Translations under genes and position numbers: made by a program | In this document: positions 1 through 30,094 of the stretch, piece by piece | Layout: every line of letters starts with the position of its first letter | Numbering within the stretch: position 1 is the first letter of the stretch | Source: a virus | Direction: 5' to 3' (one strand) | Length of the DNA: 30,094 nt | IMG/VR virus record: IMGVR_UViG_3300003876_000006 | Span: 1 to 30,094 of that record | Notes under the pieces: generated by a model | Told to the model about the DNA's origin: nothing | The model's database searches: none | What the model saw: only the letters and a program-made list of their open reading frames with translations

Positions 1-12
1 TTTTTTTTTTGG

Positions 13-40
13 AAATGCAAGTATTTTGATGCATTTTTCT
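13..40 (+). terminator. Hairpin plus T-run, possible terminator for a convergent gene
   Basis: A perfect 7-bp stem, AAATGCA (13-19) with TGCATTT (30-36), encloses a 10-nt loop and is followed by TTCTTCT. Read rightward it looks like an intrinsic terminator and could stop transcripts entering from a gene left of the window. Read leftward, just after the stop codon of the 765-aa gene, the stem is followed by CC and then A residues, so it lacks the U-tract needed to terminate that operon. The ten T residues at 1-10 lie just outside the stem. Confidence 0.45.
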
Positions 41-41
41 T

Positions 42-2339
42 CTATTCTAGTTTTTCAAAAAAGTTTTCCTTCTCTACTAGTTCAACACCCTCTTGATATT
101 TGTACATAATAGAACGTGTTTTTTCAACGTTGAACCAACCTCTTGTAGTAAGGTATTTTGTATCATTTAGGAAGTCCAAAAGCGTTGTATTGTCAAACAC
201 CATTATTGAATCATGTCGGCGTACAAAACCATTGTTCCTACCGGTGTCTCTAATCAAGTCTCGAATCATGGATATTAGTTTCTTCTCGTGGTACGACACG
301 TGAGTAAAAAGATCCCCACGAAAACGGCTTTCAAAGAAATGGTCAATGATGTATTCGACAACCACGGGGTTGATACCAAAGCGTTCAAGTGAGCGTCTAC
401 GATTTTGCTTCTGCCTCTTTTTGGATGTACTGGCAGTTGGTCGGTAGAATACATCATTAAGTGCGACGTTAAGTGAAACCTTGTTTTCCTTGTTTTCTCC
501 ATATAAATTCTCTTTCAGCTCGAGGCCACAGAGTCCGTAAAGTATTCGTAGGAAGCAACTTTTAGCATCCACCTCTAAAGTGTTGACCCCGAAGTACTTT
601 GCTATTGTTTCTATTTCATCCACACCTATTTCTGTCAGGATATTATAATCACGATGGGCTACCCATTTAGGTGGAGCCGTGATGAAGTCTCTTGTGAAAA
701 GTAGCACCAAACGGCACAGCCTACGCTCCGCGCTGACTTTGAAGTTCTCACGATAATACCTAGAGGCTTTCTTACCATACTTGCGTATGGACCTTTCGTT
801 GTAAGTCTTGACTAGTAACCTCAACACTCTTTTGAACTCCTTTTGGTCATCAAGTATATTCAATGCTATCTGTTGACGTTTGGATAAGATGTACTCTTGA
901 TCATAGTTTTTACGTCTGATGAAGGTCTTGAGGTACTTTAGGTACTGATGTTGTAGAGGTTTAATAGTACTAGCACGAATTGTCTCCTCCGGGTTGAGTC
1001 TATAGCTGTCATCATATACACCGGTCTTTTTGATAGCGTCTTTATTGTCAAACAGATTTCTGATTTTGATAGCCTCCGACACGCGAGGTGTACAACGGTC
1101 CTGATTACCCTGACATGTTATCAGACTGATGTTCCTGTTCTTACAGAATTCATCAAAAGCAGAATCGTCAGGGAAGTAATCATACAAGTATCTCTCATGG
1201 TTCAAGTCTATAGCTGCTTGATTCTTCTTGAGGGCGAACTCGCCACGGTCATTTTCGGACCATGTGATGAATGGGTGATAGTGTTGGTACTTCTTTTTAA
1301 GTTTGTTCTCTGCAGAGATGGAATTACGCTTAATAAATTTGCCGACGGCACGGTCGATGTTTTTAAAAGGCATCGGCCTCTTGTATGATAGATCCTGACG
1401 ACAGTATTCTATGTAAGCAGCTCCTCGACGAGTTCTTGAGATAGCTTGGTATAAGTTTGAGAGATAGAATGTTTGATAGGACTGGGATCTATCTTCGAGA
1501 AAATACACGTGAGCTTCCTTGTAATCAATATCAAAACCTTCAAACCCACGAGCTGACACAATAGTCAAGGGAGCTTCTTCGTCATGTTCCACTTTGATGA
1601 GTTCGTAAAGGCTACGGGATAACGTCGTACCCATGATAAAACGAGCTCGTACCCTATTATCCTCATCTCGAAGTAGGTAGACATTACGCGAAGCATTGGT
1701 ACATACGACCACATTTTCACCATTCTCAAGGTCCTCACGAATCCTTTGGATAGTTTTACTTTGATCATATTCCATGATGATATCCACTCTGGGCACGAAG
1801 TCAGGAACTAGCCTGACATCTACCTCTGCATAGAGGTTGGGTGATGCTGTAACAGTAACGATAGAAGTTGTCCTGTGTGAGCAGATATCTTTAACCTGGT
1901 CGATGAAGTTGACGAGGTTATCACGGAATGAAGATTGTATTTGAGTAGAGTGGTATTCATCTAATAACACCTTATCAATATGTTTGTTGACAGCCTTGAG
2001 CTTACGTTCCATGAGGACAAATGAATCCGCTACGAAAAATAAGATATCAGCATCCTCAAAACCTTCCTTAGAGTCAGACTCTTGGTAGAAGAATTTGATT
2101 TTGTTGTTAGTCGGTAGATCCCCATTTTTGTAAGCAGTCTCCTTGGATATTACTACTGCCTTGTTTGGGGCGATTATGATGTTACGTTTACCCTTGCGAG
2201 GTTTGAGCGTGAGGAAGCTAGTAGAGAAACCATTACCACATAATGTTTTGTCTATATGCTTTACTTTACCCTTTTTGAATAAACTATCAATTAGAGAAGC
2301 CTCGAGATATTTGCCTGTATATGGGATTGTCTTACTCAC
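42..2339 (-). CDS. DExH (SF2) helicase fused to a polymerase-A-like domain
   Basis: This 765-aa protein begins with GTG. The first ~320 residues read as an SF2 helicase: a loose P-loop CGNGFSTS at 34-41, DEYH at 127-130, TASP at 164-167 (motif III position) and QAISRTRRG near 298-306 (motif VI). The C-terminal ~200 residues carry VDAKSCFLRILYG near 590-601 and RRHDSIMVF near 707-715, which resemble motif A and motif C (HDxI) of family-A DNA polymerases, with a basic RRRSLERFG between them as a possible motif B. Residues ~320-580 are basic and unassigned. The gene follows the VRR-NUC gene after 1 nt, at the end of the leftward operon. The helicase part is fairly secure; the polymerase reading is inference. 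A helicase-primase or replication initiator is the main alternative. Confidence 0.7.
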   Translation of the reverse strand: MSKTIPYTGKYLEASLIDSLFKKGKVKHIDKTLCGNGFSTSFLTLKPRKGKRNIIIAPNKAVVISKETAYKNGDLPTNNKIKFFYQESDSKEGFEDADILFFVADSFVLMERKLKAVNKHIDKVLLDEYHSTQIQSSFRDNLVNFIDQVKDICSHRTTSIVTVTASPNLYAEVDVRLVPDFVPRVDIIMEYDQSKTIQRIREDLENGENVVVCTNASRNVYLLRDEDNRVRARFIMGTTLSRSLYELIKVEHDEEAPLTIVSARGFEGFDIDYKEAHVYFLEDRSQSYQTFYLSNLYQAISRTRRGAAYIEYCRQDLSYKRPMPFKNIDRAVGKFIKRNSISAENKLKKKYQHYHPFITWSENDRGEFALKKNQAAIDLNHERYLYDYFPDDSAFDEFCKNRNISLITCQGNQDRCTPRVSEAIKIRNLFDNKDAIKKTGVYDDSYRLNPEETIRASTIKPLQHQYLKYLKTFIRRKNYDQEYILSKRQQIALNILDDQKEFKRVLRLLVKTYNERSIRKYGKKASRYYRENFKVSAERRLCRLVLLFTRDFITAPPKWVAHRDYNILTEIGVDEIETIAKYFGVNTLEVDAKSCFLRILYGLCGLELKENLYGENKENKVSLNVALNDVFYRPTASTSKKRQKQNRRRSLERFGINPVVVEYIIDHFFESRFRGDLFTHVSYHEKKLISMIRDLIRDTGRNNGFVRRHDSIMVFDNTTLLDFLNDTKYLTTRGWFNVEKTRSIMYKYQEGVELVEKENFFEKLE

Positions 2340-2340
2340 C

Positions 2341-2601
2341 TTAAATACCTTTTTTCCATTCTTTAAAAGGTATTTGGTTCACGTAGACCTCAAAGCCGGC
2401 ATTGGAGAGTTCCTTCATTCGATAGAGCTGCAACATCTTAACAGTATCGTTTTTCTCCTTTGACTCTATGAATATGCATCGACCATCTTTGAGGGCCATT
2501 AGATCGGGGATGCCATTTTTATTGGTTGAGATCAAGTTCACTACAATGTAGCCTTGACTCTCATATCGATTGATTAGTTCAGTTTGTTTTTTTGATGCCA
2601 T
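2341..2601 (-). CDS. VRR-NUC domain nuclease
   Basis: An 86-aa single-domain protein of the VRR-NUC branch of the PD-(D/E)XK nucleases. The core is visible: GIPDLMAL with Asp33, then IFIESKEK with Glu46 and Lys48, then KMLQLYRMKEL containing Gln58, the usual order GxPD...ExK...Q. The length is normal for free-standing phage versions. Family members cut branched or flap DNA and occur in phage replication blocks. It sits 1 nt before the helicase-polymerase gene, so the two are probably co-translated. The fold is well supported; the exact DNA substrate is not known. Confidence 0.87.
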   Translation of the reverse strand: MASKKQTELINRYESQGYIVVNLISTNKNGIPDLMALKDGRCIFIESKEKNDTVKMLQLYRMKELSNAGFEVYVNQIPFKEWKKGI

Positions 2602-2615
2602 ACAGTTTCCACACT

Positions 2616-2807
2616 TTATTTAATTTTAAAATCTCTTCCTCTATCTATAATCTGAAATCTTTGCTCTACTATTGTAGCTCCAAAGTCTACTATTAATTTC
2701 TTGTTTGTAGTACCCACTACTTCTCCCGTATAAGTCTCAAGGCCCATTAAGCCCATATCTGAAACACTTATACTGTCTCCTATTTTTATTTCCTTATTAA
2801 TTCCCAT
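2616..2807 (-). CDS. Small conserved-looking protein, unknown function
   Basis: A 63-aa product starting MGINKEIKIGD. A longer reading begins at a TTG at 2825, inside the previous gene, but the ATG at 2807 is preferred: GGAG lies about 10 nt upstream and the start falls 5 nt after the stop of the PP-loop gene. The sequence alternates beta-prone stretches (KIGDSISV, ETYTGEVVGTTNKKLIVDF, RFQIIDRG) in a pattern resembling a small SH3/KOW-like barrel with an opening IGDSISV and a GEVVG turn. No catalytic residues are evident. The barrel reading is inference; its place in the operon suggests a DNA-metabolism accessory. Confidence 0.6.
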   Translation of the reverse strand: MGINKEIKIGDSISVSDMGLMGLETYTGEVVGTTNKKLIVDFGATIVEQRFQIIDRGRDFKIK

Positions 2808-2812
2808 AATTA

Positions 2813-3817
2813 TTAGTCTCCACAAGAGGAGTAAATTTCACAACTTTCAGTTTCATAAACCTGACTATCATCCACTATTTGTTTTGAAAAGTCTTTGGAC
2901 TCCTCTAATATATCTTGAGCACTTCTACCTTTTCTAAAGAAGGTGTACTTCCTATCCTTCAAATTGGGGATAGGTTTGTTATTCTTTTCTAAAAACCTTA
3001 ACCTATCAGGAGTGATATAACTACCATACTTATCTTCCATCTTGATAGGGAAGTCAAATATTTCGGGAGATTCCTTAGCAAGTTGCCATAGCTTTGGATC
3101 GTGCTTTTTAAAACACCATTTACAATTACCTTGATACCCCTTTAAATTTAGCCTGAAAGGTTGTAGTGACCAAAAGCCATTTACCTTTGATTTCGTCATA
3201 GGCTTTATAGATATACACGGATAAAAAATGCGATTCTCATCTTTACTTACACTCATCCTATCAATCTCGTCTACCCTAATACCTACGGCAATACTGTAGG
3301 ATCCTCGAGGCCAACCTTTACTGATCAAGTAATTTTGCATAGGCCTTAACTTCATACCGCGAGTGCAACTAGCATTTGCAACATTAGGTAAACCATAACG
3401 CGCAATAAAACTCTCATACACAATACCCTTTCTATCGGCTGATTCAAAATCAACCACTTTGAATCTAACGCCTAACCTACTTCCAAACCATTTTGTACTA
3501 AGTATGTTATCTAAAAAGTCTATAACGTTGTAAATAATGCCTCCGATCTTAAATCTAAATAATGCTTCGATCCAAACTGTACTAAAGTTAAAATATTCAT
3601 CACACAGCTTTACAAATTCTAAAGTCTCTTCATTCTCTTGACCAGTATTAGCAAATGTCACAATAACATGAACTTTTTTACCCGTCTTAGGATCAACTCC
3701 AACATGGACCTCTAAGGAAACATCCCAATAAGTCTTATAGTAAACATTGAGTAGATAGTAGGTCATCCAAGCTGATGTCTCTCCTCCCGAAAATGATATA
3801 TGGATTTTATCTATCAT
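2813..3817 (-). CDS. PP-loop ATPase, PAPS-reductase-like protein
   Basis: A 334-aa protein with the N-terminal PP-loop SFSGGETSA (residues 8-16), followed by VTFANTGQENEETLEF, the hallmark sequence order of the PAPS reductase/adenylyl-sulphate family. Two cysteine clusters follow, NASCTRGMK and GNCKWCFKK, which could hold a metal or take part in thiol chemistry. The family includes true sulphate-assimilation enzymes, but many phage copies stand apart from any sulphur pathway and may modify nucleic acids in the way DndC does. Here it overlaps the helicase gene by 4 nt (ATGA) and no other sulphur gene is present, so a nucleic-acid role is plausible but unproven. Confidence 0.82.
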   Translation of the reverse strand: MIDKIHISFSGGETSAWMTYYLLNVYYKTYWDVSLEVHVGVDPKTGKKVHVIVTFANTGQENEETLEFVKLCDEYFNFSTVWIEALFRFKIGGIIYNVIDFLDNILSTKWFGSRLGVRFKVVDFESADRKGIVYESFIARYGLPNVANASCTRGMKLRPMQNYLISKGWPRGSYSIAVGIRVDEIDRMSVSKDENRIFYPCISIKPMTKSKVNGFWSLQPFRLNLKGYQGNCKWCFKKHDPKLWQLAKESPEIFDFPIKMEDKYGSYITPDRLRFLEKNNKPIPNLKDRKYTFFRKGRSAQDILEESKDFSKQIVDDSQVYETESCEIYSSCGD

Positions 3818-5157
3818 TTCTTAATCTTAAAATCTTTTCTAAAAGCTCCTATGGTGTAGCTCTTTTTTGACTCCACCATTTCATATACCCTGTCCTCAAT
3901 ACCTTTGGCAGCGAATATCCAATACAGCTTATTCTCCTGACGTTCCTTAGTAGTAAGTCGGTCCTTGAACTGGAAGTAAGTCAAGGCAGAGAAGTCAATG
4001 TTATAAGCTACAAGACAGTCAGCCGTGTATAGAGTAATTCCCTCACGACCTGAAACGAATTGTAGAGCAATGGTGTCACTATCACCAGTATTAAAACGCT
4101 CTACATCTTGAGTAAGGTTTGGGAATGTTTCTTTTAGAGTCTCAAGCTCTTGCTTGAATTTATAGTAAATAGCAATACGCTTACCTTTGAAATGCTTTTT
4201 GATAAACTTAGCCTTACTGTAGTCAAATGTGAAGGATCTACCACTTTCAAATTTAACTGTACCCGAGTACATTTGGTGAAGCTTCTGTTGCAACTTAACT
4301 GCTGTATCTCCTAAAATATCCTCGGTTTCACTTTCTATGATTCTATCTTTGATGAGTTGTCGAGTTAACTCATAAGTTAAGTCGTCCATACGAACGTATA
4401 AAACTTCTTCTTCAACTTTGGATTTGAATCCTGCCTCTTCTTGAGTTAATCTTAAAAAGTACGGGTCTATGATATTTCGTAGATCCTCTAACCTTTCCTC
4501 ATTCCACTTTTTGAGGTAGGCCATAATATAGTCCTCCACTTCTTTTGGATATTCCATTTCGCGAACTTGGTCCAAAACTTTTTCTGTATTCGCACTCCAA
4601 TCTGCAGCCTTGAACCCAGTCTTATTGACAAATGATTTTAGGAATTTGTTACGTTTGAAAAAAGCGTAGAAGTTGGCAGTCTTAAAAGGACTGTGTTTAG
4701 ACACGTAGAACTGATGATATATTTGCATATAACTTTCAGGATGAGGTGTACCCGATAAGAATATCATAGGTAAGTGACCAAATCGTTTCTTGAAGTCTAT
4801 AGTTTTTTTATTGGCCCTTGGAAATGTACCAAATCTGTGATGCTCATCGTGAATAATAAGATCAAAGTCGTCATCTTCTACTTTGTGAAGAGACTCGTCA
4901 TTGATTATAGTAACTGGGAAGTCAAACCCATAATCCCTATAATCACCTTCTATAGAAGGGATGGCCTTTAGTTTAGTACTAAACAGTACTTTTTTAGCAC
5001 CGTATCGACGTGCAATTTCTAATGATACAGACGTTTTTCTAGTTCTTACCTCCATGCAAAGGTAAAGAATGTGCAGCTCTTGAAGTATCTCCAATCCCTG
5101 CAAAGCAGCATCGAGTTGGTACGCCTCAAGTGTGTACTTAGGTTTCAGTTTCCCCAT
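3814..5157 (-). CDS. SNF2-like SF2 helicase/ATPase
   Basis: A 447-aa helicase, first gene of the leftward operon. Visible are a Q-motif-like LEAYQLDAA (10-18), a P-loop region MEVRTRKTS (35-43), DEHH at 104-107, FLSGTP (133-138) as motif III, and in the second RecA domain IAIYYKF, QFVSGREGITL and QFKDRLTTKER as motifs IV-VI. The P-loop is unusual: the glycine normally before the Lys (GKT) is Arg (RKT). The length fits compact phage SNF2/RAD54-type proteins without accessory domains. It ends in a 4-nt overlap with the PP-loop gene. Probable role: remodelling or unwinding DNA during replication or recombination. The ATG lies about 40 nt from a strong promoter. Confidence 0.85.
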   Translation of the reverse strand: MGKLKPKYTLEAYQLDAALQGLEILQELHILYLCMEVRTRKTSVSLEIARRYGAKKVLFSTKLKAIPSIEGDYRDYGFDFPVTIINDESLHKVEDDDFDLIIHDEHHRFGTFPRANKKTIDFKKRFGHLPMIFLSGTPHPESYMQIYHQFYVSKHSPFKTANFYAFFKRNKFLKSFVNKTGFKAADWSANTEKVLDQVREMEYPKEVEDYIMAYLKKWNEERLEDLRNIIDPYFLRLTQEEAGFKSKVEEEVLYVRMDDLTYELTRQLIKDRIIESETEDILGDTAVKLQQKLHQMYSGTVKFESGRSFTFDYSKAKFIKKHFKGKRIAIYYKFKQELETLKETFPNLTQDVERFNTGDSDTIALQFVSGREGITLYTADCLVAYNIDFSALTYFQFKDRLTTKERQENKLYWIFAAKGIEDRVYEMVESKKSYTIGAFRKDFKIKK

Positions 5158-5191
5158 AAATATTTTGAATCATCTCACGCCTCACCCAAGA

Positions 5192-5210
5192 CGCAGATTT
5201 CAAATCTACG
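5192..5210. promoter_or_regulatory. Palindromic operator-like site
   Basis: The 19-nt sequence CGCAGATTTCAAATCTACG is an inverted repeat around a central C, with 8 of 9 arm positions paired. It covers the -7 box of the leftward promoter, so a bound protein would be expected to block it. A second half-site, CAAATC at 5222-5227, lies 21 bp from the copy at 5201-5206, about two helical turns, and runs up to the -33 element. No binding protein can be named from the sequence. Confidence 0.5.
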
Positions 5211-5230
5211 AATTATTTTTACAAATCCAA
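5201..5230 (-). promoter_or_regulatory. Bacteroidetes-type promoter of the leftward operon
   Basis: On the minus strand the sequence reads TTG (5230-5228), a 19-nt spacer, then TAGATTTG (5208-5201). This matches the Bacteroidetes housekeeping consensus TTG-N19ish-TAnnTTTG exactly. The transcript would start near 5195, giving a leader of about 38 nt before the helicase ATG at 5157. It is the best-formed promoter in the window. Confidence 0.72.
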
Positions 5231-5245
5231 TTAGAAAATTTTTCG

Positions 5246-5253
5246 TATGTTTG
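5246..5253 (+). promoter_or_regulatory. -7 box (TATGTTTG) of the rightward early promoter
   Basis: TATGTTTG fits TAnnTTTG and lies about 20 nt before the chosen ATG (5274) of the recombinase gene. No TTG occurs at the usual -33 distance, so it may be weak or need an activator. A small palindrome, GAAAATTTTTC (5234-5244), abuts it on the upstream side. The position of the box argues against the ATG at 5247, which lies inside it. Confidence 0.45.
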
Positions 5254-5273
5254 GAGTCGGAAACTGTAAAATT

Positions 5274-6008
5274 ATGGAGAATACTACCTACGTGGAATAC
5301 TTTCGTATATCCACAAATTCGGAGAGGCAAACATTATCATTTGGATTTCAACGTGAATCAATAGATCATTTCATAGAATTGTATGGAGGAAAGATTGTTG
5401 GATCCTTCACGGAAGAGATTAGTGGAACTACACTCAACAGAGAAATGTTTGAGAAAGCTGTAGATCTAGCAGCAAGTACTGGAAGCGTTTTATTGGTCCA
5501 CAAATTATCTAGGCTCTCAAGGACCGGCCTTTCTACGATACACTATCTCGAGCAAAAAGGAGTGAACTATATTGAAGCCGTTTCACCAAACGATTCGCCA
5601 TTTGTAAAAGGTATAAAACTACTACAAGCCAAGGAAGAGAATAGGGAGCGTAAGGATAATATTAAACGTGGATTGAGTCAAATCAAAAGGAATATTAAGG
5701 ATAAAGGATTTCACATTTCTAAAAGCGGACGACGTATAAAAAAACTTGGAACTCCTGAAAACTTGACAGACACAGCTCGGGAGAATTCAATAGCATCTCG
5801 AAGAAAGAAAGCTCTCGAAAATAAGAACAACGTCAGAGCCAAGGCAATGATAGAATTACTAGTTGTACAAGACATGACCTTGAGAGAGATGGCCGAATAT
5901 CTAAATGAGAAAGGATTTCAGACCTCAACAGGAAAGGACTTCATGGCCATGTCAGTATCAAATTTAATATCTTTATACGGAATTGAAAAAAATCAAATAT
6001 CAGCTTAA
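5274..6008 (+). CDS. Small serine recombinase (resolvase/invertase family)
   Basis: A 244-aa protein from the ATG at 5274; the earlier ATG at 5247 falls within the promoter box. The N-terminal catalytic domain shows YFRIST with nucleophile Ser13, EEISGTTLNR, and HKLSRLSRTG with Arg80 and Arg83 in the positions of the family's KLDRLxR motif, although Asp is replaced by Ser. Basic helices follow (residues ~115-190), and the C-terminus ends in a helix-turn-helix of the resolvase type (MTLREMAEYLNEKGFQTSTG). The size matches resolvases and invertases rather than large integrases. It begins the rightward arm next to the operator region, so it could resolve genome multimers, invert a segment or act as a regulator. 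No obvious invertible segment is seen in the window. Confidence 0.83.
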   Translation: MENTTYVEYFRISTNSERQTLSFGFQRESIDHFIELYGGKIVGSFTEEISGTTLNREMFEKAVDLAASTGSVLLVHKLSRLSRTGLSTIHYLEQKGVNYIEAVSPNDSPFVKGIKLLQAKEENRERKDNIKRGLSQIKRNIKDKGFHISKSGRRIKKLGTPENLTDTARENSIASRRKKALENKNNVRAKAMIELLVVQDMTLREMAEYLNEKGFQTSTGKDFMAMSVSNLISLYGIEKNQISA

Positions 6009-6010
6009 CT

Positions 6011-6856
6011 ATGAAATATTTTTTAGACACCGAATTTTTAGAAGGGATCCAAAAACGTGGACTCTTCAATATTAAGAAACCAAAGCCTACAATAGATTTG
6101 ATTAGTATAGGAATTGTCTGTGAGGATGGCAGAGAATACTACGCCATCTCAAAAGGTTTTAATTTGAAAGAGGCTTGGAATAGGCACGACTTAAAAATAA
6201 ACAAACATTATCCCATGGGCCCTAAATACGTAAAGGATTTTTGGATTAGGCAAAACGTACTCTACCCTATATTCAAGGAACTCTATAATAAATCAAGGGA
6301 GGACAAAGACTTTCTTAGAGATAGATTCTTCACTTATGGCCAAGGATTTAAGTATTCAACTTTAAAAGTGCTCATAGACTGGTATGGCATACCTAATAGT
6401 CAAATAGCATCAGAGATCATTAAGTTTACTAATGACGATGTTCCTGTAAAAACTATCGGAACAACAACTGTACAACTTTCAGAAGAATCCCAGTTAGACC
6501 TTAAAAGAGGTTACACTACACCTGAATTTTATGGTTATTATGCTGATTATGACTGGGTAGTTTTTTGTTGGTTATTTGGTAAAATGATGGATTTACCAAA
6601 AGGTTTTCCGATGTACTGTAGAGACTTAAAACAAATGTTAGATCTCAAGTGGGCCTTAGATGATGAGATGGTAGAATATTTAAAAGCAATACAGGAAACT
6701 AATCAACAATGGCCAACGTCAGAAAATATAGAGGATATTTTTAAAGTAGAGGATATTAAAAAACACCCTGACTACCCTAAACAGGATAATGAACACAATG
6801 CCTTGGAGGATGCTAAATGGAATCTTAGATTATATAATTTCTTAAACGGATTGTAA
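6011..6856 (+). CDS. DEDDh 3'-5' exoribonuclease, Rv2179c-like
   Basis: A 281-aa protein with the exonuclease fold of the DnaQ/RNase T superfamily. It has FLDTEF with Asp6 and Glu8 at the N-terminus, the strand DLISIGIVCEDGREYYAIS, YADYDWVVF with Asp181, and HNALEDAKWN with His262 and Asp267 (HxxxxD). This residue set is that of the Rv2179c-like exoribonucleases common in phages. The long insert at residues ~90-165 is larger than the minimal fold. It starts 2 nt after the recombinase stop, so it is operonic with it. Probable role: RNA or oligonucleotide degradation during infection. A proofreading role for a separate polymerase is the alternative. Confidence 0.8.
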   Translation: MKYFLDTEFLEGIQKRGLFNIKKPKPTIDLISIGIVCEDGREYYAISKGFNLKEAWNRHDLKINKHYPMGPKYVKDFWIRQNVLYPIFKELYNKSREDKDFLRDRFFTYGQGFKYSTLKVLIDWYGIPNSQIASEIIKFTNDDVPVKTIGTTTVQLSEESQLDLKRGYTTPEFYGYYADYDWVVFCWLFGKMMDLPKGFPMYCRDLKQMLDLKWALDDEMVEYLKAIQETNQQWPTSENIEDIFKVEDIKKHPDYPKQDNEHNALEDAKWNLRLYNFLNGL

Positions 6857-6857
6857 C

Positions 6858-7157
6858 ATGAGTACATTAATCGCAACTAAAGAAGGGTTCCTCAAAATGT
6901 TAGGGGAGCAAATTGATGACAATGCAATAGTAGCATTTACACAAGACATACACGGGCAACTTGGAATAACAGATAAAGGAAGAGTGAAGTCTGTACCTTT
7001 TGGATTTAGTTCCGAAGTATTCAAACGTAAGGAAACTGTGGGAGATATTATGAAAAGGGATGTGATGGCCATAGGTATTATTATCATGCCACCTGAACAT
7101 GCCTCGGAAGTAGCTAAAGAACTATATAAGACAAAAGGACCAGAGGACAATGGCTAA
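6858..7157 (+). CDS. Hypothetical protein (99 aa)
   Basis: No family is recognised. The product is a soluble, mixed alpha/beta protein with a hydrophobic strand AIGIIIMPPEHASEV followed by a helix near the C-terminus. It starts 1 nt after the exoribonuclease stop and overlaps the next gene by 8 nt, so it is translated within the same unit. A reverse-strand open frame over the same bases lacks an upstream signal and is not favoured. Confidence 0.6.
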   Translation: MSTLIATKEGFLKMLGEQIDDNAIVAFTQDIHGQLGITDKGRVKSVPFGFSSEVFKRKETVGDIMKRDVMAIGIIIMPPEHASEVAKELYKTKGPEDNG

Positions 7158-7539
7158 GAAATACTTATACACCAACTCTGTAGCAGTACCATTGTACAGA
7201 GGATATATCATTATCATCTTTACAAATAGTAAAAAGAAGTTGAAGAAGTATGCACCTGAAATGCATCTTAGAGAGCTATATGCATATAGTTGCAGGATAG
7301 AACGAGACGGAGCCCTTGGACATGCGATGGTTCTGAATTTCGATAGTAAAGTCAGAAAGATGAACCCCGGATGTGTGGCACATGAAATAGTCCATTGTGT
7401 AAATTCTATATTAGACTATGCAGGAGTGTTACCCTCTTTTGAGAATGATGAACCAACTGCCTATTTGACAGATTGGGTGACTGACCAGGTGTATAAGTTT
7501 ATGGATGATTGCGACTTGAAAACTAGTTTTAATGGATAA
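7150..7539 (+). CDS. HExxH metallopeptidase-like phage protein
   Basis: A 129-aa protein with a zincin-type motif AHEIVHCVN (HEIVH, residues 78-82) and a possible third ligand at Glu101 within NDEPTAYLTDWV, about 19 residues downstream. Small proteins of this layout (HExxH, then a D/E-AYL-W helix) are common in phages of Bacteroidetes and have no proven substrate. The N-terminal half supplies beta strands (YRGYIIIIFTN). It overlaps its neighbours on both sides by 8 nt, indicating translational coupling. Zinc binding is well supported; peptidase activity is inference. Confidence 0.65.
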   Translation: MAKKYLYTNSVAVPLYRGYIIIIFTNSKKKLKKYAPEMHLRELYAYSCRIERDGALGHAMVLNFDSKVRKMNPGCVAHEIVHCVNSILDYAGVLPSFENDEPTAYLTDWVTDQVYKFMDDCDLKTSFNG

Positions 7540-7840
7540 AGAATATAAAGTATTCCCGGAAATAGAGGTCAATCAAAAGGGGCACATTACAGAATTGTCG
7601 ACCTTAATACCAATTAAGAGGAATGGAGTTTTTTATGAGGTGATTATGAAAGATATTTCAACAGGAGCCTCTTATGAGAATAGGTTTAAGTTATTAGCGT
7701 ATTGTCACATATTATTTTGGGAAGTTTCAAAAATTCACAATACTCCAAGCGAAAATCAAGGTTATGAAGAAGTCAAGGTTCCTGACTATATAAAACAAAG
7801 AATAATAGATGACCCTATTTTAGGAATCCACAGAATATGA
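7532..7840 (+). CDS. Hypothetical protein (102 aa)
   Basis: Not recognised. The sequence is beta-rich in its first half, with a helix around YCHILFWEVSKIH and a charged C-terminus. It overlaps the HExxH gene by 8 nt upstream and the next gene by 4 nt (ATGA) downstream, so it is part of a tightly packed accessory operon. No signal peptide or membrane segment is visible. Confidence 0.6.
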   Translation: MDKEYKVFPEIEVNQKGHITELSTLIPIKRNGVFYEVIMKDISTGASYENRFKLLAYCHILFWEVSKIHNTPSENQGYEEVKVPDYIKQRIIDDPILGIHRI

Positions 7841-8103
7841 GTGAAGGATTAGTTAGCCTGTATGTAGATGTACCACTCAATTACAGAGAGGTAAATGTAG
7901 ACGATTTTATTGTAACCATTGGGATTAAAGGGCACACTAATAGTGTCTACCACGTTGCTGAATCCAAGAGTAAATTAAGGGGAAAGATAACCCGTTACTA
8001 TGTAAAATGTTATAGGTCCGACCTAATGACTTGTTGTGCTCGAGATAAGGGAACTCAAAATGTAATAGACATTCAATGGTATAAGAGAGAAAAGAAAAAA
8101 TAA
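7837..8103 (+). CDS. Hypothetical protein (88 aa)
   Basis: Not recognised. It is a small basic protein with beta-prone stretches (DDFIVTIGIKG, KITRYYVKCYRSDL) and three cysteines, two adjacent (TCCARD). The C-terminus is strongly basic (WYKREKKK), which could aid nucleic-acid binding. It is the last gene of the run that begins with the recombinase; the next gene is separated by a structured leader. Confidence 0.58.
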   Translation: MSEGLVSLYVDVPLNYREVNVDDFIVTIGIKGHTNSVYHVAESKSKLRGKITRYYVKCYRSDLMTCCARDKGTQNVIDIQWYKREKKK

Positions 8104-8109
8104 TTTTCA

Positions 8110-8117
8110 TATATTCG
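8110..8117 (+). promoter_or_regulatory. Possible -7 box (TATATTCG)
   Basis: TATATTCG differs from TAnnTTTG at one position and lies just before the RNA pseudoknot. If used, the transcript would begin near 8121-8125, placing the first stem at its very 5' end. No TTG is found at the right upstream distance, so support is weak. Confidence 0.25.
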
Positions 8118-8121
8118 TAGT

Positions 8122-8163
8122 GAATCCGAAACCGCCACGGGTTCAAACATAGATGTTGGCGGT
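8122..8163 (+). promoter_or_regulatory. Predicted H-type RNA pseudoknot in a 5' leader
   Basis: Stem 1 pairs GAATCCG (8122-8128) with CGGGTTC (8138-8144): seven pairs, one of them U-G. Stem 2 pairs ACCGCCA (8131-8137), which lies in the loop of stem 1, with TGGCGGT (8157-8163): seven Watson-Crick pairs. Loop 1 is 2 nt, the junction is 0 nt and loop 3 is 12 nt, which is workable H-type geometry (short loop over the deep groove, long loop over the shallow groove). The structure ends 16 nt before the ATG at 8180, where it could control ribosome access. It matches no riboswitch consensus that I recognise. Confidence 0.6.
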
Positions 8164-8179
8164 CTATAAATTACATATT

Positions 8180-8932
8180 ATGAAAATCTTCAAAGCAGTT
8201 ACGTTAACGGAAGTTAGCGAGGTTGGAGCAAATATCGGAGAAACGATTGTTTGCCCAACAAAAGAAAATCCAAACGACTATCAAGTTTACGTTCATCGAG
8301 TAAAGGGAATTTACACACCTTGCGGTAAATTCACGGATCTTAAAACAGCCATTAAGTACGCTGAAAGGTTAGAGAATCCTTCGATGATCAAACAGGGTTA
8401 TCAAATTATTGAATTAAGTCACTCACAAAAATTGATTATTTACTATGATCAAATGAATGAGGAAGTGTTGGACTACATTCATTGTAGTGAGCAGATATCT
8501 GATGTCTCAATTCAATTAGAGGAGAGTGGTTTAAGTATTCGTTTCATAATTCCAAAGGAAACGGAAATACAGCAAATGAATCGATTGAACCACCGAGATG
8601 AAATGGTCGGGTTTGGAAATTACCTTCTTTCGAGTGAAAGGCGAGAACGATTCGCATCACACCCAGTTTTAGGAGATAGAAACTTAGAGCAGAGATTGAG
8701 TGAAGTTTGCCATTCAGATTTTGATAATTACCAAGCATGGCTCAAACTAAAAGATTCCGATACCCCATTAGAGTCGGAACCGATAGAGATAGAACCACAC
8801 CTAGATATCCAAACCTTAACGTATTTTGAAAAGATGTGCCAAGAGTCCTGTTCACCGGAGGTATATCACTTATTCAAGGATAAGGTTGTTGGAGAATTGA
8901 AAATGAATCGAAAGGGTTTAAGAAGAGACTAG
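8180..8932 (+). CDS. Hypothetical protein (250 aa) behind a structured leader
   Basis: The start at 8180 (MKIFKAVTLTEV) is chosen because the earlier ATG at 8153 lies inside the pseudoknot, and the A/T-rich lead-in ending in TATT resembles other starts in this genome. No family is recognised. The N-terminal ~100 residues look like a compact alpha/beta domain; the rest is acidic and helical with scattered His and Cys residues. No membrane segment or signal peptide is present. It stands alone between the accessory operon and the virion-type gene at 9030. Confidence 0.68.
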   Translation: MKIFKAVTLTEVSEVGANIGETIVCPTKENPNDYQVYVHRVKGIYTPCGKFTDLKTAIKYAERLENPSMIKQGYQIIELSHSQKLIIYYDQMNEEVLDYIHCSEQISDVSIQLEESGLSIRFIIPKETEIQQMNRLNHRDEMVGFGNYLLSSERRERFASHPVLGDRNLEQRLSEVCHSDFDNYQAWLKLKDSDTPLESEPIEIEPHLDIQTLTYFEKMCQESCSPEVYHLFKDKVVGELKMNRKGLRRD

Positions 8933-8960
8933 TACTTAGGGTAGGCCCCCTGTAAAAAAA

Positions 8961-8977
8961 GGAGGGTCAACCCCTTC
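8961..8977 (-). terminator. Terminator-like hairpin on the minus strand
   Basis: GGAGGG (8961-8966) pairs with CCCTTC (8972-8977), one pair being a wobble, around a 5-nt loop. On the minus strand the stem is followed by seven T residues (8960-8954), the classic form of an intrinsic terminator. On the plus strand there is no T-run. No leftward gene lies to its right, so it would act only on antisense transcripts. Confidence 0.35.
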
Positions 8978-8992
8978 AAATTTGACATTCAC

Positions 8993-9000
8993 TATCTTTG
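8993..9000 (+). promoter_or_regulatory. -7 box (TATCTTTG) before the virion-like gene
   Basis: TATCTTTG is a full match to TAnnTTTG, 30 nt before the ATG at 9030. A TTTG at 8981 is too close to be a -33 element. The leader after it is A-rich (ATTAAAAATAACAATATT), like other well-expressed genes here. Confidence 0.45.
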
Positions 9001-9029
9001 GATTAGTATAAATTAAAAATAACAATATT

Positions 9030-9905
9030 ATGTCAAAAGGAGTACCGGCTTTAACAAATCAGCCAAGAATTCAAATAGTATGTGCAGCAGGACAAAGTTT
9101 TTCGCAAAGAGCGTTAAAGTCTGTCCTGAATGAAATTTCTCAAATGCAACAGAGAGACACTCCTGCAGGAACTTACACAAACCAAAGATGTAACGGAGAT
9201 TCGCCTTACGCGATTGCTATATGGAACATCATAAAGACAGCAGGATCTACATCTGCTTTAGGAACCGTCACAGCAGCTACCGCAATAGCAGGAAATACTG
9301 TGACTGCAAATGGATTAGTATATACTGCAGTAGCAGGAGCTAAATCAAATAGCACAGAATTTTCAATAGATGGAACCAATGATGAAGTTGCATCAGATCT
9401 TGCAGCTTCTATAACTGCAGACCAAAGAGTTGGAACGTTAGGAGATTTATCAGCATCATCTGCAGCAGCAGTTGTTACAATAACTTCTACACTTGAGGGT
9501 ACAGCAGGAGATGCTGTGACTTTAGCATCCTCGGGAGCTACTTTAGCAGTATCAGGAGCTACTTTAGCAGGAGGAGTTGACGCTGCAGATTACACTATCA
9601 CATTTGTATCTGAAACTGGTGTAACAGGATCAAGCGCACTAAACCGTCCGGCATTATCTCAAAGAAGATTGCTTGACATAGCATTTGTATTAAACGGATT
9701 CAATTTCACAGTTAGATCTGCCATGGCAGCAATTAACTATATTGAGAAGTTTGAGGACAAAGTAGCGTCTAGTGGAGATGTAAATGCATTAGATGGCACT
9801 TATGCAAATCAAAAAGTAGGAGGATTTACTCCATACGAAGAGTACAGATGGGATATCGTGAAAGCGGACAATGTCTATACTTTGACACCTACTGCAACCT
9901 CATAA
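9030..9905 (+). CDS. Putative virion structural protein with an inserted Ig-like module
   Basis: A 291-aa, Ala/Thr/Gly-rich protein. Residues ~74-184 form a module (IAGNTVTANGLVYTAVAGA, SDLAASITAD, AAVVTITSTLEGTAGD, SGATLAVSGATLAGG) of the immunoglobulin-like type often inserted in phage tail and head proteins. The flanks resemble each other: GTYTNQRCNGDSPYAIAIWN (residues 48-67) and GTYANQKVGGFTPYEEYRWD near 256-275 share GTYxNQxxxGxxPY and the Trp. Helices precede each copy. The gene has its own promoter box and intrinsic terminator, as expected for an abundant virion component. A head decoration or tail-tube protein is possible; the exact role is not determined. Confidence 0.65.
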   Translation: MSKGVPALTNQPRIQIVCAAGQSFSQRALKSVLNEISQMQQRDTPAGTYTNQRCNGDSPYAIAIWNIIKTAGSTSALGTVTAATAIAGNTVTANGLVYTAVAGAKSNSTEFSIDGTNDEVASDLAASITADQRVGTLGDLSASSAAAVVTITSTLEGTAGDAVTLASSGATLAVSGATLAGGVDAADYTITFVSETGVTGSSALNRPALSQRRLLDIAFVLNGFNFTVRSAMAAINYIEKFEDKVASSGDVNALDGTYANQKVGGFTPYEEYRWDIVKADNVYTLTPTATS

Positions 9906-9955
9906 AAGTTTCGTTTTTAGTAATTTTTTTACGAAGTTTTTTGATTGATGGATGG

Positions 9956-9984
9956 AAACCACTTCTTAACGGGAGTGGTTTTTT
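9956..9984 (+). terminator. Intrinsic terminator
   Basis: A perfect 8-bp stem, AAACCACT (9956-9963) with AGTGGTTT (9974-9981), with a 10-nt loop, runs into a T stretch (9979-9984). It closes the transcript of the 291-aa structural gene. Confidence 0.8.
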
Positions 9985-9986
9985 AT

Positions 9987-9994
9987 TACCTTTA
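9987..9994 (+). promoter_or_regulatory. Promoter-like box (TACCTTTA)
   Basis: TACCTTTA, one base from TAnnTTTG, follows the terminator and ends only 4 nt before the ATG at 9999. If active it would give a nearly leaderless message. The same eight bases recur at 17516-17523. Confidence 0.3.
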
Positions 9995-9998
9995 CATC

Positions 9999-10601
9999 AT
10001 GGGGAGAGGAGGAAAGTCTTATGATCATTTAACTTTAGAGGATAAGATAAATCTAAGGAGAGATTCAGACGATAGAATCTTCATCCCAGTAGTTAAAGGT
10101 AAAGTATATATTCAAAGACCCGAATTGAAAAAGCAAAAGGAGTTCATTAAAAAAGAGGGAGAGACCTTCAACTTTTTACAGTATGTTGGAATTGTCTACG
10201 ATTGGGCTATGGCCAATTATAAGATATCAAGACCTCAAGTTGATTTAGTATTATACCTACACCCTCTTGGAATATTCACAAGAGAGGAAGCTTATAAAAC
10301 GCTAGAGCTCTGGCCATGTTCAAAATACATGGTCCTTGAGAAGTTGATCAACAAAGGTATGATCTATACAGTACAATATTCTAAAGATAGTAGGAATAGG
10401 AGACAGCCGGTATATAGTTTAACTAACAAGGCCACAATGATGGTCAACATATTTTATAAAAAAGTAACAGGCGAAAGGAAGTTTGCGACGAGCCACGTCT
10501 CACTAGGTCACATAAATAAAAACGCTTCAAAAGACTTTAAGTACGACGATATAATAGGAAAGTTCAATCAAATGGTAAAAGATAAGAATGATGAAACTTA
10601 A
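9999..10601 (+). CDS. Winged-helix (MarR-like) DNA-binding protein
   Basis: A 200-aa protein starting MGRGGKSYDHL; the upstream ATG at 9945 is rejected because it would read through the terminator hairpin. Residues ~60-160 have the order of a MarR-type winged helix: helices around VDLVLYLHPLG, TREEAYKTLE and SKYMVLEKLINKGMI, then a two-stranded wing containing RRQPVYSLTNKA. The final ~35 residues are charged. The gene overlaps the next, a predicted secreted protein, by 14 nt, so the two are expressed together. It could regulate late genes or host surface genes; the fold is likely, the target unknown. Confidence 0.65.
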   Translation: MGRGGKSYDHLTLEDKINLRRDSDDRIFIPVVKGKVYIQRPELKKQKEFIKKEGETFNFLQYVGIVYDWAMANYKISRPQVDLVLYLHPLGIFTREEAYKTLELWPCSKYMVLEKLINKGMIYTVQYSKDSRNRRQPVYSLTNKATMMVNIFYKKVTGERKFATSHVSLGHINKNASKDFKYDDIIGKFNQMVKDKNDET

Positions 10602-11148
10602 ACTAATAATACTGATAATACTTCTTCAACAACCCTTTAATATTACAGAGCACATATCTGATATGCAAGGAGGTTGGTCCATAGGAAATGGTTGTGATGA
10701 GCACTTCACGGATTGGGCGACTGTTTCAAGTGTAGAGACAAATGGACATCCCCTAGAAGTAATGAATGGATGGCTAGACATACAAGGCCAAATTCAGGAG
10801 AACGGAGTAAATCAAGACGTTGTTCAAATGATTGTAGATGGAAGGGTAATTTTGAGATGCACAGAGTCTATGATATCAGTAAATACAACTCTATCTACAA
10901 TAGAGGAAGACTTCCAAGTTGCTAAAGTATTTCCAAATCCTTTTGGATCTCAAATAACAATTAAGGGAAACGGAATCAAAAGGTTGATAATTTATGATAT
11001 CAATGGCAAAAAGATTATTGAAAGACCCACAACATTTAATACAACTGTATTACAATTGGGATACCTACAATCAGGATTGTATTTTCTTCAAGTACACTTT
11101 GATTTAAAAGTTCCTGTAGTTGTCAGGATCATTAAAAATAGTGCCTGA
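10588..11148 (+). CDS. Secreted protein with a type IX secretion C-terminal sorting domain
   Basis: A 186-aa protein in three parts. Residues 1-~16 are a hydrophobic signal peptide (KLKLIILIILLQQ). Residues ~22-108 form a small mature domain with two cysteines (36 and 91) that could pair. Residues ~113-184 are a T9SS type-A sorting domain: KVFPNPFGSQITI, RLIIYDINGKKI, LGYLQSGLYFLQV, VRIIKN, in the usual order (PNP, YDxxGK, L-x-SGxYF-x-V, K near the end). T9SS carries such proteins across the outer membrane of Bacteroidetes and attaches or releases them, removing this domain. The gene is translationally coupled to a winged-helix gene and precedes the fibre genes. A surface role in the infected cell, such as receptor masking, is inference. 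Confidence 0.82.
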   Translation: MMKLKLIILIILLQQPFNITEHISDMQGGWSIGNGCDEHFTDWATVSSVETNGHPLEVMNGWLDIQGQIQENGVNQDVVQMIVDGRVILRCTESMISVNTTLSTIEEDFQVAKVFPNPFGSQITIKGNGIKRLIIYDINGKKIIERPTTFNTTVLQLGYLQSGLYFLQVHFDLKVPVVVRIIKNSA

Positions 11149-11158
11149 AATAATTTAC

Positions 11159-11166
11159 TACTTTTG
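11159..11166 (+). promoter_or_regulatory. -7 box (TACTTTTG) before the fibre region
   Basis: TACTTTTG fits TAnnTTTG and lies 21 nt before the ATG at 11188, after the stop of the secreted protein. No -33 TTG at standard spacing is visible. It probably drives the fibre and lysis genes up to the terminator at 17539. Confidence 0.4.
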
Positions 11167-11187
11167 TGTATAACAAATTTTTCAAAG

Positions 11188-11469
11188 ATGCCTAAGTTAC
11201 AGATTAGCCCTTTAGCCTCTACCCTTTTTAGATTAGATGGACTAGATTACGGTAAGAACCAGTATCAACTCGTTTACAGTAATGTACAAGAGACTGATAT
11301 CGGAGTCAATGAGTCCGTTATTCAAATAGGACTATTCAGTCGATATGAACAAAATTACTTAGTACAACCCACCGAATTAAACACTTGGAAGGATGCTTCG
11401 GATAGTGAGTATTTAAGTCTAACTGACTTACTCACCGCTATTGAATCTATAGTGGGATTTGAAATATAA
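11188..11469 (+). CDS. Small fibre-associated protein, duplicate of the next gene's N-terminus
   Basis: A 93-aa protein starting MPKLQISPLAST; the upstream start at 11164 sits in the promoter box and is rejected. It is clearly paralogous to residues 1-92 of the next protein: both share AST-LF-LDGL-YG-NQ, LVY-NV, IG/VGLFSRY, YLVQPT, NTW--ASD and ESIVGFE. The DNA is also similar, for example around ACTTAGTACAACCCAC, so the duplication is fairly recent. The mixed beta pattern suggests a small virion adaptor or tip domain. The stand-alone copy ends where its neighbour continues into a fibre. Confidence 0.68.
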   Translation: MPKLQISPLASTLFRLDGLDYGKNQYQLVYSNVQETDIGVNESVIQIGLFSRYEQNYLVQPTELNTWKDASDSEYLSLTDLLTAIESIVGFEI

Positions 11470-11480
11470 ATGTAAGAAAG

Positions 11481-12353
11481 ATGCCGAAAATACAATCAAG
11501 CGCAGTAGCCAGTACCCTATTTAATTTAGACGGGTTAAATTATGGCCGAAATCAATTTCAACTTGTCTACAATAATGTTGAAGTTGCTAATGGATTAGTA
11601 GACGAGTCTACTATACAAGTAGGCTTATTCAGTAGGTATCAACAAAAATACTTAGTACAACCCACTCAAGTAAACACTTGGACCAATGCTTCGGACATCC
11701 CATATTCAAGTTTAGACTCTTTGATAACGGATATAGAATCAATAGTTGGTTTTGAGATGGGGGAATCAGGAGGAGGCGCAGGAACCCCTGCAGGAGCAGA
11801 CGGAGAAATACAGTATAACTCATCAGGAGCTTTTGGAGCAACTTCTAACTTATTTTGGGACAACACTAACACAAGATTAGGTGTAGGTAACAATACACCT
11901 ATAACAAGTATAGATACTGATGGAGAAATTTCTGTAGGAGATGGAGCTGCAGCTCTACCGAGTTTAAACTTTAAGAATTCAGCATCAGCTACAGGACTTG
12001 CACTTGTTAGAGCTAATACAATAGGAGTTGTATTAGCTGCAACTACGAGATGGTCTTTTGACTCTAGTTTTTTTGGAGGAGAGTCTTCATTTACACCTAG
12101 ATTAAGAACACCCGGAGATACTGTAAATCCAACTTTTACTTGGAGAAGTGATATAGATACTGGAATGTTAAGAGATGCTGCAGATGTAATAGCTCTAGTG
12201 GCAGGAGGAAATAAAACATTAAAAGTTAGATCAACTATAGTAGAAGTAGATGATTTAGAATCATTTGATGGAGTAATATTGACATCTCCCGATACTACGA
12301 GATGGAAGATAACTGTAGATAATGCAGGCCTTTTAGTCACTACCTCACTATAA
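11481..12353 (+). CDS. Tail fibre-like protein with N-terminal adaptor domain
   Basis: A 290-aa protein. Residues 1-92 are the module also encoded alone by the preceding gene. A glycine-rich hinge (GESGGGAGTPAG) follows, then GEIQYNSSGAFGATSNLFWD, a sequence type characteristic of phage fibre proteins, and beta-rich repeats (LNFKNSASATG, FTWRSDIDTGMLRDAADVIA). This arrangement fits an adaptor joined to a trimeric fibre shaft. It lies 11 nt after its paralogue and 10 nt before the large spike gene. A large open frame on the opposite strand over the same bases is considered a shadow. Confidence 0.68.
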   Translation: MPKIQSSAVASTLFNLDGLNYGRNQFQLVYNNVEVANGLVDESTIQVGLFSRYQQKYLVQPTQVNTWTNASDIPYSSLDSLITDIESIVGFEMGESGGGAGTPAGADGEIQYNSSGAFGATSNLFWDNTNTRLGVGNNTPITSIDTDGEISVGDGAAALPSLNFKNSASATGLALVRANTIGVVLAATTRWSFDSSFFGGESSFTPRLRTPGDTVNPTFTWRSDIDTGMLRDAADVIALVAGGNKTLKVRSTIVEVDDLESFDGVILTSPDTTRWKITVDNAGLLVTTSL

Positions 12354-12363
12354 TATTTTTATC

Positions 12364-15300
12364 ATGGCAAGAATACTTAGACAAGACATTTACCCCTTTA
12401 AAAACCCGATAAGTTTAAATGACTATGTTATTGGAACGGACTCTCAAAACAGTAACAGGACTAAAAATTTTAGGATTGGAGATTTTGTAGGCTTTATAGA
12501 AACTGTTGGTTTACCTAATGGTATTGATAAAGGGGAGATAGTTTGGACTCAAGACCTAAGTTTTTTACATACACAATTAGAAGGAGTTATAGATGATAAC
12601 ACCTATACGATACCTTCGGGAGCCATAACAGGACCAAACGCCGACCCCACTAATTCAAGAACAGATATTATAGTAGCTGATGCTGCAGGAAACGTTTCGG
12701 TTGTACAAGGTATTGCTGCAGCCAATCCTATTGAGCCTATCGTATTAGACCCTTTAACTACTGTAAAAATTTCAGCCTTTAGCGTAGCAGCTCTTGCCAC
12801 ACAACCAACTGGAATAGTTAAAACTTTAATGTACGATGAAGATGCCGGTACAGGAGGAGGAGAATTTAATGTTGTTGCAACAGGATCAGGAATAAACTTA
12901 GCTAATACTATTAATCCAAACACAGGAGCAGTATCAATATCATTAAATGGTATAGTTAATACCGGAGCTTATGTCTCTATGCTTCCTTCGGTAGTTCAAA
13001 CAATTCAATCGTTTACTAACATACATCTATACCTCAATAATTCTATAGAGTGGACTAACACATCTCGTATAAAGGCTGCTTTCTTTAGTAGTGGTATTCA
13101 AGTCAGTAGTTTTGTTTCTATTAGAAACGGATGCTACGGTTTGGTAAGCGATATATTGAACCAGTACCAAAGTATTATATTACCTAAAGATGACTTTCAG
13201 TTTAGAGGAAACTCTTGGGATGAAATACAATTCCAATTTGAAAACCTTCCTGCAGGAGTAATATATTTAGATACTTTTAATATTCTAGGAGGTATTGAAA
13301 ACCCTCCTAGATTCGGCTCTATAAAAGCCCTATCGGATATGCCTGACTCTTACGTAGGTAAGGCAGGATATGTAGCTCAAATAAATGATAGTGAAACTGG
13401 TTGGAATTTTGTACCATTTACAGGAGGAGGCTCTGTTTTAGTTAATGATGAAGATATTAACTTTAACCTTTTAAATGAGTTGCAGTTTAAAGACAGGGAT
13501 AATGTTAACCAACTGGGGTATAAAATAATAAGAGATGACTTTGATTGGCAAAACATCCCGGCTTCTTATGGGGACTCTATATGGGAGCTTAGGTATGAAT
13601 ATGATTTAGGAGGAAACGATGTGACATTTCCTACTAATGTTACACTAGATTTCAAAGGAGGTAAAATATCTAACTACGGACTAATAACTTTTGATCAAAC
13701 CCTTATTAAATTTGATGGAATCTATCCTATTTTTGATGCAAGTGGAATATTTACAGGAGGAGGTAAGACAGTTGGAGATTTAATTACACCTATACACTTT
13801 GGAGCTCAAATCATGGAGGGTGTAACTACAGTAGGAGCCTTTGACTGCACGAATGCTTTTAATAAGACAGTCCAATTTGTAGGATCTCAAAATGTTAATT
13901 TCATAGGTAATGGTAGACCCTCTTACACCTCACCTAGAAAAAATCCACAAACAAAGGTTGAAGTTCCCGGTGGTACATATTTTTTAACAGATTCTATAAT
14001 ATTCAGGCAAGGACAAGTATGGGAGGGAAATAAGTCCAATACTTTATTACTATTTGAGCCGGAGTTAAAATTAAAAACCGGAACAATAAACGACTACAGA
14101 AGATTTAAAAGTTTTGAAAACTTTAGCGATTTTGCTTTAGAGAATACATACGCGGATAGAGACGCTATGTTGGCAGACCAGGTAAATCAAACAAACCAGT
14201 TAAGGCAATTCGTTATAGATGCTAGAACAGCTCAAGAAATTTTAGATGGAGACCCTGTTTACGATTCAAACTTCTTATTGAACTTGAATAAGGATTTATT
14301 CATAGTCGATGGAGATATTGATACCGATTTCAACTATGGTGCTAACGTCATGGAAAATGTTAGGGTAAAAGGATTCACTCTAACGGGCGATGTAAGATAC
14401 GATGGAACAGGAAATGCAGGAAATGGTATCTACACGAATAATGCATCTCAACTTAAATTTGAAGATGTTTATATCAGTAAGTTTACAAGAGGAGTAAGTG
14501 TAAATATAGGAGATGTAGCAAGGTCAGCTTACTACAATAAATTTAAGAATGTACAAATACAATACGTAAAACAGGCCCTTATGATAGGAGAAGGTACTGC
14601 TGTTACAGATTTTGAGGATTGTATTTTTGTTTCAAGAGCTGAAACTATAGTGCGTTATGATCACTTAATTGAAGCATATAATAATACTACATTCAGAGAT
14701 TGCTCTTTTGAAGGAGGAACTCCGACAGAAGCTTGCATATACGCACCAATAGGTAAAATATGCATAATAGGGGGTCGTGATGAAAGTAATAGCTTATTGA
14801 AGTTCGGAGGTAGAGGAGTAACCGGAGGAGTTACGGCAATACTACCTAATGGACCTACAGGGCAAGTCCCATCGAGATTTGGAGAAATTACAGACGTAGA
14901 TCAAGCTCCTTTAGCTGTAGATATGAGCCTTGATCAAAACGTATTAACACAAAATATCAATTTCGGACAAGGTGTTGCTCAAGAGGTAGAAATGTTGAGA
15001 AACCAAAATTGGAAATTTGGAATGGAAGGATGGTTGGAAGATGGTACAGATGGTTATTATGAACTTATAAATGACAGAGCTGAACTCATGGGTTCACCTA
15101 ATGGAGTAAAAGTAACTAAAACATTAGGAGGATCTTACGCTTTAACACAACCCGTTAAGTTAAACTCATCTAAAACTTATATTTCAGTTTGGGTAAAGGA
15201 AAGCGCTGATGCCATATTAAGGTTACAATTGGGGGTGCTAAAGGCTTCGGATGACCCAGTAACAAACTATTTTAAAGAGTTTGTACCTATACTAAAGAAT

Positions 15301-16437
15301 GGAGATTGGACGTTGTATGTTGCTTCTGTAGCGCACTACTATAAGCTAGTACCCAACTCCGACCCTAGACCGTATTTAGGCCTAACATCAGACTCTCCAA
15401 TCTCAAGTTGGGTTATATTCTCAAATTTAAGATTTTTTACAGGAGGATTTTCAGCATTCCCTAGCAGCCCTACTGATAAGGTTGTAAAAGATTTTGTCTT
15501 AACTCAACTACCAACAGAGGGTTTTCTACAGTTAGGAGATAGAGTCAGATATGACGGCTCTGATGCAAGTTACCCTATTGGAACAGACGCAGCCGATGGT
15601 GTCGACTGCACGTTTAATTTAGATACAGTAACAACTACAGCAGTAGTGGCTACAGACACTAGCTTTGATATAACGAGTACAGCTAATGTAAAAATCGGAG
15701 ATCATTTAGGAATATGGGCTGATGATGGCCAAATGACTTGGAGCACCATTACCGACTTAGTTGGAAATACTGTCACTATAAATGACGGAATTGTTTCAGT
15801 AGGAGGTATTGGTAATAAGGTTTATATATATAGATTAGTTGATTTTGGAGTAACACCTACTCCTGTAGAGCCGGGCACATTAGTCTTAAAAGGTTACTGG
15901 AATCCAAATACAAATAGTTTAAGTGATTTAACAGGAGTTATAGGAGAAACATGGATAGTAGAAGAAGACGGAAATGCTAATTTAGGTAGAGGTTTAGGAG
16001 CTGATGAGTTTAATACGGGCGTAATAGCTAATTCAGGTAATACTACAGCCTCATTTGTAATAGGAGGCCTAGACGCTACGTCAGATGGAACGGGAATAGT
16101 ATTAAGGCCAAGAGTACTTTGGAGCGGATTAAATATAGGATCTACTTACGAATTAGAAATAACTAGTATAACTTTAAATAGCGGAGCTAATCCCACTTAC
16201 AGTCTATATAATGGCACTTCTTATGAAAGGAATAATGTTAACTTAGTCACGGAATTAGTAACTTTCGTAGCTAATGGAGTAAATGTGTTCTTTGCGTTAG
16301 ACGGAACAGGCACTTTCGATGTAAGTATCTTAGTGACTCTAAAAGAGGTCACTTCGGACTCTTTAAATACTTATGATAAAGGAGATATTATAAGTCACGA
16401 TGGAAGTAACTACTTTATATTTTCTAACAATAATTAA
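12364..16437 (+). CDS. Large tailspike/fibre with beta-helix and carbohydrate-binding-like domain
   Basis: A 1357-aa protein. Residues ~1-45 (IYPFKNPISLNDYVIGTDSQ, then NSNRTKNF) form an adaptor shared with the second fibre gene at 18246. Residues ~45-420 hold Ala/Thr/Gly-rich fibre sequence and a TGW-type linker. From ~425 (LDFKGGKISNYG) to ~820 the sequence is that of a right-handed beta-helix of the pectate-lyase/tailspike type: VPGGTYFL, NVRVKGFTLTGDV, GNGIYTNNASQLKFEDVYI, FEDCIFVS, TFRDCSFEGG. Residues ~876-1020 (NWKFGMEGWLEDG ... SKTYISVWVKES) resemble a CBM-type jelly roll. The C-terminus is further beta repeats. It is a probable surface-polysaccharide-binding or -cleaving spike; catalytic residues could not be assigned. 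Confidence 0.78.
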   Translation: MARILRQDIYPFKNPISLNDYVIGTDSQNSNRTKNFRIGDFVGFIETVGLPNGIDKGEIVWTQDLSFLHTQLEGVIDDNTYTIPSGAITGPNADPTNSRTDIIVADAAGNVSVVQGIAAANPIEPIVLDPLTTVKISAFSVAALATQPTGIVKTLMYDEDAGTGGGEFNVVATGSGINLANTINPNTGAVSISLNGIVNTGAYVSMLPSVVQTIQSFTNIHLYLNNSIEWTNTSRIKAAFFSSGIQVSSFVSIRNGCYGLVSDILNQYQSIILPKDDFQFRGNSWDEIQFQFENLPAGVIYLDTFNILGGIENPPRFGSIKALSDMPDSYVGKAGYVAQINDSETGWNFVPFTGGGSVLVNDEDINFNLLNELQFKDRDNVNQLGYKIIRDDFDWQNIPASYGDSIWELRYEYDLGGNDVTFPTNVTLDFKGGKISNYGLITFDQTLIKFDGIYPIFDASGIFTGGGKTVGDLITPIHFGAQIMEGVTTVGAFDCTNAFNKTVQFVGSQNVNFIGNGRPSYTSPRKNPQTKVEVPGGTYFLTDSIIFRQGQVWEGNKSNTLLLFEPELKLKTGTINDYRRFKSFENFSDFALENTYADRDAMLADQVNQTNQLRQFVIDARTAQEILDGDPVYDSNFLLNLNKDLFIVDGDIDTDFNYGANVMENVRVKGFTLTGDVRYDGTGNAGNGIYTNNASQLKFEDVYISKFTRGVSVNIGDVARSAYYNKFKNVQIQYVKQALMIGEGTAVTDFEDCIFVSRAETIVRYDHLIEAYNNTTFRDCSFEGGTPTEACIYAPIGKICIIGGRDESNSLLKFGGRGVTGGVTAILPNGPTGQVPSRFGEITDVDQAPLAVDMSLDQNVLTQNINFGQGVAQEVEMLRNQNWKFGMEGWLEDGTDGYYELINDRAELMGSPNGVKVTKTLGGSYALTQPVKLNSSKTYISVWVKESADAILRLQLGVLKASDDPVTNYFKEFVPILKNGDWTLYVASVAHYYKLVPNSDPRPYLGLTSDSPISSWVIFSNLRFFTGGFSAFPSSPTDKVVKDFVLTQLPTEGFLQLGDRVRYDGSDASYPIGTDAADGVDCTFNLDTVTTTAVVATDTSFDITSTANVKIGDHLGIWADDGQMTWSTITDLVGNTVTINDGIVSVGGIGNKVYIYRLVDFGVTPTPVEPGTLVLKGYWNPNTNSLSDLTGVIGETWIVEEDGNANLGRGLGADEFNTGVIANSGNTTASFVIGGLDATSDGTGIVLRPRVLWSGLNIGSTYELEITSITLNSGANPTYSLYNGTSYERNNVNLVTELVTFVANGVNVFFALDGTGTFDVSILVTLKEVTSDSLNTYDKGDIISHDGSNYFIFSNNN

Positions 16438-16460
16438 GTAGTAATTGAAATTAAAGTATT

Positions 16461-16562
16461 ATGTTAGAATTTGCTATTAACACATTAAAAGGGATGCATA
16501 AAAAGATATATGATAACGATTTTATTTACCACATTACAGATAGACGGCCCGGAAGAGGGTAA
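16461..16562 (+). CDS. Possible 33-aa leader peptide overlapping the membrane-protein gene
   Basis: ATG at 16461 follows an A/T-rich lead ending in GTATT, much like confirmed starts in this genome. It opens a 33-codon frame, MLEFAINTLKGMHKKIYDND and 13 more residues, ending in TAA at 16560-16562. It overlaps the first ~17 codons of the 94-aa membrane protein in another frame. It may be a coupling leader or not a gene at all; the better-looking ribosome approach is the main argument for it. Confidence 0.3.
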   Translation: MLEFAINTLKGMHKKIYDNDFIYHITDRRPGRG

Positions 16563-16794
16563 AGTCCTTTACTGGGCTCTAGGATTACTGGCAACAGGAC
16601 TAGGAGCTGCTTTAATTTATATAAAGCAAATACACAAATTACAAATTGAGGCAAAAGATACGGTCATCCACCAACAAGAGGAGACCATCACTTATGAGAG
16701 GGAGGAGAAAGAGAAGTCTCAAAAAAACTATATAGAATTAGTAAAGGAATTCAACTCGATATTTCAACAACAAAACCTCATAAAAAACGGGTAA
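16510..16794 (+). CDS. Membrane-anchored coiled-coil protein, holin or spanin candidate
   Basis: A 94-aa protein with one clear transmembrane segment at residues ~18-38 (KVLYWALGLLATGLGAALIY), followed by a charged coiled coil to about residue 88 (heptad-like QIEAKDTVIHQQEETI, then REEKEKSQKN). The acidic N-terminal stretch (DGPEEG) could lie outside the cell membrane. One TM plus coil, just upstream of an amidase, suggests a lysis protein such as a holin or inner-membrane spanin, but a structural role cannot be excluded. It overlaps the next small gene as TAATG. The start at 16510 has no clear ribosome site. Confidence 0.6.
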   Translation: MITILFTTLQIDGPEEGKVLYWALGLLATGLGAALIYIKQIHKLQIEAKDTVIHQQEETITYEREEKEKSQKNYIELVKEFNSIFQQQNLIKNG

Positions 16795-16937
16795 TGGAGA
16801 GACCACACTATATAATTGAGAGACAAGTTAAGGCTACTATAGAGGCATTAAAAATGACAGGAGTAGTAATTAAAATAAATATTGAGTCAAAGCCAAGTAT
16901 AAATTCGCTCTGGGAAAAAGTTTGTCAAGTAGTATAA
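16794..16937 (+). CDS. Small protein (47 aa), unknown function
   Basis: The start ATG overlaps the stop of the preceding gene (TAATG at 16792-16796). The product, beginning MERPHYIIERQVKATIEALK and ending in EKVCQVV, is a short mixed helix/strand protein without a membrane segment. The overlap argues that it is translated by coupling. It lies 13 nt before the amidase ATG in the lysis cluster. No family is recognised. Confidence 0.55.
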   Translation: MERPHYIIERQVKATIEALKMTGVVIKINIESKPSINSLWEKVCQVV

Positions 16938-16950
16938 ATACATATATAAG

Positions 16951-17505
16951 ATGATTCCAATATTTGATACAGGACATGGTTACACCACTAAAGGTAAAGA
17001 GAGTAAATTTCATTTTTGGCCTAATGGGTTAGTCAAGTTAAAAGAAAACAGCGTCAACGAAGCTATCGGTAATAAGTTATCATTCCTATTTTGGCAAAAC
17101 AACAAGAAAGCTCATTTCATAACGAATGAATGGTATGATGTCCCTTTACAAGAGCGTGTAAACAGGGAGAGGGAGTTAGCTAAAAATAATACATTTTTTA
17201 TATCTATACATGCGGATGCATTCCACGAGAAAGACAAGGCTAGAGGAGGGCGATTTTTCTACTTCTCTGAAAGTGGTTTAAAGTTAGCAAACCACTTCAC
17301 AAACTATTTCAGGGCCAATGGCTATGGACTAGGGCTTAGAGATCCTATGAAGAAAAACTTCAAAGTATTAAGAGGTACAAAATCTCCTGCAGTCTTATTT
17401 GAATTAGGATTTATGACAACGGAAAGTGATTTAGATAAACTTCTCTCTGATGAGTTCAGGAATAAAACTGCCCAACTACTTTATGAAGCTACGGAAGCCT
17501 TGTAA
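16951..17505 (+). CDS. N-acetylmuramoyl-L-alanine amidase (endolysin), Amidase_3
   Basis: A 184-aa single-domain amidase that cuts the bond between MurNAc and L-Ala in peptidoglycan. The zinc ligands are in place: DTGHG with His9, Glu37 in NEAIGNKL and His87 in ISIHADAF. The catalytic Glu151 lies in AVLFELGFM, followed by TTESDLDKL as is usual in the family. There is no signal peptide, so export depends on a holin-type partner; the membrane protein at 16510 is a candidate. No cell-wall-binding domain is present. The gene is followed closely by an intrinsic terminator that ends the fibre-lysis transcript. Confidence 0.9.
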   Translation: MIPIFDTGHGYTTKGKESKFHFWPNGLVKLKENSVNEAIGNKLSFLFWQNNKKAHFITNEWYDVPLQERVNRERELAKNNTFFISIHADAFHEKDKARGGRFFYFSESGLKLANHFTNYFRANGYGLGLRDPMKKNFKVLRGTKSPAVLFELGFMTTESDLDKLLSDEFRNKTAQLLYEATEAL

Positions 17506-17515
17506 GTACAAAATC

Positions 17516-17523
17516 TACCTTTA
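17516..17523 (+). promoter_or_regulatory. Promoter-like box (TACCTTTA)
   Basis: Identical to the box at 9987-9994 and one base from TAnnTTTG. It lies just before the terminator at 17539, so any transcript from it would meet that hairpin at once. It may be a chance match or a start for an attenuated leader. Confidence 0.2.
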
Positions 17524-17538
17524 CACATATATACCAAC

Positions 17539-17575
17539 AAAAGCATCATTCTTAAAAATAGTGCTTTTTGTTTTT
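17539..17575 (+). terminator. Intrinsic terminator after the amidase
   Basis: AAAAGCA (17539-17545) pairs perfectly with TGCTTTT (17562-17568) across a 16-nt loop, followed by T-rich TGTTTTT. It closes the transcript that includes the fibre and lysis genes. Confidence 0.65.
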
Positions 17576-17578
17576 GTA

Positions 17579-17586
17579 TATCTTTG
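17579..17586 (+). promoter_or_regulatory. -7 box (TATCTTTG) before the spanin-like gene
   Basis: TATCTTTG matches TAnnTTTG exactly and is the same octamer as at 8993. It lies between the terminator at 17539 and the ATG at 17592, so it would restart transcription with a very short leader. It argues for the 17592 start over the in-frame codon at 17568. Confidence 0.45.
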
Positions 17587-17591
17587 TGAAT

Positions 17592-18242
17592 ATGAGTAGC
17601 AACCGAAAAAATAGAAACCTTACCTACTTTATTATAGGTTTTATAGTAGCCCTACTAATTAGCGTCGTCGCTTGTGAAGCAAGCGATAGATTTGGAGTGC
17701 CGGACAATAACGATAAAACCGAGACTGATACGGTATATGTGGATAGGATAATTAAAGTACCTGGTCAATCAGGATCTTTTGAAAATCCTAAACCCGACCC
17801 CGAGATTGTGTATAAAGCAGATCCCGAACTCTTAAAGAAGTACCAAGATCTCGAGACTGAAAAAGAAAGACTGGAAGCTTACATACACGCAATTACTAGA
17901 CGCACGTATGAGAAGTCTTATGTTAGTAATGACAGTATTGTTACTATTACAGTTAAAGATTCTGTTACTGGAACGTTAGACTGGCAAAGTGTGGCATTTG
18001 ATATAAAGCCAAGGGATGTTAAGATTCAGGAGAAAATTATAACTAACACCATAGAGAAGTACCCGGATTTTTCTTTGATGTTGGGAGCAGGAGTAAGAGC
18101 ACCTTTAAGTTTCAACGAGCCTTTGGCATTTGAAGCTGTTATTGGTATTGAAGGTAAAAACGGCCTTACATATCAACTGTCTTATGACACACAAGAGTAT
18201 GTTGGTTTTAGGTTAACCAAAAAGCTATTCACTAAATTTTAA
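17592..18242 (+). CDS. Membrane-anchored periplasmic protein, spanin candidate
   Basis: A 216-aa protein with a basic N-terminus and a hydrophobic segment at residues ~11-27 (TYFIIGFIVALLISVVAC). The segment ends at Cys28 in a lipobox-like VVAC, so it is either a signal anchor or a lipoprotein signal. The exported part has a polar linker (DTVYVDRIIKVPG), a coiled coil at ~78-105 and then beta strands. The last ~50 residues (SLMLGAGVRAPLSF, AFEAVIGIEG, LTYQLSYDTQ, VGFRLTKKLF) alternate like outer-membrane beta hairpins. Such an envelope-spanning layout next to the amidase fits a spanin or another envelope disruptor. It could instead be a superinfection-exclusion protein. Confidence 0.58.
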   Translation: MSSNRKNRNLTYFIIGFIVALLISVVACEASDRFGVPDNNDKTETDTVYVDRIIKVPGQSGSFENPKPDPEIVYKADPELLKKYQDLETEKERLEAYIHAITRRTYEKSYVSNDSIVTITVKDSVTGTLDWQSVAFDIKPRDVKIQEKIITNTIEKYPDFSLMLGAGVRAPLSFNEPLAFEAVIGIEGKNGLTYQLSYDTQEYVGFRLTKKLFTKF

Positions 18243-18245
18243 GCT

Positions 18246-20309
18246 ATGGCACTAATAGAGAATCAAAGTATATACCCATTAAAACCCAACCCAGTAAGTA
18301 CTGATTTTGTAACCGGTACTGACTCGCAAGACAGTAATAGGACAGTAAGTTTTTCTATCTCTGCCTTGCAAGCTGCAGTAGGAGCAACTATATATACATT
18401 AAGTAATGTAGTACCTGACGCGCGTACTGTCACTCATAATAATACTATGAGTTTTACAGGACCTATGGCAGCATCGGAATTTTTAGCCCAACACACAAAT
18501 GGCCATGTATTCAGAGTCAATCAAAATGGGATATTTGGAAGCAGCTTTGGAGTAGGAATAATTACTCAAAACGCTTCGGCGATATTACAAGCTGACTCCA
18601 CAACAAAGGGCTTCCTACCTCCAAGAATGAGCACTTTACAGAGAAATGCTATTGTATTTCCTGCAACTGGCCTGACTATATTTAATACCTCATCAGGTTT
18701 TATAGAAACTTATGATGGGTCTACATGGACCACTAATTCAAACATCAATATATACAATGCTAATGGAAGCATAACAGAAGATCGAGTAGTCTCAATTGAA
18801 TCAAACAACAAATTAGTATTAGATTCGTACAATACAGATTCTTCAAACTATACTAACAGATCTACCTTAACTATGGTATCTAATAGCGTACTACTAGAGT
18901 CGGTAGTAGGAGATGGCTTAGGAGGAGTGGTCTCTATAACATCTTTTTCTATAACTCAAGCAGGATCAGGTATATTTACTGATGGAACTAACTCTAAAGG
19001 AATTGAATATGCTGCAGATTACTCTACAAACTTCACAACGAGATCCCTTGTTGATAAGGGTTATGTAGATAGTGTCTTAGGATCTACTACAATTTATACC
19101 GGCGACGGAGTTATTAATAATGTCAATAGAGTTGTAACCTTAAATGACACGGATGATAGTGGCAATGAACTTTTAATACAAACTACAGGAACGACCTTGT
19201 CTACAGGTATAGCGATTAGATATAATCAAACTAGAGTCTACGCCTCTAATGGAGCAAATATTACACAGTTAAATATAAATCAATTTAATGCAGTTTTTAC
19301 TGATGCTATAAACTCTATAGGTATTCAGTATGCTGTAGATTATTCAGCAAACTTTACGGCAAGGTCCTTAGTTGATAAAGACTATGTAGACTCTGCAGTA
19401 GGATCTACTTTTTATACATCTGATGGAACAATAGACGCTACTTCAAGAGTAGTGACTGGGAACAACAATAGTAATGTAACCTTCTTTTTAAATGACCTTA
19501 CATCCCCTAACTTCAATAACAGAGGATTATTAAGGATAGGCCCTGCTACATCTAGTATTGGAATTGAGCAAGGGAATGGAGCCGGAGTCGTTACAAATCA
19601 AATGTTAATAAACGCAACTACAGCAGCATTTACTGTAACGGATTCTATAAACAATAAAGGAATGGTCTATGCTGCAGACTACTCTGCAAACTTTACATTA
19701 AGATCTCTAGTAGACAAGGAGTATGTAGATGGGATAGCAGGGGCTACCATTTATGCTGCAGATGGCATTCTAACACAAAAACGTACTGTAACAGGGCAAG
19801 GAGGGGATGCTATTTCTTTTATACTTTACAATTTAACTTCTGCAGATTACACTTCTGCAGGGCTTATGAGTGCAACAAGCTCATCAGTAAAATTAGCACA
19901 TCAAGTTGGCGACGGAGCAGGAAATTTAGACACAGAAGTATCTATTTCCACACTCCCTACAGGAGTTCTAATAGAAGATACTACAAATAATAAGGGAGCT
20001 GAATATGCTGCAGATTACTCTGCAAACTTTATAGATAGATCACTAATCGATAAAGGTTATGGAGATCTTCTTGTAGCACAGAATATGGTAATGGTAAGAC
20101 AGGCATCAGACTTTGGCGTTATTGATTCTTCAAAACTATATTGTGTAGATGGTATTGTGGATATGTCATCTACAACTATAGAAGTGCCATCAGGAGGTTT
20201 AAATATTTGCGGATTAGATATAGAAATTTCAAAACTTATAAGTTCAGATAACAATTACGACATGTTCACTAGGGAGTGGAAATGTATTTATAAATTCTTT
20301 AAGCATTGA
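18246..20309 (+). CDS. Second tail fibre, N-terminal part (frameshifted)
   Basis: A 687-aa open frame. Residues ~1-40 (IYPLKPNPVSTDFVTGTDSQ, then DSNRTVSF) match the adaptor of the spike at 12364. STTKGFLPPRM near residue 120 is a typical fibre-shaft phrase. Four repeats follow at roughly 330-nt spacing, each containing YAADYS-NF--RSLVDK-YVD and then a beta-rich stretch (the fourth ends RSLIDKGYGD). The frame ends in FKH at a TGA, but the adjacent frame continues the same kind of sequence. Replacing GGG at 20272-20274 by GG would fuse them as MFTRSGNVFINS. The gene is probably one fibre of about 1000 residues, broken by an indel or read by frameshifting. Confidence 0.7.
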   Translation: MALIENQSIYPLKPNPVSTDFVTGTDSQDSNRTVSFSISALQAAVGATIYTLSNVVPDARTVTHNNTMSFTGPMAASEFLAQHTNGHVFRVNQNGIFGSSFGVGIITQNASAILQADSTTKGFLPPRMSTLQRNAIVFPATGLTIFNTSSGFIETYDGSTWTTNSNINIYNANGSITEDRVVSIESNNKLVLDSYNTDSSNYTNRSTLTMVSNSVLLESVVGDGLGGVVSITSFSITQAGSGIFTDGTNSKGIEYAADYSTNFTTRSLVDKGYVDSVLGSTTIYTGDGVINNVNRVVTLNDTDDSGNELLIQTTGTTLSTGIAIRYNQTRVYASNGANITQLNINQFNAVFTDAINSIGIQYAVDYSANFTARSLVDKDYVDSAVGSTFYTSDGTIDATSRVVTGNNNSNVTFFLNDLTSPNFNNRGLLRIGPATSSIGIEQGNGAGVVTNQMLINATTAAFTVTDSINNKGMVYAADYSANFTLRSLVDKEYVDGIAGATIYAADGILTQKRTVTGQGGDAISFILYNLTSADYTSAGLMSATSSSVKLAHQVGDGAGNLDTEVSISTLPTGVLIEDTTNNKGAEYAADYSANFIDRSLIDKGYGDLLVAQNMVMVRQASDFGVIDSSKLYCVDGIVDMSSTTIEVPSGGLNICGLDIEISKLISSDNNYDMFTREWKCIYKFFKH
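18992..20074 (+). repeat. Four fibre repeats with YAADYS...RSLVDK signature
   Basis: The coding sequence for YAADYS-NF--RSLVDK-YVD recurs near 19007, 19329, 19668 and 20003, giving periods of about 322, 339 and 335 nt. The DNA core (TATGCTGCAGATTACTC and close variants) is conserved even between units with quite different intervening sequence. This suggests duplication of a fibre segment and possible recombination between units. Confidence 0.7.
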
Positions 20310-21246
20310 AGTTACTGGAACAAGCTCAAATGTGTTTAATTTAAAATCTGAGACTGGTAATGAAGCATTAGAAATAAATAAGGTTAACTTTAATGGATGC
20401 ACTTCCCGAGGATTAGTAGATAACTACAGGCAAATCTTTGAAAGTAATATTGGCTTGTTTGGAGGTTCTCCCGACTTAGAGCTTATAGGTACTATGAATG
20501 GTTATAGAATTGATGCATTTATTGCTAGAGGAATAACTGTACCTACAGCCTTATTTAAAACAGGAGCAGGGTTAATCTTTCAAGGCAGAATTGCTTGGGG
20601 TATGAATATTGACTTACCGGCAACGGGAGCCCTTTTTGATTTTAGTAGCTCTGAGTTTACTTTAGAAGAGTCTTTTGAGTTGAATGGCTGTTTTATAACA
20701 AGGTCAGGAATATTGGACTCATCGGACACTACAATATATCCCAATATGAATGAAAGTGACGTAGTGTCATTTTGGATAAATAATGCAGGAATTACAAACA
20801 CTAAAAAACTAATTAAAGCAACAGTAACCTCAGAAGTTACCACAGTCATAACTGCTATAAATACATTTGAAATATTATTAGGAACTTGGACCCCGAGCAA
20901 TAGTAGTCACTTGGATATGCCTAGTAATGGAGAGTTTAGGAATTTAGGTCAAACAGACAAATTTATAGTCCAAGGAAATCTCGTAGTTGAGGGAGGCGCT
21001 AGCGATGTAATAAGTGTAAGACTTACTAAGAGTACAGATGGAGGCTCTACATGGCCCGTGTCAGTAGATTCTTCAACTAGGCAAGTAAATAACTTATCAG
21101 GGGGGAGAGATATAGCTTTCATACCTTTATTATTTATTGTAGATTTGAACAAAGATGATAAAGTCAGATTGGAAATTGAAAATCAAACCACTACTACAAA
21201 CTTAACTGTAGAGTCAAACTCTGAAATATTATTAGATGAAGCATAA
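20242..21246 (+). pseudogene. Second tail fibre, C-terminal part (displaced frame)
   Basis: This frame is open from just after TAA at 20239 to the stop at 21246. The only ATG near the front (20332) lies well inside conserved-looking sequence: GSGNVFINSLSIEVTGTSSN precedes it and reads smoothly into VFNLKSETGNEALEINKVNF. Independent initiation is therefore unlikely. The remainder holds further beta repeats and a C-terminal ~100-residue domain (KFIVQGNLVVEGGASDVISV ... KVRLEIENQT) that could bind the receptor. It overlaps the upstream frame by 68 nt. If the break is real, the virion lacks this fibre tip unless ribosomes shift; otherwise it is a sequence error. Confidence 0.62.
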
Positions 21247-21274
21247 ATTAAGTTTAACATAAATCAAAATCAAA

Positions 21275-21589
21275 ATGAGCGATGACGCTAAAAAACCGGA
21301 AGTAAAAAATGACAACAAGCCAAATGAGGCTGTAATGGATCCTGTAAAGGAAACTCCAAAAGGAGAAGTAACTCCCGAAGATCTTGCAAAAAGGGGAACA
21401 GAGGCCCCGGAAATAGGGGAGATATCTCCTCAAGAAGCCCAACAACTTCAAATGTTAAGACAAGCGACTGCCAAGCGTAAAGAGTGCGCTCTTAAGATCG
21501 ACCAAGTCTTGAAGGAATATAACGCAGTCTTAACAATAGATCCAAATTCAGCATTCGGATCCCCACAAATTATTGTCTCTCTAAGATAA
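21275..21589 (+). CDS. Hypothetical acidic protein with disordered N-terminus
   Basis: A 104-aa protein. The first ~50 residues are Lys/Glu/Pro-rich and probably disordered. Residues ~53-85 (SPQEAQQLQMLRQATAKRKE, then CALKIDQVLKEYN) form a helix, and the end is SAFGSPQIIVSLR. It follows the fibre after 28 nt and precedes a strong terminator, so it closes that unit. Small proteins of this kind accompany structural genes in Bacteroidetes phages; no function is assigned. Confidence 0.65.
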   Translation: MSDDAKKPEVKNDNKPNEAVMDPVKETPKGEVTPEDLAKRGTEAPEIGEISPQEAQQLQMLRQATAKRKECALKIDQVLKEYNAVLTIDPNSAFGSPQIIVSLR

Positions 21590-21612
21590 TAATAGTTTTA
21601 AGTGTTTGAATT

Positions 21613-21638
21613 AAGGGTAGCCTGTCTACCCTTTTTTT
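21613..21638 (+). terminator. Intrinsic terminator
   Basis: A perfect 8-bp stem, AAGGGTAG (21613-21620) with CTACCCTT (21626-21633), with a 5-nt loop, runs directly into a T stretch ending at 21638. It is the strongest terminator in the window and ends the second-fibre unit. Confidence 0.88.
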
Positions 21639-21654
21639 ACATCCCATAAATCTG

Positions 21655-21662
21655 TATCTTTA
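21655..21662 (+). promoter_or_regulatory. Promoter box (TATCTTTA) before the repeat leader
   Basis: TATCTTTA is one base from TAnnTTTG and close in form to the boxes at 8993 and 17579. It follows the terminator by 16 nt. The AAATC repeat begins at its last base, so the whole repeat would lie in the transcript leader. Confidence 0.4.
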
Positions 21663-21715
21663 AATCAAATCAAATCAAATCAAATCAAATCAAATCAAAT
21701 CAAATCAAATCAAAT
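21662..21715 (+). repeat. (AAATC)10 pentanucleotide repeat in a 5' leader
   Basis: Ten perfect copies of AAATC (21662-21711) are followed by a partial copy AAAT, whose last two bases begin the start codon at 21714. There is no conventional ribosome site between the promoter box and the ATG. Copy-number change would alter leader length but not reading frame. A shorter form of the same motif (AAATCAAAATCAAA) precedes the ATG at 21275. Confidence 0.93.
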
Positions 21716-21968
21716 GGCAATAAAAGTAGAAAACGCGCGTAAGATAGTCGTTGGCACAAGTTGGGATAATTACAAGGTCTACCAAAAAGAGTCTACTTAT
21801 AGACAACCAGTAGGTCAATGCTCTTTAAGTGATTTCATCCAAAATGAAGATGATGAGGAAATGGTAGACATATACCTCAAACCAACTAAAGGAGCAGCAT
21901 TCTTGTGGAAGAGTATCAATAAGAAAACTTTTTTAGAAGTAGAGTATGATTCAAACTTTGGTAAATGA
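21714..21968 (+). CDS. Hypothetical protein (84 aa) behind the AAATC repeat
   Basis: No family is recognised. The product is a compact beta-rich protein (RKIVVGTSWDNYKVYQKEST, DIYLKPTKGAAFLWKSINKK, FLEVEYDS) with an acidic loop NEDDEEM. It overlaps the GroES-like gene by 4 nt (ATGA) and is thus the lead gene of the chaperonin-packaging unit. Its expression is probably affected by the repeat leader. Confidence 0.65.
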   Translation: MAIKVENARKIVVGTSWDNYKVYQKESTYRQPVGQCSLSDFIQNEDDEEMVDIYLKPTKGAAFLWKSINKKTFLEVEYDSNFGK

Positions 21969-22555
21969 AAGCAACCGTATATTTCTTAGTAAAAGTTGTA
22001 GATGCCTATAACAATGATGTAACTCTATCCAATGGTCAGGTAATATTTGTTAATAATAGTGTTGATAGTGTCGAGCACGTTAATCGTGTGGGAGTCTTTA
22101 TCGACGGTCCTGCAGGATCTATGGCAAATCCCGGAGACTTACTTTTATTCCACCACAACATCTGCAGAGAATCTTGGAACAAGAAGAGTAAACGAAAAAG
22201 TGTTTTTTATATCAAAGATAATATTTACTATATACCAGTTACCGAGATATATATGATCAAAAAACAAGAGTGCGAGGACTGGGAAGCACTAGATCCTTAT
22301 GTCTTTGTGAAACCAATCCCTGCAGTAACTAGGAAGTTAAGTAATGGTCTTGAAGTCATGGAGGACTCTTATAAAAAGATGAAGGATTTAATGGGAATAG
22401 TAACCTACCCAAATAGGATATTACGTGAAGCAGGAGTTGAGGAAGGAGATTTAATAACGTTTATGCAGGACTCCGAGCACGAATTTAAAATAGGCGACCA
22501 AGTTCATTATAGAATGACCACAGATGACGTTTTAACAGTACATTATTGTTTATAG
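21965..22555 (+). CDS. Double GroES-like co-chaperonin
   Basis: A 196-aa protein that reads as two Cpn10-type folds. The first, residues ~20-100, has RVGVFIDGPAGS, NPGDLLLFHHN and YYIPVTEIYMIKK, matching the family's GxVxxxG, V-GD-VLF and ydIxxxxI elements. The second, residues ~135-196, repeats the pattern in GIVTYPNRILREAG, EEGDLITFMQDSEHEFKIGD and DVLTVHYCL. Phage co-chaperonins such as T4 gp31 work with host GroEL to fold the capsid protein, and this gene lies upstream of the packaging and head genes. A tandem arrangement is unusual. The 3' end overlaps the homing endonuclease frame, and insertion there may have changed its last residues. Confidence 0.6.
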   Translation: MKATVYFLVKVVDAYNNDVTLSNGQVIFVNNSVDSVEHVNRVGVFIDGPAGSMANPGDLLLFHHNICRESWNKKSKRKSVFYIKDNIYYIPVTEIYMIKKQECEDWEALDPYVFVKPIPAVTRKLSNGLEVMEDSYKKMKDLMGIVTYPNRILREAGVEEGDLITFMQDSEHEFKIGDQVHYRMTTDDVLTVHYCL

Positions 22556-23111
22556 ACATATAAGAGCGGACAATGGACAAGTATTTTATATAGGGCTAGG
22601 TAAATCAACGGACAGAGCTAAAAGTAAGTCGGGCAGAAATATTTACTGGAAAGAGATAATTGAACAAACTAGTTACAATATAGAGATTGTTGCCAAAAAT
22701 TTAAGTAAGGAAGAGGCTGTAGATTTAGAAAGATTACTGATAGAGGAGTACGATAATCTGTGTAATATAACATCAGGAGGGCAAGTAGGTTGTTTGGGGT
22801 ATAAGCATACCGAAGAGGCTAAGAGAAAGATTTCAAGATCTTCTAAGGACTACACAAGGTTTCCTTTGTCCTTAGATCATAAGAGAAGTCTAGCTGTTTT
22901 TAGAAGAGGTAAAAGGTGGAGTAAAGAATTGTACGACACTCATTGTTTACCAGTAGGCCAATATACAAAAAGGGGACAGTTTATAAAAGAGTGGAAATCT
23001 ACTACAGAAGCAGGAAGAGTATTAAATATTAACAGCGGAAATATCTCCTCATGTCGAAATGGCAATAGAATGTCGGCAGGAGGCTTTATTTGGAAGCATA
23101 TAAATAAGTAA
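22542..23111 (+). CDS. GIY-YIG homing endonuclease with NUMOD domains, non-ATG start
   Basis: The frame is open from CAG TAC ATT ATT at 22536 and has no ATG before the last quarter, so AUU at 22542 or 22545 is the likely start. The protein begins IIVYRHIRADNGQVFYIGLG, the VYRHI and FYIG elements of GIY-YIG nucleases. Arg in DRAKSKSGRN and Glu in EAVDLERLLIEEY are candidates for the catalytic pair. NUMOD3-like GYKHTEEAKRKIS follows, and the C-terminus GQFIKEWKSTTEAGRVLNI, then GNISSCRNG and GGFIWKHI is a NUMOD1-type DNA-binding repeat. It overlaps the GroES-like gene and abuts the terminase, the usual pattern of a free-standing mobile endonuclease. Confidence 0.78.
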   Translation: MIVYRHIRADNGQVFYIGLGKSTDRAKSKSGRNIYWKEIIEQTSYNIEIVAKNLSKEEAVDLERLLIEEYDNLCNITSGGQVGCLGYKHTEEAKRKISRSSKDYTRFPLSLDHKRSLAVFRRGKRWSKELYDTHCLPVGQYTKRGQFIKEWKSTTEAGRVLNINSGNISSCRNGNRMSAGGFIWKHINK

Positions 23112-23221
23112 TTATTAAAGGTTTAAGTCAAGATATAAAGTTAGCCCTTGACACAATACTCGAGGGTTTAGATTATCGGTTCTCAATTAAAGAGTTAGAG
23201 CCCGATGAGCTTAAACTTATA

Positions 23222-25768
23222 ATGAAGTCAAAATTATCCTCCTTTGACTCGGCTAAAGATTTACTGCAGAAATGGAAAGCTAGTCCAAATGCTCCAAGTA
23301 AGAGAGTACTCATGGAGTACGCAACTAAGACGGCTGATTCAGGCGAATCATCACTACACATACTAAGACGAGCTCTTAAAGCAAAAATCGATTTCAGAAA
23401 ACTCGATAAAAAAAGACATTATCTTGCAATAGAAACTAAAACTTATTTACTTGATTCAATTATGACCCTTCAAGCCTCGGTTAGAGAGTTGAATGAGATG
23501 ATCGAATCAGGAAACATTAACTTGAAGAAGAGAGAATTCAAGAGGGGGTTTGCAGAAAGGTATGCAGATGGAGAATTCTATCCAATAACAAACTATTACA
23601 AGGATTGGTATAATAAAGAAGAAGATGCTGTTGTAATAGATCCTAACGGCTCTCGAGGTAAGATCATTATTTTAGATGATTTAAAAGTACAGTTACCACA
23701 TCCTCCAAGAGAGAAGTCTAAAGTACTGTTCAATAAAAAGAAGAAAAAGGACCAGTACTGGCAGAGAGAAGAAATGCCGGCAGGACTTTCCATGGATAAT
23801 ATAGATCCTTTCTACGATTATATTATGGAGCAATTCCGTAGACGTAGAGAAGGCGTTTGGTTTATGAACAATGGAGCACCAACTTATTTAACTGGTAAAC
23901 ATTGGTTCCAATTACAATGGGGTAAAATGCTTGATGGAGATATTTACCCTAACTACAGAGAAGCTCAAAGAGATTTATTTTATCACAAAGAAGCTTGTAG
24001 GATTGACACTAGAAGTCTAGGACAAATATTTCTAAAGTCTCGACAAACGGGATATACTTATGGAGCTGTATCAGATGCAGTAGAAGTATCTACCTCTACA
24101 AATAATATCAAAGTAGGGCTTACTAGTATGACCGAAGATGATGCCAAGTATGCATTTGCTAAACAACTTTACGTCTTTCAAGAGCTACCTTTTTTCTTCC
24201 AACCGATATTAAAAAGTCGACCAGACTCCGTTACCCGTTTAGAGTTTGGTAGGCCATCTAATGCGTCTAAGGAAGCAAAGAAGGCAAAAGATACAACCAA
24301 CAAAGGTTACTTAAATACAGGATCCGATTACCAAGCTACAAAAGAGAAAGCGTATGATGGACAGACCTTGAGAGAGTACATAGGAGATGAGTTTATGAAG
24401 TGGAACAAAATCTCCTACATAGAACACTTCAATACATTGTTACCTACCATGTTCAGGGGAGGTAGGGTGACTGGAAAATGTTTTTTAGGGTCTACAATGG
24501 GTAAAATGTTGGAAGGAGGAGAGGAAGGTAAATCCCTATATCTATCTTCTAAAGTTAGAGATAGGATGGAATCAGGGCACACCCCTACTAAATTATACTC
24601 CTACTTCATGCCGGCTCATAAGAATTATGAAGCTTGTATTGATAGATATGGTAAGTGTTGGGAGAAAACGCCACCTAAAGGAACTCTAAATACATTTGGA
24701 GATCCTATATTAAAAGGCTCTATACTTCAAATAAAGGATCTCTATGAAGAGGCTAGGAGACAGGGAGATAAAGCCCTGAATAATACCTACAGGCAAACTC
24801 CTATGACAGAGGCCCATGCTATGCGTGACGAGGCTGAATCTTGTGTATTCAACTTAGTAAAGCTTTTAGATCAAACAGATAATAATGATGCACACGAAAT
24901 TGAAGATACTAAAACAGTAAGAGGAACATTTGAGTGGAAGGATGGTATTAGGTTTACAGAAGTAGAGTGGTTTCCTAGCCCCAACGGAAGATTTGTAGTT
25001 TGGTGGATGCCTAATCACATAGATGGAACAGGGGCCTTACGTAATAATGTCCAACTAAGAAATGGTAGATTCTACCCTATGAATGACTTCGGGTGTATTG
25101 GAGTTGATTCATACGGATCTTATGTACAAGGTAAAAATAAACAGTCTAAAGGATCTGCACACGCATACGCTAAAGATAATAATGTCGGGGTCGTAGGTAA
25201 TAGGTTTTTGTTTGAGTATATAGATAAGCCACCAACACAAGATATATTTAACGAAGATATTATTAAAGCTGCATGGTTTTATGGACTTCCAATATTAGCA
25301 GAGAATAATCGTAAGGATTTTGTTAAGTATTGCTATCTAACTGAACCAAATAGTTGCCGTCCTTTCAATCTCAACAGAATTGATAAGATAAGAAGTAAAT
25401 TGACGGGAGATGATTTAGTATTAGGAGGTCAGGTAATGAAAGCTCAAGACGTTCTTAGCTTACATGAAAATGCAATACGTACATACATTCAAAGATATGT
25501 TGGTAAGAAAACTGATGAAAGATTCAGAGTAGATGAGGAATTGAATACTATAGGATTTATGCCTTTTCAACGCACTCTGTATGACTGGATGGTGTTTGAT
25601 CCTGTTAAGAGAACAGCCCATGATGCTACGATTTCATCAGGTTTGGCAATCATGGGAGCACTACGTCATAAGTACCAACCTGCACCAAAAAAATCTGGCT
25701 CTAAAAAAACTGTATCTTTGTTAAGAAAGTACTCCAACACAGGAGACATAGGACAGCTTATAACTTAA
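23222..25768 (+). CDS. terL: Terminase large subunit
   Basis: An 848-aa packaging motor. The ATPase shows LKSRQTGYTYG (residues 271-281), the KSRQxGxT form of Walker A seen in terminases, and YIGDEFMKW (~385-393) as Walker B with Asp-Glu. The nuclease domain has IGVDSYGSYV (Asp ~629), AENNRKDFVKYC and AHDATISSGLAIM (Asp ~801), the acidic set of the RNase H-like fold. It cuts concatemeric DNA and drives it into the prohead through the portal. The length fits crAss-like terminases. The ATG at 23222 is used here, but the frame stays open to 23108 and upstream codons look coding (GLSQDIKLALDTILEGLDYR), so a longer form starting at AUU 23111 is possible. Confidence 0.9.
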   Translation: MKSKLSSFDSAKDLLQKWKASPNAPSKRVLMEYATKTADSGESSLHILRRALKAKIDFRKLDKKRHYLAIETKTYLLDSIMTLQASVRELNEMIESGNINLKKREFKRGFAERYADGEFYPITNYYKDWYNKEEDAVVIDPNGSRGKIIILDDLKVQLPHPPREKSKVLFNKKKKKDQYWQREEMPAGLSMDNIDPFYDYIMEQFRRRREGVWFMNNGAPTYLTGKHWFQLQWGKMLDGDIYPNYREAQRDLFYHKEACRIDTRSLGQIFLKSRQTGYTYGAVSDAVEVSTSTNNIKVGLTSMTEDDAKYAFAKQLYVFQELPFFFQPILKSRPDSVTRLEFGRPSNASKEAKKAKDTTNKGYLNTGSDYQATKEKAYDGQTLREYIGDEFMKWNKISYIEHFNTLLPTMFRGGRVTGKCFLGSTMGKMLEGGEEGKSLYLSSKVRDRMESGHTPTKLYSYFMPAHKNYEACIDRYGKCWEKTPPKGTLNTFGDPILKGSILQIKDLYEEARRQGDKALNNTYRQTPMTEAHAMRDEAESCVFNLVKLLDQTDNNDAHEIEDTKTVRGTFEWKDGIRFTEVEWFPSPNGRFVVWWMPNHIDGTGALRNNVQLRNGRFYPMNDFGCIGVDSYGSYVQGKNKQSKGSAHAYAKDNNVGVVGNRFLFEYIDKPPTQDIFNEDIIKAAWFYGLPILAENNRKDFVKYCYLTEPNSCRPFNLNRIDKIRSKLTGDDLVLGGQVMKAQDVLSLHENAIRTYIQRYVGKKTDERFRVDEELNTIGFMPFQRTLYDWMVFDPVKRTAHDATISSGLAIMGALRHKYQPAPKKSGSKKTVSLLRKYSNTGDIGQLIT

Positions 25769-25780
25769 TGTAGTATTATA

Positions 25781-28255
25781 TTGAAACGTCTAAACAAAAA
25801 ACAACTTAAAGTCGCAAACAAGAGAGCGTTCCCCGACCCTCTCGCTCCTTACTCGGAGAAGATTACCGATGAGTATGGAATGCGAATGGCAAAATTAATA
25901 GAGTATGAGTGGTTCTACATAAAAAGTGGAAATACTTATGGCAACTTCTTCGATAAAAACCTAAAGTTTGATAAACTTAGGCGTTATGCTCGAGGGGAGC
26001 AATCTACAGATTTGTATAAGAAACTGATAGGGGATGGAACTGATGGAGCTACCTATTCAAACTATGATTGGAGGCCAATACAAACCTTACCTAAATTCAT
26101 AAAACTTATAGTTAACCAAATGGTTGAACGTCTATATGAAATAGATGCTCAAGCTGTAGATGGTGTATCACAAGGTTTAAGAGATGATTTCAAAGACATC
26201 CTTAGAAAGAACATGGTTTCAAAAGGCATGTTAGAGGATGGTAAGAACTTACTCAACATAGATTTAATGCCGGGAGATGAAATCCCCGAATCGGACGAAG
26301 AGCTAGAACTACACATGAAGCTCAAGTATAAGCCATCTATAGAGGTAGCTATTGAAGAAGCTTTAAAATACACATTACAATACAATGGATATCCTGAAAT
26401 ACAAAGACAAATACTAACAGATCTTGTTACTATAGGTATCAGTAGTGTACGCCATAGCACGGATCCAACTAAAGGTATTCAAGTGGAATACCGTGACGTA
26501 GCTGATGGTGTGTGGTCATATCCTGAAAAGCCTGACTTTAGTAACGTTTACTATGATGGTTATGTGAAGCGTATGACTCTAAATGAACTTCAAAGAATTT
26601 CAGGAAGAAAGTTCACAAAAGAGGAATTAGACAAGTTTAAAAATGTATCTAACGAATGGCAATCTTACAACAGAATATCAAATCAATTTTGGTATAGGGG
26701 AGAAGATCTGCCAAGCTATCTGGTCGATGTATTATTCTTTTCTTATAAAACTACTAAAAGTACTAAGTACAAGAAAAAGTACAGGCGTGATGGAGGTTAC
26801 ACCATAAGTGAAAGAGATGATGATTTTGAGAAGCCACAAGAAATTTATGACAAGGAGAAGGAAACTGGTACAAAGGAATTTGATATACTAGAAGATGTAA
26901 TTGACACTATATTTGAAGGAGCTTTAGTATTAGGTAGCGACATGTTATTTAATTATGGAGAGCAGGAAAACATGATAAGACCCGAAGGATTTATCAAAAA
27001 CAATGTATCAAGCTCAACTGTTTTTTATGCACCTGAAATCTATCAAGGGAGAATACAATCTCTAACTGAAAGAGCTGTACAGACTATCGATCAACTACAA
27101 CAAATAAAAATTAAGATACAACAGTTCATTGCCAAAGCTAAACCAAACGGTATTTGGTTAGATGTAGATGGCTTACAAGAGGTAGATCTTGGAGAAGGTC
27201 AATTCTTCTCACCATTAGAATTGGTGAAGTATTACGATCAGACTGGTAATTTAATAGGAACCAGTAAACTTGCCGAAGGAGGTTTTAATAATGGCTATAT
27301 GCCAATAAAAGAGCTTAACAATGGCAATATTTCAGGATTAGAGCAATTAATGGGAGCATACAACTTTCATCTTAATATACTAAGGGATGATGTAGGTATA
27401 GGAGCAGGAGCAGATGCTACGCTACCTGACCCTCGTACTGCTGTGAGAGTTCAGGAACAAGTGCAAGTAAGATCTAATGTTGCTACGCGATACGTATTAG
27501 AAGGACAACTATCCATCACCCAACGTCTTTGTAATGGTCTAGCACTTCGATTAAAAGATATTTTCAAATTCCCTAACTTGAGGGATGCGTATATAAATTC
27601 TATAGGTAAAATTAATGTAGATGTGATTAAGTCTCTTGACAACTTACACCTACATGATTACGGTATTACAATCAAACTTAAACCGGATTCACAGGAAAGA
27701 GCTATGCTCGAGCAAAATATCCAAGCTGAAATTGCAGCAGGAGGTATATCTACGACAGATGGCATTGATATCAGAAAGGTTGGTAATTTAACCTTGGCCA
27801 ATGAGATGCTTAAAATCCGCAAGGATAAGCATGAAAGGAAGATACAAGAGCGAGAACTTGAAAAAATAAAAGCTACAGGAGAAAGTAATGCTCAAGCAGC
27901 TCAAGCAGCTTCCCAAGGTAAGATGGCAGAGATTGAACTTAGTAATAAGGGTAAGCTCGATGCTATTAAAGAAGAACGTACCAATATTGAAACCAAGATT
28001 GCAGCCGAGAAAGATGCCAATGCATTTCTTATGGATAAAGAATATGCACTTAAATACGGTATGACAAGCGTTGAGGCTCAAACCCGTCAACAAGAGGTTG
28101 AGCGTTCAGAAGATCGAAAGGACAAAAGAACTGCAATACAAGCGAGTCAACAATCTCAAATGAAACAGGCAAACGATACGGACAACCCCATCGATTTTAA
28201 CTCACAATACTCAAGTGTAGAAGGCGAGATTAACGTCAACTCTCTACGTGTTTAG
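25781..28255 (+). CDS. Portal protein
   Basis: An 824-aa protein starting with TTG; the ATG upstream is followed at once by a stop, and the N-terminal sequence FPDPLAPYSEKITDEYGMRM reads as real protein. The core (~residues 100-650) is that of a large podovirus/crAss-type portal, with LPKFIKLIVNQMVERLYE early and a helix-rich stem (NLHLHDYGITIKLKPDSQ). Residues ~680-770 form a long charged coiled coil (KHERKIQERELEKIKATGES, then Ala/Gln-rich AQAAQAASQG). The C-terminus is polar. It forms the ring through which DNA enters and to which the tail binds. Its place 12 nt after the terminase and before scaffold and capsid genes supports the call. Confidence 0.86.
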   Translation: MKRLNKKQLKVANKRAFPDPLAPYSEKITDEYGMRMAKLIEYEWFYIKSGNTYGNFFDKNLKFDKLRRYARGEQSTDLYKKLIGDGTDGATYSNYDWRPIQTLPKFIKLIVNQMVERLYEIDAQAVDGVSQGLRDDFKDILRKNMVSKGMLEDGKNLLNIDLMPGDEIPESDEELELHMKLKYKPSIEVAIEEALKYTLQYNGYPEIQRQILTDLVTIGISSVRHSTDPTKGIQVEYRDVADGVWSYPEKPDFSNVYYDGYVKRMTLNELQRISGRKFTKEELDKFKNVSNEWQSYNRISNQFWYRGEDLPSYLVDVLFFSYKTTKSTKYKKKYRRDGGYTISERDDDFEKPQEIYDKEKETGTKEFDILEDVIDTIFEGALVLGSDMLFNYGEQENMIRPEGFIKNNVSSSTVFYAPEIYQGRIQSLTERAVQTIDQLQQIKIKIQQFIAKAKPNGIWLDVDGLQEVDLGEGQFFSPLELVKYYDQTGNLIGTSKLAEGGFNNGYMPIKELNNGNISGLEQLMGAYNFHLNILRDDVGIGAGADATLPDPRTAVRVQEQVQVRSNVATRYVLEGQLSITQRLCNGLALRLKDIFKFPNLRDAYINSIGKINVDVIKSLDNLHLHDYGITIKLKPDSQERAMLEQNIQAEIAAGGISTTDGIDIRKVGNLTLANEMLKIRKDKHERKIQERELEKIKATGESNAQAAQAASQGKMAEIELSNKGKLDAIKEERTNIETKIAAEKDANAFLMDKEYALKYGMTSVEAQTRQQEVERSEDRKDKRTAIQASQQSQMKQANDTDNPIDFNSQYSSVEGEINVNSLRV

Positions 28256-28283
28256 ACGAAAAAAAGCGCGTATATATATTGTA

Positions 28284-28291
28284 TATATTTG
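28284..28291 (+). promoter_or_regulatory. -7 box (TATATTTG) before the head genes
   Basis: TATATTTG is a full match to TAnnTTTG in the 74-nt gap between portal and scaffold genes, within alternating TA sequence. It could drive the scaffold and capsid genes separately from the packaging genes. No -33 TTG at standard spacing is present, and the surrounding TA repeats make chance matches more likely. Confidence 0.35.
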
Positions 28292-28329
28292 TCTATATAG
28301 AAATTGAATCAAATTAAATTAAATAAAAA

Positions 28330-28485
28330 ATGGCACTATTTAAAAAGAGCAACGATAATTCGTCTCGTGCAGTCGACATTATCAAGGGAATTAAACCGCA
28401 AGGAGAGCCCCAAGATCCACCAGTAGATCCACCAGTAGATCCTCAAGATCCACCACAAGACCCACCGGCTGATCCCACCGGCTGA
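28330..28485 (+). CDS. Scaffold-like protein, N-terminal fragment (proline-rich)
   Basis: A 51-aa frame beginning MALFKKSNDNSSRAVDIIKG, followed by DPP[VQA] units coded by 12-nt repeats, and ending at TGA 28483-28485. The next gene is in the same frame and starts only seven codons later. A perfect 13-bp tandem duplication, CCCACCGGCTGAT (28461-28486), creates the stop. The amphipathic start plus Pro-Asp linker is a familiar front end for head scaffold proteins, so this is probably the first part of one ~355-aa protein. Confidence 0.6.
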   Translation: MALFKKSNDNSSRAVDIIKGIKPQGEPQDPPVDPPVDPQDPPQDPPADPTG

Positions 28486-28506
28486 TCCACCATTACGGAA
28501 GAGTCT

Positions 28507-29397
28507 ATGTTTAATTTTTTGAGCGAGAAGCTCAATAAACCGATTAACTCATTAGACGATTTAGTAACAGTACCGGAGTTAGATCCCGAGCTTAAACAGC
28601 TCAAGGATTGGAAAGACAAGACTGGATTGAGCTTATTGAAATTCTCGGATTATAATCGAGACTTCTCTAAAATGGCAGATGTAGACGTAGCAAGAGAGAT
28701 TCTTGCACAAGAATACGAAAACCTGACATCAGAGGAACTTGATTTCGTAATGAAAGACTATGTCTTTAACGAAGATGAGGATAACGAAAGTGATAAAATG
28801 GCTAAAGGCGTTAAGCTAAAGCGATTTGCTGCCGATGGCAGAAAACAGTTAGAGTCCAACCGATTGAACTTAGTTCCATCAGAAGGGCAAGGTCTAACAG
28901 AGGAGCAACAAAAGGATCTTCAACTTGCCAAGCAAGTAAAGGAACAGCAAGAGCAACAACAAACTGGTGCAGTTCAATACAAGAAGAGCCTTGAGAAAGC
29001 AGCCTTATCTCTGAAAGCTGTTAACATGCAGTTGTCGGATGACTTAAACATCAACTACGATGTAGCGGAAGGTGATCGAAGATCTCTTCCTGAACTAGTA
29101 GAAAAAATGCCACATTGGTATAATGAGGATGGAACAGTCAACCACGAATCTATTGTTAAAGATGCTTTAATTATCAGAGAATATCCAAACATGATCAAGA
29201 AGGCCTTCGAGCAAGGCATATCTGTAGGAACAGAGAATAAGATCAATAAGGATAAAAACTTGACACTCGACCCCGGTAAAGAGCCAGTTAGAGGTCAAGG
29301 CACACCAAAAAAGGGTAATATCAACGACGTTGTTGATGGTATTACTGGAGGTACTAAAAGGCAAAAGCGTTTTAAATTCAAGCCTCAAAAAGAGTAA
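28507..29397 (+). CDS. Scaffold-like head protein
   Basis: A 296-aa, highly charged, mostly helical protein without cysteines, lying between portal and capsid genes, the classical place for a scaffold or internal head protein. Acidic and Gln-rich helices run from ~90 to 170 (EEQQKDLQLAKQVKEQQEQQ), and the C-terminus is basic (KRQKRFKFKPQKE), as in scaffolds that contact the capsid shell. The ATG at 28507 has GGAAGAG 4-10 nt upstream and could work alone. The frame is, however, continuous with the 51-aa proline-rich fragment except for one TGA, so the natural product may be longer. Confidence 0.65.
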   Translation: MFNFLSEKLNKPINSLDDLVTVPELDPELKQLKDWKDKTGLSLLKFSDYNRDFSKMADVDVAREILAQEYENLTSEELDFVMKDYVFNEDEDNESDKMAKGVKLKRFAADGRKQLESNRLNLVPSEGQGLTEEQQKDLQLAKQVKEQQEQQQTGAVQYKKSLEKAALSLKAVNMQLSDDLNINYDVAEGDRRSLPELVEKMPHWYNEDGTVNHESIVKDALIIREYPNMIKKAFEQGISVGTENKINKDKNLTLDPGKEPVRGQGTPKKGNINDVVDGITGGTKRQKRFKFKPQKE

Positions 29398-29431
29398 AAA
29401 AAGAATGTTTAATTTAATTTGATTAATAACA

Positions 29432-30094
29432 ATGGCATTAGCTGCAACACCTACGTTTCAGTTGCAACCGAGTTCAATCAAGACTGCAGTTCCAACGAAC
29501 TACATTGATATCTTTGATTATACAACTCAGTACGCACCTGACGCATACGAAAAGCTCATATCTATCTATGGCGATCAATCTTTAACAGGAATGATCTTTA
29601 ACATGGGTAACGAGGAGCCGATCTCTTCTGACCAATATATTTGGACAGAGAAAGGTCGATTACATACAGCCTATACTGACGTTGCACGTTCAGGAAATGT
29701 GTTTACCAAAGCCGATCACGTTTATCGTGTTGGTGAGGTAGTAGCATGTTCCGGTAACGGTAACTCACAATTAGGACGTATTACTGCTGTAGATCCAAAT
29801 ACCTTTACTGCATTGCCTTACAAGGCTGCAGGATGGCAAGTTGGAACAGCAAATATTAAGACGTTTATTAACCACTCGGAATTCCAAAAAGGAACTGGTG
29901 GTATGGAAGGAAGTTTAGAAACCGACTTTACGGTTTTACGTAACAAAACTATCATCGAGAAGGACAACTACTTAGCTAGTGGTTCTGAAATTACTCAAGA
30001 TTCTTGGGTAGAAACTGATAACGGCGGATTTGTATGGTACTTACAATCTGAATTGGATGGTCGTAGACGATTCGAGGACAGAATTGAAATGGGT
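29432..30094 (+). CDS. Major capsid protein, crAss-like (N-terminal part)
   Basis: The frame from ATG 29432 stays open to the window edge (221 codons); the family is about 490-500 residues, so a little under half is present. It begins MALAATPTFQLQPSSIKTAV and contains DHVYRVGEVVACSGN, followed by a small beta insertion, then TQDSWVETDNGGFVWYLQSE and RRRFEDRIEMG. The last part resembles the conserved QxxWVE-x-G-WYLxSE-x-RFED stretch that I associate with crAss-like HK97-fold capsid proteins. The position after portal and scaffold supports this. The A-rich leader (TTGATTAATAACA) is typical of highly expressed genes here. Confidence 0.82.
   Translation, partial: MALAATPTFQLQPSSIKTAVPTNYIDIFDYTTQYAPDAYEKLISIYGDQSLTGMIFNMGNEEPISSDQYIWTEKGRLHTAYTDVARSGNVFTKADHVYRVGEVVACSGNGNSQLGRITAVDPNTFTALPYKAAGWQVGTANIKTFINHSEFQKGTGGMEGSLETDFTVLRNKTIIEKDNYLASGSEITQDSWVETDNGGFVWYLQSELDGRRRFEDRIEMG

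Follow-up and report, generated by a model that had tools for sequence, protein, structure and literature searches.

The window, that is the whole stretch of 30,094 nucleotides of viral DNA analyzed here (IMG/VR record IMGVR_UViG_3300003876_000006), belongs, as judged by its terminase, to a phage related to Pervagoviridae (Callevirus). The terminase shares 61% identity with its counterpart in Cellulophaga phage phi38:1 (Pervagoviridae, Callevirus) and some 43% with those of Flavobacterium Elemovirus phages. The terminase matches provided the comparison set, which consists of phi38:1, Calle_1, Elemovirus, Panino and 13 IMG/VR records. Six genes between 5259 and 8103 abut or overlap (spacings +2, +1, -8, -8 and -4) and are followed by a leader of 76 nt, the sole gap in this gene chain. 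The chain starts with a serine recombinase (5247/5259-6008) and an RNase H-like protein (6011-6856), and its last member before the leader is an 88-aa ORF, which ends at 8103 with the stop codon 8101-8103. Because the stops and starts of these upstream genes overlap or abut, they are probably translationally coupled. Behind the leader lies an ORF of 250 aa, and 3' of this ORF a gap of 97 nt with a stable hairpin (8939-8973, -20.1 kcal/mol) and a promoter-like site separates it from the orthologue of phi38:1 gp077. Only one small ORF stands between the recombinase and the gp077 orthologue in phi38:1 and Calle_1, so the stretch 6011-8932, including the leader, is extra relative to both phages.

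Some further properties of the window and its relatives were recorded. Within 8939-9009, TTGACA-16-TAGTAT comes after the hairpin, and together they could plausibly mark a boundary and a promoter ahead of the structural genes. The orthologue of the phi38:1 structural protein gp077 (9030-9905) contains an extra middle domain of about 110 aa (residues ~74-187), which matches phrog_28344 and is missing from phi38:1, Calle_1 and two IMG/VR homologues. The ORF 10588-11148 (186 aa) carries a C-terminal sorting domain of type IX secretion (Pfam Por_Secre_tail, E 4e-9, above the cut-off), a surprising feature for a protein encoded by a phage. At about 60% identity, some 40 N-terminal residues (encoded at 12364-12480 and 18246-18360) are common to the two large tail-like proteins; this stretch is also present in the tail proteins of phi38:1 and is perhaps a common attachment module. 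The annotation of Calle_1 includes a tmRNA gene at 43002-43361 besides a large tRNA array.

The features of the leader and the following gene are, with coordinates of the window:

8104-8179, plus strand: intercistronic leader of 76 nt, defined by the gene spacing
8104-8111, plus strand: 5' arm of a possible stem, UUUUCAUA, pairing with 8179-8186 (weak evidence)
8121-8163, plus strand: candidate H-type RNA pseudoknot, from sequence, geometric scan, energy model and shuffles
8121-8128, plus strand: 5' strand of stem S1, UGAAUCCG, pairing with 8138-8145
8129-8130, plus strand: loop L1, AA, which would cross the deep groove of S2
8131-8137, plus strand: 5' strand of stem S2, ACCGCCA, pairing with 8157-8163
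8138-8145, plus strand: 3' strand of S1, CGGGUUCA, adjoining S2 (L2 = 0), so that coaxial stacking is possible
8146-8156, plus strand: loop L3, AACAUAGAUGU, which would cross the shallow groove of S1
8157-8163, plus strand: 3' strand of S2, UGGCGGU, from the sequence
8179-8186, plus strand: 3' arm of the possible stem, UAUGAAAA, which includes the AUG 8180-8182
8180-8932, plus strand: ORF of 250 aa, with no detectable homologue and with the codon usage of the other genes of the phage

The initial annotation had placed two stems at 8122-8163 with loops of 2, 0 and 12 nt, and the sequence proved this to be correct, with 8121-8163 as the best span. The core of S1 is formed by GAATCCG (8122-8128) and CGGGTTC (8138-8144) with 8125.8141 as the single U.G pair, and an extra pair 8121-8145 lengthens this stem to 8 bp. 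S2 consists of seven perfect Watson-Crick pairs. L1 comprises 2 nt, L2 is absent and L3 comprises 12 nt, or 11 nt with the eighth pair of S1. The two stems interlock in the order S1 5', S2 5', S1 3', S2 3', as in an H-type pseudoknot, and on the plus strand the loops have suitable lengths for crossing the grooves (L1 with 2 nt over 7 bp, L3 with 11-12 nt over 7-8 bp). The minus strand fails this groove test, as the loop order becomes 12/0/2 and the shallow groove of a 7-bp stem would have to be spanned by a loop of only 2 nt. In addition, the U.G pair of S1 turns into an A.C mismatch on this strand, and the top minus-strand pseudoknot of the leader in the energy model is a different one with -11.7 kcal/mol. 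The geometry is that of a classical H-type pseudoknot which is sterically sensible on the plus strand only.

Pseudoknot-aware folding with shuffled controls, the check suggested together with the initial annotation, was performed with a simple energy model consisting of nearest-neighbour stacks and a fixed penalty of 9.6 kcal/mol. The pseudoknot reached -19.8 kcal/mol. Nested folding, by comparison, gave at best -13.5 kcal/mol for the leader of 76 nt and -11.4 kcal/mol for the 43-nt segment alone. None of 2000 shuffled leaders attained -19.8 kcal/mol (best shuffle -13.6), and an equal pseudoknot energy was found in none of 160 shuffled windows. The segment 8121-8163 is also the pseudoknot with the best energy on both strands of the window, and no site of equal energy was found on either strand of 482 kb of related phage DNA. 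By plain base-pair score in a geometric scan it is the top H-type match of the window, and this score was equalled in 3 of 200 shuffled windows. Several sites in 789 kb of more distant, partly GC-rich phage DNA match or exceed the plain score, which indicates that such a geometry by itself is not rare genome-wide. The pseudoknot had been chosen after the whole window had been looked over. The original view that both stems would rarely fall in this order by chance was borne out by the energies of the leader and window shuffles, with the 3 in 200 of the plain score beside them. Taken together, the pseudoknot is a genuine sequence feature and a statistically well-supported candidate. Independently of this locus, the scan also detected a very strong H-type match with stems of 8 and 9 bp on the minus strand of two phage contigs taken in as RNase H relatives (L203, 3431-3482; L204, 3426-3477).

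The pseudoknot is separated by 17 nt from the upstream stop and by 16 nt from ATG 8180. This ATG, with A at -3 and -12, is the supported start of the 250-aa ORF; the in-frame ATG 8153 is located inside L3 right after the in-frame TAG 8150-8152 and has no A at these two positions. The description of the pseudoknot as lying directly upstream of the gene is to be refined accordingly, with the supported start located 16 nt past the knot. In Flavobacterium johnsoniae it is not Shine-Dalgarno pairing on which initiation depends, but the structure of the start codon region together with A at -3, -6, -12 and -13 (PMC6847099). Nested folding predicted that AUG 8180 is almost completely paired with the first 8 nt past the upstream stop; its predicted accessibility of 0.01 was the lowest among 21 starts of the window that were compared. 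Since the AUG was equally inaccessible in 32 of 600 shuffled leaders (about 5%), the predicted second stem covering AUG 8180 is only suggestive. The leader could also contain a promoter, whose -7-like element would be a poor TATATTCG at 8110, and RNA made from such an internal promoter might lack the 5' arm of the AUG stem. At another start codon of the window, that of ORF 21714, tandem ATCAA repeats (21694-21713) are located immediately upstream.

The ORF 8180-8932 is probably real, because its codon usage resembles that of the other genes. The encoded protein is acidic with a pI of 5.3. No family match was obtained with the profiles of PHROGs, Pfam and NCBIfam, comparison with PDB sequences yielded weak matches and no homologue, and the PADLOC models did not match. 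A single-sequence AlphaFold model was of low confidence (mean pLDDT 44), and a Foldseek search with this model gave a best E of 8e-3; neither the model nor its matches lend themselves to interpretation. No homologue was found in phages, plasmids, IMG/VR and GTDB genome contigs, the contig scans reaching close relatives only, and a relative was detectable in none of the 13 related IMG/VR virus records.

DNA similarity searches likewise revealed no relatives of the leader in the collections searched, and a geometric scan of the DNA of the terminase-related phages found no equivalent knot. The window has a sister contig whose terminase is identical; the match between the two begins only at about 12.0 kb of the window and continues from there, so that the knot lies outside the matched part. 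The 129-aa neighbour gene has distant relatives in several phages. The surroundings of RNase H relatives (80 loci) were scanned as well, and no comparably strong knot was present at the corresponding place. DNA patterns with S2 fixed gave chance-like matches only, in which S1 was never longer than 6 bp; patterns with S1 fixed gave no good second stem and unrelated surroundings. In the collections searched, the leader and the ORF are orphans in sequence. In the T4 relative RB49 no gene 32 knot is evident (PMC535899), so missing conservation among related phages is compatible with function.

The leader was compared with known RNA classes. None of the Rfam covariance models scored above its gathering score, and the permissive matches were at chance level, the best riboswitch being Purine with 17.6 bits (cut-off 37) and E 3.9; the earlier statement that the sequence fits no known riboswitch class agrees with this result. 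ARAGORN found no tRNA remnant. A programmed frameshift knot, for which a slippery site 5-9 nt upstream and inside an ORF continuing in another frame would be expected, was rejected because the upstream ORF has already ended at 8103, leaving 17 nt to the knot, and the downstream frame has TAG 8150-8152 ahead of ATG 8153. An intrinsic terminator, defined as a GC-rich hairpin followed by a T run, was rejected as well; a T run is absent, and neither strand of 8121-8163 has a terminator-like site.

Most likely, the knot acts in cis on the 8180 gene, either controlling its translation or insulating it. We tentatively favor, at somewhat short of even chances, the more specific reading that the leader is a cis-acting RNA element which uncouples the last gene of the cluster from its neighbours and sets its translation. 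This reading is based on the position of the knot at the sole gap of the coupled genes, 17 nt past a stop and 16 nt before a start, and from it we infer folding in the cell, an effect on translation and the direction of this effect. The knot would fold just past the ribosome terminating at 8101-8103 and would keep it from continuing into the 8180 gene. Its end, 16 nt before the AUG, would coincide with the edge of the footprint of an initiating 30S subunit, and initiation at 8180 would become independent and adjustable. The weaker stem 8104-8111/8179-8186 would hide the AUG until an upstream ribosome or another factor opens it.

That the pairing potential of the leader is simply functionless is unlikely, although several observations are in line with it: no conservation was demonstrable, similar plain base-pair scores occur several times in the 789 kb of other phage DNA, and the site was picked in a survey of the whole window. 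Against chance stand the energy, which was reached by none of the shuffled windows or leaders and had no equal in the 482 kb of related phage DNA, and the location of the knot in the cluster's only long gap. The same location, a strong compact structure exactly where the coupled cluster meets its terminal gene, would also suit an element of messenger stability that blocks exonucleases at the gap and gives different half-lives on either side, and the second stable hairpin after the 8180 gene (8939-8973) would fit to this. We regard such a role as quite improbable.

In an autogenous translational operator the 250-aa protein would bind to the knot and repress its own synthesis, as described for T4 gp32. 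The upstream position and the AU-rich CUAUAAAUUACAUAUU that links the knot to the AUG are reminiscent of the gene 32 leader, in which the pseudoknot nucleates gp32 binding (PMC535899). An SSB as the downstream gene would be expected for this type of operator, but PHROGs, Pfam, NCBIfam and PDB sequences gave no match to an SSB or an RNA-binding family, though the protein might be an unrecognised SSB. It is also acidic, a property that is by itself compatible with RNA binding. At 16 nt, the spacer is far shorter than the less structured part of the T4 operator (>40 nt) and holds only one UAAA unit. The initial annotation had considered a phage-specific autoregulatory element likely; the identity of the downstream protein lends no support to autoregulation, and we consider an operator of this kind improbable. 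Riboswitch aptamers are conserved and recurrent, but no further copy of the leader was present in the collections searched, the best riboswitch hit in Rfam stayed far below its gathering score, and the downstream gene has no metabolic match; a small-molecule riboswitch of a new class is very improbable, even though preQ1-I and SAM-II use compact H-type knots of similar size (the preQ1 family is reviewed in PMC11625349). The knot is also close in size and shape to CptI, an H-type pseudoknot of 45 nt whose L1 is 1 nt long and which is encoded upstream of its toxin gene (PMC4627078). If the knot were the RNA antitoxin in a type III toxin-antitoxin system whose toxin is the 250-aa ORF, tandem repeats and a terminator ahead of the toxin gene would be expected. 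There is a single copy without tandem repeats, no terminator-like site lies between knot and ORF, and the ORF matched neither the ToxN/CptN/TenpN families nor any other model in Pfam or PADLOC. An antitoxin is hardly credible.

For the uncoupling element that we tentatively favor, a knot at the lone break of a coupled cluster would give the phage a simple means of adjusting the output of a single gene separately from the genes around it. The pseudoknot itself is of a known kind, its structure is well supported, and a role in translation is plausible. It would be a long shot to regard it as the representative of a new class of pseudoknot regulators of Flavobacteriia phages with a knot just past the stop codon. 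In such a class the knot would be a gate separating coupled from independent translation, among hosts of a phylum that does without Shine-Dalgarno pairing; Bacteroidota ribosomes initiate without this pairing, tuned by the structure near the start codon (PMC6847099).

Among the known systems, the preQ1-I and SAM-II riboswitches share with the leader a compact H-type knot, but here Rfam match, metabolic gene and recurrence elsewhere are absent and the knot ends ahead of the initiation region. The CptI/ToxI antitoxins are similar in having an H-type knot of about 36-45 nt upstream of an ORF, and CptI also in its very short L1 (1 nt compared with 2 nt here); they differ by the single copy found here, by the absence of a terminator before the ORF and by an ORF that is unrelated to known toxins. 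In layout, the nearest known analogue is the gene 32 operator of T4 and RB69. Both leaders are phage mRNA leaders in an intercistronic gap, with an H-type knot upstream of the start codon and an A/U-rich stretch between knot and start. In contrast to this operator, the knot described here is located 16 nt and not >40 nt before the AUG, the protein has no similarity to SSBs, and the leader contains no repeated UUAAA elements.

Follow-up and report, generated by a model that had tools for sequence, protein, structure and literature searches.

Why would a phage carry a gene whose product seems addressed to the type IX secretion system (T9SS) of its host? The question is raised by a virus record fragment of 30,094 bases (the window, by which we mean the whole stretch of DNA analysed), in which a first-pass annotation had read a 186-aa frame as a T9SS substrate (Table 1). 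In our view, the best explanation is that the host T9SS exports this phage cargo, leaving it on the cell surface or releasing it, in the service of a function at which we can only guess; to this reading as a whole we assign a probability of about 0.72.

Table 1. Features of the cargo locus, in window coordinates.
Feature	Position	Strand	Basis or remark
Terminator-like hairpin, 13-pair stem and T run	9954..9983	+	sets this unit apart from structural gene 9030-9905
TACCTTTA, near-match to Bacteroidota -7 box, just 5' of gp078 homologue	9987..9994	+	
Upstream gene, phi38:1 gp078 homologue, regulator-like	9999..10601	+	PHROG 17028, E 6.5e-8
Predicted T9SS cargo gene, 186 aa	10588..11148	+	open frame, coding signal; exceeds the PF18962 and TIGR04183 cut-offs
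Sec signal-like N-terminus (n-region MMKLK, h-region LIILIILL)	10588..10641	+	hydropathy, charge
Cargo part, ~90 residues, cysteines C36 and C91, without known relative	10642..10923	+	
Predicted type A T9SS C-terminal sorting domain, aa 114-184 (FPNP, YDINGK, SGLYF, RIIKN)	10927..11139	+	profiles, fold
TACTTTTG, match to Bacteroidota -7 box	11159..11166	+	likely where the next unit, that of the fibre genes, begins

A predicted type A sorting domain

The claim that the protein ends in a complete sorting domain is borne out by both curated profiles, each of which matches significantly and above its cut-off: Pfam PF18962 (E 4e-9; 37.1 bits against a cut-off of 27) and TIGR04183 (E 4.4e-9; 36.2 bits against 23), the latter over positions 1-72 of a 72-position model. 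A profile built from 15 other sorting domains, with this one left out, gives 55.7 bits, and the probability of such a match arising by chance among the ~30 genes of the window is ~1e-7. The invariant motif residues are retained in the alignment, where FPNP, YDINGK, SGLYF and the final K are all visible.

Structure prediction without an alignment was uninformative, and we used instead an AlphaFold model whose alignment consisted of 13 bacterial sorting domains; there the domain reaches pLDDT 90-98. The top fold matches in the PDB are the domains of NucA, FspA, RemA and RemZ bound in the T9SS SprA translocon, with those of mirolase, PorZ and PorU also among the best. T9SS domains overall match with Z 9.7-11.4 and rmsd 1.4-2.8, and the modelled Ig-like fold is that of translocon-bound substrates (8glk_D, Z 11.3; 8glj_D, Z 10.4; 8gl6_D, Z 10.4). 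Generic Ig-like domains rank lower, at Z 9 and below, a lead for the T9SS domains that is small, if consistent; it is the sequence profiles that settle the assignment. By sequence and predicted fold, then, the annotation of the protein as a type A T9SS substrate is well supported.

Might the protein instead belong to the virion or tail, with the domain as mere Ig-like decoration? Virions often display Ig-like folds, and the gene sits between a virion gene at 9030 (the structural gp077 homologue) and the fibre genes. Set against this are the signal-like N-terminus, the ranking of T9SS over generic Ig-like domains by both fold and profile, and the fact that a separate unit seems to begin at the fibre genes, all of which makes a virion protein improbable.

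A small cargo behind a signal-like N-terminus

Codon use argues that this is a genuine coding frame: it scores +0.155 per codon, compared with 0.03 or less in each of the other five frames, and in this frame only it resembles that of neighbouring phage genes.

The annotation of a signal peptide holds for the n- and h-regions. The eight-residue h-region has a mean KD of 4.15, carries a charge of +2 ahead of it (two lysines) and is the most hydrophobic N-terminal stretch among all genes of the window. The annotation falters at the cleavage site: no A-X-A-like or small-X-small site follows the h-region, and no lipobox cysteine lies close to the hydrophobic stretch. Other phage T9SS proteins have likely cleavage sites (NA/Q, YA/Q, SYS/Q). 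Since a canonical signal peptidase I site is lacking, this segment may be an inefficient signal or may anchor the protein in the membrane; a signal peptide is likely present, and constitutes the weakest link of the cargo reading.

Both cysteines that had been noted in the mature part are indeed there. Searches with the whole protein against phages (tblastn, E to 10), viral contigs (two scans, one with the single sequence and one with a profile) and plasmids recovered sorting-domain or chance matches only. The cargo part by itself found nothing above chance in phages, viral contigs or plasmids, nor in 397 genomes of one Flavobacteriaceae-type family, that of a Winogradskyella MAG; one large protein of unrelated appearance in those genomes matched at E 0.006, which we judged to be chance. 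Pfam and TIGR profile searches returned no enzyme match for the cargo part, and the protein has no BACON match. In the AlphaFold model the cargo part stays below pLDDT 60, and we therefore leave its fold unassigned.

The locus in the window and in its relatives

Core genes and gene order place the phage as a close relative of Callevirus (Pervagoviridae). Its portal protein shows 62% identity to the portals of Cellulophaga phages phi38:1, phi40:1 and Calle, its terminase matches at 61% and its GroES at 52%, and homologues of gp075, gp077 and gp078 follow one another in the same order. The "crAss-like" placement of the first-pass annotation has to be dropped: in the current taxonomy Pervagoviridae, the family of the nearest relatives, stands directly under Caudoviricetes, outside Crassvirales.

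In phi38:1 the order runs recombinase gp075, structural gp077, gp078, RyR-domain gp079, structural gp080, gp081, gp082, lysin gp083 and gp084. Calle and the viral contig IMGVR 3300035034_000423 (with its near-copy 3300012147_000038) share the order gp075, gp077, gp078, gp079, gp080. In the window the homologues of gp075, gp077 and gp078 are followed by the T9SS cargo gene and then by fibre genes; gp079, gp080, gp081 and gp082 have no match anywhere in it, and homologues of the lysin and of gp084 are located further downstream. The slot after gp078 is thus taken by a RyR-domain gene in phi38:1, Calle and the independent contig, and by the T9SS gene in the window. A look for the same gene in related phages had been proposed, and we find no sorting domain in the records of phi38:1, Calle or the two contigs, which are perhaps incomplete. 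One further contig, with a portal gene 100% identical to that of the window, ends before the cargo locus. Because the relatives have a RyR gene at this slot and no sorting domain, the cargo gene is, judged by gene order, a lineage-specific accessory gene that occupies, next to gp078, the position of the RyR gene.

A gene of this kind could simply be a passenger, a host gene recently picked up by chance and put to no use. It is, after all, absent from all relatives with the same slot and has no phage homologue. Suppose this were so: we would then not expect codon use like that of the adjoining phage genes, an overlap with the conserved regulator-like gene, or a size far below that of most of the bacterial T9SS proteins we recovered, whose lengths are mainly 340-1230 residues. 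We consider this explanation improbable too.

How is the gene likely to be expressed? It had been described as coupled to a winged-helix regulator; the coupling stands, in that the cargo gene starts inside the upstream gene with an overlap of 14 nt, and the winged helix is represented by weak, sub-threshold matches only. One homologue of the gp078-type gene is annotated as a repressor. For the regulator-like gene itself, ATG 9999 is a more likely start than TTG 9945. The motif TAnnTTTG occurs 55 times in the window against 35 expected, a count reached in 0 of 100 shuffles, and a scan of the window for sigma-70-type promoters gave a count not above that of shuffles. The string TACCTTTA also precedes phi38:1 gp080. 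Because the hairpin and the TACCTTTA box lie 5' of the gp078 homologue and the TACTTTTG box precedes the fibre genes, we infer that the gp078 homologue and the cargo gene may form a two-gene transcription unit. The position just before the fibre genes is confirmed, with fibre-type frames following directly from 11188.

Four further observations concern other genes of the window. The 93-residue frame at 11188-11469 copies the N-terminal module of 11481-12353, a duplicated fibre-type module. The structural protein of 9030-9905 has a mid-protein insert of ~100 residues that is absent from phi38:1 gp077. Two tail-type frames, 18246-20309 and 20332-21246, resemble one gene split by a frame change, be it a true split or a sequencing error. 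Between GroES and terminase, the short frame at 22794-23111 carries I-HmuI-like NUMOD and NUMOD3 motifs and is probably the remnant of a homing endonuclease.

Other phage-encoded T9SS cargo

The cargo gene is not unique. It joins a kind of gene already reported in a few phages, given that sorting-domain proteins were described in crAss-like cluster 2 in 2019 (PMC6949934), that T9SS cargo genes were reported in Cryophage in 2020 along with a proposed hijack of the host T9SS (PMC7468147), and that we find further examples. Such genes are rare: among 50,697 phage records, a consensus sorting domain matches only five at E up to 1, and a bacterial origin is probable for at least two of these. The "phage" records MT836089 and MT836839 were set aside, their neighbouring genes and cargo resembling a bacterial chromosome. 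Megaphages LR745206 and LR756502 encode proteins of 199 and 186 aa, each with a signal peptide, a cargo of 100-120 residues and a sorting domain. In both, this small T9SS cargo gene (L012, 1147-1707; L013, 1105-1704) is flanked on one side by a DnaJ-like gene and on the other by a large gene of opposite strand, and LR745206 carries in addition a weaker sorting-domain-like gene (L016, 1270-1680; 136 aa). Three IMG/VR contigs carry T9SS cargo proteins of 630-636 aa; in two of them (L050 and L068) neighbouring genes match phage families. The 630-aa proteins of L068 (3617-5509) and L074 (3065-4963) are related, the latter with a weak dockerin match. Further phage proteins with an annotated T9SS sorting domain are present in BFVD. 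We found no experiments on any phage-encoded T9SS cargo in the literature searched.

Probable export and possible function

In this reading, the small cargo protein would be produced during infection and exported to the periplasm by Sec; the host T9SS translocon (SprA with PorV) would recognise the C-terminal domain, the cargo would cross the outer membrane, and the sorting domain would be removed, with the cargo staying on the surface or being released. Export by the host T9SS is likely on sequence grounds: placing cargo on or outside the cell is the established role of this domain. We infer that the signal peptide works, that the host has a T9SS and that export takes place. Relatives of the phage infect Cellulophaga, and in C. 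baltica, a host of such relatives, the T9SS core proteins GldK-N have been detected and mutations in gliding/T9SS genes lead to phage resistance (PMC13288928). The same architecture in other Bacteroidota-type phages (see also PMC7468147) also counts for export. Should the protein be exported, a secretion route specific to Bacteroidota would be serving the phage to deliver one of its own proteins to the exterior of the cell it infects. Flavobacterial phages already need T9SS and gliding proteins in order to infect, and export of this kind would tie them to the T9SS at a second level. For the close relatives phi38:1 and Calle, cultured hosts are available.

What might the cargo do there? Our best guess, held with low confidence, is that the exposed cargo would alter the outer surface and thereby keep other phages, or progeny of the phage itself, from binding the cell or its debris; superinfection would be blocked, or progeny shielded from receptors. 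T9SS export would be apt for exclusion because gliding adhesins exported by T9SS are often what flavobacterial phages depend on. SprB and RemA have been proposed as receptors (PMC13288928; for F. columnare, PMC7345892). A small protein displayed via T9SS could hide or occupy receptors that reach the surface by the same route. More doubtful still is a generalisation in which Bacteroidota phages would share superinfection exclusion via T9SS, small and fast-changing cargo covering T9SS-dependent receptors; among Callevirus relatives this gene would be the first case.

Just as tentatively, the exported cargo may act on other targets (surface polysaccharide, metal, a competitor), as a fitness gene of the infected cell and not a block to phages. 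Cargo in other phages would fit activity on substrates, being beta-helix-like in L050, dockerin-like in L074 and enzymatic in Cryophage (PMC7468147); the present cargo has only ~90 residues and lacks an enzyme match, which argues against such a role. Least probable, in our estimation, is a cargo that jams or occupies the translocon so that host adhesins serving as phage receptors are no longer exported. A small cargo with an intact recognition domain would suit this scenario, as would the proposal that T9SS-exported adhesins are flavobacterial phage receptors (PMC13288928; PMC7345892), but we see no stop-transfer or plug feature and the idea is pure conjecture.

Comparison with known systems

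Llp of phage T5, a small protein that acts at the host surface to prevent phages from binding (PMC9586334), might be a functional analogue of the exported cargo. Llp is a lipoprotein and not a T9SS substrate.

Among T9SS proteins proper, the Bacteroidota type A cargo (NucA, FspA, RemA, mirolase, gingipains) shares the sorting domain in sequence and predicted fold; the window protein differs in being phage-encoded, in its very small cargo part and in lacking a clear cleavage site. The gut crAss-like phages of cluster 2 likewise have sorting-domain genes, theirs lying near the head section and accompanying BACON repeats (PMC6949934), whereas the window phage belongs to another family and its protein has no BACON match. 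In Cryophage, as here, a type A sorting domain sits at the gene end in a variable genome region (PMC7468147), but the cargo there comprises an endoglucanase, a GH39 enzyme and a PA14 protein, as opposed to 90 residues of no known family in a Callevirus relative. Megaphages LR745206 and LR756502 have cargo parts without sequence relation to ours and genes beside a DnaJ-like gene, yet they share with the window phage the build of a small protein.
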